Shown here: positions 1-64,000 of the stretch, one piece after another | Numbering within the stretch: the stretch's first letter is position 1 | Layout of the letters: every line of letters starts with the position of its first letter | Assembly: GCA_016866235.1 (NCBI GenBank) | Contig: VGMW01000001.1 | Span: forward strand, 737,731 to 801,730 | Length of the DNA stretch: 64,000 bases | From: Bacteroidota bacterium | Lineage (GTDB): Bacteria > Bacteroidota > Bacteroidia > Cytophagales > Cyclobacteriaceae | Direction of reading: 5' to 3' | Translations under genes and position numbers: made by a program | Notes under the pieces: model-generated | What the model was told of the DNA's origin: nothing | The model's database searches: none | Seen by the model: the letters and a program-made list of their open reading frames with translations, nothing else

Positions 1-120
1 GATTATGTAAGGCGATGGGTTCCTGAGTATGGTTCAAAAGACTACGTGAAAGAAATTGTCAATCATAAAATGGCGAGAGATCGGGTCATAAAAGTTTATA
101 AAGAAGCGTTAACCGAATAA
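1..120 (+). CDS. DNA photolyase / cryptochrome family, C-terminal end (partial)
   Basis: Reading frame 1 is open from the window edge to a TAA at 118-120 and encodes 39 residues that match the C-terminal end of deoxyribodipyrimidine photolyases: a YVRRWVPE-like segment, then IVNHKMARDR and a final VYKEAL. In the family this helix lies beside the FAD pocket; the enzyme repairs UV-induced pyrimidine dimers with light. Only the tail is visible, so class (CPD, 6-4 or DASH type) cannot be decided. The next gene begins 10 bases downstream on the same strand, suggesting co-transcription. Confidence 0.8.
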   Translation, partial: DYVRRWVPEYGSKDYVKEIVNHKMARDRVIKVYKEALTE

Positions 121-130
121 TACCCTGGTG

Positions 131-589
131 ATGAAAATCTATAGATTGGAATACAAGCAATTCATTAAGGCACCTTTATCGAGGGTGTGGGATTTTTTTT
201 CGGCTCCTGCCAACCTCGGGAAGATCACGCCAGCGCAAATGAATTTCAAAATAATCCGGATGGACGGCGATCGTATGTTTGCCGGACAGCAGATCGAGTA
301 CAAGGTCACGGTAATGCCACTGGTACGGGTAACGTGGGTAACCAAAATCACAGAGGTCGAGGAGAATAAAATGTTTGTTGATGAGCAGTTGAAGGGCCCA
401 TATAATTTGTGGCGCCACAGACATACTTTTGTGGAGGTTGAAGGAGGAGTCGAGATGACCGATGTAATTGATTACGCCATACCTTTTGGTATCCTGGGAA
501 GACTGGCCAATTGGCTTTACGTGGAACGAGCGGTGAAGGGAATCTTTTCCTACCGCTCAGGCGTGACGGAAAAAATATTTATTGACTAA
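131..589 (+). CDS. SRPBCC (START-like) family protein
   Basis: A 152-residue protein with the layout of a small SRPBCC/polyketide-cyclase-like ligand-binding fold: an N-terminal strand with FIKAPLSRVWDFF, a central WVTKI strand, the DEQLKGPYNLWRHRHTF segment, and a C-terminal helix ending in VTEKIF. It has no signal peptide, so it is expected in the cytosol. ATG 131 is preferred over the in-frame GTG at 128. It follows the photolyase fragment by 10 bases. The ligand is unknown; proteins of this shape near photolyase genes are frequent in Bacteroidota (from memory), which hints at a stress-response setting but no specific reaction. Confidence 0.75.
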   Translation: MKIYRLEYKQFIKAPLSRVWDFFSAPANLGKITPAQMNFKIIRMDGDRMFAGQQIEYKVTVMPLVRVTWVTKITEVEENKMFVDEQLKGPYNLWRHRHTFVEVEGGVEMTDVIDYAIPFGILGRLANWLYVERAVKGIFSYRSGVTEKIFID

Positions 590-605
590 AAAGTTAGAAT
601 TAAAA

Positions 606-1403
606 TTAGTCCTGTTTCCTGGTAAGGTCGATGCTCTGATTAAGCATGATCATTAAGCCGACATTATTTTCCTGTTTGGCGCCATTGGCTTTGATAAGCA
701 TCTGATAAAAGGCACCCGTCGAAAGGGCTAAGTTCTTGTTGATTTGCATTCCAAATCCCAGGTACAATCGATTTTGGTCGATGTCGCTAAAAGTCACTCG
801 TGCACCACGGCTAATAAAGCCCTCATAAAAAAACGTTGATGTAATTGCGCCTGGTTCAATTTTCTGCTTGTTAAGCGGTACCGTGGCCATAAAGCGATAA
901 CGGACCCTGAATTGCTTGTTGATGTAGCCAAGGTTATCACCTTGTTGGTTGTGGTCCTGAAGGAAACGTTCCTCTGTTCGCAGTCGGTGATTGATTCTTA
1001 TTTTACCTGCGGTATGGTTGGCTGCCAATTGCTGATAAAAACGGTGCTCCTGATTGATGATGGATGCAGGTTGCACCCCATATAGGTGGTTGAAGACCCG
1101 GCAATAACCAAGGGGAGAAAAAGAGAATAATCCTTTTAAAGGGAGGTCTAGATGCGTTCTTAAAAGAACCTGCATAGGCTCCAGAAATTTCCCAGGTTCC
1201 GGATCTGCAGCATAGCGAAATTGTCCATCAAGGAAAAGGGTAGCCTTTGGTGTTATTTTGACATTATTGTTATAGCTGACCCAAAAAATGCCTTGGTTAT
1301 CAACCAGTCGCTGCCCCATGACAGTATTGAAAAGGATGATTGTTATCAGAGATGTTAATATTCTACCGCTCATTTTTATTGCAGAAGGTCTAAAATTGAT
1401 CAT
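606..1403 (-). CDS. DUF2490 family outer-membrane-type protein
   Basis: A 265-residue protein with an N-terminal signal peptide (hydrophobic ITSLITIILF-like stretch, likely cut after GQ) and alternating amphipathic segments such as HRLRTEERF and NRLYLGFGMQINKNL that typify the DUF2490 family of predicted outer-membrane beta-barrels. The function of the family is unknown. Two ATG starts are possible, 1403 and 1373; the latter leaves a compact signal peptide (MSGRIL). A near-consensus -7 element TATCTTTA lies on the minus strand at 1410-1417, so use of 1403 would mean a nearly leaderless message. The gene is divergent from the TonB-dependent receptor. Confidence 0.8.
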   Translation of the reverse strand: MINFRPSAIKMSGRILTSLITIILFNTVMGQRLVDNQGIFWVSYNNNVKITPKATLFLDGQFRYAADPEPGKFLEPMQVLLRTHLDLPLKGLFSFSPLGYCRVFNHLYGVQPASIINQEHRFYQQLAANHTAGKIRINHRLRTEERFLQDHNQQGDNLGYINKQFRVRYRFMATVPLNKQKIEPGAITSTFFYEGFISRGARVTFSDIDQNRLYLGFGMQINKNLALSTGAFYQMLIKANGAKQENNVGLMIMLNQSIDLTRKQD

Positions 1404-1552
1404 TTCACGTAAAGATAAGCAGCCAGAAAACCGCTAAAGCACTTGTAATTCAGTCGATTACACAAACGGCGTAATTTCCTTAACAGTGTGGTAATATTCG
1501 CTTTCTAATGGAATAACATGCTGGTTTCACCTTTGTAGCAAACCACTACAGC

Positions 1553-4384
1553 ATGTTTAAGATTTTACTACTTACCGCGGGAACCTTGTTCTCGACCTTA
1601 GGGCTAGCCCAAACGGGCACCATAAAGGGTTCGGTATCCGACAATCGATCGAAAGAGACCATCATAGGAGCAAACGTATTTATTGAGGGCACCACCGTTG
1701 GTGCGGCAACCGATTTAGATGGAAACTTTTCAATAGGGAACCTGAAACCAGGTCTCTATAATGTTGTGATCAAATATGTATCCTACCGTGATCAGACCAT
1801 CAAGGAAGTTGAGGTGCAATCCGGAAAGATTACTACACTCACGGTTTCACTGGTGGAAGATGTTGCTGAATTGGCGGAGGTGGTGGTTACGGCTAAAAGA
1901 GAAATTGCTACCGACGTAAACCTGATCAATGACATCAAAACTTCCAAGTTGGTTGTCAGTGGTATTTCTGCCGAACAAATCGTTAAAATGCCAGACAAGG
2001 ATGCGGCCCAGGTTATGCAACGAATGCCGGGTGTAACCATCGCAGACAATCGTTTTGTATTAATTCGCGGTGTGCCGGAGCGGTACAACCAGGTCATGAT
2101 CAACGGCATGATCGGGCCTAGTACTGAAATCGATAAAAGATCTTTCTCCTTCGATTTGATTCCTTCCGGAGCCATTGATCAGATGTTGGTGTTTAAATCA
2201 GGCTCTGCAGAGATCCCTGGTGATTTCGCCGGTGGCGTGATCCAATTGTTGACCAAGACGCCTCAAAATCAATCCTATACTTCGGTTGGATTGAATTTCG
2301 GTTTCCGCAATGGGACAACCTTCGCCGATTACCGTCAGTCTAAAGGTTCGCCAACCGATGCATTCGGCTTCGACAATGGTTTTAGATCTTTACCCGCTTC
2401 CTTCCCGACGACAGAGGAATTACGGGGCTCATCCAGGATATCTGAATTCAGGGAAGCGGCTGGCCGCTCTTTAACCAACAATTTTGGAAACTCAGTAAGG
2501 CAAGCCCCTATGGACATGGGCTTGAATGTGGTTACCAACAACAATTTTTCGATCGGAGGTATCCAATTCAGTAACCTGACTGCTCTTTCATATTCTAATG
2601 GGTACCAGTCTTATCGGAATAAATTCCTTCGATACAACACCTTCGATGCCAATACGGCTGAAAAACGATTTGAATTTGATGATCAGTATTCATCCAATGC
2701 TGTGAAGGTTAATGCAATGCACAATTGGAATATCCAACTCAATGAAAACAACAGGATTGAATTTAAAAATTTGTTTGTCCAAATAGGAGAAAATGAAACT
2801 ACCGTTCGATCTGGCAACGATTTTATCCAGCGTCCAAACAATGACCTGGTAAACTATGCTTACCATTATCTGGCGAGAGGAATATATTCCGGTCAGTTGG
2901 AGGGCACGCATCAAATGGGTAAGGAAGGGTTCACCAAAATCAAGTGGGTTATTGGAACCAACCAGATTTCAAGAAATGAGCCGGATTACCGTCGATTCAG
3001 AACCTTCAGGGAGAAAAACCTTTCAGACCCTGAAACACCCTTCCAAATGCAACTTCCTCCGAACGGAAACTTATTTGAGACTGGTCGCTTCTGGTCTGAT
3101 TTGAAAGACGAGAGCTATTCCACCGGCCTGCAATTCGAGAAAAGGACTGCGGCCAACGATGATCCGAAGGCTAAAGTATTCCGGGCGGGTTATTATGCTG
3201 AGTACAAGACCCGTGCATTTAACGCCCGTTACATGAATTATCTGTACCCTGGATTATTTGATCCCATGGAAGGTGAAAGATTAAGAGCGCTTCCTTTGGG
3301 CGAAATTTTCTCAAATGGAAATATCAGCCGCACGAATGGGTTTGTTATTGAAGAAGGTACGACCAATCAGGATTCTTACAAAGGTGAAAACATGCTGGCT
3401 GCAGGCTATATGAGTGCCAGCATTCCATTTGGTAAGTTGAATTTATCGACCGGATTCCGGGGTGAGTACAACGTCCAGCGTATTACTGCCTTATCAAATA
3501 CAGGTGAACCAATTAAAGTAGATAACCCTGTGTTTGCTCCACTTCCTTTTGTGAATTCTGCTTACAACCTGACAGATAAATCATTGGTGCGTTTTGCTTA
3601 TAGCCGTACCGTCAATAGGCCAGAGTTTCGTGAGCTTGCTCCATTCCTGTATTATCAGTTTGAATATGAGGCAGGTGTTTTTGGCAACAAAGACCTGAAG
3701 ACAGCCTCCATCAATAATGTGGATTTCCGTTGGGAATTCTATCCCGACAGGGGGGAAATGCTCACCGTTGGTGCGTTCGCCAAACAAATGCAAAATCCCA
3801 TTGAGACCTACCTTCAAATCACCACCGAAACGCCTCAGTTGTATTTCGGAAATGCTCAACGGGCCTATTCCTATGGCGTCGAACTTGAACTTAAAAAATC
3901 ACTGGCTGGTCTTGGATTAAGCCGATTGGTTAGAGGTTTAAGTGTAAACATGAATGCTGCAGTTATTCGCAGTCAGGTCGATGTGGGTACTTCCGCGACA
4001 AATCAACAACAGTTTAGGCCTCTTCAGGGACAGTCTCCTTACATTGTGAATACCGGTCTATACTACCTCGATGAGCCTACCGGTTGGTCAGTGAACGCTG
4101 CTTACAATGTATTTGGGCCAAGGATCTTCACGGTTGGTGACAAGATTTTCCCTTCATGGTGGGAACTTCCACGACAGTCCATGGACTTACAGTTTTCAAG
4201 GAAGTTTGTTTCCAACAAGCTAGAGTTTAAGTTAAATCTTCAGAATATCCTGAACGCTCCTTTCCGGATTTATCAGGATAACAACAGCAACAACAAGATC
4301 GAGTCTGGTGAAGCCCTTATTCGAAGATACAAGGTCGGTCCGCTTTATTCCTTCGGATTTTCCTGGAGGGTAGGGGGTAAGTAA
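1553..4384 (+). CDS. TonB-dependent receptor with carboxypeptidase-regulatory-like domain
   Basis: A 943-residue outer-membrane active transporter. It starts with a signal peptide (to about LGLAQ, residue 20), followed by a carboxypeptidase-D regulatory-like domain (about 23-105, with GTIKGSVSD and the GANVFIEGT and LDGNFSI strands), a plug domain (about 125-235, with MPDKDAAQVMQRMPGV and VLIRGVPERYN) and a large beta-barrel to the C-terminus. It would import a ligand too large for porins using TonB energy; the ligand is not evident. There is no SusD-like partner. The following gene is a beta-helix lipoprotein, the likely surface partner. A CACCTTTG element at 1528-1535 resembles the -7 promoter motif. 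The C-terminal region holds an Asn/Asp-rich DNNSNNKIE loop, which may bind a cation. Confidence 0.92.
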   Translation: MFKILLLTAGTLFSTLGLAQTGTIKGSVSDNRSKETIIGANVFIEGTTVGAATDLDGNFSIGNLKPGLYNVVIKYVSYRDQTIKEVEVQSGKITTLTVSLVEDVAELAEVVVTAKREIATDVNLINDIKTSKLVVSGISAEQIVKMPDKDAAQVMQRMPGVTIADNRFVLIRGVPERYNQVMINGMIGPSTEIDKRSFSFDLIPSGAIDQMLVFKSGSAEIPGDFAGGVIQLLTKTPQNQSYTSVGLNFGFRNGTTFADYRQSKGSPTDAFGFDNGFRSLPASFPTTEELRGSSRISEFREAAGRSLTNNFGNSVRQAPMDMGLNVVTNNNFSIGGIQFSNLTALSYSNGYQSYRNKFLRYNTFDANTAEKRFEFDDQYSSNAVKVNAMHNWNIQLNENNRIEFKNLFVQIGENETTVRSGNDFIQRPNNDLVNYAYHYLARGIYSGQLEGTHQMGKEGFTKIKWVIGTNQISRNEPDYRRFRTFREKNLSDPETPFQMQLPPNGNLFETGRFWSDLKDESYSTGLQFEKRTAANDDPKAKVFRAGYYAEYKTRAFNARYMNYLYPGLFDPMEGERLRALPLGEIFSNGNISRTNGFVIEEGTTNQDSYKGENMLAAGYMSASIPFGKLNLSTGFRGEYNVQRITALSNTGEPIKVDNPVFAPLPFVNSAYNLTDKSLVRFAYSRTVNRPEFRELAPFLYYQFEYEAGVFGNKDLKTASINNVDFRWEFYPDRGEMLTVGAFAKQMQNPIETYLQITTETPQLYFGNAQRAYSYGVELELKKSLAGLGLSRLVRGLSVNMNAAVIRSQVDVGTSATNQQQFRPLQGQSPYIVNTGLYYLDEPTGWSVNAAYNVFGPRIFTVGDKIFPSWWELPRQSMDLQFSRKFVSNKLEFKLNLQNILNAPFRIYQDNNSNNKIESGEALIRRYKVGPLYSFGFSWRVGGK

Positions 4385-4418
4385 CACCATTCTGATTTTG
4401 CTGTATTGGTTTGGGATG

Positions 4419-4447
4419 CAGGCGTCTTGTACGCCTGTTTCCTTTTT
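4419..4447 (+). terminator. Rho-independent terminator or attenuator after the TonB-dependent receptor
   Basis: A 7-bp stem CAGGCGT (4419-4425) / ACGCCTG (4431-4437) with a 5-base loop is followed by TTTCCTTTTT. It lies between the receptor and its lipoprotein partner, so it may end or reduce transcription of the second gene. Confidence 0.6.
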
Positions 4448-4581
4448 ATGGGCGTTCATGTTAAATCATTGTTAAGACTTTTCATCCCCCTTAACGCTGG
4501 TGTAATTCAATCATAACTCCCCGATAACTTTTTTGTGGCAATGGGTCTACTTCTTTGCACCATCAAAAACCACTATCTCCT

Positions 4582-6339
4582 ATGAAAAAAATAAACTCTT
4601 TAAAAGTGCTTTTTCTTGCACTGGCAGCAATGTTTGTTCAAAGCTGTGAGGAGGAAACGCTCGCGCCTCCTCAATTGACAGCTCCATCCGCTGTTACAAG
4701 TGTTCAGACTGGAACCAAAGTTGAGATCACCTTCACCTTTACTGCAGCTGCCAATTACAAGTCAAGTTCAGTGACGGCTACAGGAGGAACAGCCGTGGTT
4801 AAAACTGCTCCTGCCGACGGTAGCAAAGAAGGAAATATTGTTGTTGAATTTACGGCCGGCAATACTACTGGTGCGGGAACAGTCGTCCTGACGATTACTG
4901 ATGGAGGGAACCAAACTGTAAATGCAACCGCAGTACTTGACATCATTTTTGTTGATCCAACCATTGTATTAAAGGAGAACCTAACGACCCAGACGCTGGA
5001 TGCATCAAAGCCTTACCTGATAAAGGGTCAGACTTTCATTCCTTCTGGAGTAACCCTAACCATTCCTGCAGGAACTTTAATAAAAGGGGATAAGGCTACC
5101 AAAGGAACGCTTATTGTTCAACCGGGAGGAAAATTAATAGCCGAAGGAACAGCCAGTAAGCCTGTGGTATTTACATCGGCGCAAAATCCTGGAGAACGTG
5201 ATCGCGGGGATTGGGGCGGTATCATTATTCTGGGAAATGCATTTGTCAACCAAAGTGCAAAACCAGCCATTGAAGGCATTACGCCAACGCAAAACTATGG
5301 TTCCATTGGTACGGATCCTTCCATCAACGCCAATGAAAACTCTGGTAAACTGGAATATGTTCGCATCGAATATGCCGGCATTGAATTAACCCCAAACAAT
5401 GAAACCAACAGCATTACATTCGGGGGCGTAGGCAATGGAACCACGGTCAACTATGTACAGGTTTCATTCGGTGGCGATGATGGTTTTGAGTGGTTTGGTG
5501 GAACAGTAAACGGAAAGTATTTGGTCTCCCATTCAACCTGGGACGATGATTTTGATACTGACTTTGGTTGGGGCGGAAATGTACAGTTTGGCCTTGTGGT
5601 AAGAAATCCTTTCTTCGCTGACCAGTCTGGCTCCAATGCCTTTGAAAGTGATAATCAGGCCAATGGTAACGCCATAGCCGGAGTTTGTGACGCAACTACT
5701 ACGGCGGGCTGTACAAGGGGTGTCTTCTCAAACATTACAGTCCTTGGACCAAGAGATATCGTTTCGCGGTCTATTTCGGCTAACTATCAAAATGGTGTTC
5801 ACATTCGTCGCAGAACATCCATATCCATCTTCAATTCATTTGTAGCAGGATTCAGGGTTGGCGTAAGGGTCGACGACCAGGGAACATTGGACAATCTGGT
5901 TTCCGCTGGCGGTGTTCATTCAGGTAATGTGCTTTCTGTTCCCGGAACCACCCTCCTTGGCTCCAGTACCTCTGTTTCTGATGCTGCTTTTGCCACTGGT
6001 CTGTCATCAGGAAACGCCGCCTCAATAGGTGATTATTGGACCAACAACGGCAACGGATCGTTTATCGATGTGAAGGCAGACTCTGTGCTTTCAAACCGCG
6101 GTATACGGCCTGCACTTTTCTGGGGCTCAAAAACAGCTGCCACCTATCCATCAGATCCTGATTTCACCCTTGAGGCCGGTAAGAGTTCTATTACCAATAA
6201 CCTGAATAAGGGTGCAAGTTTCACCAATACTAAACTCACCGGTTCCTTCTTTACAACCACCACCTATCGTGGGGCTTTCGGATCTACCGATTGGACCAAT
6301 GGTTGGGCTGAGTTTCAGCCGCTGAACAAGATCTATTGA
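4582..6339 (+). CDS. Surface lipoprotein with right-handed parallel beta-helix domain
   Basis: A 585-residue lipoprotein: the signal peptide ends in the lipobox VQSC (Cys22), followed by acidic residues. Residues about 30-130 are a Thr/Val/Ala-rich Ig-like region. The rest resembles the Bacteroidota beta-helix proteins often found next to TonB-dependent receptors: LTIPAGTLIKGDKA, a PVVFTSA turn, DRGDWGGIIILGNA, a Gly/Asp-rich GGDDGFEWFGG and a C-terminal GAFG-STDWTNGW segment. No enzymatic residues are recognised; members are sometimes mislabelled as multidrug transporters. ATG 4582 is chosen because it gives a proper signal peptide. It is bracketed by two terminators and likely works with the preceding receptor in ligand capture (inference). 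Confidence 0.8.
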   Translation: MKKINSLKVLFLALAAMFVQSCEEETLAPPQLTAPSAVTSVQTGTKVEITFTFTAAANYKSSSVTATGGTAVVKTAPADGSKEGNIVVEFTAGNTTGAGTVVLTITDGGNQTVNATAVLDIIFVDPTIVLKENLTTQTLDASKPYLIKGQTFIPSGVTLTIPAGTLIKGDKATKGTLIVQPGGKLIAEGTASKPVVFTSAQNPGERDRGDWGGIIILGNAFVNQSAKPAIEGITPTQNYGSIGTDPSINANENSGKLEYVRIEYAGIELTPNNETNSITFGGVGNGTTVNYVQVSFGGDDGFEWFGGTVNGKYLVSHSTWDDDFDTDFGWGGNVQFGLVVRNPFFADQSGSNAFESDNQANGNAIAGVCDATTTAGCTRGVFSNITVLGPRDIVSRSISANYQNGVHIRRRTSISIFNSFVAGFRVGVRVDDQGTLDNLVSAGGVHSGNVLSVPGTTLLGSSTSVSDAAFATGLSSGNAASIGDYWTNNGNGSFIDVKADSVLSNRGIRPALFWGSKTAATYPSDPDFTLEAGKSSITNNLNKGASFTNTKLTGSFFTTTTYRGAFGSTDWTNGWAEFQPLNKIY

Positions 6340-6362
6340 GTTAATAGCTTTGGGTTTAAGCC

Positions 6363-6397
6363 GGAAGACTCTCTAACTGAGAGTCTTCCTTATTTTT
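6363..6397 (+). terminator. Rho-independent terminator
   Basis: A perfect 11-bp stem GGAAGACTCTC (6363-6373) / GAGAGTCTTCC (6379-6389) with a TAACT loop is followed by TTATTTTT. It ends the receptor/lipoprotein unit. Confidence 0.9.
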
Positions 6398-6402
6398 GAA
6401 TC

Positions 6403-6951
6403 ATGACGAAAAAATTCATTCCTCAGATTTTCCTTGGGATATTTTTCATTGCCTGCACAGGACGTGGCTATGAGCCAGGTTTACATCTGACTTTACATGA
6501 GCAGAAAATATTCGTTCAGCGGATTATTCGATTGGCTGCCCGTACCCCTGAGTCCTTAGGATCTGGTGATAGATTTGATGCCCGTTATGATTCATTCTAT
6601 TTGGATCAGGCCTCCAAACACCAAATGGAGGCCTATTTTAAAAATGGTAAGCGGGAATATTTTATGTTGTCCCGCCCGGCACCCAGTTTGTTTGAAAAAC
6701 GAGTAGCCATCGGCGGCTACGTTGTATTTAATGAGCAGGGTGGAATCGATGATTATGAGGAGCTGTTCAGAACCTGGAAAATGGTACCGGACACTTTAAA
6801 GCGTCGCTCGTCTTTTCTGTTTGAAAAAATGGTTAAAGGTGAATCACTAAAGCCATGGGAAACGGTAAACAGTGGCGGAATTGAGTTCATCGAGTTTCCG
6901 GATGATCGTACCTATTTTGATAAGGCTTCCCGGACCTGGAAGATGAGGTAA
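6403..6951 (+). CDS. Putative lipoprotein of unknown function
   Basis: A 182-residue protein with a short hydrophobic N-terminus and a lipobox-like FIAC (Cys18), so probably anchored in the outer membrane. The mature part is charged and aromatic-rich without a family I recognise. The ATG lies only 6 bases after the T-run of the preceding terminator, so it probably has its own promoter or depends on readthrough. It converges with the beta-CASP hydrolase. Confidence 0.6.
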   Translation: MTKKFIPQIFLGIFFIACTGRGYEPGLHLTLHEQKIFVQRIIRLAARTPESLGSGDRFDARYDSFYLDQASKHQMEAYFKNGKREYFMLSRPAPSLFEKRVAIGGYVVFNEQGGIDDYEELFRTWKMVPDTLKRRSSFLFEKMVKGESLKPWETVNSGGIEFIEFPDDRTYFDKASRTWKMR

Positions 6952-6963
6952 TACAGAGCTATG

Positions 6964-8367
6964 CTAAATGCCTTCGAACAAAAGGCAGGTTTCCTGGTAT
7001 TCCGGAATCATCGGATCCCAACCCAGTTTCTGCTTGAGAAAATCAGCAAATCCTTTGGCCACTGAGGGCTCACCGTGGGTGATGAAAACTTTTTTAGGTC
7101 CTTTTTTAATTGCCCCTGCCCATTTCAGCAATTCCGTCTGATCGGCGTGTGCCGATAGACCATTGACCACTCTTACCTGGCACCTTATACCTACGTACTG
7201 CCCAAAAATTTTAATCGAAGGAGTGCCCTCAAGAATATCACGCCCTCTTGTTCCTGCTGCCTGATATCCTGTAAATAGGATGGTGGCCGAGGGATCGGGC
7301 AGTCTATGGAAAAGATGGTGCAAAATTCTTCCACCTGTACACATTCCAGAGGCTGATATGATGATACAAGGTTTTTTGAGGTTGTTAAGTGCTTTGGAGC
7401 TCTGTGAAGTATTACAGTAATGAATGTTCGCTGAATCGAAAATGCTGATCAATTCATTATGGTCCTTGACCACTTCAATTTTGTGCCACTCAGGATGTCG
7501 TTCGTACAGGTTGGTTACACTAATGGCCATAGGAGAGTCAACAAAAACAGGTAATTCCGGAATCTCCTTATTGCTGATTAGTTTTTGAAGGTGAAACAAA
7601 AGAACCTGGGTGCGTCCGACCGCAAACGCAGGAATGATTATTGGCCCTCCTCTGAGTAAGGCATCATGGATTACAGCAGCAAGTTCTTCACCAACTTTTT
7701 CACTTGGATTGTTTCGATCGCCATACGTCGACTCCATGACCACAGCGTCTGCTTGATCAAACATTTCCGGATCGGACATCACGGGGTCATTAAATCGACC
7801 GATATCGCCGGAGAAAACAATTTTTTTGGATTGACGCTCTCCCAGGAGCGTGATTTGTGCAGAGGAAGCGCCGAGAATGTGTCCGCTTTTAAAAAATTCA
7901 ATGGATGCTCTTTTTCCAATAGGACAGTTGTGGTGCAGTTCGATACCGTGAATTAAATTTTTTACTGCCTCGGCATCCTCCACGGTAAACAATGGTTCGG
8001 GCTTACTGTGTCTTGAATAACCCTGTCTGTAGGCGAAATCGGCTTCCTCCTCCTGAAGTCTGGCGGCATCTTTCAGCATTATGGGCATCAGTTCGGCTGT
8101 GGCCCTTGTACAGAGAATCTTTCCTTTAAATCCGTCTTTCACCAACCTTGGAAGGTAGCCGCAGTGGTCGATATGGGCATGCGTGATGATGACCGTCCCA
8201 ATACTGCTGATGTCGATGGGTAGCCCCGCCCAGTTGCGAAGTCTTAATTCTTTGTGTCCCTGGAATAAACCGCAGTCAACCAAAATTTGCTCTTCGTCTA
8301 ACCGAAGAAGGTATTTCGATCCTGTAACGGATCCGGCGGCGCCTAGAAATTTAATTGAAACGTTCAT
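6964..8367 (-). CDS. Metallo-beta-lactamase fold hydrolase, beta-CASP family (predicted RNA nuclease)
   Basis: A 467-residue protein of the CPSF-73/Ysh1-like group. The zinc-binding HAHIDH motif is at residues 63-68, with later metal-ligand regions SGHILGA and FSGDIGR. The beta-CASP insert (about 210-330) carries MESTYGDR and PAFAVGRTQ, and the C-terminal RMMBL part ends with VRVVNGLSAHADQ and KVFITHGEP. Family members cleave RNA with two zinc ions in the cytosol; they are distinct from RNase J. It is transcribed toward 6951, convergent with the lipoprotein gene. A 6-bp inverted repeat (GGACAG/CTGTCC, 8368-8385) sits directly upstream of the ATG and may affect initiation. Confidence 0.88.
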   Translation of the reverse strand: MNVSIKFLGAAGSVTGSKYLLRLDEEQILVDCGLFQGHKELRLRNWAGLPIDISSIGTVIITHAHIDHCGYLPRLVKDGFKGKILCTRATAELMPIMLKDAARLQEEEADFAYRQGYSRHSKPEPLFTVEDAEAVKNLIHGIELHHNCPIGKRASIEFFKSGHILGASSAQITLLGERQSKKIVFSGDIGRFNDPVMSDPEMFDQADAVVMESTYGDRNNPSEKVGEELAAVIHDALLRGGPIIIPAFAVGRTQVLLFHLQKLISNKEIPELPVFVDSPMAISVTNLYERHPEWHKIEVVKDHNELISIFDSANIHYCNTSQSSKALNNLKKPCIIISASGMCTGGRILHHLFHRLPDPSATILFTGYQAAGTRGRDILEGTPSIKIFGQYVGIRCQVRVVNGLSAHADQTELLKWAGAIKKGPKKVFITHGEPSVAKGFADFLKQKLGWDPMIPEYQETCLLFEGI

Positions 8368-8406
8368 GGACAGGATAGACTGTCCAAGATAAAGGTTTCG
8401 ATGAAT

Positions 8407-10785
8407 TTAATTTTCCTGATTTTTTTGAATGTTTCTGATTTCGCCAACCATGCCTTCGTTCCGCTCAAGTTTACCGCGGACGTTAACGGTTGCTTTACAG
8501 GGACCAGTGGTCTCAACTTCGGCTGATTCTACAGTGTAATCACCTGCCTCGAGTTTGGAAGCTCCTAGTAGGTTGGCTTCAAGGAAATTGCCTTTACCTT
8601 CAAGCTCCATTTTGGTTGCGCCGGTGAGGTTGATGTCGATGGATTCCGATTTTACGTCAGCATAGCCTTTAAGCGCACCAGAAAGTGATATTTCCATTTC
8701 CTCTTGTCGAAAATTTTCAACCCTGATGGTTCCTGCGCCGGTAACTTTCAGTGATTCCAGTTCAGGGAGTGTGATGTGAATCCGGAAGTCATAATCATCT
8801 TCGTCGAGGTTTAGATTAATTCCATCCTTCATTTTGATGATTAACGTCCTATTCTCCATAGACACCCTAAGGTTACGTTTGATAAAATCACTACCTGAAA
8901 TATTTATGGCATAGTTTTCTCCCCGCTTAATATCGGCATCGACCACACCACTGATTTCAATTTCATCGAAATTTTTAAAACCATATTCATCCATCACATT
9001 TGGATCTTCTAATTCGTCTTCGAATTCCTGATCAAATGATGTGTCTTTTTCTGTACAGCTTACACATTTTAGACCGGTACTGTCGAATAAAAAGGTTTCC
9101 TTTGACCAATCTTCACTGACGTAGCGGTGAAGGCTGCTGACCTCTTCCATAAAATTTTGGGTAACCATAAACTTAAGATTGTACGGAACGTAGATCTCCA
9201 CTCTTGCCTCTTGTGCATAAAAGGATGTGCCTTTAGGAAATTTGATGTTGGAGTCTACCAAAATCAGACTGTCCTTTTGTTCGATCTTATGGATGACCGA
9301 CTTTGCATTTTCTACGGCTGATTGTCTGCTGTTGCCCCTAGATTCAATGGTCTGGACAATTAAAATGCTATCGTGGTCGTGACCTTTGAAGCGGATGGAA
9401 GTAGCCTGATAACCTTCCAGGCCGGTGTCTTTAAGGCTAAACACCGGTGATGATCCTTGAATCGGGAACCAATACGATGTGCGATGGGAGCCTCCCTTCG
9501 AAAATTTGAGAATCATTGAGGGCAAACTGATGGTCAGCCATATGCAGGACGCAACGAACAGGATGAACATAATTAATCCTGTTATCCTTCCGATCATCCA
9601 TTTTTTGGTGAACAGCGATACGCCAGACATCATTAAAAAATAGGATGGTATGGCAAGTATAATTGGTGCAGCAATCAGCGACCAGGTTGAAAAGGTTTGA
9701 AGAAAAGCTTCGCTCGGAAAATAATTGACCCAATCGGAAGAAAAGCTGCCAGCAGAAATTATACCTAGAAATAGGCCAATGAAAATGGCGGTAGATAGCA
9801 GTAAGGCACCACCGGTCAACACCAGAACCGATCCAAGCACAAATCGGAGAAAAATCACAAATATTTCCGCTATGGGCCCCAGGGCTTTTCCGATGCCTGT
9901 TAGTACGGTAGCAACGGCGCGGAAGGGAAACAGCAGTATTCTGGAAAGTGTGCTTTCCTCATTTTCGCTGATGTTCAGTCTTGATTTTACATTTTTTTCT
10001 ATGTTGGAAAGGGTAACTGGTTCACCACTCATTTCCATTTTCTCTTTGAGTGTAATTGCTGCGGGTACTGCAATCCAAAAAATGATATAAGCGATTATAC
10101 CGAAGCCGAAAAATGCTCCCACAACAAATAGAATTCGGATTATGGACACATCCATTCCTGTGTAGGCCGATAGACCCGATGCCACACCACCCAAAACCTT
10201 ATCTTCTGTATTGCGGTATATTTTTTTGATGCTGGGCTGATCATCCAAATCGTTGGACTCTGGCACGATAATCCACATTAACATATAGCCGAAGAAAACA
10301 AACACATTGGCAACAGGTATCAGCAGGATAAGCAGTAACCTTAGCCAGACCGGATCAATTTTGAAGTAGTGAGCAATTCCGGAGCAAACACCACCAAGTA
10401 CTTTCCGGCGGTTATTCCGGTAGAGTTTTTTGGCTGATTGATTGGAGGAATGTGGATCGGCGTTTTCCTTGCTTTGATTGGTTTGGTTTTCGAACGATGC
10501 AGACTCTTCATCAGAAGCTACGCTGGCTTTGAAATCATCAATACCACCCATAGTTTGGATCAGTGCTTCTACATCTTCCAAAGTGATGACTTGTTTGTCA
10601 TCTGAAAGTTTGGAATGAAATATTTCAGCAATTCTGTTTTCGAGGTCAGCGATTATCTCACTGCTGCCGTCAAATTTGCTGAAGTATTGATTGATGGCAT
10701 CAAGGTACTGGCGTAGTTTTTCATAGCCGTCCTCTTCCACATGAAAGATGATGCCACTGATGTTTATGCTAATATTCTTTTTCAT
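8407..10785 (-). CDS. Two PspC domains plus C-terminal GIN (DUF2807) domain membrane protein
   Basis: A 792-residue membrane protein. Residues 1-90 form a soluble N-terminal region (MKKNISINISG, DLENRIAEIF) usual in these proteins. Two consecutive PspC domains follow (about 120-178 and 187-246), each with RKVLGGVCSGIA- or DKVLGGVASGLS-type motifs and hydrophobic helices. There are further transmembrane segments at about 290-430, then a long extracytoplasmic part and a C-terminal DUF2807/GIN beta-helix (about 625-775; ISGVVDADI, VTGAGTIRVENF, LSGALKGYADV). PspC proteins belong to envelope-stress systems; the GIN part may bind surface components. It lies 24 bases after the padR gene, in a classic PadR-PspC operon, so PadR likely controls it. 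Confidence 0.88.
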   Translation of the reverse strand: MKKNISINISGIIFHVEEDGYEKLRQYLDAINQYFSKFDGSSEIIADLENRIAEIFHSKLSDDKQVITLEDVEALIQTMGGIDDFKASVASDEESASFENQTNQSKENADPHSSNQSAKKLYRNNRRKVLGGVCSGIAHYFKIDPVWLRLLLILLIPVANVFVFFGYMLMWIIVPESNDLDDQPSIKKIYRNTEDKVLGGVASGLSAYTGMDVSIIRILFVVGAFFGFGIIAYIIFWIAVPAAITLKEKMEMSGEPVTLSNIEKNVKSRLNISENEESTLSRILLFPFRAVATVLTGIGKALGPIAEIFVIFLRFVLGSVLVLTGGALLLSTAIFIGLFLGIISAGSFSSDWVNYFPSEAFLQTFSTWSLIAAPIILAIPSYFLMMSGVSLFTKKWMIGRITGLIMFILFVASCIWLTISLPSMILKFSKGGSHRTSYWFPIQGSSPVFSLKDTGLEGYQATSIRFKGHDHDSILIVQTIESRGNSRQSAVENAKSVIHKIEQKDSLILVDSNIKFPKGTSFYAQEARVEIYVPYNLKFMVTQNFMEEVSSLHRYVSEDWSKETFLFDSTGLKCVSCTEKDTSFDQEFEDELEDPNVMDEYGFKNFDEIEISGVVDADIKRGENYAINISGSDFIKRNLRVSMENRTLIIKMKDGINLNLDEDDYDFRIHITLPELESLKVTGAGTIRVENFRQEEMEISLSGALKGYADVKSESIDINLTGATKMELEGKGNFLEANLLGASKLEAGDYTVESAEVETTGPCKATVNVRGKLERNEGMVGEIRNIQKNQEN

Positions 10786-10809
10786 ACGATTCTAGTCTAA
10801 CTATCTGGT

Positions 10810-11148
10810 TTAGTTGGAGGAATGGTTGTTGGTGATTTGGGCGGTTGAGTATTGAATCTCTTTCCATGTCTCTTCCAGCCCGTTTAGGAATTCTTTCCCT
10901 TTTGAGGTGAGCGTATAATATTTCCTTGGTGGTCCGCTTTTGGATTCGATCCATTTATAGTCTACCAAGCCTGAATTTTTGAGTCGGGAAAGTAGGGGAT
11001 ACAGCGTGCCTTCAACAATGATCATTCTGGCCTTGGTGAGTTCACCGAGCATATCGGAAGCATAGACTTCGCCGCGGCTGATGATGTGTAGGATACAATA
11101 TTCCAGCACTCCCTTTTTCATTTGAATCTGAGTGTTTTCGAGGTTCAT
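10810..11148 (-). CDS. PadR family transcriptional regulator
   Basis: A 112-residue winged-helix repressor. It shows the PadR signature: MKKGVLEYCILHII, YASDMLGELTKA, IVEGTLYPLLSRLKNSGLV and the wing GPPRKYYTLTSKGKEFL. It probably dimerises through its C-terminal helix, binds DNA and represses its own operon, which continues into the PspC/GIN gene. An 8-bp palindrome TAGTACTA (11192-11199) just upstream of the -7 element is a candidate operator (inference). The ligand is unknown. Confidence 0.9.
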   Translation of the reverse strand: MNLENTQIQMKKGVLEYCILHIISRGEVYASDMLGELTKARMIIVEGTLYPLLSRLKNSGLVDYKWIESKSGPPRKYYTLTSKGKEFLNGLEETWKEIQYSTAQITNNHSSN

Positions 11149-11171
11149 GTTGCTGTTTAGCAGTTTATACG

Positions 11172-11179
11172 CAAAGGTA
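11172..11179 (-). promoter_or_regulatory. Bacteroidota -7 promoter element for padR-pspC
   Basis: On the minus strand this reads TACCTTTG, a perfect TAnnTTTG match, ending 23 bases before the padR ATG. A TTG lies 22 bases upstream of it. The palindrome at 11192-11199 sits between the two, where a repressor would block RNA polymerase. Confidence 0.65.
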
Positions 11180-11289
11180 CCTTGTAATGTTTAGTACTAG
11201 GCAATGAATTTTCAAATATTTTTATAAAACCGCTTAAAAATCTTAAAAAGGAGGTTTATAGGAAGTAAGGAAGCGACAGAAAAATTGCG

Positions 11290-12366
11290 CTATTGCAGGA
11301 ACGCTGCCAGGAGCCGGTGAAAATGGTGGGTACCTGTTTCACGGGTAACCGAATACCTGCCTTGCGTATAATACCTTGATCGTATGCCTTTTTGGACGTT
11401 GCAAACAATGTCTTCATCCTCCATTTCAACCTGATGGAGGTCGGCACCAACGCCCTGGCGCAATCGGTTTTCATCCGAAACGTAGGTTAAGAAGCTAACG
11501 GTGCAGGAAGAGGGCGTTTTAGGTTTAACAATATTTATGGACAAGCCCCAGGGGTAAAAGTTGAACATCATGTTCGGAAAAACCCAGAAATAATATCCCC
11601 CAACTTTTTTACCATAATCAGGACTTTCCACCGGCAGGTTGAAGCACGCCTCATTGGATTTGGCAATCCCCAATTGTAGGTTCGAATATTGGAACAATTC
11701 AGTTGTATAATTTCCGTAGTCAATCGCCTCATTTAAACCTGCATGCACGAATGGTATGTGGAAACCTTCAAGATAATTTTCGCAATACAAAGCCCAGTGG
11801 GCGTCTACTTCGTAATCCCTCGATAGCTCCGGCCTTAATCTGAATTGGGTAAAGTCCATCCAAGCTAGCCTTTCTGACATTTCCTTGAAAAACGCACTTG
11901 CGGGCAATTGACCAAGAGAGGTGAAAATCCATTTTCCCCACTGATGAATGGGTAGGGTATGGAGATGATCGGATTCCGATGGAAAATTTTCAACCTCCCT
12001 AAATTCAGGCATGGAGGAAAATTTACCATTTAAGCCAAATCGGCGTCCATGGTATTTACAACGGATGTCGTTGAGTCTACATGCTTTTTCAACCAAAAGG
12101 TTGCCCCGGTGGGTGCACACGTTGGAAAGGCAATGAATATTATTCTCTTTATCACGGGTGAGCAGCAGCGGCTCGTTAATCATACCTGGCAACAATTGCA
12201 CAGGGGTAACCCAGCCCGATTCGCTGACTTGATCGGTGTCGCCGGCAAACTGCCAGCTCGAGTCGAATATTTTTTCTTTTGATTCTTCAAAGACAGAATC
12301 ACTCAGATAAAAATCTGTGTGAATGGTTTTTGCTTTTTCGATGGCTGGATCTACAAAAAATCGCAT
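11290..12366 (-). CDS. Rieske non-heme iron oxygenase, large subunit
   Basis: A 358-residue cytosolic oxygenase. The Rieske [2Fe-2S] ligands are C84-x-H86 (CTHRG) and C103/H106 (CKYHG). The catalytic iron site shows the ENYLEGFHIPFVH pattern that supplies two histidines, with an Asp/Glu cluster (EMEDEDI) later that fits the third ligand. Relatives include choline monooxygenase-like and ring-hydroxylating dioxygenase alpha subunits; the substrate is not determinable. No reductase or ferredoxin gene is nearby, so it must borrow electrons. ATG 12366 is preferred over TTG 12402, which would overlap the upstream gene by 4 bases and add 12 residues of doubtful homology. Confidence 0.85.
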   Translation of the reverse strand: MRFFVDPAIEKAKTIHTDFYLSDSVFEESKEKIFDSSWQFAGDTDQVSESGWVTPVQLLPGMINEPLLLTRDKENNIHCLSNVCTHRGNLLVEKACRLNDIRCKYHGRRFGLNGKFSSMPEFREVENFPSESDHLHTLPIHQWGKWIFTSLGQLPASAFFKEMSERLAWMDFTQFRLRPELSRDYEVDAHWALYCENYLEGFHIPFVHAGLNEAIDYGNYTTELFQYSNLQLGIAKSNEACFNLPVESPDYGKKVGGYYFWVFPNMMFNFYPWGLSINIVKPKTPSSCTVSFLTYVSDENRLRQGVGADLHQVEMEDEDIVCNVQKGIRSRYYTQGRYSVTRETGTHHFHRLLAAFLQ

Positions 12367-12398
12367 GAATTTCGGTTCAGGAAACCTAACGCAATCTA

Positions 12399-13160
12399 TC
12401 AATTTTTAAGAGCAGTCTGAAGATCACTAAGCAGGTCCTTAGTTGTGGATTGATCCTTTAGTACTGATTGAAGTGCTTTCAATGTATAGGAAGGAATGGT
12501 TTCACCTTTCGTAAGCTTACTTTCAACATCCTGTAGGATTTCAAGTGCATCGGTTTTGCCCTCAAAGGTGCGCTCGACAACAGCATTTCGAAGTCTCTGA
12601 ACAATCTCAACAGCAGGGATTCCAGCCTCTACCGCCTTATTGAATTTCATGATTTCAGCCGTACGTATCTCAATTTTTTTATTGTAGCGAGCAACAATTA
12701 AGTTCAGCTCTGCACGGCCTAAAAAACCTGCAGCAATGCTATCAGCCAAGGGCTTATCATCGATGAACTCCGGCATCGCTTTTTTGAAATTAAGCCTCGG
12801 CAATTCCATCATTTGGCCATCAGCCTTGAGCAGTAGAACCCCATCGTAGTTGAAGCTATTGTGGCTGGATTGGAAAGCAAGTACCGATAAATATCCATCC
12901 TGCATTACGCGCATAAACCTCAGTTTAGCATCGTAGGTCACCGGCTTATAGGTCTGATTTTCGATTTGTAATGATTTTACCTGGAGTGCGGATAGAAAAA
13001 TCGATTTATCATTTTTTATTCTAACGCGATCAATTTTTTCATTCGACTCAAGGATAAGATTTCCCCGTAAAGTGTCGCCCGAAATGGTTACCACAAAACC
13101 CATTTGCGCAAATCCAGAACCTGAGCATAGCAACGTGAGTACAAACAACAGCCGGTTCAT
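12399..13160 (-). CDS. Secreted/periplasmic protein of unknown function
   Basis: A 253-residue protein with a clear signal peptide (MNRLLFVLTLLCSGSGFAQ) and an N-terminal GFVVTISGDTLRGNL motif common to many uncharacterised Bacteroidota exported proteins. The second half is helical and charged, possibly coiled-coil. The frame is open 79 codons further upstream, but that extension is low-complexity, overlaps the divergent gene and is unlikely to be used. It precedes the Rieske gene by 32 bases; a functional link is not evident. Confidence 0.65.
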   Translation of the reverse strand: MNRLLFVLTLLCSGSGFAQMGFVVTISGDTLRGNLILESNEKIDRVRIKNDKSIFLSALQVKSLQIENQTYKPVTYDAKLRFMRVMQDGYLSVLAFQSSHNSFNYDGVLLLKADGQMMELPRLNFKKAMPEFIDDKPLADSIAAGFLGRAELNLIVARYNKKIEIRTAEIMKFNKAVEAGIPAVEIVQRLRNAVVERTFEGKTDALEILQDVESKLTKGETIPSYTLKALQSVLKDQSTTKDLLSDLQTALKN

Positions 13161-13202
13161 GAATCGGTGGGGATGAGCTTTGGTAAATTGGTTATCTTCA
13201 GG

Positions 13203-13210
13203 CAAAATTA
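13203..13210 (-). promoter_or_regulatory. -7 promoter element for the 253-residue exported protein
   Basis: The minus strand reads TAATTTTG, a perfect TAnnTTTG, 42 bases before the ATG at 13160. It lies in the 54-base gap shared with the divergent bestrophin gene. Confidence 0.5.
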
Positions 13211-13214
13211 TCTC

Positions 13215-14096
13215 ATGGTAAAGTATAATCCTAAAGTTTGGCTGTCCATCATATTCCACAGTTACAGCCGGCAGATCATGCGAACACTTCGTCCGGCTTT
13301 GGTGTTCATTACCATTTTTTCCCTTTTGGTTTGTATTGTAATCCTTGATGTGTTTCGTCTGCATGAACAGGAATTCAAAAGCACGATAACCATTCACCAG
13401 CTTTTGGGTATTGTTCTTGGTTTATTTCTGGTCTTTAGGATCAATTCTTCCTACGATCGCTGGTGGGAGGGAAGAAAGCTTTGGGGAAGTATGGTTAACA
13501 ACGTGCGAAATCTCGCTATAAAATTCAGCACCTATTTATCACCAACCGATGTTGAGAACAGGGAATGGTTTGCTAAAATGATTTCAAATGTACCGGCATC
13601 ACTCAGAGATCACCTGCGCGGAAGGCATCGTCTGGAAGATTTGGAATTACCAGATTCTGAAATTCAAGAAACTGCTGAAAATTTCCGTCACCTGCCAAAT
13701 CTGGTATGTCTTTCTATTTACAAGCGAGTTGAAAAAATGAAACTGGAGGGAAAGTTGACTGAAAATCAACTTTGGTTATTGGACCGGGAATTGAAAGAGT
13801 TTGCAGATATCATTGGTGCATGCGAGCGAATCAAAAACACGCCAATTCCTTATTCCTACGCCATGTTTATTAAGAAGTTCATTTTTATTTTCCTGATAAC
13901 ACTTCCCTTTGGATTGGTTACTACCCTGCTGTACGTCACCGTACCGGTGGTGGTACTGGTCACGTTTGTTTTGCTTTCAGTGGAATTAATTGCGGAGGAG
14001 ATTGAGGATCCGTTTGGTAAGGATGTCAACGACCTGCCTACCGATGAGCTTTCAGTTAAAATGCAGGAAAGTGTACGGGAGATTCTGATTCGCTGA
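13215..14096 (+). CDS. Bestrophin family anion channel (YneE/RFP-TM type)
   Basis: A 293-residue inner-membrane protein. Features are the N-terminal MVKYNPKVWLSIIFHSY, a transmembrane helix RPALVFITIFSLLVCIVIL, the conserved FRINSSYDRWWEGRKLWG segment, and C-terminal helices (FIFIFLITLPFGLV, VVLVTFVLLSVELI) ending in the acidic EEIEDPFG signature. Family members form pentameric chloride- or ion-conducting channels. ATG 13215 is chosen over 13167 because the shorter form matches the family N-terminus. It converges with a tiny membrane ORF 1 base after its stop. Confidence 0.88.
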   Translation: MVKYNPKVWLSIIFHSYSRQIMRTLRPALVFITIFSLLVCIVILDVFRLHEQEFKSTITIHQLLGIVLGLFLVFRINSSYDRWWEGRKLWGSMVNNVRNLAIKFSTYLSPTDVENREWFAKMISNVPASLRDHLRGRHRLEDLELPDSEIQETAENFRHLPNLVCLSIYKRVEKMKLEGKLTENQLWLLDRELKEFADIIGACERIKNTPIPYSYAMFIKKFIFIFLITLPFGLVTTLLYVTVPVVVLVTFVLLSVELIAEEIEDPFGKDVNDLPTDELSVKMQESVREILIR

Positions 14097-14097
14097 T

Positions 14098-14220
14098 TCA
14101 GCGAAAGGCAGTATACAGTAGATAAATAAGAATCATCAGGATCAACAACGCATACATGGCAAGGTCAACTTTAATGTACTCCCGGTAGTTTTCGTAAGCC
14201 CTTTTGAACCAATTGAACAT
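14098..14220 (-). CDS. Small single-pass membrane protein (40 residues)
   Basis: An ORF with ATG at 14220 and TGA at 14098 encodes MFNWFKRAYENYREYIKVD followed by a 19-residue hydrophobic helix (LAMYALLILMILIYLLYTA) and FR. A basic amphipathic head and one transmembrane span are typical of bacterial microproteins. It lies tail-to-tail with the bestrophin gene, one base apart. No homologue is recognised by name. Its clean start, stop and membrane topology support it as a real gene, but expression is unproven. Confidence 0.55.
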   Translation of the reverse strand: MFNWFKRAYENYREYIKVDLAMYALLILMILIYLLYTAFR

Positions 14221-14312
14221 TTAAACCTGATTTCGTGCAATAATAGCTACCGTTGGTGCACTCTGGCAAGGATTGCGGGCATGGTAAAGAGGAAATTTTC
14301 TCGGCATTATTT

Positions 14313-14320
14313 TAAGTTTG
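14313..14320 (+). promoter_or_regulatory. -7 promoter element, very short leader
   Basis: TAAGTTTG is a perfect TAnnTTTG, ending only 7 bases before the ATG at 14328. Transcription would start at or next to the start codon. Confidence 0.55.
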
Positions 14321-14327
14321 TCGTCCC

Positions 14328-17300
14328 ATGCTTTTTAGAGATCCCTTTGCCTTGAAGCGCCCTTTCCCCAATTGTCTTTTCCTGATTTTTCTTTTGCTCG
14401 TAGGCGTGGGGTCTGTCCATGGTCAGATGTTTTCTACACTAGAAAATACCCCTGCTTCCGTACGATGGAAAAAAATTGAGACCACTGATTTCCGGATCAT
14501 CTATCCGGCAGGTTTTTATCAGCAGGCCAACCGAATGGCCAATACCCTACAGACCATCCGCATGCCTGAAAGCAAGACCATAGGTTCAGCGGCATGGAAA
14601 ATGCCCATCGTTCTTCAGAATAAATCTTCCATCTCTAATGGTTTCGTCGCGCTGGGCCCACGACGCTCTGAATTTTTTACCATGCCGTCTCAGAATTATA
14701 ACTTTTTGGGAACCAACGATTGGCTTAACCTACTCGCTGTTCACGAATACCGACACATGGCTCAATACAAACACAGTGTTAGAGGATTTAATAAAATCTT
14801 TTACTATCTGTTTGGTCAGGAGGCGCTCGCAGGTTTGTCGTATGTTTCAGCCCCTGCTTGGTTTTGGGAAGGCGACGCCGTAGCCACCGAGACGGCATTC
14901 ACAAGCAGCGGCCGCGGAAGAATACCGAATTTCGATTTGGTCTTCAGAACCAATTTGCAGGAGGGAAGAAAATTCAATTACCACAAACAATACCTTCGAT
15001 CGTACAAACACTTTATCCCGAACCATTATGTGCTGGGTTACCACATGGTTTCTTATCTGCGGAAGAAATGGGATGATCCAGAGGTGTGGGGAAAAATTAC
15101 CGCCAGGGCATGGCATGTGCCTTTTATGCCCTTCACTTTTTCAACCGCTACCCGGATTGAAGGTGGGAAATATCTACGGGGGCTTTACCGGGAAATGGCC
15201 GATACCCTAACGACACAATGGCAGCAGTACGCTTCCTCCCTTCCAATCACCGCCTATGAGGTTATATCCAAACGAAAAGGTAAGGCTTATACCGATTATT
15301 CGTTCCCCCAATTTATAAATGACAGTACGCTGGTGGTTATGAAATCAGGGATCGGTACCATCGATCAGCTTGCGTTGTTAACCCCTAAGGGTGAGAAAAA
15401 ACTTTTTACTCCCGGTCCTGTGAATGAAACGGGTATGATTGATGCCTCTGGTGGTCGGGTGGTTTGGAATGAATACCGATTTGATCCGCGTTGGCCAGCA
15501 AAAAATTATTCAATCGTTAAAGGAACCGATCTCGACAGCGGTAGATTCAGTGCGCATACCGTATCCAGACAAACGCGTTATGCAGGTGCCGCCATTTCAC
15601 CGGATGGTTCAAAGGTTGTGACCGTAGAGAGCGCCGAAGATTATTCCTGTCGCCTGGTTGTATTGAGGTATTCAGATGGAAACATTATTCAAATCATACA
15701 AAATCCTGACCAGGCATTCTATGCTATGCCGCGATGGGATGAAAGCGGTAAAAAAATTGTGGCGCTTAAGACTGTCGATGGACTGAAATCAATCGTGTTG
15801 ATCGATGCTTCCTCTGGTAAGGAGGAGGTGCTTTTAGCGCCCTCGGATTGGAATGTGGGCTATCCTGTCCTGCAAAACGGGTACCTGTTGTTCAATGCTC
15901 CAGTAGGGGGTGTCGATAATGTTTTTGCGCTGAACCGAGCCAATGGTTTGATTTATCAAATAACGGTAGCCAGGTATGGTGCCTACAATCCATGTGTCTC
16001 ACCAGATGGCAAATACCTGGTTTACAACAATCAGTCTGCCGATGGTTTGGATGTGGTGAGAGTAAAGTTTGATCCTAAATCCTGGCAGCCATTTACCGGC
16101 GATCCGGATTATTTTCCTGAGCTCTACTCACATTTGGTTAAGCAGGAAAAAAATGCTCACCTACTCGACAGTATACCCAGCGTTACCTATCCTGAAAAAA
16201 GCTACCGAAAAGGTTTAAAGCTCATCAATCCGCACAGTTGGGGTGGATTTGTTTCCACCGATCTGACAAGGGCAAGTTTTGGTGTTACATCAAGAGATGT
16301 TTTGAGCAACCTTTCCATGAGTGGTGGATATGAATTTGATCTTCAGGAAAGAACAGGGAATTGGCAAGGCGGTGCCTCCCTGCAAACGTTTTTTCCAATT
16401 GCCGAATTTGAGTACTCAAGCGGTAAGCGTGACGTTGAGGTCGCAGACGATCTGGAATTTATAGAATCCGTCAACGGTTCTGACACAGTAACCGTAAATG
16501 CTCCGCTGAGTTTTTCATGGGAGGAAAAAACAATTGAAGGTGGTTTTCGGATTCCATTTAATCTTACGCAGTCTCGTTTTTTTACCCAATTGAGTCTTTG
16601 GAATTATTTAGGAAACACAGTAGTCGATGGATTTAAAAATAGTTACGATCAGGGCGGTAGGGTGGTAAGCACAAAATATCCGCAGTATTTTTTTAGATCT
16701 TATCAGGATAATGGTTCGCTTCGCTATAATCGATTTGGATTGAATTTTTACAATCTGCTAAAGACCAGTACCCGCGACATCAACAGCCGCTGGGGACAGG
16801 TTTTATTTTTAGATGCTGTGAATTCGATTCCTGGAAGTGATTTCACAGGTGCACAGTTTTCTCTTACTTCCTATTTGTATTTCCCTGGTTTGCTTGCGCA
16901 CCACTCATTGTGGGGTTATTGGGCTTTTCAGAATACGAAAATTGACTGGCGGAATCGGGCCAATTATAATTTCAGAAATGAAATTCCTTTACCACGCTCT
17001 GTTGCCTCTTCGAGGTCCGAAAAAATGTATTCGATGTCGGTCAATTATACCATGCCGGTCTGGTATCCGGATATATCGATTGGACCACTGATTAATTTCA
17101 AGCGTGTGCGGTTGAACGGTTTTGCTGATTATGCCTTCGGCGACAATCCGGCACTTAGAGATCTGACCCGGAAGGCCCAGTCCACCACCTATTTTTCGAC
17201 TGGAGCGGAGGTGAAGTTTGATGTGAACTTTTTCAGGTTATTGCCAGAGTTTGATTTTGGTGTCAGGGTTACCCGGACGGTGCTTCCCAGGAGTGGATTA

Positions 17301-17336
17301 TCCTTTGAATTTCTACTGGGAACGGTCAATTTTTAA
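14328..17336 (+). CDS. Zincin-like metalloprotease / TolB-like propeller / outer-membrane beta-barrel protein
   Basis: A 1002-residue protein with three parts. After the signal peptide (to about GSVHGQ, residue 33) comes a gluzincin-like domain with HEYRH at 139-143 and a downstream Glu at 181 (FWEGDA), matching the zinc-binding HExxH...E pattern. Residues about 260-600 contain repeated TolB/WD40-like blades (AAISPDGSKVVTVES, AMPRWDESGKKIV, PCVSPDGKYLVYNN). Residues about 640-1002 look like an outer-membrane beta-barrel, with aromatic amphipathic strands and a C-terminal Phe suited to BAM insertion. Proteins of this type occur in Bacteroidota without assigned function. Activity as a surface or periplasmic protease is inferred from the intact motif. 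Confidence 0.75.
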   Translation: MLFRDPFALKRPFPNCLFLIFLLLVGVGSVHGQMFSTLENTPASVRWKKIETTDFRIIYPAGFYQQANRMANTLQTIRMPESKTIGSAAWKMPIVLQNKSSISNGFVALGPRRSEFFTMPSQNYNFLGTNDWLNLLAVHEYRHMAQYKHSVRGFNKIFYYLFGQEALAGLSYVSAPAWFWEGDAVATETAFTSSGRGRIPNFDLVFRTNLQEGRKFNYHKQYLRSYKHFIPNHYVLGYHMVSYLRKKWDDPEVWGKITARAWHVPFMPFTFSTATRIEGGKYLRGLYREMADTLTTQWQQYASSLPITAYEVISKRKGKAYTDYSFPQFINDSTLVVMKSGIGTIDQLALLTPKGEKKLFTPGPVNETGMIDASGGRVVWNEYRFDPRWPAKNYSIVKGTDLDSGRFSAHTVSRQTRYAGAAISPDGSKVVTVESAEDYSCRLVVLRYSDGNIIQIIQNPDQAFYAMPRWDESGKKIVALKTVDGLKSIVLIDASSGKEEVLLAPSDWNVGYPVLQNGYLLFNAPVGGVDNVFALNRANGLIYQITVARYGAYNPCVSPDGKYLVYNNQSADGLDVVRVKFDPKSWQPFTGDPDYFPELYSHLVKQEKNAHLLDSIPSVTYPEKSYRKGLKLINPHSWGGFVSTDLTRASFGVTSRDVLSNLSMSGGYEFDLQERTGNWQGGASLQTFFPIAEFEYSSGKRDVEVADDLEFIESVNGSDTVTVNAPLSFSWEEKTIEGGFRIPFNLTQSRFFTQLSLWNYLGNTVVDGFKNSYDQGGRVVSTKYPQYFFRSYQDNGSLRYNRFGLNFYNLLKTSTRDINSRWGQVLFLDAVNSIPGSDFTGAQFSLTSYLYFPGLLAHHSLWGYWAFQNTKIDWRNRANYNFRNEIPLPRSVASSRSEKMYSMSVNYTMPVWYPDISIGPLINFKRVRLNGFADYAFGDNPALRDLTRKAQSTTYFSTGAEVKFDVNFFRLLPEFDFGVRVTRTVLPRSGLSFEFLLGTVNF

Positions 17337-17348
17337 AAGGCTGTGAAA

Positions 17349-17380
17349 TTTGGGTAAAGGTCCCTGAAGCCCTATTTTTG
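17349..17380 (+). promoter_or_regulatory. Bacteroidota-type promoter of the PDH E2 gene
   Basis: TTTG (17349-17352), a 20-base spacer and TATTTTTG (17373-17380) match the Bacteroidota -33/-7 consensus completely. The E2 start codon is 39 bases downstream. Confidence 0.8.
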
Positions 17381-17419
17381 GCCCCTGCAATTGAAAATAA
17401 CCGCTGAAAATCTGATCGT

Positions 17420-19036
17420 ATGGCCGAGTTGATACGGATGCCCAAAATGAGTGATACAATGACGGAGGGCGTCATTGCGAAATGGCATAAAAAGGTTGGT
17501 GATACTGTTAAAAAGGGGGATCTGCTTGCAGAGATCGAGACCGATAAGGCCACGATGGATTATGAGTCTTTTAATGCCGGCATTTTACTTCACCTAGGAG
17601 CAGCGGAAGGCCAGGCTGTCAAGATCGATGATGTTTTAGCGATTGTGGGAAAGGCCGGTGAAGATATTTCTTCCCTGCTCTCCGCGCCATCTGCAACGCC
17701 CAAGGCTTCGGCACCTGTTGCCCCCGTGGCCAATTCAGAGCCTGCGAAATCAATTGATACTACTGGAATAAAGGCTGAGGTTGTTCCAATGCCTAAAATG
17801 AGCGACACGATGACCGAGGGGGTCATTGCCGCTTGGCATAAAAAGGTGGGAGATACTGTTAAACGTGGTGAGCTGCTTGCGGAGATTGAAACCGATAAAG
17901 CCACCATGGAATATGAGTCCTATCAGTCTGGTACTTTATTGTATGTTGGCGCAGCAGCCAAACAAGCAGTGGCCATTAATGGTGTCTTGGCGATTATCGG
18001 CGAGCCTGGTGCTGACTGGCAAACGCTATTGAATGCCTATCAGGCTGGCAAGACTGCTGGTGCTACTCCAAAAGAATCTGTTGCACCCCCAGCTTCAGCT
18101 AAAATGGAGACGGTTGTTTCAAGTTCTGCACCTGTTGTTCAGGCAGATGCTGTCTCAAATGGTCGCATCAAAGCTTCGCCACTGGCTAAGAAGCTTGCGC
18201 GTGAGAAGGGTCTTGATCTTTCGGCAGTAACCGGTACTGGAGATTTTGGTCGTATTACCAGATCGGACATTGAAAATTATAAGCCGACATCGGCCACCTC
18301 TTCAAAAGAACAAAAAGTTGTAACACCGGTTGTGTTGCCTACGGTCGTCGGAAAAGAAAGCTTTGAAGAAGTGTCAGTGAGTCAGATGCGCAAGACGATA
18401 GCGCGTCGTTTGTCGGAGAGCATGTACACTGCCCCCCATTTTTATCTGACCATGGAAATTAACATGGATAAGGCAATGGAGGCCAGAAAGAGCATCAATG
18501 AAATTTCCCCGGTAAAAATCTCATTTAATGATCTTGTCATCAGAGCAGTTGCAGCTGCGATCCGCCAACATCCGGATGTGAACGTCAGCTGGCTCGGAGA
18601 AAAAATCAGAAAGAACCATCACATTCATATTGGAGTAGCGGTTGCTGTTAAAGAAGGATTGGTTGTGCCCGTGGTACGTTTCGCCGATAGCAAAACTCTA
18701 TCGCACATAGCCAGTGAGGTCAAAGATCTCGCACAGAGGGCAGCCGATAAAAAGCTTCAACCTGCAGATTGGGAGGGAAGTACCCTTACGATTTCAAATC
18801 TTGGAATGTTTGGTATTGAAGAGTTTACAGCAATCATCAATCCGCCTGATGCCTGCATTCTTGCCGTGGGTGGCATCAAAGAAACTCCGGTGGTCAAAAA
18901 TGGTCAGATCGTCCCAGGCAATGTTATGAAAGTAACCCTGTCTTGCGACCATAGGGCTGTTGATGGTGCTATTGGCGCTGCCTTCCTGAAAACCCTCAAA
19001 GGATTGCTTGAAGAGCCGGTAAGAATTTTAGTTTGA
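17420..19036 (+). CDS. pdhC: Pyruvate dehydrogenase complex E2, dihydrolipoamide acetyltransferase
   Basis: A 538-residue E2 core subunit that moves the acetyl group from E1 to CoA via lipoyl-lysine. Two lipoyl domains (about 2-77 and 122-198) each carry the ETDKAT lipoylation motif and the near-identical PKMSDTMTEGVIA start. The peripheral subunit-binding domain is at about 249-286 (RIKASPLAKKLAREKG, GTGDFGRITRSDI). The catalytic domain runs from about 317 to the end with the active-site DHRAVDG. Ala/Pro/Val-rich linkers separate the domains. E1-beta is encoded at 39676-40656, so the complex genes are scattered; E1-alpha and E3 are not in the window. Confidence 0.96.
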   Translation: MAELIRMPKMSDTMTEGVIAKWHKKVGDTVKKGDLLAEIETDKATMDYESFNAGILLHLGAAEGQAVKIDDVLAIVGKAGEDISSLLSAPSATPKASAPVAPVANSEPAKSIDTTGIKAEVVPMPKMSDTMTEGVIAAWHKKVGDTVKRGELLAEIETDKATMEYESYQSGTLLYVGAAAKQAVAINGVLAIIGEPGADWQTLLNAYQAGKTAGATPKESVAPPASAKMETVVSSSAPVVQADAVSNGRIKASPLAKKLAREKGLDLSAVTGTGDFGRITRSDIENYKPTSATSSKEQKVVTPVVLPTVVGKESFEEVSVSQMRKTIARRLSESMYTAPHFYLTMEINMDKAMEARKSINEISPVKISFNDLVIRAVAAAIRQHPDVNVSWLGEKIRKNHHIHIGVAVAVKEGLVVPVVRFADSKTLSHIASEVKDLAQRAADKKLQPADWEGSTLTISNLGMFGIEEFTAIINPPDACILAVGGIKETPVVKNGQIVPGNVMKVTLSCDHRAVDGAIGAAFLKTLKGLLEEPVRILV

Positions 19037-19075
19037 TTCATACTGGGTCTTACTAGGTTATAAACTCCTGATTTC

Positions 19076-19615
19076 GTGGAAAAAATTCACAGCACTACCA
19101 TCCTATGCGTAAGCCACAATGGAAGGATTGCCATTGGTGGCGATGGGCAAGCGACAATGGGCAACACCATTGCTAAAAGCAACGTGCGTAAAATCCGGAA
19201 GCTTTACAACGGAGCTGTTTTGACCGGGTTTGCTGGCTCTACTGCCGACGCTTTTACGCTTTTGGATCGATTTGATGAGAAGTTGAGTGCCTATAGTGGC
19301 AATATGAAACGTGCTGCAATTGAATTGGCGAAAGACTGGCGAATGGATCGTTACCTACGCAGGTTGGAAGCCATGATCATTGTTGCCAACGCGACTGAAA
19401 TTCTGATTCTATCTGGTACCGGCGATGTACTAGAGCCAGACCATGGGGTTGCTGCGATAGGTTCTGGTTCCATGTATGCACAATCTGCCGCCTTAGCCTT
19501 AAAAAAATTCGCCCCTCATTTGTCAGCAGAGGAAATGGTTCGTGAGAGCCTTAAAATTGCAGCTGATATTTGCATTTATACCAACCATAATCTGGTGGTA
19601 GAACAACTTCCTTAA
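19076..19615 (+). CDS. hslV: ATP-dependent protease subunit HslV
   Basis: A 179-residue threonine peptidase of the proteasome beta-type. The conserved TTI...[10 protein letters not shown] and [11 protein letters not shown] motifs place the nucleophilic Thr at residue 7 after a short propeptide [33 protein letters not shown] and ICIYTNH agree with HslV along its whole length. It forms a double hexamer that degrades proteins fed by the HslU ATPase, which is not encoded nearby. The start is GTG 19076, needed to include the propeptide. It converges with the batA gene 2 bases later. Confidence 0.95.
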
Positions 19616-19617
19616 AA

Positions 19618-20652
19618 TCAATCTTCCAAAATACTGGTGATGAAGGTTGCCTTGGTGGCAATCCACAGTACCCAGAACAATAGTCCCCAGATCAGGTAGA
19701 TGTGGTAGAAATCAGCCGTATCCTTGAAGCGGGTTTCTCGGATTTCCGCTTTTTCGTATTGATCAATTTGTTTAAAAACTTTTTGAAGTGCCTGGTTGTC
19801 TGTTACCCTGAAGAATTCGCCATTTCCAATTTCAGCAATTTTTCTCATGGTGGTTTCGTCGACCGTGTTCGGTACCATCTGAGGTCTTCCGAAAAGGTCT
19901 TTCCCATAAGGTACCAGCCCTTCCTTTCCTACCAGTATGGTATAAATCCTGATGCTGTACCCTGCGGCCAGTTCTGCGGCGGTGATGGGATCAATATTTC
20001 CGGCGTTGCTTTCGCCGTCGCTGATAAGAATGCACACTTTGGACTTTGAGTCAGACTCGCGCATGCGGTTAATGGAAATGGCAAGGGCGCTTCCTATTGC
20101 TGTGCCTCTCGTATCGATCATATTAAAATCGATGGCATCGAGATAGGAATAGAGCAATTTATAATCTGTGCTTAGCGGCGTAAGACTATAGGCATCACCG
20201 GAAAAAATAACCAGTCCGATTCGATCCTGTATTCTTCCCTGAATGAATTCGCGTGCTACATTCTTTGCGGCATTCAGTCGATTGGGTTGAAAATCCTCTA
20301 TCTCCATGGACTGGGAAACATCCAGGGCAAGCATAATATCAATTCCCTCTGTCCATTGCTCGACTTTTTCATTACTTTTTTGTGGTCTTGCCAGTGCAAC
20401 CATCAGCATAGAAAGGGTTAGCAGTAAAAGGAAATCAGGAATAACCCTAAGCCATGCGCCGGTTCCGGGTTTGAGTTCATTTTCCTCCAATGCAACGGGT
20501 ACTTTTTGAGATCGGTACCTCCTGATCAGGTTTTTGAGGATAATTAAAAGAGGTGTTAGAATAATTCCATACAGGAAAAGTTGATTTTCCCAGGTGAAAC
20601 TTTTCAGCGTTTCCGGGGTGAACCATTGATGGGAAAGCCAGTCTGTATTCAT
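19618..20652 (-). CDS. batA: VWA domain-containing protein, BatA-like
   Basis: A 344-residue membrane protein. N-terminal hydrophobic segments (LFLYGIILTPLLIIL, PDFLLLLTLSMLMVAL) precede a von Willebrand A domain (about 105-285) with the MIDAS motif DVSQS and later Thr (DTRGTAIG) and Asp (ISDGESN) ligands. A C-terminal transmembrane helix follows (YLIWGLLFWVLWIA). Bat proteins are linked to oxidative/aerotolerance phenotypes in Bacteroides. Its ATG overlaps the stop of the upstream gene (TAATG), which implies translational coupling. It is the last gene of a three-gene unit. Confidence 0.9.
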   Translation of the reverse strand: MNTDWLSHQWFTPETLKSFTWENQLFLYGIILTPLLIILKNLIRRYRSQKVPVALEENELKPGTGAWLRVIPDFLLLLTLSMLMVALARPQKSNEKVEQWTEGIDIMLALDVSQSMEIEDFQPNRLNAAKNVAREFIQGRIQDRIGLVIFSGDAYSLTPLSTDYKLLYSYLDAIDFNMIDTRGTAIGSALAISINRMRESDSKSKVCILISDGESNAGNIDPITAAELAAGYSIRIYTILVGKEGLVPYGKDLFGRPQMVPNTVDETTMRKIAEIGNGEFFRVTDNQALQKVFKQIDQYEKAEIRETRFKDTADFYHIYLIWGLLFWVLWIATKATFITSILED

Positions 20653-21572
20653 TATTTAATGGCGGCTGGTTTTTTCAATGCTTCAACCTTAGCGTAATAA
20701 CTGGTCTCTGAAAAACCTTTTAGATCAAAAAACGCATCTACCCCTCCCGGATTTTTACCGCCATAAACAAAACGGTCAACGACATGAAGAGGCGCAGAAA
20801 CAATTTGGTTTTCAGGTAGTGCAGAAATTTCCTTAGAGGTCAGTCGGGTGTAGGGGATGCCATAAAGTCCTTCCAGATATTTTTTCCAAAGCATTAGAGC
20901 CTCTTCTGCTTTTTTCTGTGAAAAGTCATTTCTGATTTCCTCTACAATGTTGCTGTATGCATCAATGAATGTCTTGAATTGTCTTTTCAGTCTGATCAAT
21001 TCAAAAAAGGTTTTTATTCTATTACCAAATAAGAACCATGAAACAAGCAATGCCATAAGGATTATGGCCAATACCAACCATAGTAAGGGATAGTTGGTTA
21101 ACTGAGCTACGCGCTCATAGACGGTATTTATTTTAAGTGGCAGATTGTTGGCTGTTACAGAATCAGGAACCTGATGCACATACTCCTTAAACCAAATCGA
21201 ATCCTGGTTTGAGGCATAAAAGAGTGTGTCTCCATGCTCAATCATCAGCGCCGGTACGCTCAGAAATTGCAAACTATCGATTTCGAAGCTGGACAGCCAA
21301 TAAACGACTGAATCATGACTTATTCCGTTTAGGGATCTCGTGGGTTCAAAGTCCCTGCTCCGGAATTCGAATTTGCCGAAGGAAAAGGTTGAATCAGGCA
21401 AATAAAAGTGCTTGTCGGATGGATAGTAAACCCCCAATCCGTACGCAACGGGTTCTCCCAGCCGCAAGGTATCGCTAAGGAATTTTCCGTAAACCCTGAT
21501 TTCGGGTTTTTTAACATCCTGACCATACACCAGGAAATTAATGAGTAGAAGAAGCACGAAAAAGTTTTTCAT
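20652..21572 (-). CDS. Bat-operon membrane protein (DUF4381/BatD-like), function unknown
   Basis: A 306-residue protein with a signal peptide (MKNFFVLLLLINFLVYGQ), a beta-rich periplasmic part (VYGKFLSDTLRLGEPVAYG), one transmembrane helix at about 165-185 (PLLWLVLAIILMALLVSWFL) and a cytoplasmic tail with a helical YLEGLYGIPYTRLTSKEI motif. Such proteins regularly lie between DUF58 and BatA genes in Bacteroidota and probably form one membrane complex with them. Its start overlaps the stop of the DUF58 gene by 4 bases (ATGA). Confidence 0.75.
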   Translation of the reverse strand: MKNFFVLLLLINFLVYGQDVKKPEIRVYGKFLSDTLRLGEPVAYGLGVYYPSDKHFYLPDSTFSFGKFEFRSRDFEPTRSLNGISHDSVVYWLSSFEIDSLQFLSVPALMIEHGDTLFYASNQDSIWFKEYVHQVPDSVTANNLPLKINTVYERVAQLTNYPLLWLVLAIILMALLVSWFLFGNRIKTFFELIRLKRQFKTFIDAYSNIVEEIRNDFSQKKAEEALMLWKKYLEGLYGIPYTRLTSKEISALPENQIVSAPLHVVDRFVYGGKNPGGVDAFFDLKGFSETSYYAKVEALKKPAAIK

Positions 21573-22444
21573 GCCTTCACCGTTTTGTTTCTGATTTTGA
21601 AAAGTTTCAACAGTGCCGGAACAAAATCTTCGTGTGTGTCAACACTCAGGAAATTGATCTGATGTCTTCTGCTGATGTCTCTTACACCATTCTGTCTTTC
21701 CTTATGACCCTGGCTTAGCCGGTTTCTGAATTCACCAAAGGATGAATTAATCCAAAAGGTTTTTCCTGATTCCTTATCCAGTACTGGAACAATGCCCAAT
21801 TCCGGAAGTGATGTTTCGCGTCGATCATTTACCTGAATGACGACCAGGTCATGCTTTCTTGCTAAGGCTTTCAAATGCCTTTCATAGCCTTTATCGATAA
21901 AATCGGATATCAGAACAATTACACTGCGTCTTTTGATCGCATTTAACGCGAAAGATAATCCACCGGTAATGTCTGTTTTTAGGGAGCGTGGTTGTAAACG
22001 GTCGAGTTGTGAAATAATCTGGAGCGCTTGTGCCATTCCTTTGGCAGGACGAAGAAAAAGTTCACGCTGATCAGAAAAGGCGATGAGTCCAACGTGGCTG
22101 CTTTCCCGTGCGCCGGCGATGGCCAGGACACCGCATATCTCTTTGGTGATGTCCATTTTGGATTGTCCCTCATCACCAATATTCTGGGAGGCACTTACAT
22201 CGAGGATAAAATAAATGGTCTGTTCCTTCTCCTCTTTAAATGTTTTGACGTAAGGTCCATGTCCTTTAGCGGTCACGTTCCAATCAATAGAACGGATGTC
22301 ATCCCCGTATTGGTAAGGTCTGACGTCATCGAATTCAAGGCCAGTCCCTTTAAAGATGGAGCGGAAATCTCCCTGCATCTGGCTGGTAATGGCCTTGCGG
22401 ATGCGGATCTCGTAGTTCCTGACTTTTCTTAAAAGCTCCTTCAT
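21569..22444 (-). CDS. DUF58 domain-containing protein
   Basis: A 291-residue cytosolic protein with the DUF58 signature FDDVRPYQYGDDIRSIDWN (about 37-55) and a VWA-like core (FILDVSAS, ALIAFSD-like GLIAFSD, VIVLISDFID). DUF58 proteins accompany a MoxR AAA+ ATPase and VWA proteins in Bat/MoxR systems. Here it heads the operon DUF58 - membrane protein - BatA; the MoxR gene is not adjacent in this window. A near-consensus promoter lies 12 bases upstream. Confidence 0.9.
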   Translation of the reverse strand: MKELLRKVRNYEIRIRKAITSQMQGDFRSIFKGTGLEFDDVRPYQYGDDIRSIDWNVTAKGHGPYVKTFKEEKEQTIYFILDVSASQNIGDEGQSKMDITKEICGVLAIAGARESSHVGLIAFSDQRELFLRPAKGMAQALQIISQLDRLQPRSLKTDITGGLSFALNAIKRRSVIVLISDFIDKGYERHLKALARKHDLVVIQVNDRRETSLPELGIVPVLDKESGKTFWINSSFGEFRNRLSQGHKERQNGVRDISRRHQINFLSVDTHEDFVPALLKLFKIRNKTVKA

Positions 22445-22456
22445 GCTGACAGGTCG

Positions 22457-22464
22457 CGAATTTA
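22457..22464 (-). promoter_or_regulatory. -7-like element (TAAATTCG) of the Bat operon
   Basis: The minus strand reads TAAATTCG, one base off TAnnTTTG, ending 12 bases before the DUF58 ATG. Confidence 0.4.
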
Positions 22465-22477
22465 GCCTATTTATGGC

Positions 22478-22485
22478 TAATTTCG
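22478..22485 (+). promoter_or_regulatory. -7-like element (TAATTTCG) of the DUF4296-mutS2 unit
   Basis: TAATTTCG is one base off TAnnTTTG and lies 22 bases before the ATG at 22508. It is arranged back-to-back with the Bat operon element, 13 bases apart. Confidence 0.4.
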
Positions 22486-22507
22486 CCCGATTACAGGCTC
22501 CTGCACC

Positions 22508-22870
22508 ATGTTCAGATCGATTCTTATTATATCTCTGGCTCTTTTTCTGTTGCTGTTGGGGTGTGCCCCAGCCCAGAGAAAAGATGTCCTAACCGAGGAT
22601 CAAATGGTGGACCTGATGATGGATTTTTATTTACGGGAGGCGCGGTTGAAAGATGTTCGGGTCGGAGAGGATTCGGGCGCCATTTTATTTAATCACTTCA
22701 GAAAACTTTACAACGACCGTCATCTTACGCAGGATACTTTGATTGACGAATCCTTACGGTATTACCTGGCCGATCCGGTCCTGCTGAATCGAATTTATGA
22801 CAGGCTTATTGATTCTCTTGCTTTGAAAGAACAAAAGGCGGGTGGATCAAAGCCGCCGGTAAGCCAATGA
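22508..22870 (+). CDS. DUF4296 domain-containing lipoprotein
   Basis: A 120-residue lipoprotein: hydrophobic signal ending in lipobox LLGC (Cys19), then a helical DUF4296 domain (LTEDQMVDLMMDFYLREARLKD, NDRHLTQDTLIDESLRYYL). Function unknown; the family is confined to Bacteroidota. Its stop overlaps the mutS2 start (ATGA), so the two are translationally coupled. Confidence 0.85.
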   Translation: MFRSILIISLALFLLLLGCAPAQRKDVLTEDQMVDLMMDFYLREARLKDVRVGEDSGAILFNHFRKLYNDRHLTQDTLIDESLRYYLADPVLLNRIYDRLIDSLALKEQKAGGSKPPVSQ

Positions 22871-25224
22871 TTTTCCCAGTTGATTTCGAATCGCGAATTG
22901 GCTTCAACCGAATTCGTGAAATCCTATCTGGCTATTGTCTTTCTGATCTTGGGCGAAGACGATTGGATTCTCTCGTTTTCTCCAACGCTACCGTTGAAAT
23001 CACCGAAACCTTAAAGGCTAATCGGGAATTTCTTTCGATTCTTCAGTCTGGGGAGAGTTATCCAGATAAGCATTACATCGATCCATCGGCCTGGTTAGGT
23101 TTGGCTTCTATGGAAAATGCCTGTCTTCAGGCAGAGGAAATATGGAGCATCCGTCAGTCCCTGTCCACGGTACGAGACTGGCTGAAATTTTTTTCAACAC
23201 ATGCGGATTTTTATCCGCTCCTGTCGGGTTATGCCAAAAATGTTTTGGTTTCTGATTTATTTATTCGCCAGGTTGATCAGGCCATTGATGAGAACAGTCG
23301 TATCCGAGATCGTGCCACACCTGAGCTTTACCGAATCCGTACATCCATCGAATCTGCAATTGCAGCAGCCCGAAAACGTACAGAGGTTTTGTTTCGGGAA
23401 GCCTTGGCGGGTGGTATTTGTCCGGAAGGTGCATCACCGGTGTTCAGAGAGGGTAGGGTGGTAATTCCGGTAAGAGCGGAATTCAAGCGGAAATTCCGTG
23501 GTGTAATTGTGGATGAATCTTCAACCGGGCAAACGGTTTTTATGGAACCTGAGCAGGTGATGGAAGCCAACAATGAAATCAGGGATCTGCAGCATGAGGA
23601 AAAGCGTGAGGAGTATCGAATCCTCAGAGGTCTCACAGATCTTATTCGATTGGAGTTGCCTTCGTTGGAGCCAGCCTACCAGTTTTTGGCAGAAATGGAT
23701 GTTAACCGAGCGAAGGCCAAGCTTTCCTCTGATTTGAATGCTGATCTGCCGGTCCTAAAAAATGCTCCAGGCATGACCTGGAAGCAAGCACGTCATCCGC
23801 TGCTTTATTTGATGTTTAAAGGAAAGCGTAACCTGGTGCCGTTGGATATTCGTTTGGAAAGTGCGTCTCGGATTTTATTGGTTTCCGGTCCCAATGCAGG
23901 CGGGAAGTCTGTTTGTCTCAAGACGGTTGGCCTTGTTCAATATATGCTGCAGTGTGGTTTATTGCCTCCGGCTCATCCTGATTCTGAATTTGGTGTTTTT
24001 GATTCACTTTTCCTGGACATCGGAGATCAGCAGTCCATTGAAAACGATCTTTCAACCTACAGCTCACATTTAAAAAATATGGCAGGCTTTCTTGAGGCCG
24101 CCGGCAACCGTTCGCTGGTGTTGATGGATGAGCTCGGCTCAGGAACGGATCCTGCATTTGGTGGTGGTATTGCAGAGGCGGTGCTCTCGGAAATTGTTAA
24201 ACAAGGTGCCTGGGGATTGGTTACGACCCATTATGCAAATCTGAAAACGCTACCGGAGCGTATCTCCGGAATTGAAAATGCAGCCATGCTTTTCGATTCG
24301 GCACAACTAAAACCACTTTTTATTCTTCAGATTGGAAAGCCGGGCAGTTCCTATGCCATGGAGCTGGCACGAAAGTCAGGATTACCTTCCAGAGTAATTC
24401 AGGATGCCGAGCGTTTGATTGGGACCGGACTTATTGGTCTGGAGGAGTTGATGCAAAAGACCGAATCCGATAAGGTAACTGTTCAGAGGCTTAAGACGGA
24501 TTTAGAGAAGCGTGAAAAACTTCTGAACGATCAGGTGGCTAAATATGAACGGCTCACCGCTGAACTGCAGTCAGGTAAAAAGGAAATAATAGATCAAGCC
24601 AAAAGAGAGGCGGAAAATTTGCTTAGTGGAACCCGTCGGGAGATCGAAAAGACCATTCGACACATCAAAGAAAACCGCGCCGAAAAAAAGGAAACCAAAA
24701 AAGCCCGGGAAAAATTATCAGAGCTCAGCTCTAAAGTAAGTGCTCCCAAAGAATTGTTGGTGCCTGAAGCTGGTGTGGTGATTAAAGAGGGTGATTCCGT
24801 GCGGTTGCGCGGACATGATTATTCCGGCACTGTACTAAATGTGAAGGGAAATGAGGCGACGGTGCAATTCGGTTTAATGCGTTCAACGGTACTCGTGAAT
24901 CAGTTGCATCTTGTGTCGGGCACGAAGGAGAAAAAGCAATTGGTTGTTTCCAACATCGATCTCGCATCAAGGCGATCCACCTTCCGAACCGAAATTGATC
25001 TGAGGGGAAAGCGGGTGGAGGAAGTAGTTGGTGAGCTGGCCAGCTTTATGGATGATGCTGTGATGTTTGGTGTTGCTCAGGTTAGAATATTGCACGGAAA
25101 AGGTGAGGGAGTGCTTAGAAAAGTAGTCCGGGACCAACTTTCCAAGAATAAATCAGTGGCTTCGATTTCCGATGAGCACGCCGACCGGGGAGGTGCAGGT
25201 ATTACAATTGTAGTTTTGAAATGA
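22867..25224 (+). CDS. mutS2: Endonuclease MutS2
   Basis: A 785-residue MutS-family ATPase. The N-terminal lever/clamp region is followed by the ATPase domain with Walker A GPNAGGKS (about 343-350), VLMDELGSGTDP (Walker B) and a TTHYANLKTL switch. A long coiled coil (about 510-625) and a C-terminal Smr nuclease domain (about 705-785; EIDLRGKRVEE and ILHGKGEGVL) complete it. MutS2 suppresses recombination in some species and acts in ribosome rescue in others; it does not do mismatch repair. It overlaps the DUF4296 gene by 4 bases and converges with a lipoprotein gene. Confidence 0.95.
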   Translation: MIFPVDFESRIGFNRIREILSGYCLSDLGRRRLDSLVFSNATVEITETLKANREFLSILQSGESYPDKHYIDPSAWLGLASMENACLQAEEIWSIRQSLSTVRDWLKFFSTHADFYPLLSGYAKNVLVSDLFIRQVDQAIDENSRIRDRATPELYRIRTSIESAIAAARKRTEVLFREALAGGICPEGASPVFREGRVVIPVRAEFKRKFRGVIVDESSTGQTVFMEPEQVMEANNEIRDLQHEEKREEYRILRGLTDLIRLELPSLEPAYQFLAEMDVNRAKAKLSSDLNADLPVLKNAPGMTWKQARHPLLYLMFKGKRNLVPLDIRLESASRILLVSGPNAGGKSVCLKTVGLVQYMLQCGLLPPAHPDSEFGVFDSLFLDIGDQQSIENDLSTYSSHLKNMAGFLEAAGNRSLVLMDELGSGTDPAFGGGIAEAVLSEIVKQGAWGLVTTHYANLKTLPERISGIENAAMLFDSAQLKPLFILQIGKPGSSYAMELARKSGLPSRVIQDAERLIGTGLIGLEELMQKTESDKVTVQRLKTDLEKREKLLNDQVAKYERLTAELQSGKKEIIDQAKREAENLLSGTRREIEKTIRHIKENRAEKKETKKAREKLSELSSKVSAPKELLVPEAGVVIKEGDSVRLRGHDYSGTVLNVKGNEATVQFGLMRSTVLVNQLHLVSGTKEKKQLVVSNIDLASRRSTFRTEIDLRGKRVEEVVGELASFMDDAVMFGVAQVRILHGKGEGVLRKVVRDQLSKNKSVASISDEHADRGGAGITIVVLK

Positions 25225-25226
25225 CC

Positions 25227-25700
25227 TTAATTAAAGGTCATTACCCACTGTCCCTTCACAACTTCTGAGCGGCCGGCGATTCCGGTTCCCTGGTAATTGA
25301 AAGTGATTTCCAGTGAGGTATCGGTGACCTTATAGGTCATTTGAAGTTCATTATCTGTTCCCTTGTCGCGTAAAATAGTAGTCTCCGGACTGGTGGTATC
25401 GAATTTCCATTTTCCGCTGGCTGGCCATGGGCTTAATTGTGTTCTGCCTGAAACGGAATAGCTGTACTCTGCATCTGGTGTGGCCTTAGCATAAACACCT
25501 GAAATGCTTAGCTTAAAGTTGTTGTATTCCGTTGCGGTTTTTTTGTTTACGTTGTCAAGGGTAATTGCAGTCAGGGTCCATGTTTTGACCAATTTAGGAA
25601 GCGTTAGTTCCTGAACGGTAGGCTTGGGTTCGTCCTCCCCGCAACCAATAGCGATAATGATCAGGGCAAGTAGATAAAACGGCAAACGGAGCTTATTCAT
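25227..25700 (-). CDS. Lipocalin-like lipoprotein
   Basis: A 157-residue lipoprotein with signal peptide and lipobox AIGC (Cys20) followed by EDEPKP. The mature part has the lipocalin-like pattern seen in many Bacteroidota lipoproteins: LVKTWTLTAIT at the start, a GKWKFD strand and a C-terminal GQWVMTF. Ligand unknown. Its stop region and that of mutS2 share an imperfect palindrome (TGACCTT...AAGGTCA). Confidence 0.7.
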   Translation of the reverse strand: MNKLRLPFYLLALIIIAIGCGEDEPKPTVQELTLPKLVKTWTLTAITLDNVNKKTATEYNNFKLSISGVYAKATPDAEYSYSVSGRTQLSPWPASGKWKFDTTSPETTILRDKGTDNELQMTYKVTDTSLEITFNYQGTGIAGRSEVVKGQWVMTFN

Positions 25701-25762
25701 GCAATGATTTTAGTCCGGTAAAATTATAGGATTATTCGGTATAGGAAAATCTGACCAGGCGG

Positions 25763-26398
25763 TCATTTGTAATCATTCATCTGTATGACAGAAGTGCCAG
25801 GCAGGTAATCTTCTTTTGTATTGGTAGCAATCACAATGGTTCTTAAAATTCCTCCTAGGCCTGGTTTAAGCGAATTTTGTAACAGTCCCTGATACCACTG
25901 TATGCCTTGTTCATCGAGGTTGGTGGTTGGTTCATCCAAAAAGGTGACGGAGGCATCGGATAGGAGGGCTAAACCAACTTTAAGTCTTTGTTTCATGCCA
26001 CTCGAAAACTCACGGAATGGTTTTTCACCGGTCCCCACGAGCCCAATGATGTTTTGGATGGTCTCCAAGGACATTCCTGATGCTGGTTTTTTGAATCGGA
26101 AATGAAAGTCCAAAATTTCCTGCAACGACAGTTCCTCGGGCAGTTCCAGGTAGGGAGCAGCGATGGTAATGAAATTGAAAATGGAATCCTGTTCAACCTG
26201 AACTCCGTTTTTTAAATAATTAAAGCTGCCTTCACTTTGTGGTACCTGGTTCCAAAGAACGCTCAAGAGGGTTGATTTCCCTGAGCCATTAGGACCAAGT
26301 ACTGCTGTACAGGATCCTGATACGAGTTCGATGCTGAGATTTCTGAAAATCCAGTCCCGGTTAAATCTTTTGCCCAGGCCTGTGATTTGAATGGTCAT
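25763..26398 (-). CDS. ABC transporter ATP-binding protein
   Basis: A 211-residue stand-alone ABC ATPase: Walker A GPNGSGKS (about 35-42), Q-loop region, signature FSSGMKQRLKVGLAL (about 134-148) and Walker B VTFLDEPTTNLDE. No permease gene is adjacent, so its partner is elsewhere. It overlaps lpxA by 4 bases (ATGA) at the end of the lipid A cluster; a role in envelope export is possible but only inferred from position. Confidence 0.9.
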   Translation of the reverse strand: MTIQITGLGKRFNRDWIFRNLSIELVSGSCTAVLGPNGSGKSTLLSVLWNQVPQSEGSFNYLKNGVQVEQDSIFNFITIAAPYLELPEELSLQEILDFHFRFKKPASGMSLETIQNIIGLVGTGEKPFREFSSGMKQRLKVGLALLSDASVTFLDEPTTNLDEQGIQWYQGLLQNSLKPGLGGILRTIVIATNTKEDYLPGTSVIQMNDYK

Positions 26399-27189
26399 TC
26401 TTCTGTTCCGTTGGCCGAAAAGCCTTTCATAATTCCCCGCTCGGAATTACGTATGAAATTAATGATAATGTCCCGTTCGCTACTCGGTGGGAGATCCTTT
26501 TCTACAAGATCAAGCGCCTTACTGTTGTTAAGTCCCTTTAGAAATACATAACGGTATATTTCCTGGATTTCATTGATCTTCTCAGATTCAAATCCACGTC
26601 TCCTTAATCCAATGGTATTCACGCCGCAATAGGCGAGTGGCTCTCTTGCTGCTTTTGTGTAAGGCGGAATATCTTTTCTGACAAGAGATCCACCGGAAAC
26701 CATAACATGTGCACCTACACGCACAAATTGATGGACGGCTGAGGAGCCTCCGATGATTGCCCAGTCTTCAATTTCTACATGGCCTGCTACCTGTACAGCA
26801 TTAACCAATATGCAGTTGTTGCCGATAACACAGTCATGTGCCACGTGTACGTAGGCCATCAACAAACAGTTTTTGCCGATAACAGTCCTGAATTTATCCA
26901 CCGTTCCGCGGCTGATGGTTACAAACTCGCGGATCACGGTATTGTCACCGATAAGTGTTTCTGTCTTTTCACCTGAAAATTTCAGGTCCTGGGGGATCGA
27001 ACTGACCGACGCACCAGGGTAGACTTTTACATTTTTACCCAACCGGGCACCTTCCCAGATCGTAACGTTGGGACCAATCCAGCAATCCTCGCCGATCACC
27101 ACATCCTTCTGGATGGTGGTAAAGGCTTCAATTACCGCACTCTCTGCTACAATTGCTTCAGGGTGAATGTTTGCCAGCGGATGTCTCAT
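26395..27189 (-). CDS. lpxA: Acyl-ACP--UDP-N-acetylglucosamine O-acyltransferase LpxA
   Basis: A 264-residue left-handed beta-helix acyltransferase, the first step of lipid A synthesis. Hexapeptide repeats (VIGEDCWIGPNVTIWEGA, LIGDNTVIREFVTI) are followed by VHVAHDCVIGNN with the catalytic His and by the C-terminal GLRRRGF helix region typical of LpxA. ATG 27189 overlaps the LpxC-FabZ stop (ATGA); the longer open frame to 27306 lies inside lpxC-fabZ and is not used. Confidence 0.95.
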   Translation of the reverse strand: MRHPLANIHPEAIVAESAVIEAFTTIQKDVVIGEDCWIGPNVTIWEGARLGKNVKVYPGASVSSIPQDLKFSGEKTETLIGDNTVIREFVTISRGTVDKFRTVIGKNCLLMAYVHVAHDCVIGNNCILVNAVQVAGHVEIEDWAIIGGSSAVHQFVRVGAHVMVSGGSLVRKDIPPYTKAAREPLAYCGVNTIGLRRRGFESEKINEIQEIYRYVFLKGLNNSKALDLVEKDLPPSSERDIIINFIRNSERGIMKGFSANGTEE

Positions 27190-28583
27190 GCGTCTTTTCT
27201 TACAATGCTGGCAGTCATAGTTCCTTCGCACACCAGGGAATTTCCTACAAATGCGCGACCATACATTTTGGCAATGCCACGTTTTATCGGAGCAAGCAAG
27301 TCGCACTGAATTACCAAAGTGTCGCCGGGACCAACCATCTTCCGGAAACGTACTTCATTGATGCCTAAGAAAATGGTCCAGTAATTTTCAGGGTCCGGTA
27401 CGGTGTTCAGGACGAGAATACCGCCTATTTGAGCCATTGCTTCAACCTGCAATACGCCTGGCATAACAGGGTTTCCCGGGAAATGTCCCTGGAAGAATGG
27501 TTCATTCATGGTGACATTTTTAATGCCACTGACGGTTTCCTGATCCAGATAAATAATTTTATCAATGAGCAGGAAGGGGTACCGGTGTGGAAGAATACTT
27601 GAAATCTGTTTGATGTCCATTACCGGCGGAAGCGATGGATTGTATCTTGGAATTCCTTTCCGGTTCGATTCCTCCATGGCCTTCTTCAGTTTTTTTGCAA
27701 AGGCAACGTTCGCAGCGTGGCCAGGTCTTGCTGCCAGGATCTGAGCTTTTAATGGTCTTCCGGCTAATGCTAGATCACCCACAATGTCCAGAAGCTTATG
27801 GCGTGCCGGCTCGTTGTTGTAACGGAGTTCGATGTTGTTTAGGATGCCTTCCTTCTTAACCTCAACCCGTGGCTTGTTGAGCATCCTGGCAATGTTTTCA
27901 AGTTCATCCTGTTGAACGACCCGGTCCACAATTACTATGGCATTGTTAAGGTCACCGCCCTTAATCAAATTGTTTTTATAGAGCATCTCCAATTCATGCA
28001 GGAAACAAAAAGTTCTGCATGAGGCGATTTCTTGCTCGAATTGTCTGATGTTGGTGATGGAGGCATGCTGACTACCCAATACCGGAGAATTGTAGTCCAC
28101 CATTACGGTTACTCTATAATCATCCAGCGGAAGCGCGGCGATCTCTACATTCCTTGACGCTTCTCTGTAAAAGATACTGTCCTGAACTTCAAAAAAGTCA
28201 CGCAGTGCATTTTGTTCCTCTGCGCCGGCTTCGTGCAGTGCCTGCACAAATGGCATTGAGCTGCCATCCATAATTGGTGCCTCGGGTCCATCGAGTTGAA
28301 TCAGGACATTGTCTATTTCAAGGCCTACACAGGCTGCCAGGCAATGTTCGATGGTGGAGACCCTTGCTCCACTCTGTTCAATGGTTGTACCGCGCGAAAC
28401 GTCTACCACGTTATCGCAGTCAGCATCAATGATAGGGCTGCCTGGTAGATCTACCCGCTGGAATTTGATCCCATGGTTGGGTTTTGCAGGAAGAAAGGTC
28501 ATCGTTGTCTGTACGCCGGTGTGTAAACCAACGCCAGATAAGGAGACGGATTTCTTAATGGTGTGCTGTTTATGGTTCAGCAT
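27186..28583 (-). CDS. lpxC/fabZ: Bifunctional LpxC deacetylase / FabZ dehydratase
   Basis: A 465-residue fusion typical of Bacteroidota. Residues 1 to about 305 are LpxC, the zinc-dependent deacetylase that commits UDP-3-O-acyl-GlcNAc to lipid A (SGVGLHTG, STIEHCLAA, and KLLDIVGDLAL zinc-site motif). Residues about 318-465 are FabZ, the 3-hydroxyacyl-ACP dehydratase of fatty acid synthesis (HRYPFLLIDK and HFPGNPVMPGVLQVEAMAQ with the active-site His and Glu). Fusing them couples two routes that compete for 3-hydroxyacyl-ACP. Confidence 0.96.
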   Translation of the reverse strand: MLNHKQHTIKKSVSLSGVGLHTGVQTTMTFLPAKPNHGIKFQRVDLPGSPIIDADCDNVVDVSRGTTIEQSGARVSTIEHCLAACVGLEIDNVLIQLDGPEAPIMDGSSMPFVQALHEAGAEEQNALRDFFEVQDSIFYREASRNVEIAALPLDDYRVTVMVDYNSPVLGSQHASITNIRQFEQEIASCRTFCFLHELEMLYKNNLIKGGDLNNAIVIVDRVVQQDELENIARMLNKPRVEVKKEGILNNIELRYNNEPARHKLLDIVGDLALAGRPLKAQILAARPGHAANVAFAKKLKKAMEESNRKGIPRYNPSLPPVMDIKQISSILPHRYPFLLIDKIIYLDQETVSGIKNVTMNEPFFQGHFPGNPVMPGVLQVEAMAQIGGILVLNTVPDPENYWTIFLGINEVRFRKMVGPGDTLVIQCDLLAPIKRGIAKMYGRAFVGNSLVCEGTMTASIVRKDA

Positions 28584-28599
28584 AAGGACAAAGTGGGCG

Positions 28600-28607
28600 C
28601 AAATTTA
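28600..28607 (-). promoter_or_regulatory. -7 promoter element for lpxC-fabZ
   Basis: The minus strand reads TAAATTTG, a perfect TAnnTTTG, 16 bases before the ATG. It lies in the 127-base gap after lpxD, so lpxC-fabZ/lpxA/ABC may be transcribed separately from lpxD. Confidence 0.6.
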
Positions 28608-28710
28608 AAATCTTGCTGCCCATTTATAAGAAAAAGTCAGGTTTTTTGACCGATGGTTAACGGCCGTTTGGGGCGTTTTAAGGGGTTTATCTGACCTTTT
28701 GAGAAAAAGG

Positions 28711-29745
28711 TTAGTCCTTCAGCTCTTCTTCAATCTTCTGAAGCCGATGGTAGAGATCCGGCAGCATTTTAAAGATGGCGTAGGAGCGGTGGTAATCCGT
28801 GAGTCCATAGGCTGGTGTTCCAAAGAGTCTGGTGCCTTCCTTTGAAACATTTTTGGTGATCCCTGCCTGTCCGCCGATGGCGGTGTGGTTGGCAACTGTT
28901 ACATGTCCACCGATTCCAGCCTGTCCACCGATCATGCACTGGTCGCCAATTTTTGATGAGCCGGAGATGCCTGCCTGTGCAGCGATAACGGTATGTTTTC
29001 CGATTTGAACATTGTGTGCAACCTGAACAAGATTATCAAGGCGAGTTCCGGTTCCAATGACTGTATGGTCTCCAAGCATGGTGGCGCAATCGACCACTGT
29101 GTTCGCACCGATGGTTACGTGGTCTTCAAGGATTACATTACCCAGTTGAGGAATGGGTTTATAAGAACCATCTGGTTGGGGGGCGAAACCAAATCCATCG
29201 CTACCAATAACCGCACCTGCGTGAAGTTCGCAGTGGCTTCCAATTCGATTTCCGCCATAGATTTTTACGCCTGCATAAACGATGGTGTGATCGCCAATGG
29301 TGCAGTTGTCGCCAATGAAAACATTAGGAAAAATTTTTACCTCTTTTCCTATTTTGACGTTGTTTCCAATGTATGAAAAGGCGCCTCTGTAAACTCCTTC
29401 GCCTGCGGTCGATCCTTCCCCGATATAACTGGGCTGTTCGATACCACTTTTTATTTTTTTAATCTGGGCTGCGTATTGTTCAAGCAAAACAGTGAAAGCG
29501 ATGTAGGCATCATCCACGCGAATAAGCGTTGCGTTAACTTTCTTTTTGACTTCCAGATTTTTGTTGATGATGACGGCTGTTGCGCCGCTGGTGTATAGAA
29601 ATGGTTCGTACTTTGGATTAGAGAGAAAGGCAATTTGACCCGGTCCGGCTTCCTGAATTTTCGCCAGCATGGACACCCGGGCTTTTGGATCCCCTTCGAT
29701 TGTGCCGTTCAATAGGGCTGCAATTTGCTGAACCGAAAATTCCAT
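28711..29745 (-). CDS. lpxD: UDP-3-O-acylglucosamine N-acyltransferase LpxD
   Basis: A 344-residue trimeric beta-helix acyltransferase, third step of lipid A synthesis. It has the N-terminal uridine-binding domain (IAALLNGTIEGDP, IAFLSNPKY) and many hexapeptide repeats (VKIFPNVFIGDNCTIG, VYAGVKIYGGNRIG) with HELHAGAVIGSDGFGFAP around the catalytic region and QVAHNVQIG. It follows the HD hydrolase gene by 42 bases and precedes lpxC-fabZ. Confidence 0.95.
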   Translation of the reverse strand: MEFSVQQIAALLNGTIEGDPKARVSMLAKIQEAGPGQIAFLSNPKYEPFLYTSGATAVIINKNLEVKKKVNATLIRVDDAYIAFTVLLEQYAAQIKKIKSGIEQPSYIGEGSTAGEGVYRGAFSYIGNNVKIGKEVKIFPNVFIGDNCTIGDHTIVYAGVKIYGGNRIGSHCELHAGAVIGSDGFGFAPQPDGSYKPIPQLGNVILEDHVTIGANTVVDCATMLGDHTVIGTGTRLDNLVQVAHNVQIGKHTVIAAQAGISGSSKIGDQCMIGGQAGIGGHVTVANHTAIGGQAGITKNVSKEGTRLFGTPAYGLTDYHRSYAIFKMLPDLYHRLQKIEEELKD

Positions 29746-29787
29746 AGGACTTAATTATTCAGTGTCGATACCGTTTTGATCTGAAGT

Positions 29788-31017
29788 TTAGTCCGGCCTC
29801 GGAAAGCAGATAAAGTTTTTCTTTACCACTTTCGACATCGCCCGGATTTGCGGCAGATCGGATACTCCGGCAAGATCAGCAACTTTTCCGTTTTTCAGGA
29901 GGATATTGATTCGTTTTTCACCCCTGACGTATGCTTCGTTCGAAACAGTGCCGTGGTGGATCATGTAGGCTGCTTCTTTGAATGTAATGCCATAGTGATC
30001 TCTTGCCCAATCCTGTGCTTTTCGGATATCCTCCTTTCGCAATGTTTTGTTGGACATCATGACTGCAAAGATTTTACGCTCCAGTAACATGGTTGAAAGC
30101 TTGGAGAGGACTTTATCCTGACTTCTGGTCCATTGCTTTAATGCGTACCAAATATCGTGGTCATCAAGTTTGCTGTATTGTTCCAGATAATTAATGCCTC
30201 TGGTATTGGATTCAAAATCCTCCAGCTTGATATCATTTTCCAGAAAACATGCCAAGGCAGGAGAGCAGGGGGGAACGTGTCCGCCTTTGGCCAGTGCTTG
30301 CGCTCTCTTCATGATGTTGACCAACATCCGTTCCGCGCCCACAGCCGTTTTATGCAGGTACACCTGCCAGTACATCAACCTTCTGGCGGTTACAAAATTC
30401 TCCAGACTGTAAATGGCCTTTTCCTCGACCACCAATTTGTCCTTAACCACATTGAGCATGGCAATAATGCGTTCAACTCCCGTGATGCCTTCACGAACGC
30501 CGGTATAAAAGCTGTCACGCTCCAAATAATCGAGGCGATCGATGTCGATTTGTCCACTGATCAGCTGATGGAAAAACCTTCTCCGGTATCCATCCCGGAA
30601 CATCTGAAGTGCAAGGGACAATTTTCCTCCAAAAGTTGCGTTTAGTGACAATAGAAAACGATAGGTCAGGCTTTCGTGTTTGATTCCGGGAAGTAACGTT
30701 TCTTCCAGTGCATGCGAGAGTGGACCATGACCGATGTCATGAAGCAAAATAGCAATGCAAACTGCCTCTGATTCCTCCTCACTGATCGCAATGCCCTTGG
30801 AGCGGAGGGTCTGCACAGCCTCACCCATTAAATGATAGGCGCCAAGTGCATGTTGAAATCTCGTGTGAACAGCTCCAGGGTAAACCACGTCGGCCATACC
30901 CAATTGACGAATGTGTCGGAGTCGCTGAAACCAAGGGTGGCTGATGATCTCCATAACGAGTTCGCTTTCCACCGAAATGAAACCGTGAAGGGGATCGTTA
31001 ATGATCTTCTTTTTCAA
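29788..31017 (-). CDS. HD domain phosphohydrolase (dNTPase/SAMHD1-like)
   Basis: A 409-residue cytosolic metal-dependent phosphohydrolase. The HD site is visible as HTRFQH, LLHDIGHGPLSH and QIDIDRLDYLERD, the pattern of the dGTPase/SAMHD1-like branch. N-terminal NDPLHGFI is characteristic. The natural nucleotide substrate is not certain. It shares a 63-base divergent promoter region with porX and is followed by lpxD. Confidence 0.88.
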   Translation of the reverse strand: MKKKIINDPLHGFISVESELVMEIISHPWFQRLRHIRQLGMADVVYPGAVHTRFQHALGAYHLMGEAVQTLRSKGIAISEEESEAVCIAILLHDIGHGPLSHALEETLLPGIKHESLTYRFLLSLNATFGGKLSLALQMFRDGYRRRFFHQLISGQIDIDRLDYLERDSFYTGVREGITGVERIIAMLNVVKDKLVVEEKAIYSLENFVTARRLMYWQVYLHKTAVGAERMLVNIMKRAQALAKGGHVPPCSPALACFLENDIKLEDFESNTRGINYLEQYSKLDDHDIWYALKQWTRSQDKVLSKLSTMLLERKIFAVMMSNKTLRKEDIRKAQDWARDHYGITFKEAAYMIHHGTVSNEAYVRGEKRINILLKNGKVADLAGVSDLPQIRAMSKVVKKNFICFPRPD

Positions 31018-31071
31018 ACTTAGGAGGGTGAGCAGGATGCCCTTACTGAACTTTTATCCTGCCCTTTTGGT

Positions 31072-31079
31072 TAATTTTG
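31072..31079 (+). promoter_or_regulatory. -7-like element abutting the porX start codon
   Basis: TAATTTTG is a perfect TAnnTTTG but ends 1 base before ATG 31081 (4 before ATG 31084). If used, the message would begin at or inside the start codons, i.e. leaderless. It may be a chance match. Confidence 0.35.
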
Positions 31080-31080
31080 T

Positions 31081-32643
31081 ATGATGCAAAGATATAATAT
31101 TCTGTGGGCCGACGATGAGATTGATCTGCTCAAGCCGCACATGCTGTTCCTGCAGCAGCGTGGCTACGACATTACGCCCGTGAACAACGGTTCCGATGCG
31201 GTTGAGCTTTGCACCACCCGTAATTTTGATGTGGTGTTTTTAGATGAACACATGCCCGGCATGTCAGGATTGGAAGCTTTGAGCTTGATCAAAAATGCCA
31301 AGCCCTCACTGCCTGTGGTTATGGTCACTAAAAATGAAGAGGAGCAGATCATGGAGGAGGCGATTGGAGCTAAAATCGATGACTATTTAATTAAGCCTGT
31401 TAACCCAACGCAGGTTCTTATTTCGGTCAAAAAAATTCTAGACAACAAGCGGTTGGTGATGGAGCATACCAATGCTTCTTATCAGCAGGAATTTCAAAGA
31501 ATCAGCCTGGCGTTTATGGGTGAGTTGTCGCACGAGCAATGGTCTGAAATGTACCGCAAGCTTATCTTTTGGGATCTGCAGATGGAATCGGCCGATAACA
31601 AAGAAATGTTGGAAGTGCTGGAAGCACAGAAGGTGGAGGCCAACCACAACTTCTGCAAGTTCGTACGGAAGAATTATGACAAATGGCTTAATGACCCTGC
31701 AGCGGAAAAGCCGTTGCTTTCTCACCAATTGATGAAAAAGAAAATTTTCCCAATGGTCAAAAAGGGTGAGCCCTTGTTTGTTTTTTTGATCGATAACCTG
31801 CGCTTTGATCAGTGGAAGGTGATTGAGCCTGCCTTGCTGGAATACTTTGTGGTGGAAGATGAAAAGACTTATTACAGTATTCTGCCTACTACGACTGCTT
31901 ATTCTAGGAATGCCATTTTCAGCGGAATGATGCCGTCGGAGATGGAGCGAACCCATCCACAACTGTGGGTAGGCGAGGATGATGAGGAAGGTAAAAACAA
32001 TTTTGAAGATGAATTTCTGCAGAAGCAAATCGCACGGGCAAATCTTAATTGCAAAGCCTCCTACCATAAAATCAAAAAACTCGAAGAAGGTAAATTTTTG
32101 GTCGACTCGTTTAACAATCTATTCACGAATGACCTGAATGTCATCGTCTACAATTTTGTGGATATGCTCTCGCATGCTCGGACCGACATGGCCATGATCC
32201 GGGAGCTTGCACCTGATGAGTCGGCTTACCGCTCCATTACCAAATCGTGGTTTTTACATTCACCACTGTGGGAGATGATGAAGATGGTTTCGGCGCGTGG
32301 TGCCAGGATGATCATCACCACCGACCATGGAACCATTCGGGTTAAAAAGCCATTCCGTATTGTCGGAGACCGAAATGTGAATTCCAACCTACGCTATAAG
32401 CAAGGTAAGAGCCTTGGATTTGAAGGCGACAAAATTATGTTCGTACCTAAGCCGGAGCGACTGTTTCTCCCAAAATCAAGTGTGACAACGGCTTTTGCAT
32501 TTGCAGTGGAGGATCAGTTTTTCGCCTATCCGAACAACTACAACTACTACGTTAACTTTTACAAGGATACTTTTCAGCATGGTGGGATTAGTATGGAGGA
32601 AATGATTGTGCCACTCATTACACTGGCTGCTAAGAAATCCTGA
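31081..32643 (+). CDS. porX: PorX, two-component response regulator with alkaline-phosphatase-superfamily domain
   Basis: A 520-residue response regulator for type IX secretion. The receiver domain (1-125) has acidic pocket DDE (11-13), phospho-acceptor Asp55 (FLDEHMPG), TKNEEE and conserved Lys in YLIKPVNP. After a helical linker, residues about 205-520 are the PglZ/alkaline phosphatase-like effector (LIDNLRFDQW, TTTAYSRNAIFSG, TTDHGTIRVKKP), known in PorX to act on nucleotides. PorX partners with histidine kinase PorY and sigma factor SigP. ATG 31081 and 31084 are both plausible. Downstream tsaE and ald follow on the same strand. Confidence 0.95.
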   Translation: MMQRYNILWADDEIDLLKPHMLFLQQRGYDITPVNNGSDAVELCTTRNFDVVFLDEHMPGMSGLEALSLIKNAKPSLPVVMVTKNEEEQIMEEAIGAKIDDYLIKPVNPTQVLISVKKILDNKRLVMEHTNASYQQEFQRISLAFMGELSHEQWSEMYRKLIFWDLQMESADNKEMLEVLEAQKVEANHNFCKFVRKNYDKWLNDPAAEKPLLSHQLMKKKIFPMVKKGEPLFVFLIDNLRFDQWKVIEPALLEYFVVEDEKTYYSILPTTTAYSRNAIFSGMMPSEMERTHPQLWVGEDDEEGKNNFEDEFLQKQIARANLNCKASYHKIKKLEEGKFLVDSFNNLFTNDLNVIVYNFVDMLSHARTDMAMIRELAPDESAYRSITKSWFLHSPLWEMMKMVSARGARMIITTDHGTIRVKKPFRIVGDRNVNSNLRYKQGKSLGFEGDKIMFVPKPERLFLPKSSVTTAFAFAVEDQFFAYPNNYNYYVNFYKDTFQHGGISMEEMIVPLITLAAKKS

Positions 32644-32647
32644 TGAC

Positions 32648-33079
32648 ATGAAGTCGGAAATTTTATACCGTCAGGAGCAACTTTCGGAAATCGCAAAGGA
32701 ATTGATCAGTCGTTCGGCGGGACAGAAAACATGGTTGCTTTCCGGTGAGCCGGGTGCAGGGAAAACAACCCTGGTTAAGGCGTTGGTAGCGGTGCTGGGC
32801 GGAAATCCCGACCAGGTTAACAGTCCTACTTTTTCAATACTTAATCAATACCCCATCAGTCAGGGGGAGGTTTTTCATTTTGATCTTTATCGGGTAAAGT
32901 CGGAAGCTGAATTGTTTGATATTGGAATGGATGAGTATTTGGATTCCGGCAGTTGGTGTTTTGTGGAGTGGCCTGAAAAATTGAATGCCTTGCTTCCCGC
33001 CGAATCCTTCCGGGTTGAAATTCTTCACCCGGTGCCCGCAGATGGTGAACCGCATCGGCTGCTTCGCGTTTCTGACTAA
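32648..33079 (+). CDS. tsaE: tRNA threonylcarbamoyladenosine biosynthesis ATPase TsaE
   Basis: A 143-residue P-loop ATPase with Walker A SGEPGAGKTTL, the PTFSILNQY switch and HFDLYRVKSEAEL/CFVEWPEKL motifs. It works with TsaB and TsaD to make t6A37 on ANN-decoding tRNAs. ATG 32648 begins 4 bases after the porX stop; the in-frame start at 32606 would overlap porX and add non-homologous residues. PorX-TsaE-Ald order is common in Bacteroidota (from memory). Confidence 0.93.
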   Translation: MKSEILYRQEQLSEIAKELISRSAGQKTWLLSGEPGAGKTTLVKALVAVLGGNPDQVNSPTFSILNQYPISQGEVFHFDLYRVKSEAELFDIGMDEYLDSGSWCFVEWPEKLNALLPAESFRVEILHPVPADGEPHRLLRVSD

Positions 33080-33174
33080 AATCTTGTTCCTGTCGGCCTA
33101 AAGACTGTTTCCTGAACCGATTTTTTGCGAAATTTACTTGGTTCCAATTGTTGGGACCCTAACCCTGCCGATTC

Positions 33175-34395
33175 ATGTCCGAAAGAAGATCCTCCATGGC
33201 TGCACTGGCCAAAACAGCAATGGCCACCCAGGAGAAGCTGGCCCGCGTAAAGGAATCATCCAAATCGCTTTTTATCGGTTTGCCCAAGGAGATCGCCCTT
33301 CAGGAAAAAAGAATTTGTCTAACCCCTGATGCAGTACGTATCCTGGTTGCCAACGGTCATGAAGTCTGGGTAGAAACCAAGGCGGGTGCGGGCTCGAAGT
33401 ATTCAGACCAGTCCTACAGTGAGGCGGGTGCTAAAATTGTATATACCTCACAGGAGGTGTATAAGGCGGATCTGATCATCAAAATTGAGCCGCCCACGGC
33501 CGGTGAAATTGAGCTGATGAAGCCAGGACAGATGCTGCTTTCAGCGGTTCAACTTGGTCACCTTGAAAAAAGTTGTCTGGAAGCCTTAATGCGAAAGAAG
33601 ATCACCGCGTTGGCTTATGAGTTTATTGAAGACAAAAAAGGAGGAATGCCGGTCATCCGTGCACTCAGTGAAATTGCTGCTATTGCCGTTGTGTCGGTCG
33701 CCGCGCAATACCTGAGCACCGCCGAATCAGGAAAGGGAATTATTCTTGGTGGAATTTCAGGGGTTGCACCAACCAAAATTGTGGTGATCGGAGCGGGTAC
33801 AGTTGCTGAGCATGTTGCGCGCGCCGCTATGAGCCTGGGCTGTGAGATTCAGATTTTTGACAACCACCTCTATAAGCTTCGCCGGATCCGGCAGATTCTG
33901 GGAAGTCAGGTGTATACTTCAACCATCGACAACATTACACTGGGTGAAACGCTGAAAACAGCAGATGTGGTTATAGGCTCATTAAGGGTTGAGAAGGGTA
34001 GACCTCGACATGTGGTCTCAGAGGAAATGGTGCAGGCCATGAAGCCGGATTCTCTAATTATTGATCTGACCATTGATCAAGGGGGTTGCATTGCAACTTC
34101 TGAGATCACCACCCACCTTAAGCCAGTTTTCAGGAAATATGATGTCATTCATTATTGTGTTCCTAACATCGCTTCCCGTGTTTCCAGAACTGCAACAAAT
34201 GCACTGAGCAATATTTTTACGCCGATTATCCTCCGACTTGCCGATGAGGGAAGTGTCGACGAGATGATCGCCAACGTACGTTGGTTTACAAAAGGTGTTT
34301 ATCTGTATAAAGGTGTACTGACGAACGAGGCGGTTGCGCGTACCTTTCAGCTCAAATACAAGAACATTGAATTGCTGCTGGCAGCCAGATTATAA
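33175..34395 (+). CDS. Alanine dehydrogenase-like protein with altered catalytic motifs
   Basis: A 406-residue NAD-binding protein of the alanine dehydrogenase/PNT family. It has an N-terminal extension of about 33 residues before FIGLPKEIALQEKRICLTPD (substrate-binding Arg in EKRICLTP), a Rossmann motif VVIGAGTVAEH and the conserved IDQGGC near the catalytic Asp. However, the canonical VKEP lysine motif is KIEPP and the histidine motif FTYLHLA is LSAVQLG, i.e. Gln where the catalytic His is expected. Similar changes occur in Bacteroidota relatives as I recall them. It therefore may not be a classical L-alanine dehydrogenase. It follows tsaE. Confidence 0.8.
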   Translation: MSERRSSMAALAKTAMATQEKLARVKESSKSLFIGLPKEIALQEKRICLTPDAVRILVANGHEVWVETKAGAGSKYSDQSYSEAGAKIVYTSQEVYKADLIIKIEPPTAGEIELMKPGQMLLSAVQLGHLEKSCLEALMRKKITALAYEFIEDKKGGMPVIRALSEIAAIAVVSVAAQYLSTAESGKGIILGGISGVAPTKIVVIGAGTVAEHVARAAMSLGCEIQIFDNHLYKLRRIRQILGSQVYTSTIDNITLGETLKTADVVIGSLRVEKGRPRHVVSEEMVQAMKPDSLIIDLTIDQGGCIATSEITTHLKPVFRKYDVIHYCVPNIASRVSRTATNALSNIFTPIILRLADEGSVDEMIANVRWFTKGVYLYKGVLTNEAVARTFQLKYKNIELLLAARL

Positions 34396-34398
34396 ACG

Positions 34399-35019
34399 TT
34401 AGCCAAGCTTTTTTATGGCTTCCTGGATTTGTTTCGCCAACTGATCTGGTGCCATGGTTCCATCAAAACGAAGAATATTTTCCGTCTGTCCTACTTTTTT
34501 AATAGCGAGTAGGTAGGTTTCTCTCACCTTTTTCAGGTTTTCGAGATTCTCATACATTTCCGTTTCGCTGCGGCTTGATTGAATACGTTGCATACTTACT
34601 TCCGGTGGGACATCAATGAAGATGTGAACATCGGGTCGAAGCAATCGTGCACTCATGGCATTGGCCTGAATCACCCAATCCATATCCATGTGAACACTGT
34701 GATAGGCGTAGGAAGATAGGTAATAACGATCGGTGATCACGCAAAAATCATTTTTCAGCTTGAGCAACATTCCATCATCTTCGTTGAGCAGATGGTCTAA
34801 CCGATCGGCAACGAAGAGTCCGGCAATCACCTTCTGATCGGCAATCTGTTTACCTGAAAAAATATCACGAATCATCTTCCCAACAGGCCGTTTTGTTGGT
34901 TCAGCAGTTCGCCATACTTTTCTGCCGGTCGATTCCATCCAGGCGGCAAGCATTTCGGCCTGCGTTGATTTTCCGCTGCCATCTATGCCCTCAAAGGCGA
35001 TAAAAAGGTTCTGATTCAT
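34399..35019 (-). CDS. tmk: Thymidylate kinase
   Basis: A 206-residue dTMP kinase that makes dTDP. P-loop FEGIDGSGKST (8-18), DRYYLSSYAYH (dTMP-binding DR[YH] motif), a RLLRPDVHIFIDVPPEVS strand and a LID region (RIQSSRSETEMYE). It converges with the ald-like gene 3 bases away and is divergent from the YKSEA-repeat gene. Confidence 0.95.
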   Translation of the reverse strand: MNQNLFIAFEGIDGSGKSTQAEMLAAWMESTGRKVWRTAEPTKRPVGKMIRDIFSGKQIADQKVIAGLFVADRLDHLLNEDDGMLLKLKNDFCVITDRYYLSSYAYHSVHMDMDWVIQANAMSARLLRPDVHIFIDVPPEVSMQRIQSSRSETEMYENLENLKKVRETYLLAIKKVGQTENILRFDGTMAPDQLAKQIQEAIKKLG

Positions 35020-35026
35020 GAGCGCT

Positions 35027-35034
35027 CAAAAATA
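35027..35034 (-). promoter_or_regulatory. -7 promoter element for tmk, very short leader
   Basis: The minus strand reads TATTTTTG, a perfect TAnnTTTG, ending 7 bases before the tmk ATG at 35019. Confidence 0.55.
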
Positions 35035-35109
35035 GATAATTTATAATCTCCCTGAGTTTTTGATGACTGCTGATTCATTTTCTGAGAGAGGAATTTTAGG
35101 TGGATTCCC

Positions 35110-35117
35110 TACCTTTG
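35110..35117 (+). promoter_or_regulatory. -7 promoter element for the YKSEA-repeat gene, very short leader
   Basis: TACCTTTG is a perfect TAnnTTTG, ending 6 bases before ATG 35124; the transcript would start at or beside the start codon. Confidence 0.55.
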
Positions 35118-35123
35118 AATGGG

Positions 35124-35441
35124 ATGAAAAATCTTTTGTTTAAAGCAGTATTGATTTTTGGTTTGCTCGCCGGTAAATCATCGGCCGCTCAGATCGTTTA
35201 CCTGACCAATTATAAAAGTGAGGCCGATAAGGTTGTGTTTGTTACCCAGTATAAATCGGAGGCTGATCTGATTGTATTTGAGACTAAATACAAAAGTGAG
35301 GCTAAGCCCTGGAGTGGTTTATGGTATTGGACCAAGTACAAATCGGAGGCCGATTGGAAGATTTACTTCACCAAATACAAATCAGAGGCTGACCTGAAAG
35401 TTTATTTTACCCGTTATAAATCAGAGGCGGGGCCGGATTAA
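35124..35441 (+). CDS. Secreted YKSEA-repeat protein, candidate septoil-knot (DUF6150) family
   Basis: A 105-residue protein: signal peptide (MKNLLFKAVLIFGLLAGKSSAA, cut near residue 22) and a mature domain of about 83 residues made of six YKSEA motifs at residues 30, 43, 56, 72, 85 and 98. The period is 13 residues, except one 16-residue unit with a PWSG insert. Each unit is a YKSEAD turn followed by a short strand such as LKVYFTK. This matches, from memory, the Bacteroidota family described as the 7_1 septoil-knot domain. Role unknown; a stable secreted or periplasmic structural/binding module is conceivable. ATG 35124 is chosen over GTG 35100 because it starts the signal peptide. Confidence 0.8.
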   Translation: MKNLLFKAVLIFGLLAGKSSAAQIVYLTNYKSEADKVVFVTQYKSEADLIVFETKYKSEAKPWSGLWYWTKYKSEADWKIYFTKYKSEADLKVYFTRYKSEAGPD

Positions 35442-35452
35442 GACTTTCTCTT

Positions 35453-38119
35453 TTAGCCTAGTTTTTCCAATTGACTTTGAAGCGAAACAATTTTTGCCTC
35501 GGCATCCGCCTTTTTCTTTCGTTCATTTTCAACGACCTGAGCAGGAGCGCTCGAAACAAATTTCTCGTTCCCCAGTTTGCTGTCAACCGCTTTAAGGAAT
35601 CCGTGTAGGTAAACAATCTCCTTTTGAATGGACTCTTTTTCAGATGCTGTATCAATTTTTCCGGCGACAGGAACAAAACATTCGGTCGTACCTGCGAGGA
35701 ATGAAACCGATAGACCTGGCTGCTCGGTGGTGGATTCAATGCCTGAAAGGTTGGCCAATTTCTTCACCAGTGGCCAACATGGACCGGCCGGTGCGGCAGA
35801 GAGATTTTTTACGTATAGGGTTAGTGGATCCTTTGGGGATATGCCTTTCGCACTGCGCACATTTCTGATTTCGGTAACAATTCTGAAGCAGAATTCAGCA
35901 GCTTTTTCTAATGTAGCATCGGTGGATTTAGCGGTAGGCCACTGGGCGACAATGATGCAATCCTGTTCACTTCTTTTCCTGACTTCGTGCCATAACTCTT
36001 CAGTTATGAAAGGCATGAAGGGGTGAAGAATTTTGAGCAAAACTTCAAAGTGACCAATTGTTTTTTCCAGCGTTTCCCGATCAATGGGTTTTCCATATTC
36101 CGGCTTTATGATCTCCAGATACCAGGAACAAAAATCATCCCACACAAGCTTATAAGCGGTATGCAGCGCGTCCGATATTCTGAATTTGCTGAAATGATCC
36201 TCGAGTTCCTTGGTTGCCGTACCGATGCGGGACTCCATCCATTCCGATGCCACACGATTTTCTTCGGATGCAGGGCGCTCTTCAACCGGTAAGCCGCTGA
36301 TGAGCCTGTAGGCATTCCAGATTTTATTGGCAAAGTTTCTTCCTTGCTCACAGAGTTTTTCATCAAACAGCAAATCATTGCCTGCCGGTGAACTGAACAA
36401 CATGCCGGTGCGTACCCCATCCGCTCCATACTTAGCCATGAGTTCCAATGGATCGGGTGAATTGCCAAGCGACTTGGACATTTTTCTGCCCTGTTTATCC
36501 CTTACAATTCCGGTAAGGTAGACGTCTTCAAATGGTTTTTTACCAGTGTACTCGTAACCGGCAATAATCATTCGGGCTACCCAGAAAAACAAAATCTCCG
36601 GTGCGGTTACCAAAGTTTGGGTGGGGTAGAAATAGTCTAAATCAGCGTTGGTGCCTGACTTGATTTTTCCGGAATTGTTATCGAAATGTGCATCGCCAAA
36701 CCCATGGAAAACTTCGATGGGCCAAAGCCATGACGATGCCCATGTATCCAAGACATCCTCGTCTTGTTTTAGCGGTTTATTTTTACCAGGAAATTTCTCG
36801 TTATAAATCTTCCTGGCTGCGTTTTCATTTTCAGCTACAACATAATTTCCTTCCTCATCGTACCAAGCTGGTATCCTGTGACCCCACCAAAGTTGTCTGG
36901 AGATACACCAGTCTCTGACGTTCTCCATCCAATGGCGGTAGGTGTTTTTAAATTTTGAGGGGTGAAGTTTGATCTCATCCTGTTCGACAGCCTCCTTTGC
37001 TTTTTTGGAAATGTCCTTCATGCGGATGAACCACTGAAGTGAAAGCCTTGGCTCCACAACCGTATTGGTTCGTTCCGACCGACCAATTCGGGTGGTGAAA
37101 TTCTCCTCTTTCACCAAATGGCCTGATGCTCTCAGGTCTTTTACAATTTCTTTTCTGACCGCAAAACGGTCTTTTCCGAAGAATTTCGGGATCTCACATT
37201 TCTCATTCAGTGTGCCGTCTTCGTTGAGCGTGTCAATTACCGGCAGATGATGGCGTACGCCGATTTCGTAGTCATTGATGTCATGAGCCGGTGTAACCTT
37301 GAGGCAACCGGTTCCAAAAGATTTGTCCACATATCCATCGGCAATGACCGGAATCTCGCGGTTGATAAATGGCACCAATACTTTTTTGCCTACGAGTTTT
37401 TGGTAGCGCTCATCCTCCGGGTTTACGGCGATGGCCACATCGCCCATGATGGTTTCCGGACGCTGCGTTGCAATGGTAATCCATGATTCAGGATCGTCCT
37501 TAACCTGATAGCGAACAGAATACAAAACGGAGATTTCACCTTCCTCTTTGTACAAAACTTCTTCGTTCGAAAGTGCTGTTTTTGCCTCGCAATCCCAGTT
37601 GATCATGCGGAGACCGCGGTAGATGAATCCCTTATTGTACAGGTCAACAAAAACTCTGATTACCGATTGGTAATACTCTGGATCCATGGTGAACCCAGTA
37701 CGGTCCCAGTCACAGGAGGCTCCCAGTTTACGGAGTTGCTGTAAAATGATGCCGCCATATTTTTCCTTCCATTCCCAGGCGTACTCCAGAAATTTTTCTC
37801 TGGAAAGATCAGATTTTTTGATTCCACGTTCACGAAGCATCGCCACCACCTTAGCTTCTGTTGCAATCGAGGCATGATCGGTACCCGGCACCCAACATGC
37901 TTCACGGCCTTCCATTCTTGCTTTCCGGATCAGAACATCCTGAATGGTGTTGTTAAGCATGTGTCCCATGTGCAGGACGCCCGTAACGTTGGGTGGCGGA
38001 ATGACAATGGTGTATGGCTTCTTCGCTGGATTAACGGTTGCTTTGAAATAGCCGCTGTTTTCCCAATGGCTATACCATTTGGTTTCTGCGTGTTCTGGTT
38101 GGTATTTGGTCTCCGACAT
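35453..38119 (-). CDS. valS: Valyl-tRNA synthetase
   Basis: An 888-residue class I synthetase that charges tRNA-Val. HIGH motif region PPPNVTGVLHMGHMLN, the editing domain in the middle (TIATQRPETIMGD, GTGCLKVTPAHD), and KMSKS as GRKMSKSLGNSPDPL. The C-terminal anticodon-binding and coiled-coil tail (KAEAKIVSLQSQLEKLG-like) is present. ATG 38119 is used rather than 38149 because MSETKYQPEHAE matches the family start. Confidence 0.97.
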   Translation of the reverse strand: MSETKYQPEHAETKWYSHWENSGYFKATVNPAKKPYTIVIPPPNVTGVLHMGHMLNNTIQDVLIRKARMEGREACWVPGTDHASIATEAKVVAMLRERGIKKSDLSREKFLEYAWEWKEKYGGIILQQLRKLGASCDWDRTGFTMDPEYYQSVIRVFVDLYNKGFIYRGLRMINWDCEAKTALSNEEVLYKEEGEISVLYSVRYQVKDDPESWITIATQRPETIMGDVAIAVNPEDERYQKLVGKKVLVPFINREIPVIADGYVDKSFGTGCLKVTPAHDINDYEIGVRHHLPVIDTLNEDGTLNEKCEIPKFFGKDRFAVRKEIVKDLRASGHLVKEENFTTRIGRSERTNTVVEPRLSLQWFIRMKDISKKAKEAVEQDEIKLHPSKFKNTYRHWMENVRDWCISRQLWWGHRIPAWYDEEGNYVVAENENAARKIYNEKFPGKNKPLKQDEDVLDTWASSWLWPIEVFHGFGDAHFDNNSGKIKSGTNADLDYFYPTQTLVTAPEILFFWVARMIIAGYEYTGKKPFEDVYLTGIVRDKQGRKMSKSLGNSPDPLELMAKYGADGVRTGMLFSSPAGNDLLFDEKLCEQGRNFANKIWNAYRLISGLPVEERPASEENRVASEWMESRIGTATKELEDHFSKFRISDALHTAYKLVWDDFCSWYLEIIKPEYGKPIDRETLEKTIGHFEVLLKILHPFMPFITEELWHEVRKRSEQDCIIVAQWPTAKSTDATLEKAAEFCFRIVTEIRNVRSAKGISPKDPLTLYVKNLSAAPAGPCWPLVKKLANLSGIESTTEQPGLSVSFLAGTTECFVPVAGKIDTASEKESIQKEIVYLHGFLKAVDSKLGNEKFVSSAPAQVVENERKKKADAEAKIVSLQSQLEKLG

Positions 38120-38136
38120 CTTGTAATAATGGCGGC

Positions 38137-38144
38137 CAAAAATA
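38137..38144 (-). promoter_or_regulatory. -7 promoter element for valS
   Basis: The minus strand reads TATTTTTG, a perfect TAnnTTTG, 17 bases before the valS ATG. Confidence 0.6.
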
Positions 38145-38220
38145 CACAATTGACCTTGTTTAAATTGAATTTGGGTGGAACCGTGGAGGCTAATTCACAA
38201 ACAAAAGTTTGCACGTTGAA

Positions 38221-39600
38221 TCAGTGAAGATCCATCAGGATCCGCTGACCGGATGGCAGAAGATTGTTCATTCTGTTTTCTAAAATATTTCCCCAACCAA
38301 GTCCATCGCCTCCATAGGTCAGCCTGACCATCCCCTTCTTTTCTGTATTGGGCATCAGGTTGTCTTTTTTCAGGTAGTGCAATGCATCGTTGTGACTGAG
38401 TTCTACGGAAGTGAAGACCTCATTTCTAAGTGCAGTGCTGAAGGCCAGCCCATGGTGGGGAATGAGCTTTTCCTTTTTGATTGTTCCGGCTATGGTGCCG
38501 GAGGAAAGAACCCTTAAATGGTGACGAAGCAAGTGTACGTCTTGCTCAAGTGTTGCTGGATAAAATCCCAGCACTGCTCCCGATTCGGTGTTATGATTTT
38601 CTATGATCCATTGCTTAGGATCGCCTTCCAGAAATTCTTTTGAGAAGGCTTTTGTTTCTTTAACTGAATTGTCTCTGCTGGAACGTTTCAGGACAGGCGT
38701 TGCTGAACCTAGAGACCCAGTTTTTCTGACTACAGCCATAAAGAAGCCTTCGCCGATGATGCGATGGGGATAAAAACGATAGGCCAACATGCCGCCTTCG
38801 TCGGTCGAATGGATATTCCAGTCTGCATTCACCTTTATTCCGACGGATGAGGCACCTAAGGATTTTAGTTGCAGGAGATTTTTTTCGTTTTCAGTCTGAT
38901 TAAAGGTACAGGTTGAGTAAACCAGTAGACCACCTTCCTTTAAGGCTGGCCACACCTCTTCCAAAATGCGTTGTTGTCGAGCTGCGCAAAACTCAGTGTG
39001 GTCAATGCTCCAATGGTCAATGGCCGCAGGATCTTTTCTGAACAGTCCTTCTCCTGAGCATGGGGCATCAATAACGATCAGGTCAAAGAATCCCTGGAGA
39101 ACTTTAAAATCAGAAGGATCGTTGCTGGTCACCATGGCGTTGGGTGCTCCCCATCGTTCAATTGTATTTCTAAGAATCCCTGCTCTTGTTTTAATGGTTT
39201 CATTTGAAACCAACAAGCTGCTCTTGTCGATCAGGCTAAGCAAGTGTGTCGATTTTCCGCCTGGTGCGCCGCACAAATCTAAAATCTTCAGACCTGTTCG
39301 ATCTGGCAGCAATTGTTTTAAAACCTGTTCCAAAAACATGGAGCTTGGTTCCTGAACATAATAGGTGCCGGCGTGAAATGCAGGATCGAGTGTGAAGACT
39401 GGGCGGCTTGTTAATGTAAAGCCGCTGCTACACCATGGAATGGGATTTTTCGGATGGTTGGGCAACGGTTGCCTATTCCGTTTCCTTGGATTTAACCTGA
39501 TGGCCGTTGGTGCTTCTTTTGATAAAGCCTCCTGAAACTTATCGTAGTCCTCGCCAAGAAGGACTTTCATTTGGTTTTGGAAATCAGAAGGTAGGTTCAA
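38221..39600 (-). CDS. RsmB/NOP family rRNA cytosine-C5 methyltransferase (RsmF-like)
   Basis: A 459-residue SAM-dependent RNA m5C methyltransferase. A short N-terminal domain (AIRLNPRKRN) precedes the catalytic domain: SAM site ILDLCGAPGGKSTHLL, DAPCSGEGLFRKDP with one catalytic Cys, and VYSTCTFNQTENE with the second. The C-terminal part resembles the PUA-like region of RsmF. The target is probably 16S rRNA, by similarity to RsmF (YebU). Confidence 0.88.
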   Translation of the reverse strand: MNLPSDFQNQMKVLLGEDYDKFQEALSKEAPTAIRLNPRKRNRQPLPNHPKNPIPWCSSGFTLTSRPVFTLDPAFHAGTYYVQEPSSMFLEQVLKQLLPDRTGLKILDLCGAPGGKSTHLLSLIDKSSLLVSNETIKTRAGILRNTIERWGAPNAMVTSNDPSDFKVLQGFFDLIVIDAPCSGEGLFRKDPAAIDHWSIDHTEFCAARQQRILEEVWPALKEGGLLVYSTCTFNQTENEKNLLQLKSLGASSVGIKVNADWNIHSTDEGGMLAYRFYPHRIIGEGFFMAVVRKTGSLGSATPVLKRSSRDNSVKETKAFSKEFLEGDPKQWIIENHNTESGAVLGFYPATLEQDVHLLRHHLRVLSSGTIAGTIKKEKLIPHHGLAFSTALRNEVFTSVELSHNDALHYLKKDNLMPNTEKKGMVRLTYGGDGLGWGNILENRMNNLLPSGQRILMDLH

Positions 39601-39675
39601 TTCCTTTTGTCGGATCTTTTTTTGGCGTTTGGGTCGGTTGACTTTAAAAACTCAGCCTTTCAGCCGCCACCAAAA

Positions 39676-40656
39676 TCAATGGCGGTACATGACTGCCTTT
39701 ACAGCCTCGATGGTCCTCTTTACGTTGGGCAGAATTTCCTGAATCAGGGTTGGGGCGTAGGGCAGGGGGGCATCTAAGCTGTTGACCCGGTTGATCGGTG
39801 CATCCAGGAAGTCGAAAGCATACTTCTGAATGTGATAGGTGATTTCCGATGAAATTGCAGCCAGGGGCCAGGCCTCTTCTACAATAACCAGGCGATTGGT
39901 TTTGCGCACCGACTCCACCACTGTGGCGTAATCAATGGGGCGGACCGAACGTAAATCGACAACCTCCGCAGAAATACCTTCTTTCTCGAGTTCAGCAGCA
40001 GCGGCCAAGGCCACCTTCATGATTTTTCCGAAGGAAACGATGGTCACATCTGTTCCTGATCGTTTGATATCGGCGCTTCCGATGGGAATGAGGTATTCCT
40101 CTGCTGGCACCTCGCCTTTATCTCCGTACATCAACTCGCTTTCCATGAAAATAACAGGGTCATTGTCACGGATGGAAGTTTTTAATAGACCTTTTGCATC
40201 GTATGGATTGGAGGGAACGACAACCTTAAGACCTGGACAATTGGCGAACCAATTTTCAAAGTTTTGAGAATGTTGCGCACCGAGTTGGCCTGCGTTTCCG
40301 GTAGGTCCACGGAAAACAATCGGAACATGGTATTGACCACCGCTCATGGAATACATTTTAGCGGCTGAGTTAATAATCTGGTCAATGGCGACCAGCGAAA
40401 AGTTGAAGGTCATGAACTCTACAATCGGACGTAATCCATTCATGGCGGCTCCAACACCAATTCCTGCAAATCCCAGCTCGGCAATTGGGGTATCTATTAC
40501 GCGCTTTGAACTGAACTCATCCAGCATACCTTGGCTTACCTTATAGGCGCCATTGTATTCAGCAACCTCCTCACCCATAATGAATATGGAAGGATCCTGG
40601 CGCATTTCTTCAGACATGGCCTCGCGGAGTGCTTCTCTGAACTGGATTTCCCGCAT
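39676..40656 (-). CDS. pdhB: Pyruvate dehydrogenase E1 component, beta subunit
   Basis: A 326-residue thiamine-diphosphate enzyme subunit. MREIQFREALREAMSEEM, GEEVAEYNGAYKVSQGM with the ThDP-proximal Glu, DTPIAELGFAGIGVGAA and HSQNFENWFANCPGLKV are characteristic. With E1-alpha it decarboxylates pyruvate and acetylates the lipoyl group of E2 (encoded at 17420-19036). It is monocistronic here, between a methyltransferase and a terminator. Confidence 0.96.
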   Translation of the reverse strand: MREIQFREALREAMSEEMRQDPSIFIMGEEVAEYNGAYKVSQGMLDEFSSKRVIDTPIAELGFAGIGVGAAMNGLRPIVEFMTFNFSLVAIDQIINSAAKMYSMSGGQYHVPIVFRGPTGNAGQLGAQHSQNFENWFANCPGLKVVVPSNPYDAKGLLKTSIRDNDPVIFMESELMYGDKGEVPAEEYLIPIGSADIKRSGTDVTIVSFGKIMKVALAAAAELEKEGISAEVVDLRSVRPIDYATVVESVRKTNRLVIVEEAWPLAAISSEITYHIQKYAFDFLDAPINRVNSLDAPLPYAPTLIQEILPNVKRTIEAVKAVMYRH

Positions 40657-40680
40657 AACAGACGTTTGTTTTTAAGTGCG

Positions 40681-40688
40681 CAAAAATA
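40681..40688 (-). promoter_or_regulatory. -7 promoter element for pdhB
   Basis: The minus strand reads TATTTTTG, 24 bases before the ATG, identical to the -7 element of the E2 gene; a TTTT lies about 19 bases upstream. Confidence 0.6.
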
Positions 40689-40727
40689 GCATCCTGCACC
40701 TAGGGATAAAAGAGTGCCATAAAAAAT

Positions 40728-40759
40728 AAAAGCCCTTTCCCGTTAAGGAAAGGGCTTTT
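40728..40759 (-). terminator. Rho-independent terminator of the OmpA/TPR lipoprotein gene
   Basis: A perfect 13-bp stem AAAAGCCCTTTCC (40728-40740) / GGAAAGGGCTTTT (40747-40759) with a 6-base loop. On the minus strand it is followed by TTTTATTTTTT. It separates the lipoprotein gene from pdhB. Confidence 0.92.
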
Positions 40760-40776
40760 GTAGGGAGAATATTAAA

Positions 40777-42549
40777 TTATTTCAATGCGTTTCTGAAGGC
40801 ATCTGAAGTTGCCCACTTGCTGAACTCCAGGTCGGCCAGTGCTGCTTCCCTGAGGTTTGGATCAGCCTTTACCGCTTTGCTAAGGTTTGAGGTCACACCA
40901 TCTGCATTACCCTGACGAGCAGCTGCAACAGCGGCGCCGTAGTAAGCCAAACCGAAGTTTGCATTAGCGCGGGATGCTTCTGCAAAAGAAGAACCTGCAT
41001 TTGCGAAATCTTTATTGAGCAGTTGTGCCAATCCTTTGTTGAAAAGGTTGATGTAGCTGCCTGCAGCAGAAGAAGCTGATGATACCGCAGCAGCGTAGCG
41101 TGCTGCGTAGATTTCACTTGCTGCCTTCACGCCATTAACACCGCGGGTGACTTCGTTACCGGCACCTTGGAGGGCTTTGGAGGCATGTGATGCAGCCTTG
41201 TAAGGATTGCCTTGCATCAAAGCAACAGTGGCCAGGTTGGCGTGCACTTCACTGGTAGCCTTAAGACGTGCAGCAATTTCCAGCTGAGCAGCTGCTTTTC
41301 CTGCGAGGTCTTGTTGTGAAGAAGGATTGGCAATAGCCTGCATCAGATAGACTGCTGCAAGGTTGTTGTGTGCATTCCAGTTGTTACCCATTTTGGTTGC
41401 AGCACTGTAGATGGCAATCTTCTCATCATTGGATGGTGTAAGGGATGCGGCATACATCAGCTCCTCAAAGCTGAGGGCATCTGATGAAGCCTGGCCAGTG
41501 GTGATTTGTTTTGCCAACACAGAAATTTCCGCATCGGTTTTCTTTTTCTTGATGGTAAGGATTTCAGTCTTTGCAGCGCGAAGTCCAGGATAGATGTCTT
41601 TGTAAACTTTCTTATAGGTAGAAAGTTTACTGAGTTGTTTTTCAACATCTGCAAAAGTTCCACCGCTATTGATTACGTTAAGGTAAGCTGATTTCTCTTC
41701 GTTGCTTATGCCACTGTAGGCGGCGAGCGCTGTTTTGAACTCATTCCAGTCATCAACCACAGGCTTCAGAATGAATTTGATTTCATCGGCCATGTTCTTG
41801 TAATCGTACTTTTTCATTTCAGCGCGATAGAATTTCTCGATGGATTTCGCGCGCTCTTCTGAGAGTTTGCTGTTGATGCGTTCACGTCCCTCAGGTGAGT
41901 GGGTACCGGTGATGATTACAGTCTTGGTCAGGTTTTTGGTTGCAATAAATGCATCCAATTGCTTTCCGGTTGCGCCGGTCATTTCTGTCTTTCTTAATAC
42001 TGAGCTGCCTTGCGGGAAGGTGAAATTCGGGATCACAACGGGAATGATTTCTTCCTGGTTGTTGTATCCATGATCTGCAACAGCGGCATAATATGAATTT
42101 TGAACCAACTTAGAAGTGGTGATAACGCCAGTGGCGAGATCCATTCTTGGTGTAGCCTTCGATTTGGTGCCCTTGGAGGCAACGCCTTCAACCTGAAGAA
42201 TTCCACTCTTCATATCAGGCTGGTAGGGAAGGTTGAATTTCTTAGAAATTTTTGGCTGCTGGGTTGCTGCCTGAGGGTAGTCGGTTGACTTAAAAGCCAC
42301 CGGCTCAAGCGCCTGTTCCTTATCGCCGTACTTGTAGAAAGTATTCAGCGTATAAGTGGTGTTTGGCTTCAGCATTTTAACTGGAAGCGCAGCGGACATG
42401 TCATAGGAAACAGTATCCTTATGAACCTCCAAAGGATTGGGAGCAACCTTAAGGTCTTGCTGCTTGGCCAGCTTAATCATCTGTGGAAGCGTACAGCTTC
42501 CCAGAATCATTCCGGCGGAAACCAGGGTGAGGTAAATAAGTTTTCTCAT
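40777..42549 (-). CDS. Lipoprotein with OmpA-like domain and TPR-type repeats
   Basis: A 590-residue lipoprotein: lipobox LGSC (about Cys19). Residues about 170-245 resemble the OmpA C-terminal peptidoglycan-binding fold (TGTHSPEGRERINSKLSEERAKSI pattern), and residues about 350-590 are alanine-rich helical repeats of TPR type (NAHNNLAAVYLMQAI, HANLATVALMQGNPYKAASH, FGLAYYGAAVAAARQG). It would tether the outer membrane to peptidoglycan and present a TPR surface in the periplasm. ATG 42549 is chosen to start the signal peptide. It is transcribed alone between a full promoter and a strong terminator. Confidence 0.85.
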   Translation of the reverse strand: MRKLIYLTLVSAGMILGSCTLPQMIKLAKQQDLKVAPNPLEVHKDTVSYDMSAALPVKMLKPNTTYTLNTFYKYGDKEQALEPVAFKSTDYPQAATQQPKISKKFNLPYQPDMKSGILQVEGVASKGTKSKATPRMDLATGVITTSKLVQNSYYAAVADHGYNNQEEIIPVVIPNFTFPQGSSVLRKTEMTGATGKQLDAFIATKNLTKTVIITGTHSPEGRERINSKLSEERAKSIEKFYRAEMKKYDYKNMADEIKFILKPVVDDWNEFKTALAAYSGISNEEKSAYLNVINSGGTFADVEKQLSKLSTYKKVYKDIYPGLRAAKTEILTIKKKKTDAEISVLAKQITTGQASSDALSFEELMYAASLTPSNDEKIAIYSAATKMGNNWNAHNNLAAVYLMQAIANPSSQQDLAGKAAAQLEIAARLKATSEVHANLATVALMQGNPYKAASHASKALQGAGNEVTRGVNGVKAASEIYAARYAAAVSSASSAAGSYINLFNKGLAQLLNKDFANAGSSFAEASRANANFGLAYYGAAVAAARQGNADGVTSNLSKAVKADPNLREAALADLEFSKWATSDAFRNALK

Positions 42550-42580
42550 GTTTATAGGGTTGATTCTCAAAATTTGGTGG

Positions 42581-42611
42581 CAAAACTAGCTTTTTTAGCA
42601 CGTTTAGGCAA
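42581..42611 (-). promoter_or_regulatory. Promoter of the OmpA/TPR lipoprotein gene
   Basis: On the minus strand TTG (42611-42609), a 20-base spacer and TAGTTTTG (42588-42581) match the -33/-7 consensus. The ATG is 31 bases downstream. Confidence 0.75.
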
Positions 42612-42795
42612 TAACAGGACCAATTTTTACTGCTTTTGACCAGTGATTTTTACAAATGGTGAATTTCCTCCATTTAAAGCATCAAGACTAGGTTTTTCCG
42701 GCCTTTCAAGCTGACTATTGCATCGCCTGGAGGTCAAATTCTGCCGACCCATCATGACGATTGCTTTCCATCTGACTGAAATTTGATGCCATTGT

Positions 42796-42803
42796 TATAT
42801 TTG
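42796..42803 (+). promoter_or_regulatory. -7 promoter element for the small PspC gene
   Basis: TATATTTG is a perfect TAnnTTTG, 20 bases before the ATG at 42824. The rest of the 274-base gap (42550-42823) holds only the two divergent promoters; no RNA gene is seen. Confidence 0.6.
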
Positions 42804-42823
42804 TCATACCGTCATCTGGAGTT

Positions 42824-43075
42824 ATGTCTATTACCCTTCGCGACCGATTCACTTCGCTCACCATCCTGATTCAAAATTTTTTTGAGCAATACGCCTTTGG
42901 TGTTTGTACCCGCCTCGGTGAAAAAATGGGTATTGCCACCGCCTCAATCAGGTTGTGGTTCATCTACGCTTCCTTTCTGACTTTTGGTTCACCAGTAATT
43001 ATCTACATGATCCTTGCCTTCTGGATGGACATCCGAAAGCATCTGCGTCGAAGAAGTTCGATTTGGGATTTTTAA
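42824..43075 (+). CDS. Small PspC domain protein
   Basis: An 83-residue protein consisting of little more than a PspC domain: GVCTRLGEKMGIATASIRLWFIY followed by a hydrophobic helix (FGSPVIIYMILAFWM) and a basic tail. PspC-type proteins sit in the inner membrane and take part in envelope-stress responses. It is a single-domain relative of the two-PspC protein at 8407-10785. Its stop overlaps the stop of the convergent glycosyltransferase by 4 bases. Confidence 0.8.
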   Translation: MSITLRDRFTSLTILIQNFFEQYAFGVCTRLGEKMGIATASIRLWFIYASFLTFGSPVIIYMILAFWMDIRKHLRRRSSIWDF

Positions 43076-44079
43076 TCTGAGAATTTTCTTTTCCCTGCCA
43101 GGTAGTATTTGAGGACGATGGAATCTGTTCTCTCCATCAGCTCTGTGGATCCAAAATTCCATCGGGATGTCCTTTGTCTTTTCTCTTTTTCTTTTCTAAA
43201 GTTTCTAAGAAAATCCATCCATGCGCCCAGTATCCTGGAAGCGCTGGGGCCATTTCCCTGAATTAAAAATCTGAGGGCGGCAACCATGTCCAGGATCAAT
43301 CGAAGTGGTAAGCGTACCATCAATTGATCGGATCTAAGATTTTTGAACAACAGGCTAAGGCTGTTGCGAAAGTTTAAATATACTTTTCGAGGATTGCCCG
43401 CGGGCAGGGTGCCACCGCCGAGATGATAAACAGTGGTGGTTGGACAAAACAAGACCTGCTTGCCACTTCTCCAGATTCGCCAGCAAAAATCAATCTCCTC
43501 CATGTGGGCGAAAAAGGAATCATCAAATCCACCTAATTCGTCAAAGGCATTTTTGCGCAAAAAAAGACAAGCTCCGCTGGCCCATACGATTGGTGTGGGT
43601 TGATCGTATTGTTGGTTGTCCTCTTCAATGGTCTCAAACAATCGTCCACGACAAAATGGAAAACCCAACCGATCCAGAAATCCACCTGCGGCACCGGCAT
43701 AATCAAATTTTTTTCGGTTGGTACAATTCAGGATTTTAGGTTGGACCGCAGAAACATCGGATTGACTTTCAAAAATTTTGATTGGGCCATCCAACCAACC
43801 TGGAGTTACTTCAACATCATTGTTTAGCAAAACAATGAAAGGGGTTGCAATCGACTTTAGTCCTTCATTATAACCCCCCGCGTAACCTTTGTTTTCTGGC
43901 AGCTGAATCATTAGCACGCCTGGAAAGGCCTGCTCAATCCATTCCACTGACCCGTCCGACGACCCGTTGTCGATGACGGCTACTGGCTGGTTTGCCGATT
44001 GTTCAACCACACCGGGAAGAAACCGTTGCAACAGCTCCAGTCCATTAAAATTCAGTATGGCAATGGTAATCTGATTCAT
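43072..44079 (-). CDS. Glycosyltransferase family 2
   Basis: A 335-residue GT-A-fold transferase: N-terminal TIAILNFNGLELL, VIDNGSSDGSVEW, a DxD-like LLNNDVEV, and the acceptor-site HMEEIDFCWR motif of rhamnosyl- or galactofuranosyl-type GT2 enzymes. It probably adds a sugar to a cell-surface glycan at the inner face of the membrane. It overlaps YbaB by 4 bases (ATGA). Confidence 0.92.
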   Translation of the reverse strand: MNQITIAILNFNGLELLQRFLPGVVEQSANQPVAVIDNGSSDGSVEWIEQAFPGVLMIQLPENKGYAGGYNEGLKSIATPFIVLLNNDVEVTPGWLDGPIKIFESQSDVSAVQPKILNCTNRKKFDYAGAAGGFLDRLGFPFCRGRLFETIEEDNQQYDQPTPIVWASGACLFLRKNAFDELGGFDDSFFAHMEEIDFCWRIWRSGKQVLFCPTTTVYHLGGGTLPAGNPRKVYLNFRNSLSLLFKNLRSDQLMVRLPLRLILDMVAALRFLIQGNGPSASRILGAWMDFLRNFRKEKEKRQRTSRWNFGSTELMERTDSIVLKYYLAGKRKFSD

Positions 44080-44402
44080 CCCAACATGCTTCCGAGATCC
44101 ATGCCCGGGATGTTCGGGATTAAACCTTCGGTTGACTTTTGGAGTACCATTTTGCTTTCCGCTTCGGCCTTCTCCTGTGCGAGGTTCACGGCTGCAACGG
44201 ATAAATCCTGAATAACTTTGATGTCGTTGAGGGAAGGATCAATCTCTAGTCGGATTAATTTCTTTTTTCCATTTACGGTGGCCTTTACCATCCCGGCCCC
44301 TGACTCTGCGGTAACCTGCATCTGATCTAAAGTCTTCTGCGCTTCCTTCATTCGTTCCTGCGCCTCTTTAATCTTTCCCATCATTTTCATCATGTCCATC
44401 AT
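44076..44402 (-). CDS. ybaB: YbaB/EbfC family nucleoid-associated protein
   Basis: A 108-residue protein with the YbaB pattern: Met-rich MMDMMKMMGKIKEAQ start, helical AQKTLDQMQVTAESG, VKATVNGKKKLIRLEIDPSL and LVLQKSTEGL-like C-terminus. The family binds DNA as a dimer. It lacks the usual dnaX/recR neighbours and is instead coupled to a glycosyltransferase. Confidence 0.92.
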   Translation of the reverse strand: MMDMMKMMGKIKEAQERMKEAQKTLDQMQVTAESGAGMVKATVNGKKKLIRLEIDPSLNDIKVIQDLSVAAVNLAQEKAEAESKMVLQKSTEGLIPNIPGMDLGSMLG

Positions 44403-44418
44403 ACGTCAGTGCATTAGG

Positions 44419-46410
44419 TTATTTTTTGTGGATCAGGTTTACGGAGCCTGACTTTTCATAGCGTTTTCCAAGATAGTCTGTGTACACAGCTTTCCAAACG
44501 TAAACACCCTGGTCGGCTGCAATACCTTGTGTGTTCAGTCCATCCCACTCCGGCGGAGCTTCACCTTCCTTGTTTTCACCGGAATACTGAAGAGTGCCCC
44601 AGCGATCAAAGACTTGGAGTTTTTGTGTGCGTATGAAACGACCAAATCCTCTGAAGGTTTTATTGATGGGTAATTTGGTGGTGCCCTTGGCTACAAAAGC
44701 TGTTGGGAATATTAACAATGGTTTGAGGGTGATGGTTACCTCATTTGAAAAACTATCACTGAGCGTAGAGCTTACAGGATTAGCGACAATTCGATAGGTG
44801 ATTTTCTGGTTGATTTGGTCAAAATCTGAATCGATGTAGGTGCTGTCGTTCGGAATGGTTATGGCATCGATGGTTCCTCCGGTTGCGTTTGTTTTTTCAA
44901 TGGTATACGAAGCGATTCCGTTTTCATAGCCTTGATATCGATTCCATTGAAGGGCGATGGTGCTGTCGCTGAGTGCTTTTGCGGTAAGGACTAAAGGCGA
45001 AAACGTTCTACCTGGCGGACTGGTTTTAATGCAAGCATCAACGTAGTTGATGCGGTAGGCCAGATTGAATTCAGTTGAATAATCACTGTCGGTGAAATCT
45101 GTGGTTGGTGATTCGCCCAGCAAATTCAAAGGACCGTTGTTTAAGGAGCGCGAGACGTAATAGGAAAGGGCTGTAAAATTGGTTGGTTGAAGCCAGGTCA
45201 ATGACACCCCTTTGCCATCGGATCCGGTTACGGATGAAAAGTTTTTCAATGCATCTGGAATCGCTGCGGTTTGGGATTTACCTGTTTTGGGTAAGCTGAA
45301 ACTCTTGGAACCATCGGGATAAACTGCTTCGATGGAATATTTATAGTCGGTATTGCAGATGATGGCGGAATCGTCATAGGCCTTTTGATTGGTGCTGGTA
45401 AGGTTAGCATCGTTTCTTATAATGTTGAATGTTGGACTTCCGACGCCAGAAGTATTCCATTTGAGTTGGTTCACATCATCCTTTATGGACAGATCAAAGT
45501 CCAGGCTGCAAATTTTCCCTGTAGGTACACTTGTATTGGTACACGGATCATAGGTTCTTAGTTGCAGACAATAGTATTTTTCTTCCGGGGTTATTTCCGA
45601 GATGAATTCTGCTGTTGTGGCGGATGATGGGCTTAGTAATGTTCTTAATTGCCCGTAAGGGCCATCGTTTCCAATGGCTATATCGAGTTTGTGCTGGGTA
45701 TTTACAGCGGGATCATACGTAAGTTGAAGCGTAGATGCATCGCGTACTTTTAGGTCAATGATGGATGCGTTCGATAACACCGGAACAGCTGTGAACGCTT
45801 TTTGTCTTGCATCACAGTTGTTTGCTGCATTGTTTTTTTTACCCCGCACTGCGATCTGGCGGTTGCCCGGACCAGAGTAATTAAATATCGTAGACGGGTT
45901 GCTGGATGCGGGAATGGAGCGCATGGCATTGAACGTCGAACCGTTAAAATCGAAGTCGACAAAATATTCATCATACGTAACGTCGGTCACTTTTACTTCT
46001 ACGGATGATCCATTGCAGGTGCTTAAGTTGAATTCAGGTTTGAGGTTGGGAAAAATTCGAACAGTAAGAGTGTCAAAATTATTACCTCCGCCTTGTCTGA
46101 TAACCTTGATTTTAAATTTTTCCGGTTTAGTTGGATCCTTTAGGTTATAGGTAAAAAGTATTTTACAGTCTCCATCCACATCAGATTTAAAGTCGGCCGA
46201 ATTACCAAGACCGAAAGGATCTAGGATGGCCTCTAGGCAACCCGACTCACCCGGAACGGGTAGGATTGTAACTTCTATTTTTAATGGATTGCAGCCACTT
46301 TTTTCATTAATAGAAAAATAACCTTTGTTACTAACGTATCCTTGCCCAACTGTAGTAATACTAATCAGTAATAAATAAGTGGTGAGGCTATTCGCTCTTT
46401 TTATGAACAT
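44419..46410 (-). CDS. T9SS type B sorting domain-containing protein (gliding-motility C-terminal domain)
   Basis: A 663-residue exported protein. After a signal peptide (ATG 46410, LLLISITTVGQG) come a PKD/Ig-like region and fibronectin-type-III-like repeats (about 330-555; SVTGSDGKGVSLTWLQP, LSDSTIALQWNRYQG). The last about 90 residues are the CHU_C/type B sorting domain: FPTAFVAKG, FDRWGTLQYSGEN, PPEWDGLNTQG and GVYVWKAVYTD. It is a likely surface-anchored cargo of the T9SS, whose regulator PorX is encoded at 31081. Confidence 0.9.
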   Translation of the reverse strand: MFIKRANSLTTYLLLISITTVGQGYVSNKGYFSINEKSGCNPLKIEVTILPVPGESGCLEAILDPFGLGNSADFKSDVDGDCKILFTYNLKDPTKPEKFKIKVIRQGGGNNFDTLTVRIFPNLKPEFNLSTCNGSSVEVKVTDVTYDEYFVDFDFNGSTFNAMRSIPASSNPSTIFNYSGPGNRQIAVRGKKNNAANNCDARQKAFTAVPVLSNASIIDLKVRDASTLQLTYDPAVNTQHKLDIAIGNDGPYGQLRTLLSPSSATTAEFISEITPEEKYYCLQLRTYDPCTNTSVPTGKICSLDFDLSIKDDVNQLKWNTSGVGSPTFNIIRNDANLTSTNQKAYDDSAIICNTDYKYSIEAVYPDGSKSFSLPKTGKSQTAAIPDALKNFSSVTGSDGKGVSLTWLQPTNFTALSYYVSRSLNNGPLNLLGESPTTDFTDSDYSTEFNLAYRINYVDACIKTSPPGRTFSPLVLTAKALSDSTIALQWNRYQGYENGIASYTIEKTNATGGTIDAITIPNDSTYIDSDFDQINQKITYRIVANPVSSTLSDSFSNEVTITLKPLLIFPTAFVAKGTTKLPINKTFRGFGRFIRTQKLQVFDRWGTLQYSGENKEGEAPPEWDGLNTQGIAADQGVYVWKAVYTDYLGKRYEKSGSVNLIHKK

Positions 46411-46506
46411 TAGAAGGTAATCTCCAAGGGAGTTCATTATCCTAATTGATAAGTGAGAAAAACCTCAGAAAGCTGTTTATTTTTTTGTCCACTTATTAAG
46501 TGAAAG

Positions 46507-46872
46507 TTAATGTTTACGCCTAGTCCTCTCTGCTTCAAGTGCAGTTTGGATGTCAATTTTATTTTTAGGTAAATGGTTTTTAGAAATATCCCAGATGATA
46601 TCGTAATCAACTCCAAAATATTCATGTGAAATCCTATTTCGCAGTCGATACATTTGGTCCCATGGCACATTTGGATACTTGGATTTAATATCTGCAGTTA
46701 GATTTTTTGAAGCCTCACCAATAACCTCAAAATTCCGAATTACAGCATCCACTGTTTTATAATCCTGCTTAAAATTTTTAAAGTCTAAACCGGAAACATA
46801 TTCCTCCACCCGTTTCATGGATTGTAGGATATCCTCCAGGTAAAGGATGGGATCTCTATCTATCGGTTTCAA
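46507..46872 (-). CDS. hepT: HepT-like RNase toxin (DUF86)
   Basis: A 121-residue HEPN protein. The catalytic R-x4-H-x-Y motif is visible as RNRISHEYF, with AVIRNFEVIGEASKNL and WDQMYRLRN typical of DUF86. HepT cleaves RNA until its MntA partner adds AMP to the motif Tyr. Its start overlaps mntA by 4 bases. The region is noticeably more AT-rich than its neighbours, in line with a mobile toxin-antitoxin module. Confidence 0.92.
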   Translation of the reverse strand: MKPIDRDPILYLEDILQSMKRVEEYVSGLDFKNFKQDYKTVDAVIRNFEVIGEASKNLTADIKSKYPNVPWDQMYRLRNRISHEYFGVDYDIIWDISKNHLPKNKIDIQTALEAERTRRKH

Positions 46873-47159
46873 ATGTACCTGACTTGTTTCAGAATATTTT
46901 CTCGGATCCGGTCCTTAAGGGCATTTACCGTTACCATATCAATTCTTAATCCCAATTGATGCTCCAGGTAACGCTCAAGAGTAAAATAATCCCAGCCTAT
47001 GGGTTTTTTGAATTCAACCAGGATATCAAGATCGCTGGTTTCAGTTTGTTTTTCCTCACTAAAAGAGCCAAAATAGCCGATGTTCTTAACATGGAAGTTG
47101 CTTTCCAGCTCAGGTTTTATGCGCTTGAGCTTATTCTCTATTTCTGATCTTGAATACAC
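46869..47159 (-). CDS. mntA: MntA-like minimal nucleotidyltransferase antitoxin
   Basis: A 96-residue nucleotidyltransferase with the GSF-S-x-SDLDILVEF motif (GSx10DxD), the hallmark of MNT antitoxins that AMPylate HepT. The start is GTG 47159. It precedes and overlaps hepT by 4 bases, the usual MNT-HEPN arrangement. Confidence 0.92.
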   Translation of the reverse strand: MYSRSEIENKLKRIKPELESNFHVKNIGYFGSFSEEKQTETSDLDILVEFKKPIGWDYFTLERYLEHQLGLRIDMVTVNALKDRIRENILKQVRYI

Positions 47160-47227
47160 AAGTGCAAATTACTGCATTATCTCTTAAACTATTTGGCAAT
47201 AATGCTCTCAAATCAACCTGAAAGAAT

Positions 47228-48718
47228 TCACCAGTTTAAACTCCTCAAAAATAATTCTGCTTTTACCATATCGTCGTGAAGCACACGATCCGTATTTACG
47301 AACGTAACTTCCTTGCGGAAATTGTGCACCAATTCTTCCAACCGATCAGAGGATCGGGATGGTCTCCTGAATTCCAATGCCTGTGCGGCACACATCAGCT
47401 CCAGTGCTAAAATCATGTAGAGGTTGTCCACCACCTGCTTGGTTCGTGTAGCTGCGTTGGCGCCCATGCTCACATGGTCCTCCTGTCCGTTCGAGGATAC
47501 AATGCTATCCACAGATGCCGGTGTAGCCAGTTGCTTGTTTCGACTAACCATGCCGGCGGCCGTGTATTGCAAAATCATTAGTCCGGAATTAACGCCCGGA
47601 TCTTTCACCAAATAACTTGGTAATCCCCTCATTCCAGAAAGCAGCTGGTAGGTACGCCGTTCAGAAATATTTCCAAGTTCCGCCAACGCGATGGCCAGAA
47701 AATCCATTGCCAATGCCAACGGTTGCCCGTGAAAATTACCTCCTGAAATTATTCGTTCCTGATCCGGAAAAAGATTTGGATTGTCCGTAACGCTATTAAT
47801 CTCTGTCTCTAAAATTCCCTTAACGTAATTTATTGTATCGGCAGTGGCGCCATGTACCTGCGGAATGCAGCGGAAAGAATATGGATCCTGTACGTGTTCT
47901 TTTTTTATTTTTTGTAATGCACTTCCGGATAAAAGTCTGCTGATTTCCTCGGCGACCGCCACTTGTCCGTGGTGCGGCCGTATTCCATGGACCAGGGCAT
48001 CAAATGCATCTCCTCTGCCATCAAATGCTTCCAGTGAAAGTGCGCCTACCACATTGGCCAAATGCAAAAGCTTGAAAGCATGAACAGTGCACCAAACGCC
48101 GTAAGCGCTCATGAATTGAGTGCCGTTGAGTAGCGCCAACCCTTCCTTTGCTTTTAGTCTGATGGGATCCAGACCAGTGACTTTTGGTAGCTCAGTTCCG
48201 GCATAAATATTTCCCTTAAACCGAACCGAGCCCTTGCCAATCAGCGGCAATGATAAATGTGCCAACGGTGCCAGATCACCCGATGCTCCCAGCGAACCGA
48301 ATTCAAAAACAACCGGCAAGGCACCGGAATTAAAAAGATTGATGAGCTGTTCAACGGTCGATACCTGGACACCAGAATGCCCATAGGCGAGGGAACGGAT
48401 TTTTAAAAACAACATCAGCCGAACAATTTCATCACTCACCTCTGGTCCTGAACCGCAGGCATGGGACATCACCAGGTTTTCCTGAAGTTGCTCGAGTTGT
48501 TCTTTATTGATGTGACGGTTGTATAGCGAACCAAATCCGGTATTAATTCCGTAGACTGGCTCTTCCGAGGTATTTAGTTTTTGTTCAAGAAATTTCCTGC
48601 ATACCTCCACCTTTTGTTTCGCTTCGTCACTCAAAACCAATTGAAGGCCAGAAAGGTCGTTGCTGAAGAATTCAAGTGGTAAGGGTGCGGTATCGAGTTG
48701 GTGAATTTTGCCCATCAT
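47228..48718 (-). CDS. hutH: Histidine ammonia-lyase
   Basis: A 496-residue lyase that turns histidine into urocanate and ammonia. The MIO cofactor forms from ASG at 145-147 (GSLGASGDLAPLAH). NTGFGSL, MSHACGSG (histidine-type His, unlike PAL/TAL) and GQEDHVSMG support histidine as substrate. It overlaps the hisS stop by 4 bases (ATGA), so it is translated after HisRS. The other hut genes are not in the window. Confidence 0.92.
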   Translation of the reverse strand: MMGKIHQLDTAPLPLEFFSNDLSGLQLVLSDEAKQKVEVCRKFLEQKLNTSEEPVYGINTGFGSLYNRHINKEQLEQLQENLVMSHACGSGPEVSDEIVRLMLFLKIRSLAYGHSGVQVSTVEQLINLFNSGALPVVFEFGSLGASGDLAPLAHLSLPLIGKGSVRFKGNIYAGTELPKVTGLDPIRLKAKEGLALLNGTQFMSAYGVWCTVHAFKLLHLANVVGALSLEAFDGRGDAFDALVHGIRPHHGQVAVAEEISRLLSGSALQKIKKEHVQDPYSFRCIPQVHGATADTINYVKGILETEINSVTDNPNLFPDQERIISGGNFHGQPLALAMDFLAIALAELGNISERRTYQLLSGMRGLPSYLVKDPGVNSGLMILQYTAAGMVSRNKQLATPASVDSIVSSNGQEDHVSMGANAATRTKQVVDNLYMILALELMCAAQALEFRRPSRSSDRLEELVHNFRKEVTFVNTDRVLHDDMVKAELFLRSLNW

Positions 48719-50076
48719 CCAATGGTTTGAGCGATCAATTCCACGGGCAGCGTTTGCTGCGTTCCGCTTCGAAGATCCTTCAGTGTAAGTTTTCCGCTGG
48801 TCATCTCCTCTTCTCCGACAATAAGAACAAATGGCAGTCCACGGCGGTTGGCGTAGTCCAGTTGTTTTTTGAGTTTGGCTACATCTGGATACACTTCACA
48901 GGCAATACCCGCCGATCTCAATTGGGTGACAAGTCCAAAGGCAAAATCTCTGGTGCGCTCGTCGAAATGACAGATCAGGACACGCGTTCCATAGTGATCA
49001 TCGGTTCCAAAAAGTCCCAATTCCTCCAGCGCATCATAAATTCTGTCAATACCAAAAGAAATTCCAACACCCGATAGTTTCTCTTTCGATCCAAAGGCCA
49101 TGGTAAGGTTATCGTATCGGCCGCCACCACAAACGCTTCCAACCGCCACATTAGAAATGGTCACCTCGAAGATGCAGCCAGTATAATAACTAAGACCTCT
49201 TGCAAGAGATAAATCAAAAACCAAGGATCCAGAGCCCGCGTGATCGCCAAGCAACCGGTAAACTTCTTTTAAGTCATTAATCCCTCTTTTACCTTCATCG
49301 TTAAAAATTTCCTGAAGTTTATTGAACAGGTCGACGGCATTTCCAGGCTTTGCAATGATAAGCTCCATTACTTTTTGCGTCTGCGGCCCTGAAATACCAC
49401 GCTCTGCCAACTCACCCAATACTTTTTCTGTTCCGATTTTATCCAGCTTGTCCAACGCAACAAAAAACTGTCCTTCTTTTCCTTCGGCACCTGCCATGGC
49501 CGCCAAAGCGGAAAGAATGCCACGGTGGTTGATTCGGATTTTAAAATCCTTCACACCCAATTTGGTGAAAGCCAAATGAATCATTTGAACGATCTCCGCT
49601 TCGCAAATCAACGAATCGGTTCCAACAGCATCCGCGTCACATTGATAGAATTCACGGTAGCGACCTTTCTGTGGTCGGTCGGCACGCCACACAGGCTGAA
49701 TCTGATAGCGGCGAAAGGGCATTGCCAATTCGTGCTGATTCATCACAACATATCGCGCAAATGGTACTGTTAAATCGTAGCGAAGACCTTTTTCGGAAAT
49801 AGACGCGCTTACCTTTTTAAAATCACCGTTGGTCAAGGCCTCCTGGTTGGCGTCTTTTAGAAAGTCACCTGAGTTTAAAATGCGAAACAAAAGCTGGTCA
49901 CCTTCTTCCCCGTATTTACCGGTGAGGGTTGACAGGTTTTCCATGGCTGGCGTTTCCAAAGGCTGGAATCCGTAGGTTCTAAAAACCGACCTAATGGTGT
50001 CCAGAAGCTTCAGTCTTCTGTTCATCTGGACCGGACCGAAGTCCCTGGTGCCTTTTGGCAATGTCGGTTTTTCCAT
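48715..50076 (-). CDS. hisS: Histidyl-tRNA synthetase
   Basis: A 453-residue class II synthetase. Motif 1/2 regions and the HisRS signatures LPKGTRDFGP, RYDLTVPFARYV, FYQCDADAVG, RGLSYYTG and GGGRYDNL are present, with an anticodon-binding C-terminus (VLIVGEEEMTSGKLTLKDL). ATG 50076 is chosen; upstream in-frame starts at 50088 and 50178 lie upstream of the predicted transcription start. The gene is divergent from a small basic protein and coupled to hutH. Confidence 0.95.
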   Translation of the reverse strand: MEKPTLPKGTRDFGPVQMNRRLKLLDTIRSVFRTYGFQPLETPAMENLSTLTGKYGEEGDQLLFRILNSGDFLKDANQEALTNGDFKKVSASISEKGLRYDLTVPFARYVVMNQHELAMPFRRYQIQPVWRADRPQKGRYREFYQCDADAVGTDSLICEAEIVQMIHLAFTKLGVKDFKIRINHRGILSALAAMAGAEGKEGQFFVALDKLDKIGTEKVLGELAERGISGPQTQKVMELIIAKPGNAVDLFNKLQEIFNDEGKRGINDLKEVYRLLGDHAGSGSLVFDLSLARGLSYYTGCIFEVTISNVAVGSVCGGGRYDNLTMAFGSKEKLSGVGISFGIDRIYDALEELGLFGTDDHYGTRVLICHFDERTRDFAFGLVTQLRSAGIACEVYPDVAKLKKQLDYANRRGLPFVLIVGEEEMTSGKLTLKDLRSGTQQTLPVELIAQTIG

Positions 50077-50088
50077 AAAAAATGCCAT

Positions 50089-50096
50089 CAAAACTA
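50089..50096 (-). promoter_or_regulatory. -7 promoter element for hisS-hutH
   Basis: The minus strand reads TAGTTTTG, a perfect TAnnTTTG, 12 bases before ATG 50076. This rules against the ATG at 50088 as the main start. Confidence 0.6.
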
Positions 50097-50155
50097 AGGA
50101 ATTGGAAGGAATCTGAGGGGTCGATAATTGGTCGTTAAAAGCCCTTTCAGCCTGA

Positions 50156-50187
50156 TTTGTAATCTTGGCAGGTGCCATTTATCTTCG
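50156..50187 (+). promoter_or_regulatory. Promoter of the 50-residue basic protein gene
   Basis: TTTG (50156-50159), a 20-base spacer and TATCTTCG (50180-50187, one base off consensus) precede ATG 50211 by 23 bases. Confidence 0.65.
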
Positions 50188-50210
50188 CGCCTCATTAAAA
50201 CTGAAAATCC

Positions 50211-50363
50211 ATGTCCGTTACACGCCTCAAGCGCAAAAACCGGAAAGACAAATCCATCGCATCTAAGAGAAGACAAGCGCTGAAGATTCAAAATTTCAAG
50301 CCTGTTCTTAAGGGTGTTGACGTCGAAAAGATCAAAGAGGAATTCAAGGCTAAAAAGGCGTAA
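50211..50363 (+). CDS. Small basic protein (50 residues), function unknown
   Basis: An ORF of 51 codons starts MSVTRLKRKNRKDKSIASKRR and ends EEFKAKKA. About a third of its residues are Lys/Arg, like ribosome- or RNA-binding small proteins. A well-formed promoter precedes it. Similar small basic proteins appear beside housekeeping genes in Cytophagales (from memory), but no function is established. Confidence 0.7.
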   Translation: MSVTRLKRKNRKDKSIASKRRQALKIQNFKPVLKGVDVEKIKEEFKAKKA

Positions 50364-50514
50364 CAGCGACCCTTGTTTGTTTTTCTTCTTTTAAGGACAT
50401 CCTTCTTTAATAGGTTGTCAAAAGCACATTTCATTTCGTATACAGCCTCCATCAAAAAAGTCACCCAGCAAGTGACTTACGAAGTTTCGTATTTTCGTCA
50501 AAAATTTATCCAAG

Positions 50515-51405
50515 ATGTCTGCTAGCCAAAGAAATGTAAAGGTTGGTTTGGTGCAGTCTTCCTGCTCCGCTGATCTCAAAAGCAACTTCGACAAGGCGGT
50601 TCAGGGAATTCGGACCGCGGCCGGTGAGGGTGCTCAGGTAGTTTGTCTTCAGGAATTGTTTCGCTCGCTATACTTCTGCGATGTCGAGAACTACGACAAT
50701 TTTCTAATGGCAGAATCCATTCCGGGGCCTTCAACAGAGGCGCTGGGTAAACTTGCTGCGGAACTAAAGGTGGTTATTGTTGCATCCCTTTTTGAAAAGC
50801 GAGCCAGTGGTGTATACCATAACACGACAGCGGTAATCGATGCCGATGGCACCTATTTGGGTAAGTACAGGAAAATGCACATCCCGGATGATCCATCTTA
50901 CTACGAGAAATTTTATTTCACTCCCGGAGATCTTGGTTACAAAGTTTTCAAAACAACCTATGGAACTATTGGTGTTTTGATTTGCTGGGATCAATGGTAC
51001 CCCGAGGCAGCGCGCATTACTTCCTTAATGGGCGCGGAGGTTTTGTTTTATCCCACCGCCATCGGATGGTCGACTGCCCAGGATGAACAAACGAATCAAG
51101 ACCAGTACGGTGCATGGCAAACCATTCAACGGAGTCATGCAGTAGCCAATGGAATTCCTGTTGTCAGCGTTAACCGTTGTGGCATGGAGCAAAATGGTGC
51201 CATGAAATTTTGGGGTGGTTCATTTGTTGCCAATTCAATGGGACGAGTGATTTATCAGGCGCCTCACGATCGGGAGGAGGTAAAAGTGGTAACCCTCGAC
51301 CTCAATCAGGCCGACAGTACCCGCGTGCATTGGCCTTTCCTGCGTGACCGAAGAATCGATTCCTATCAGCCCGTGTTGAAGCGCTACATCGACGACCAGG
51401 ATTGA
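50515..51405 (+). CDS. aguB: N-carbamoylputrescine amidase
   Basis: A 296-residue nitrilase-superfamily hydrolase converting N-carbamoylputrescine to putrescine. The Glu-Lys-Cys triad is E47 (LQELF), K120 (KYRKMHIP) and C157 (LICWDQWYPE); length and the YHNTTAVIDADG and NRCGMEQ motifs fit AguB. The agmatine deiminase gene follows 12 bases later. A TATTTTCG element at 50490-50497 may be the promoter. Confidence 0.93.
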   Translation: MSASQRNVKVGLVQSSCSADLKSNFDKAVQGIRTAAGEGAQVVCLQELFRSLYFCDVENYDNFLMAESIPGPSTEALGKLAAELKVVIVASLFEKRASGVYHNTTAVIDADGTYLGKYRKMHIPDDPSYYEKFYFTPGDLGYKVFKTTYGTIGVLICWDQWYPEAARITSLMGAEVLFYPTAIGWSTAQDEQTNQDQYGAWQTIQRSHAVANGIPVVSVNRCGMEQNGAMKFWGGSFVANSMGRVIYQAPHDREEVKVVTLDLNQADSTRVHWPFLRDRRIDSYQPVLKRYIDDQD

Positions 51406-51417
51406 GCCTTTCCAGCG

Positions 51418-52512
51418 ATGAGTTCATTTAAATTTTCTTCTGAAGGAGTTCCTGCAGGAAAAACCCCCGCTGAACTTGGATATTTTTTCCCTGCTGAATT
51501 CAGTCTTCACCGTTCAACCTGGTTAAGTTGGCCCCATAAAGAGGCTTCGTGGCCAGGTAAAATTTCTACCATCTTTCCTGTTTACGCTCAATTTATAAAA
51601 GAGGTAGCTGCGGGGGAGGTAGTTAACATCAATGTTGTCGATTCAGCCATGGAATCCTCAGCCAGAGAATGTTTGATCGCCGCCGGTGCTGATGTAAACA
51701 AAATTGTCTTTCACCATCATCCCACCAACGATGCGTGGTGTCGTGACCATGGTCCGGCATTTTTATTGAAATCCGATGCGGCCTCAAAAGAGCTGCCCGG
51801 TAAGGTGGTGGTCGACTGGGGATACAATGCCTGGGGAGGAAAATATCCGCCGTTTGATCTGGATGATGTTATCCCGACGAGCATTGCTAAAAAATCTGGT
51901 CTACCTGTTTTTCATCCAGGAATTGTAATGGAAGGAGGATCGGTGGATTTCAATGGTACTGGAACCGTGCTCACCACAACAGCCTGTTTGTTGAATCCGA
52001 ACAGGAATCCCCATTTGAACCAGGCTGAAATTGAATGGTACCTCAAATCATTTTATGGTGTTCAGCAAGTACTTTGGCTTGGTGATGGAATTGTTGGTGA
52101 CGATACCGACGGGCACGTCGACGATATTACAAGATTCGTGAATGAGGACACGGTGCTTACGGTGGTAGAGCCGGACCGCAACGACGCAAACCATGAGCCG
52201 CTGGATGAAAATCTGAAGGCTTTAAAAAAGATGAAGCTCGTTAACGGCTCTGCTTTAAACATCGTGGAGCTCCCAATGCCCTCCGCAGTGGTTTACGAAG
52301 GTCAGCGATTGCCAGCCAGCTATGCCAACTTTTATATCGCCAACCAATGTGTGGTTGTTCCGACCTTCCGAGACAAAAACGACGATAAAGCACTACGAAT
52401 TATTGAGGGTTGTTTCCCCAGTCGCAAGGTCGTTGGATTGGATTCATGGGATATTATCTGGGGGTTGGGTTCCTTTCATTGTTTAAGTCAGCAGGAACCG
52501 GAGGTCCGATAG
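51418..52512 (+). CDS. aguA: Agmatine deiminase
   Basis: A 364-residue guanidino-modifying enzyme (pentein fold) that converts agmatine to N-carbamoylputrescine. AEFSLHRSTWLSWPH, TNDAWCRDHGP, MEGGSVDFNGTG, DDTDGHVDDITRF and the C-terminal FHCLSQQEP with the nucleophilic Cys are all present. With aguB it makes putrescine from arginine-derived agmatine; the arginine decarboxylase is not here. Confidence 0.95.
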   Translation: MSSFKFSSEGVPAGKTPAELGYFFPAEFSLHRSTWLSWPHKEASWPGKISTIFPVYAQFIKEVAAGEVVNINVVDSAMESSARECLIAAGADVNKIVFHHHPTNDAWCRDHGPAFLLKSDAASKELPGKVVVDWGYNAWGGKYPPFDLDDVIPTSIAKKSGLPVFHPGIVMEGGSVDFNGTGTVLTTTACLLNPNRNPHLNQAEIEWYLKSFYGVQQVLWLGDGIVGDDTDGHVDDITRFVNEDTVLTVVEPDRNDANHEPLDENLKALKKMKLVNGSALNIVELPMPSAVVYEGQRLPASYANFYIANQCVVVPTFRDKNDDKALRIIEGCFPSRKVVGLDSWDIIWGLGSFHCLSQQEPEVR

Positions 52513-52575
52513 AATTTTTGTGGTGGAAATGGGGCATTGAATGCTTTTTTATTCTCGTCTCCGTTTAGCATTTTT

Positions 52576-52619
52576 TTAGGTCGGGATAATCTTTAGATTC
52601 AACCTCCTTTCGGACCTAA
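52576..52619 (+). repeat. Inverted repeat upstream of the oxidoreductase gene
   Basis: TTAGGTC (52576-52582) and GACCTAA (52613-52619) are perfect 7-base inverted arms 30 bases apart, ending 11 bases before ATG 52631. It could be an operator for the uronate locus or an mRNA hairpin; no T-run makes it a terminator. Confidence 0.35.
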
Positions 52620-52630
52620 TTATTTATGCT

Positions 52631-54004
52631 ATGAGAATTTCTGTTTTTGTAGGTGCATGGATTGCAATACTTCTTTTTTCCTGTTCCGTTGGCCCATCAA
52701 AGAAAATGGATAAAATCCGACTGATTACCCTCGATCCTGGGCATTTCCATGCCGGACTGGTACAAAAAACCATGTATCCGCAGGTTGATTCTACGGTTTA
52801 TGTTTACGCGCCGGAAGGACAGGATTTGCTTTTGCATCTCGAGCGTGTGGATCAATACAACAGCCGCGCGGAACAGCCAACCGGTTGGAAGGAAGAAATC
52901 TATGTTGCGCCTGATTATTTTGAAAAGATGCTGGCGCAAAAGCCCGGCAATGTGGTGGTGCTTGCTGGAAACAACCGGTATAAATCCAAATACATCATGG
53001 GGTCACTCAAAGCAGGTTTGCATGTGCTCACCGACAAGCCTGCTGTTATTCGTCCGGAAGAGTTTGATACTCTTATTATGGCGTTCGGGCTGGCTAAAAA
53101 AAATGGTTTGTTGTTGTACGATATTATGACCGAGCGTTTTGAAATCACCTCTGAGTTGCAGCGCCGGTTGGCCTCTTCATCAGCTGTTTTCGGTGAGCAG
53201 CTGACGGGCAGTGCATCGGAGCCAGGTGTTGAAAAGGAAAGTGTCCATCATTTTTTTAAAGAGGTTTCAGGCAAGCCATTGAAACGACCGGGGTGGTTTA
53301 TGGATGCCTCGCAGCAAGGTGATGGAATCGTTGATGTCACCACCCATCTGGTTGATTTGGTGCAGTGGACATGCTTCCCGGATCAGACACTGGACTACCG
53401 AAAGGACATTGAAATTTTGAATGCCAAGCGAAGCACCACGACGATGACTTTACAACAATTTAGGACGGTGACTGGTAATCCTGTGTTCCCGGATTATTTG
53501 CGTGCTTATCAAACAAACGACACCACCATTGGCGTTCAGTGCAATGGAGAGATAACGTGGAAATTGAAAAATTTGGTTGCCAAGGTTAAAGTTCGTTGGG
53601 AATTCCAGGCACAACCTGGTGCTGGGGACACCCATTTTTCAAGGATGCGTGGCAGCAAATCTGATTTGGTGATCAGGCAAGGAGCGGAGCAACGCTATAA
53701 ACCAGTGCTTTATATAGAGCCCAAGGTTAACGATACAGACTATGAAACTTCATTAAGACAGGTATTTGAAAAAATTCAATCCGCATATCCGGGAATTGAA
53801 TTGCAGCGCCTCGGAAGTGGTTGGGAAGTGGTTGTCCCAGACCAATACAGGGAAGGGCATGAAGCACATTTTGCACGCGTCACTGAAAAATTCATTGGCT
53901 ACCTTACAACAGAAAAGTTGCCGGAGTGGGAGGTGCCCAACATGTTGTCCAAATATTACACCACCACCAAGGCGCTTGAATTGGCTGAAAAGGTGAAGGA
54001 TTGA
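52631..54004 (+). CDS. Gfo/Idh/MocA-type oxidoreductase, lipoprotein form
   Basis: A 457-residue protein with an N-terminal lipobox LFSC (Cys18), hence predicted to be exported and membrane-anchored, followed by an NAD-binding Gfo/Idh/MocA-like domain (KIRLITLDPGHFHAGL, TDKPAVIRPEEF with the catalytic-type Lys) and a family-specific C-terminal domain with GWFMDASQQGDGIVDVTTHLVD. Substrate unknown. It stands before a DUF6807 gene and the uronate genes, so a sugar acid or oxidised sugar is a reasonable guess. Confidence 0.85.
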   Translation: MRISVFVGAWIAILLFSCSVGPSKKMDKIRLITLDPGHFHAGLVQKTMYPQVDSTVYVYAPEGQDLLLHLERVDQYNSRAEQPTGWKEEIYVAPDYFEKMLAQKPGNVVVLAGNNRYKSKYIMGSLKAGLHVLTDKPAVIRPEEFDTLIMAFGLAKKNGLLLYDIMTERFEITSELQRRLASSSAVFGEQLTGSASEPGVEKESVHHFFKEVSGKPLKRPGWFMDASQQGDGIVDVTTHLVDLVQWTCFPDQTLDYRKDIEILNAKRSTTTMTLQQFRTVTGNPVFPDYLRAYQTNDTTIGVQCNGEITWKLKNLVAKVKVRWEFQAQPGAGDTHFSRMRGSKSDLVIRQGAEQRYKPVLYIEPKVNDTDYETSLRQVFEKIQSAYPGIELQRLGSGWEVVVPDQYREGHEAHFARVTEKFIGYLTTEKLPEWEVPNMLSKYYTTTKALELAEKVKD

Positions 54005-54033
54005 TCTTTTAAAAACAATTGGTAAATGGGCTT

Positions 54034-55065
54034 ATGAAAAATATTTTACTGACCAACTTCCTGCTTTCCTTCCATCTCCTCTCCATTGCTCAGTGGCTTC
54101 CGGTGGAGTTCCGAAATGTCAGCGACCAATCGGTTGCGGAGGTCTTGGTTGATGGTAAATTGTTTACTGCTTTTCGCTACGGCTCAACACTGGAAAAGCC
54201 GGTGCTGTTTCCTGTTCAAACGTCTAAGGGGACTATCGTTACACGCGGGTTTCCTCTGGCGCCGCGTGCAGGTGAGCGGATCGATCATCCACACCACGTA
54301 GGTGTTTGGTTCAACTTTGGAAGTGTAAACGGCATTGATTTCTGGAATAACTCTACAGCCATACCACCTGCAGAAAAGCATCATTATGGTACCGTAAAAG
54401 TTATCGGAGCTCCTAACGTCACGTCTGGGAATGCGTCAGGCGAGCTTGCGTATACAGCCGATTGGGTCGACCATAATGGCGCCCCGGTGGTTACGGAGAG
54501 AACGAAAATGGTATTTACTGGAAGCGGAGCATTAAGGGTCATCACCAGAACCACTACGCTTATAGCCCGACAACAGCCTGTGGTGTTCAAGGATAATAAA
54601 GAAGGATTATTGGCATTTCGGGTTGATCGCGCTTTTGAGGAGCCCATCACCGAGCCGGAAGTAATGGTTGACGCCCAGGGTAAACCTACGGCTGTGCCGG
54701 TATTGAATAATCAGGGTGTAAACGGTAAGTACCGCAACAGTTCAGGAATTGAAGGTGGTGCAGCGTGGGGTCAACGTGCTGCTTGGGTTAAGCTATCCGC
54801 CGAAAAAGAAGGAGAAAACATCACCATCGCGATGATCGATCACGGTCAGAACTATGGATTTCCCGCACACTGGCATGCGCGCACGTATGGACTATTTTCA
54901 GTAAATAACTTTGGTTCAAAGGTCTTTGTTCCAAATGATCCCGAACAAATTTTGACTCTTTCGAAGGATCAAACCCTGACATTCAAACATCAAATTTTAA
55001 TTGGTCCTACTTCCTTGCTAACCGATGAATTCATGAATCAAATGTTCACCGATTTCAACCGGTGA
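54034..55065 (+). CDS. DUF6807 (PmoA-like) exported protein
   Basis: A 343-residue protein with a signal peptide (MKNILLTNFLLSFHLLSIAQ) and the DUF6807 pattern: TRGFPLAPRAGERIDHPHHVGVWF with clustered His, GSVNGIDFWNN, and HGQNYGFPAHWHARTYGLFSVN near the end. The paired His-rich loops suggest metal or carbohydrate binding. Proteins of this family sit beside Gfo/Idh/MocA genes, as here. Function not established. ATG 54034 starts the signal peptide. Confidence 0.85.
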   Translation: MKNILLTNFLLSFHLLSIAQWLPVEFRNVSDQSVAEVLVDGKLFTAFRYGSTLEKPVLFPVQTSKGTIVTRGFPLAPRAGERIDHPHHVGVWFNFGSVNGIDFWNNSTAIPPAEKHHYGTVKVIGAPNVTSGNASGELAYTADWVDHNGAPVVTERTKMVFTGSGALRVITRTTTLIARQQPVVFKDNKEGLLAFRVDRAFEEPITEPEVMVDAQGKPTAVPVLNNQGVNGKYRNSSGIEGGAAWGQRAAWVKLSAEKEGENITIAMIDHGQNYGFPAHWHARTYGLFSVNNFGSKVFVPNDPEQILTLSKDQTLTFKHQILIGPTSLLTDEFMNQMFTDFNR

Positions 55066-55069
55066 TGGA

Positions 55070-56485
55070 TCAGAAACCAAAATAATTTTTTGCGTTGTGG
55101 TAACAGATGTTTTGAATCAGTCCGCCGAGGAGTTGTTGATCCTTTGGTAATTCACCCCGATCAACATCATTTCCAATCAGATTGCATAAAATCCGCCGGA
55201 AGTATTCATGCCGCGGATAGGATAAAAAACTTCTGGAGTCGGTGAGCATTCCTACAAATCCTGACAGCAGACCCATGTTCGAAAGTGTGTTCAATTGTTT
55301 CTCCATCCCATCTTTTTGATCCAGAAACCACCATCCCGAACCGTATTGAATTTTTCCCTGTTCCGGACCACGGTTAAAATTTCCCGCCATAGTGGCGAAC
55401 AATTCATTATCGGCTGGATTTAGATTGTAGAGAATTGTTCTAGCCAGACGATTCTCCTCGTCGAGGAGGCTGAACAAAGCGGCGATCCCTTTTGCCTGGG
55501 AAAAGTCGCCGATGCTGTCGTAACCGGTATTGGCACCAAGCGCCTTCAACATCCTGCTGTTGTTGTTACGTATGGCACCCAGGTGAAATTGTTGGGTCCA
55601 ACCTTTTTCGTGGTACATTCTTCCAAGGTCGGCGAGCAACATAAAACGAAAATTCTCACGCAGGGCAGGTTGGAGGGTCTGTCCATCTCGGAGTTTTTTA
55701 AAAAGGTACTCTGGATTTGATACAGCGCTCTGATCCGGAACCGGAATAAATTCCAGTCCATGGTCAGCCAGCCGACATCCCGCCTCTTCGAAAAAATCGA
55801 TTCGTTTCTTTAATACGCTCAATAAATCATCATAGCTGGAAATTTCCTTTCCTGTCACTTTAGCGAGCTTGTCCAGATACTGATTGTATTTGGCTGCATC
55901 GTCTATAGAATAGACCTGATCCGGTCGAAAGGTCGGCAGAACCTTCACCTGAAAATTTTCAGCCTTTAGTTTTAGATGGTTGGACAGATCATCTGAAGGA
56001 TCATCGGTAGTGCAAACCACTTCCACCTTTTTTCCGATTAATAGGTTTTTGGTGAAATGGGATTCATTTGACAATTGAGCGTTGCAATTACTATAAATGG
56101 ATTCGGCGGTCTTAACATTCAAAAGCCCACCGATGCCAAAATACCTTGAAAGTTCAAGGTGTGTCCAATGGTAGAGGGGATTCCGAAGGGTGTGTGGTAC
56201 AGTTTCAGACCATTTGAGAAATTTATCGTAGTCAGAGGCTGTACCTGTAATATAGTGCTCATCGATTCCACGTGCCCGCATCGCACGCCATTTATAATGG
56301 TCACCTTCCAGCCAGATAGCGGTTAAGGTATCGAATCGGCGGTTGGTAGCAATATCGGATGGGGGCAGGTGTGAATGGTAATCGATTATGGGGAGATCCT
56401 TTGCGAAACCGTGGTACAGACTTCTGGCAGTTTCCCCGTGCAATAGAAAATCGTCGTGAATGAAATCAGTAGGCTGCATGCTCAT
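55070..56485 (-). CDS. uxaC: Glucuronate (uronate) isomerase
   Basis: A 471-residue amidohydrolase-fold isomerase that converts D-glucuronate to D-fructuronate and D-galacturonate to D-tagaturonate. DYHSHLPPSDIA (metal-binding HxH), TDDPSDDL, FHLGAIRNNNSRM and GMLTDSRSFLSYPRHEYFRR are the family motifs. It converges with DUF6807 and is divergent from the transporter. Confidence 0.95.
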   Translation of the reverse strand: MSMQPTDFIHDDFLLHGETARSLYHGFAKDLPIIDYHSHLPPSDIATNRRFDTLTAIWLEGDHYKWRAMRARGIDEHYITGTASDYDKFLKWSETVPHTLRNPLYHWTHLELSRYFGIGGLLNVKTAESIYSNCNAQLSNESHFTKNLLIGKKVEVVCTTDDPSDDLSNHLKLKAENFQVKVLPTFRPDQVYSIDDAAKYNQYLDKLAKVTGKEISSYDDLLSVLKKRIDFFEEAGCRLADHGLEFIPVPDQSAVSNPEYLFKKLRDGQTLQPALRENFRFMLLADLGRMYHEKGWTQQFHLGAIRNNNSRMLKALGANTGYDSIGDFSQAKGIAALFSLLDEENRLARTILYNLNPADNELFATMAGNFNRGPEQGKIQYGSGWWFLDQKDGMEKQLNTLSNMGLLSGFVGMLTDSRSFLSYPRHEYFRRILCNLIGNDVDRGELPKDQQLLGGLIQNICYHNAKNYFGF

Positions 56486-56579
56486 TTGAGATGCTCAAGT
56501 TGCAGAAATTTCCTCATTTCATTATCGATTGAAGCGGATCGCAAAGGAATACCGCTGCTTCAGGCTATATTGAGGAATC

Positions 56580-57911
56580 ATGGAGCAAGGACTGCCGATT
56601 CAATCTGCGTTTACTGTCCCCGTTGGTAGGGTTCGTTGGCAGATTTGTGCTTTAGTCTTTTTTGCCACCACCGTTAACTACCTGGATCGCACCGTTATCA
56701 GTTACTTAAAACCCTATCTCGCGACAGAGTTTGGTTGGTCGCCGGTGCAAGAAGCGGCGTATTACGCTGACATCGAAATGGCATTCAAGCTCGCTTATGC
56801 GTTGGGGATGTTGTTTGCCGGCAGGCTCATGGATAAAACCGGAACACGGATTGGTTATGCTTTGGCTACATTTCTCTGGAGTGTGGCAGCATGTGCGCAT
56901 GCCATTGTCGCTTCTGCTTTTGGATTTGGGATGGTACGTGCATTTCTTGGTGTAACTGAAGCCGGTAATTTTCCTGCGGCTGTTAAAGTGACAGCGGAAT
57001 GGTTTCCCCGAAAAGAACGTGCCCTGGCAACAGGAATCTTTAATTCAGGCACCAATGTAGGCGCTATCCTGGTTCCACTAAGTGTGCCCTTAATGGCAGA
57101 AGTCTGGGGATGGAGGTTTGCTTTTATCATCACCGGAGCACTCGGCTTCATTTGGGTTGTTCTTTGGTTGTGGTTGTACCGAACACCAAAAGAACATCGA
57201 AGTGTTACAGCGGCAGAGCTGGACTATATCCATTCCGACCAGGTGGAGGAAAGTGGAGAGGAGCGGGTACCCTGGTTGGAGCTGTTGCGTTATCGACAAA
57301 CCTGGGCATTTGCACTTGGAAAGTTGTTGTCAGATCCCGTTTGGTGGTTTTATTTATTCTGGTTGCCTGATTTCCTTCGTAAAGAATATGGGCTTACGGC
57401 CGCCGCAGATATCATGTGGCCCAGCGCCATGGTCTACATCATCTCAACCGCCGGAAGTGTGTTTGGTGGATGGCTACCTTTCAAACTGATTAATGCCGGT
57501 ATGCCTGTCTTTAAGGCCCGGAAAATGAGTATGCTGATTTATGCCTTTTCTGTTACGCCGATTGTTTTTGCGCAGTACCTGGGCTCAATTAATATGTGGT
57601 TGGCGGTGGCTGTAATTGGATTGGCCGCCTCGGCCCACCAGGCGTGGAGCGCCAATATTTTCACGACGGTATCAGACATGTTTCCTAAAAAAGCTACAGC
57701 CTCGGTTACAGGCATTGGTGGAATGTTCGGAGGCTTGGGGGGAATCTTATTGGTGTTGCTCGTGCAAAAAAATATGTTCGTTTATTATGAAAGCATCGGC
57801 AACATTCAGGCCGGATACTTTATCATGTTTTTGATTTGTGGAGCTGCCTACCTTTTAGCCTGGTTGTTGATGCACCTGTTGGTGCCAAAAATGGATCCGG
57901 TTAAGTTATAA
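56580..57911 (+). CDS. exuT: MFS transporter, hexuronate (ExuT-like)
   Basis: A 443-residue 12-helix major facilitator. NYLDRTVISYLKPYLATEFGWSP, GRLMDKTGTRIGYALA and GVTEAGNFPAAVKVTAEWFPRKERALATG are typical of the anion:cation symporter branch that includes ExuT. Hexuronate is the likely substrate from context: uxaC upstream on the other strand and uxuA directly downstream. Confidence 0.9.
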   Translation: MEQGLPIQSAFTVPVGRVRWQICALVFFATTVNYLDRTVISYLKPYLATEFGWSPVQEAAYYADIEMAFKLAYALGMLFAGRLMDKTGTRIGYALATFLWSVAACAHAIVASAFGFGMVRAFLGVTEAGNFPAAVKVTAEWFPRKERALATGIFNSGTNVGAILVPLSVPLMAEVWGWRFAFIITGALGFIWVVLWLWLYRTPKEHRSVTAAELDYIHSDQVEESGEERVPWLELLRYRQTWAFALGKLLSDPVWWFYLFWLPDFLRKEYGLTAAADIMWPSAMVYIISTAGSVFGGWLPFKLINAGMPVFKARKMSMLIYAFSVTPIVFAQYLGSINMWLAVAVIGLAASAHQAWSANIFTTVSDMFPKKATASVTGIGGMFGGLGGILLVLLVQKNMFVYYESIGNIQAGYFIMFLICGAAYLLAWLLMHLLVPKMDPVKL

Positions 57912-57914
57912 GAC

Positions 57915-59081
57915 TTACCGTTTGAATTTTTGTGAGGCGATCCCAAGTTCTAATCCTCTGAGCTCTGCTAAACCTCTGAGGCGACCGATCGCTGAATAAC
58001 CTGGTTGTGTTTTCTTTTTGAGGTCATCCAGCATTTGATGACCATGGTCAGGGCGCATCGGAATGGATTTACCCGTGCTTTGCATGCAATCAAGTATTTC
58101 TGAAACCACGGCAGGCATATTGGTGTCGCCATCCAGGTGGTTGGCTTCAAAAAAATTTCCTGCACCATCGCGTGTGGTATTTCTTAGGTGAAGGAAGTGG
58201 ATGTGTTTTCCCAGGCGTTTAACCATTCCGGGCAAATCGTTGTCGCCCCGTACACCATAGGAGCCTGTGCAAAAACATAGCCCGTTGGATGGAGAGGGAG
58301 CGGATTGCAGTAGTGCACTTGCATCGGCTTCGGTGCTTACCACCCTGGGAAGGCCGAGGATCGGGTAGGGAGGGTCATCGGGATGGATGGCCAAACGAAT
58401 TCCATGTTGTTCGGCGGTGGGCACGACGTGACGTAGAAAGTAAAACAGATTTTGCTGGAGGGCAGCTGCATCAATCCCTTTATACGCTTCCAGTGCCTCT
58501 CGGATTTGTTCCGGAGTGAAGTGTTCATCGCTTCCAGGCAGTCCCATGATCGTATTGTGGAAGAGTTGTTTCTGCTCTTCAATGGAAAGGGAATCCAATC
58601 TTTTTTTAGCTGAAATTTTTTCTTCTTCTATATAGTCTTTTTCAGCGCCTGGTCTTTGGAGAAGAAAAAGATCGAAGGCTATGAAGGCGGATTTTTCAAA
58701 GTATAGTGCCAGGCTGCCGTCGGGCATTGGATAGGAAAGGTTGGTCCGGGTCCAATCCAGGATGGGCATGAAATTATAGGTAACGACACGGATGTTGCAG
58801 GCGGCCAGATTTTTCAGGCTTTCGCAGTAGTTGTTGATCCAGTGCTCGAATTGACCGGTGTGTTTTTTAATGTCCTCGTGAACGGGAAGACTTTCTACTA
58901 CCGACCAGGTGAGCCCGGCTGATTCGATTTCCTCCTTTCGCTGGTTGATGGCCGCTATGGTCCAAATGGTGCCGGGAGGCAGGTGATGGAGGGCGGAAAC
59001 CACGCCGGTGCAGCCGGCTTGTCGGATATCGGAGAGTGAAACGGGGTCTTTGGGTCCGAACCACCGCATCGTCTGTTCCAT
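57915..59081 (-). CDS. uxuA: Mannonate dehydratase
   Basis: A 388-residue TIM-barrel enzyme that dehydrates D-mannonate to 2-keto-3-deoxygluconate. [43 protein letters not shown] and [10 protein letters not shown] are characteristic metal-site motifs. ATG 59081 is chosen over 59090. It converges with exuT 3 bases away. Confidence 0.96.
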
Positions 59082-59274
59082 GAGTATCATTTCTGGGTCG
59101 ATTTGGGAAAAATTTATGTGCAGGTTATCAGCAATTTATATTCCTTTTCCCAGAATGAATAGTGTATAGGATAAATGGATTGAAGATCTGATGGGAATTT
59201 GGTTTAGGGGTTGTGGTAATTGGGTCTAAGTTTTATTTTAGGAGATTGATTAACCATAACCTAACTTATCTAAA

Positions 59275-60459
59275 ATGAAAATCAATCGTTACTTCTCGTA
59301 GTCAGCAGTTCTTTTGGTGCTGATTGTAGCTTCTTGTACTGAACTCGGTGTAGCACCAGAGGTTAAAAGAGGTTTATCTGACATCAATGGAGCCACGGAG
59401 TTGGCAGAAGCAGGCCAGGTAATACCAGGAAAGTACATAGTACTTTTTAAGGAGGATTTAAATTTGCGTGGAAAAAGCGATTTAATTCGAGCCAAAGCTT
59501 TAAATAAAATGAGTGCACGAGGCTTGGATAAATCAAAACTTGGCTTTGTTTATTCTAATGCGGTACAGGGTTTTTCAGTGCATATGGGTCCAGCAATTGC
59601 TGAATCCTTCTCCAAGGATCCTGATGTATTATTGATAGAGCAAGATCAGATTGCGACGATAAATCAGAAGGGGAAACCAGTTGGCGGTGGGGGTACCGTT
59701 GCACAAACCATTCCTTGGGGTATAAAAATCATTGGGGGCTCCTCAAATTATACTGGAACCAATGTTGCGTGGGTCATCGATTCAGGTATAGATTTCAATC
59801 ATACTGACCTTAATTCTGATAAAAGCATGAGTAGAGATTTCACAAACAGTAGTGTTGGTCCACAGGATGAAAATGGTCATGGTACCCATGTTGCAGGTAC
59901 AATTGCTGCAATAAACAACTCAATTGGGGTGGTGGGAGTTGCTGCAGGTGCAAAAGTTGTTGCTATAAGGGTATTAAATCGAAGAGGCTCAGGATCATAT
60001 GATGGCGTAATTGCCGGCGTAGATTATGTTGCGGCCAACGGTAAAATTGGAGATGTGGCAAATATGAGCTTAGGAGGAGGGTACTCTAAAGCAGTTAATG
60101 ATGCTGTTATTGCAGCTAGCAAAAATGTAAAGTTTGCATTGGCCGCAGGAAATGAATCAACAAGTGCAACAACAAAATCACCTGCGAGTGCAGAAGGCCC
60201 TAATATTGTGACCGTTTCTGCTCACAACAACTTAGGTAACTGGGCTTCCTTCTCTAATTACGGTAATCCACCTGTCGATTGGTGCGCGCCCGGCGTAAGT
60301 ATTAATTCTACTTGGTTAGGAGGTGGTTATAACACTATTAGCGGGACCTCCATGGCAACACCTCATGTTGCGGGGTTATTACTTCTAGGATCATTAAAAT
60401 CTAGAGGGACTGTTACTGGTGACCCCGATGGTTCTGCTGATCCAATGGCATCTAAGTAA
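59275..60459 (+). CDS. S8 family subtilisin-like serine peptidase, with in-frame TAG in the signal peptide
   Basis: From ATG 59275 the frame reads MKINRYFS, then TAG at 59299-59301, then SAVLLVLIVASC, an intact lipobox-bearing signal peptide in the same frame. The remainder is an undamaged subtilase: I9-type propeptide (GKYIVLFKEDL), catalytic Asp (VIDSGIDFNH), His (NGHGTHVAG), Ser (GTSMATPHVAG), ending PDGSADPMASK. The next start, TTG 59314, would give only a 7-residue hydrophobic stub before the lipobox Cys. The gene may be a recent pseudogene, use readthrough, or carry a sequencing error. It is more AT-rich than its neighbours. A strong terminator follows. Confidence 0.85.
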
Positions 60460-60480
60460 AAAATTTATTACTCGATTCAA

Positions 60481-60512
60481 ACCAGCACCCCTACGGGTGC
60501 TGGTTTTTTTTT
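60481..60512 (+). terminator. Rho-independent terminator of the S8 peptidase gene
   Basis: A 10-bp perfect stem ACCAGCACCC (60481-60490) / GGGTGCTGGT (60495-60504) with a CTAC loop is followed by eight further T residues. Confidence 0.93.
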
Positions 60513-60555
60513 GGTCCACTTCCAAATACCTTCCTAATATTGCTGCGTCTTCCCG

Positions 60556-61641
60556 ATGCGAATCCTATCTCTTTTACCCCTCGCCGCATTTCTGCTGCTC
60601 AGCTGCGGATCTGAATCCCCAGACCTCATCCAGCAATACGAGGCCGCATGGGAAATAGACCTTGCTCCTAATAATGTAACAGAAAAATTCGCCGCTTCAC
60701 GGTTGCTGCTGCTCGATGATCAGTCCACACTTGTCGTGGCAAATGGTATCACCAATCAGTTGGTGGGTGATGTGACCAGACTAACCATCGTTTCACCCGA
60801 CGGCCAACGCACCGGTCTTTCTGAAATCAATAGCTATATGGGTTGGTCGATCCTTGATCCATCCGGTAACTACCGCTTCCTCTCCGATTCAGTGTACATC
60901 ATCAATCAAAACCTTAGCCTAATCGCTAAAACACCACTTCCTTTTATACGTTTCGGTTTATCAGCCTTCAACTCTCAGTCACTCATCTACCTTGATTTCT
61001 TTTCCAGTCAGCCTGCAATCACCTCCTATGATTTTAATGGCAAAATCCTCTGGAGCAATCCAGCCAATACCATGGGCTGCGGTGGCTCCTATATGTCCAT
61101 TCAAATGGATGAACTTAATGCCGGTATGCTTGCCAAAGCAGAAGGAATTGAACAAGATACTTTTCGCATCACTAACTTCGATCCAAGGACCGGGAATCTT
61201 AAATGGTCACGCGAATACCTCTCCGAAAAACTGTTTCCAGGCACACGTTTAATCCCAAAGCCGGTCTGGACAACCAACTATTCAGGTGTCAATCTCTTTG
61301 GAATTGATCCAGCCACCCGAAATCTTTTTGTTGCCTCAGTAACCAATGCAGGCATCGGTCGAAAGCTTCGGACTGAATTGCCCGATATCTCATTTTCGTA
61401 TTTGGTAACAGCATTTAAAACCAAGGACGGCGGATTCTTGTTTGGTCTCAATGGCAATCAGCAAGCGGACTACTTTTCATACCGCCTCGTTAAAATTGAT
61501 CGAAATGGAAATCCTGGTTGGGTGGGTACTTTCACCAATCCTGGTGACGATTACCTCGTCGATATGGTGGAACGGGCCGATGGTACTGTAATCGCCCTGT
61601 CGGCACAAGGTGTCGTTACTGCTTATAAGCCGGTTTACTAG
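60556..61641 (+). CDS. Lipoprotein with beta-propeller-like repeats, function unknown
   Basis: A 361-residue lipoprotein with lipobox LLSC (Cys17). Repeated YDFNGKILWSN, FDPRTGNLKWS and KIDRNGNPGWVG segments resemble PQQ/quinoprotein-like propeller blades. No catalytic motif is recognised. It converges with the cystathionine beta-synthase-like gene 10 bases away. Confidence 0.7.
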   Translation: MRILSLLPLAAFLLLSCGSESPDLIQQYEAAWEIDLAPNNVTEKFAASRLLLLDDQSTLVVANGITNQLVGDVTRLTIVSPDGQRTGLSEINSYMGWSILDPSGNYRFLSDSVYIINQNLSLIAKTPLPFIRFGLSAFNSQSLIYLDFFSSQPAITSYDFNGKILWSNPANTMGCGGSYMSIQMDELNAGMLAKAEGIEQDTFRITNFDPRTGNLKWSREYLSEKLFPGTRLIPKPVWTTNYSGVNLFGIDPATRNLFVASVTNAGIGRKLRTELPDISFSYLVTAFKTKDGGFLFGLNGNQQADYFSYRLVKIDRNGNPGWVGTFTNPGDDYLVDMVERADGTVIALSAQGVVTAYKPVY

Positions 61642-61651
61642 TCGGTTGCGA

Positions 61652-63022
61652 TTACCGTGCCATAGCCTGCAGCACATCGTGCTGGGTTATGATGTGCACT
61701 TTTTCAGCCTCGTCACGGATCAAAATCGCTTTATTGTTTTTGCCCAACATCGATGATAAAACGTCAAGGGTACTGTCCAGCGCTACAAATTGCAATGGCT
61801 TATCCATTACTTCCATCAATGGCAGTTTCCTTGCTTCCGGTGACTGGATAACTTTTTCCAACAAACCGGCCGTTGAAACCGATCCTACAAACTGATCACC
61901 TTCCGTCACCGGTACCTGATCAATGCCTTCACGATTCAAAATCAGAATGGCCTTCTCAAGGGGTTCATTAGCGCCTACGGTGATGAGCGAATCCCGACCC
62001 ACTCTTCCCATGATGATGTCACGGGCGGTTCCATACTGCCGCTCTTCCAAAAATCCATGATCCTTCATCCACTGATCGTTGTATACCTTGTTCAGGTAGC
62101 GGGTACCATGATCAGGCAGAAGAATTACCATCGTATCACCGGCCTTCATAAATTCACGTGCATACTCCAGCGCGCCGTGCACGGCGGAGCCACTGCTCCA
62201 ACCCACAAACATTCCTTCTTCCCGCGATAACCGCCGCGCCATGATTGCACCGTCTTTGTCGGTGACCTTAATGAACGAATCAATGACTCCGAAATCCACA
62301 TTTTGCGGCAGGATGTCTTCTCCAAATCCCTCCGTCAGGTAAGGATAGATTTCATTTTTATCGAATACCCCGGTCTCCTTATATTTTTTAAACACGGAGC
62401 CATAGGTATCAATGCCCAGGGCAAAGAGATTTGGATTTTGCTCCTTGAGAAATTTTGCTGTTCCACACATCGAGCCGCCCGTACCGACGGTCGCAACGTA
62501 ATGTGTAATTTTTCCTTCTGACTGAGTCCAGATTTCAGGGCCGGTAGCGGCATAATGCGCTGCAGCATTTGATGGATTGTCGTATTGATTCGGATAAATG
62601 GAGTTCGGAATTTCCTTGTTGAGTTTGCGCGCAACGGAATAATAAGATCTTGGATCATCGGGCTCTACATTGGTAGGACAGACCACCACCTCGGCACCCA
62701 CTGCCTTAAGAATGTTGATCTTCTCCTGTGACTGTTTATCGGCCATGGTGAAAATGCACTTATAGCCTTTGGCTACGGCAGTCAGTGCCAGTCCCATTCC
62801 TGTGTTGCCTGAAGTACCTTCTATGATGGTGCCCCCTGGTTTCAATATTCCGGCACGCTCAGCATCCTCAATCATTTTTAAGGCCATTCGGTCTTTCGTG
62901 CTGTTGCCTGGATTGAAATATTCGACTTTGGCTAAGTAAGTGCCAGGCAGTCCACGGAAAATCCGGTTGAGCTTGACCATTGGGGTATTCCCGATGGTTT
63001 CAACGATGCTGTTGTATATCAT
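61652..63022 (-). CDS. Cystathionine beta-synthase-type PLP enzyme with two CBS domains
   Basis: A 456-residue enzyme. The PLP fold (about 1-320) has IGNTPMVKL, the Schiff-base Lys in NPGNSTKDRMA and the phosphate loop EGTSGNTGMG and GTGGSMCGTAKF. Two CBS domains (about 335-456) follow, as in eukaryotic-type cystathionine beta-synthase; the N-terminal haem domain is absent. It likely joins serine and homocysteine, or acts as a cysteine synthase. ATG 63022 is chosen over 63049. Confidence 0.9.
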   Translation of the reverse strand: MIYNSIVETIGNTPMVKLNRIFRGLPGTYLAKVEYFNPGNSTKDRMALKMIEDAERAGILKPGGTIIEGTSGNTGMGLALTAVAKGYKCIFTMADKQSQEKINILKAVGAEVVVCPTNVEPDDPRSYYSVARKLNKEIPNSIYPNQYDNPSNAAAHYAATGPEIWTQSEGKITHYVATVGTGGSMCGTAKFLKEQNPNLFALGIDTYGSVFKKYKETGVFDKNEIYPYLTEGFGEDILPQNVDFGVIDSFIKVTDKDGAIMARRLSREEGMFVGWSSGSAVHGALEYAREFMKAGDTMVILLPDHGTRYLNKVYNDQWMKDHGFLEERQYGTARDIIMGRVGRDSLITVGANEPLEKAILILNREGIDQVPVTEGDQFVGSVSTAGLLEKVIQSPEARKLPLMEVMDKPLQFVALDSTLDVLSSMLGKNNKAILIRDEAEKVHIITQHDVLQAMAR

Positions 63023-63120
63023 CCCTGTAATTTTCGGCAATTTAGCCACGATCGCCCAGATGTGTAAAAGACTGTTTCAGTGTAATCCGAATAGGCCTAA
63101 CTTTAACCAAAAGTGTTGTT

Positions 63121-64000
63121 ATGCGAAATGGTTTTATTTTTCTCTTTGTACTGCTGGCCTCAGTTACTATGTCTGCTCAACAATTGATTCCCTTATACGA
63201 TGGACCGGTTCCGGGGTCTAGGGACTGTGAAGATCAGGAATACACGGGCAAATGGAATGGCATCAACATACTGTACAAAATTTCAAAGCCTGCAGTGGCC
63301 GTCTATTTACCAGACAGAAAGAATGGTGAGCTTGTTGCTGCGGTGATCATTTGTCCTGGTGGAGGCTATGGTGTTAATGCCTGGCAACATGAAGGCAATG
63401 AGGTTGCAGAGCTTTTTCAAAAGTGGGGGATGGCGGCTTTTGTGGTTAAATACCGATTGCCTGACGATGGTTGTATGGTTGATAAAAAATATGCGCCATT
63501 ACAGGATGTACAACGCGCCTTCCAGTTGGTGCGATCCAGGGCGAAGGAGTGGGGCATCGATGAGAAAAAAGTCGGTGTGATGGGATTTTCTGCCGGAGGA
63601 CACCTTGCTTCAACAGCTGCGACACAATACCATAATCCGGTCCTGGAAAGTTTTAAGCCGGCGAACCTGCGACCTGATTTTCAGATTCTGGTTTATCCTG
63701 TGATTAGTATGCTCCCAGAAATTGGTCATCAGGGTTCAGCCGATAATCTCCTGGGTAAGGATGCGTCACGCGATTTGAAAGTCAGGTTTAGCAGTGAACG
63801 CAATGTGCCCGCTGATGCGCCGCCAGCCTTTTTGATCCATGCCTCCGATGATGAGGTGGTCAACCCGGATAACAGTATTCTGTATTACCAAAGTCTCCTC
63901 CGAAGAAAAATCAGTGCATCGATGCACCTGTATCCTAAAGGTGGACATGGTTTTGGAATGAACAACCCAACCTCCTCCGATGCCTGGATGGACAGGTTGC
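63121..64000 (+). CDS. Secreted alpha/beta-hydrolase, carbohydrate-esterase-like (partial, runs off the window)
   Basis: From ATG 63121 the frame stays open to 64000 (293 residues). A signal peptide (MRNGFIFLFVLLASVTMSAQ) precedes an alpha/beta-hydrolase core with oxyanion HGGG-like CPGGGYG, nucleophile elbow GFSAGGH (Ser), Asp in SDDEVVNP and His in KGGHGFGM, the complete triad. It resembles BD-FAE/acetylxylan-esterase-type enzymes that deacetylate plant polysaccharides. A TAACTTTA element about 22 bases upstream is near the -7 consensus. Confidence 0.88.
   Translation, partial: MRNGFIFLFVLLASVTMSAQQLIPLYDGPVPGSRDCEDQEYTGKWNGINILYKISKPAVAVYLPDRKNGELVAAVIICPGGGYGVNAWQHEGNEVAELFQKWGMAAFVVKYRLPDDGCMVDKKYAPLQDVQRAFQLVRSRAKEWGIDEKKVGVMGFSAGGHLASTAATQYHNPVLESFKPANLRPDFQILVYPVISMLPEIGHQGSADNLLGKDASRDLKVRFSSERNVPADAPPAFLIHASDDEVVNPDNSILYYQSLLRRKISASMHLYPKGGHGFGMNNPTSSDAWMDRL

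Follow-up and report, generated by a model that had tools for sequence, protein, structure and literature searches.

Concerted change of six loops in DUF6150 repeat proteins, including a probably exported member from a Bacteroidota bacterium

Q9PR55, a protein of 89 aa, carries a 7_1 knot that was predicted (PMC9278004) and later confirmed by crystallography (PMC13352647), and P73136, which is 48% identical to Q9PR55, is predicted to carry a 5_1 knot (PMC9278004), as far as the accessible text of these papers goes. As these likely homologs are predicted with different knots, a likeness in fold to one of them would not fix the knot type of another protein. Papers on Q9PR55 were also the nearest result of our literature search for the protein family DUF6150, which found no paper naming this family. 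"Septknot", the family name used in a first-pass annotation of the DNA studied here, was returned by no family search, and no paper with this name was found.

Here we describe a DUF6150 gene in the window (i.e., the whole stretch of 64,000 nucleotides analyzed), where it is flanked by a divergent thymidylate kinase gene (tmk) and a convergent valS. The features referred to below are:

34396..35452, no strand: variable slot between ald and valS, holding tmk and the DUF6150 gene (genus comparison)
34399..35019, minus strand: thymidylate kinase gene (PF02223, by Pfam), sharing the variable slot with the DUF6150 gene
35110..35117, plus strand: TACCTTTG, a weak candidate -7 box fitting TAnnTTTG, 6 bases before the ATG
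35124..35441, plus strand: DUF6150 gene for a probably exported repeat protein of 105 aa (open reading frame and Pfam)
35124..35186, plus strand: putative N-terminal signal peptide, approx. residues 1-21 (by eye)
35211..35225, plus strand: loop copy 1, YKSEA (this and the other loops from the sequence)
35250..35264, plus strand: loop copy 2, YKSEA
35289..35303, plus strand: loop copy 3, YKSEA
35316..35330, plus strand: GLWYW stretch, residues 65-69, at the 16-residue spacing (from alignments)
35337..35351, plus strand: loop copy 4, YKSEA
35376..35390, plus strand: loop copy 5, YKSEA
35415..35429, plus strand: loop copy 6, YKSEA

The reading frame (positions 35124-35441) starts with ATG, stops with TAA and has 105 codons. 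YKSEA starts at residues 30, 43, 56, 72, 85 and 98, i.e., at spacings of 13, 13, 16, 13 and 13 residues, which agrees with the six copies at 13-residue spacing, with one of 16, described in the first-pass annotation. When the mature residues were shuffled 20,000 times, no 5-mer appeared three times or more, so the six copies are not due to chance. The annotation had also held that the repeat is under selection, with varying codons, and is no fresh DNA duplication. Codons indeed vary in the loops for Ser (AGT, TCG and TCA), Tyr (TAT and TAC) and Ala (GCC, GCT and GCG), but Lys is AAA and Glu is GAG in all six copies. No DNA tandem array was found in the gene by Tandem Repeats Finder at a score of 30, and the 39-nt repeat units are only 51-69% identical to each other, so the repeat exists at the protein level. 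Compared to the homolog at locus L019, dN was 0.21 and dS was 1.28 (three further pairs with the window gene, L001, had saturated dS, and the pair L026-L027 was left out); judged from these substitutions, the gene is under purifying selection, and the claim of selection without fresh duplication is upheld. Since relatives with 46-78% identity are found in 15 contigs and dN is far below dS, the gene is real.

The N-terminus of the protein is hydrophobic and ends in GKSSA, followed by AQ after the cleavage point, as read by eye. A signal-like N-terminus also occurs in close homologs, and the AlphaFold2 model (see below) has a low-confidence helix at residues 3-17, inside the putative signal peptide. 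The protein is thus probably exported, the signal peptide being judged by eye; its mature part has approx. 84 aa and no Cys. Within the GLWYW stretch, G65 and W67 are invariant in alignments A1 and A2, and these two residues as well as A34, A47 and A102 (in loops 1, 2 and 6) are invariant in 18 aligned sequences.

Among five relatives from the genus, three (G005, G356 and G033) have ald directly next to valS, and the two others (G009 and G364) have in this place an ORF of 240-252 aa that is distinct from the DUF6150 gene; as the five differ there, the slot that holds tmk and the DUF6150 gene is variable. The window tmk is the sole PF02223 match in its own genome. This profile matched one of 12 genus mates (G010, weakly) and, again weakly, two of six order relatives, and may therefore miss the enzymes of the group; a search with the window tmk protein, which had no positive control, matched in none of 13 genus mates. 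Upstream of the DUF6150 gene, TACCTTTG matches TAnnTTTG, which we take to be the Bacteroidota -7 box consensus. Matches to TAnnTTTG number 18 on the plus and 19 on the minus strand of the whole window, no TTG occurs upstream of TACCTTTG back to position 35061, and a promoter scan showed no sigma-70-like site. One terminator-like site lies inside the gene on the opposite strand, with 1.1 expected. Farther upstream in the window, positions 31081-32643 encode a response regulator receiver fused to a PglZ domain, ahead of tsaE and ald.

The window protein matches the Pfam DUF6150 profile (PF19647) with 59.2 bits (E = 4.2e-16; gathering cut-off, 27), residues 20-103 aligning with profile positions 6-88 of 98. 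The profile check suggested in the first-pass annotation is thus positive, and membership in DUF6150 is well supported at the sequence level. The protein also has all family features that we read from the present alignments rather than from Pfam text, i.e., six strand-loop units, an Ala conserved in the loops and a G-x-W that separates unit 3 from unit 4. The best NCBIfam match (E = 0.21) scored 12 bits where the cut-off is 80.

When contigs were scanned with the window protein, a search limited to close relatives, 15 loci with 46-78% identity were obtained, all in metagenome-assembled genomes. By title, six were from Chitinophagaceae, two each from Ignavibacteria(les), Polynucleobacter and Burkholderiaceae, and one each from Polaribacter, Spirosoma and Chryseobacterium. 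By protein search, with the window's own genome counted, DUF6150 was present in 2 of 62 genomes of the genus, the second one being G033 with a protein of another subtype (41% identity). Likewise counting the own genome, it was present in 15 of 58 relatives and in 157 of 390 sampled genomes of the order; the phylum sample had it in 17 of 296 genomes and the control genomes in 0 of 14. On these searches the family is widespread yet patchy.

Three subtypes could be told apart by eye from the sequences. In subtype A, which includes the window protein, loops end in SEA and the C-terminus is short; subtype B has SQA, NQA and other loops and a tail like AGWRN.SKKHLMY; and subtype C has diverse loops and Cys residues ahead of unit 1 and in a C-terminal FAGC. 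Four proteins (L117-L120) represent an additional subtype that lacks the N-terminal Cys and has loops like KWKAD and SYEAD. Five DUF6150-like units (KYAYEAD; 38.7 bits) with no signal peptide are encoded at L048, positions 982-1701 on the minus strand, and precede a hydrophobic stretch and an SH3_3 match slightly under the cut-off. Near-identical A-like genes with Cys were found on four contigs titled Burkholderiaceae or Polynucleobacter (L028-L031), where the sequences perhaps reflect transfer between phyla.

The most informative new fact from our sequence comparisons is that the loops of one protein resemble each other. For each position, we compared the agreement among the copies within one protein with the agreement of the same copy between proteins, using 2000 permutations. 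The first set comprised 26 A and B proteins out of 43 aligned; the remainder were 11 C-type proteins and the divergent L003, L006, L044, L045 and L046 (two proteins). Dropped before the 43-protein alignment were the near-identical L010, L029, L030 and L031, the fused L048/L050, the duplicate L049 and L033, whose frame is broken in the contig. At positions -4 to -1 (Y, K, S and E in the window protein), agreement in these 26 homologs was 0.87, 0.71, 0.84 and 0.86 within proteins and 0.55, 0.28, 0.63 and 0.42 between proteins (0 of 2000 permutations reached the within-protein value). The relation was the opposite in the strand core, where position -9 had 0.28 within and 0.69 between proteins and position -7 had 0.13 within and 0.53 between proteins.

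A replication set of 25 homologs, from the same order and including close kin of the first set (e.g., L075 and L004) and excluding L059, gave loop values of 0.85, 0.48, 0.95 and 0.82 within and 0.59, 0.25, 0.52 and 0.54 between proteins (0 of 2000 permutations for each position). As the permutation test takes no account of phylogeny, two thinned sets were also run. In 16 members at most 65% identical to each other, agreement was 0.78, 0.56, 0.86 and 0.76 within and 0.41, 0.13, 0.30 and 0.31 between proteins (0 of 2000 for each). In five proteins at most 60% identical, positions -3, -2 and -1 held (0, 0 and 1 of 2000 permutations) and position -4 was not beyond chance (246 of 2000). Strand position -6 behaved like the loop in the first 26 proteins and among the 16 members, whereas the replication set showed no concert there (agreement of 0.54 within and 0.57 between proteins); robust concert is therefore confined to the loop. 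The loop Ala is mostly conserved, with a within-protein agreement of 0.75-0.93 over the sets tested.

At least five of the six copies have the same tetrapeptide in 16 of 55 A and B proteins (the 55 left after removal of L082, which has many X; L029-L031 and L059 are still counted), and the shared versions are WKSE, YKSE, NRSE, FKSE, YASQ, YESQ, YKSQ, NQAF and SKYD. Among the C-type proteins (9 non-redundant of 11), no clear concert was seen at the four loop positions (110-409 of 2000 permutations reached the observed value). As the C-type keeps the unit spacing all the same, concert is not required by every member. Overall, the alignments show that the four loop residues tend to change jointly in the six copies and that core strand residues are copy-specific. 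This provides a first handle on function, i.e., six separate loops selected as one set.

The first-pass annotation had also put the protein forward as a candidate for a 7_1 knot. An AlphaFold2 model of the window protein, built from an alignment of 15 sequences of which four were near-identical, had a mean pLDDT of 86 (84.4-86.3 over five models), a pTM of 0.71 and a pLDDT of 90-97 in ten-residue blocks from residue 31 onward. It shows six strands, with a helical turn of three residues after each of them, at the loop. For L032, which is more diverged, the model (pLDDT 83; five models ranging from 83.4 down to 39.5) repeats this layout in five units, unit 4 having a non-helical turn. When both models were compared by Foldseek with 350,542 PDB chains, Q9PR55 chains (8iwb_F, 8iwa_A, 8jrm and 8iwa_D) took ranks 1 to 4 with either model, at E = 0.023-0.073 for the window model (next match, E = 3.5) and E = 0.069-0.57 for the L032 model (next match, E = 2.1). 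No PDB match reached E ≤ 0.001 with either model, and no match at E ≤ 10 was titled as the Brevundimonas Knotted Solenoid.

Support for the knot claim is thus partial: the leading structural matches suggest a likeness of the models to Q9PR55, whereas the E-values (0.02-0.57) and the superpositions (TM 0.21-0.38 for both models, approx. 0.5 or higher being taken as a shared global fold; rmsd 10-12 Å) speak against it, as does sequence, since Q9PR55 was unlisted at E ≤ 10 in phmmer and profile searches of PDB sequences, provided that this set includes Q9PR55. In the predicted structures, the low TM would reflect either a different global path of the chain or a slip of alignment register among near-identical units. 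If the path differs, the strand-turn units would form an ordinary ring or solenoid without a knot, and the likeness to Q9PR55 would be local only. Given the poor superposition and the missing sequence match, we consider this a serious possibility that falls a little short of an even chance; that four chains of one knotted protein head both searches, with a clear gap to the next match for the window model and a smaller one for L032, argues against it, and register slips in repeat proteins would also depress the Foldseek TM-score. A knotted chain would suit the arrangement of the units, in that three units, the 16-residue G-x-W spacing and three further units could correspond to two passes around a torus.

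As to the role of the loops, our preferred though tentative reading, which we would back at somewhat less than even confidence, is that DUF6150 proteins of the window type are exported, compact scaffolds whose six identical loops act as a multivalent binder of a repetitive extracytoplasmic ligand. In this proposal, six 13-residue units of a strand plus a short helix would make up a probably exported compact domain, with the strands forming a copy-specific core and the six loops presenting the same residues as a repeated feature. A chain knotted in some form would give a small, proteolysis-resistant scaffold; the six loops could jointly bind an envelope glycan, a polymer or a mineral; and the loop sequence would set specificity and thus change as a set upon a change of ligand. 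Alternatively, the six loops may pack together inside the molecule, the concert then being a constraint of folding or stability that involves no binding surface. The mostly conserved loop Ala, the concert of position -6 in two sets (absent in the replication set) and a model confidence that is high through the loops are consistent with such packing, but loop chemistry varies widely (WKSE, NQAF, SKYD, NRSE) and the C subtype keeps its spacing despite diverse loops. We regard packing as rather unlikely and, because the C-type keeps the unit spacing with unlike loops, lean toward binding.

Our search for a ligand, partner or conserved neighbor for the window subtype found none. Among the flanking ORFs of L019-L032, no conserved operon was recognized by eye except at L028-L031, the Polynucleobacter-like contigs, which have an upstream gene in common; from its letters, this gene is presumably miaB. 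Of the 57 neighbor ORFs (among 82 listed) that a family scan covered, 7 matched PrmA and 4 matched triosephosphate isomerase. Going by their letters, these belong to C-type loci, and in several families C-type genes (L007, L008, L009, L012, L013 and L017, at about positions 1300-1900) adjoin or separate tpiA and prmA.

If gene conversion had spread the loops, synonymous codons would match as well. We compared codon agreement with the expectation from local codon usage (samples of 397 to approx. 1000 codons at short loci) in 51 proteins, after dropping L029-L031 and L059. Loop codon agreement exceeded the expectation by a mean of 0.048 (32 of 51 proteins above; p = 0.005) and strand codon agreement by 0.002 (p = 0.78; p = 0.015 for the difference between loops and strands). 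For the first 26 proteins, at slightly different positions, the values were 0.51 observed and 0.44 expected (20 of 26 above; p = 0.004), and for the window loops 0.57 and 0.41. As synonymous codons are near chance, selection is favored over gene conversion as the keeper of loop likeness, and these sequences are best explained mainly by selection at the protein level, with some contribution from copying. That the copies owe their likeness to gene conversion or repeat slippage, with no function involved, is very improbable, for although the loop excess, a value of 0.87 against 0.49 expected in L039 and the uniform Lys and Glu codons of the window point that way, codon agreement is below expectation in two proteins with six matching loops (NQAFA in L065, 0.47 against 0.50; WKSEA in L026, 0.38 against 0.45), the strand residues of the same units are not homogenized and the window has no DNA tandem array.

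Mobile cargo and anti-phage defense were considered and rejected. A tblastn search with the window and L002 proteins, run with the BLAST low-complexity filter on (which may hurt repeats), gave no plasmid or phage match. Viral contigs scanned with one protein at a time, which would reveal only close relatives, gave no match either, the best PHROGs match had an E of 0.075, and a viral fold library gave none at E ≤ 0.001. No family in PADLOC-DB matched at E ≤ 1.

To the C subtype we assigned 52 proteins, i.e., 12 found earlier (L007-L018) and 40 hand-picked from the list of matches in the order (L085-L124). By an automatic rule, 42 of the 52 have both flanking Cys; the other ten were read by eye: L104 and L112-L114 have both Cys but no G.W anchor; the frame of L106 is cut short; L117-L120 are the additional subtype described above; and L109 has neither flanking Cys and keeps a middle Cys, which occurs as a third Cys in several C-type members. 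The placement of Cys before unit 1 and after unit 6 in these sequences fits a disulfide joining the ends. A bolder synthesis, which we consider unlikely as a whole, would make DUF6150 proteins extracytoplasmic, torus-knotted display scaffolds, with SEA or SQA loops co-selected as a multivalent surface and a C-type disulfide that closes the knot covalently and deterministically. The C subtype is a natural test of whether cells covalently close protein knots.

If DUF6150 shares the Q9PR55 fold, the family would allow a comparison of knotting over many species, given matches in 157 of 390 genomes of the order. The window protein is attractive for crystallization, as its mature form is approx. 84 aa long, Cys-free and highly repetitive. 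Within Pfam DUF6150, many higher-scoring members carry a C-terminal tail of the AGWRN.SKKHLMY type, whereas the window protein has YKSEA loops and no such tail. Q9PR55 of Ureaplasma urealyticum (PDB 8IWA, 8IWB and 8JRM) has 89 aa as compared to approx. 84 aa in the mature window chain, and shares 10-18% identity with our models in structural alignments (TM at most 0.38); P73136 is a possible relative via Q9PR55. The Knotted Solenoid of Brevundimonas, with a 3_1 knot according to the accessible part of its description (PMC13123833), is likewise a small protein of coil repeats, and a knotted one.
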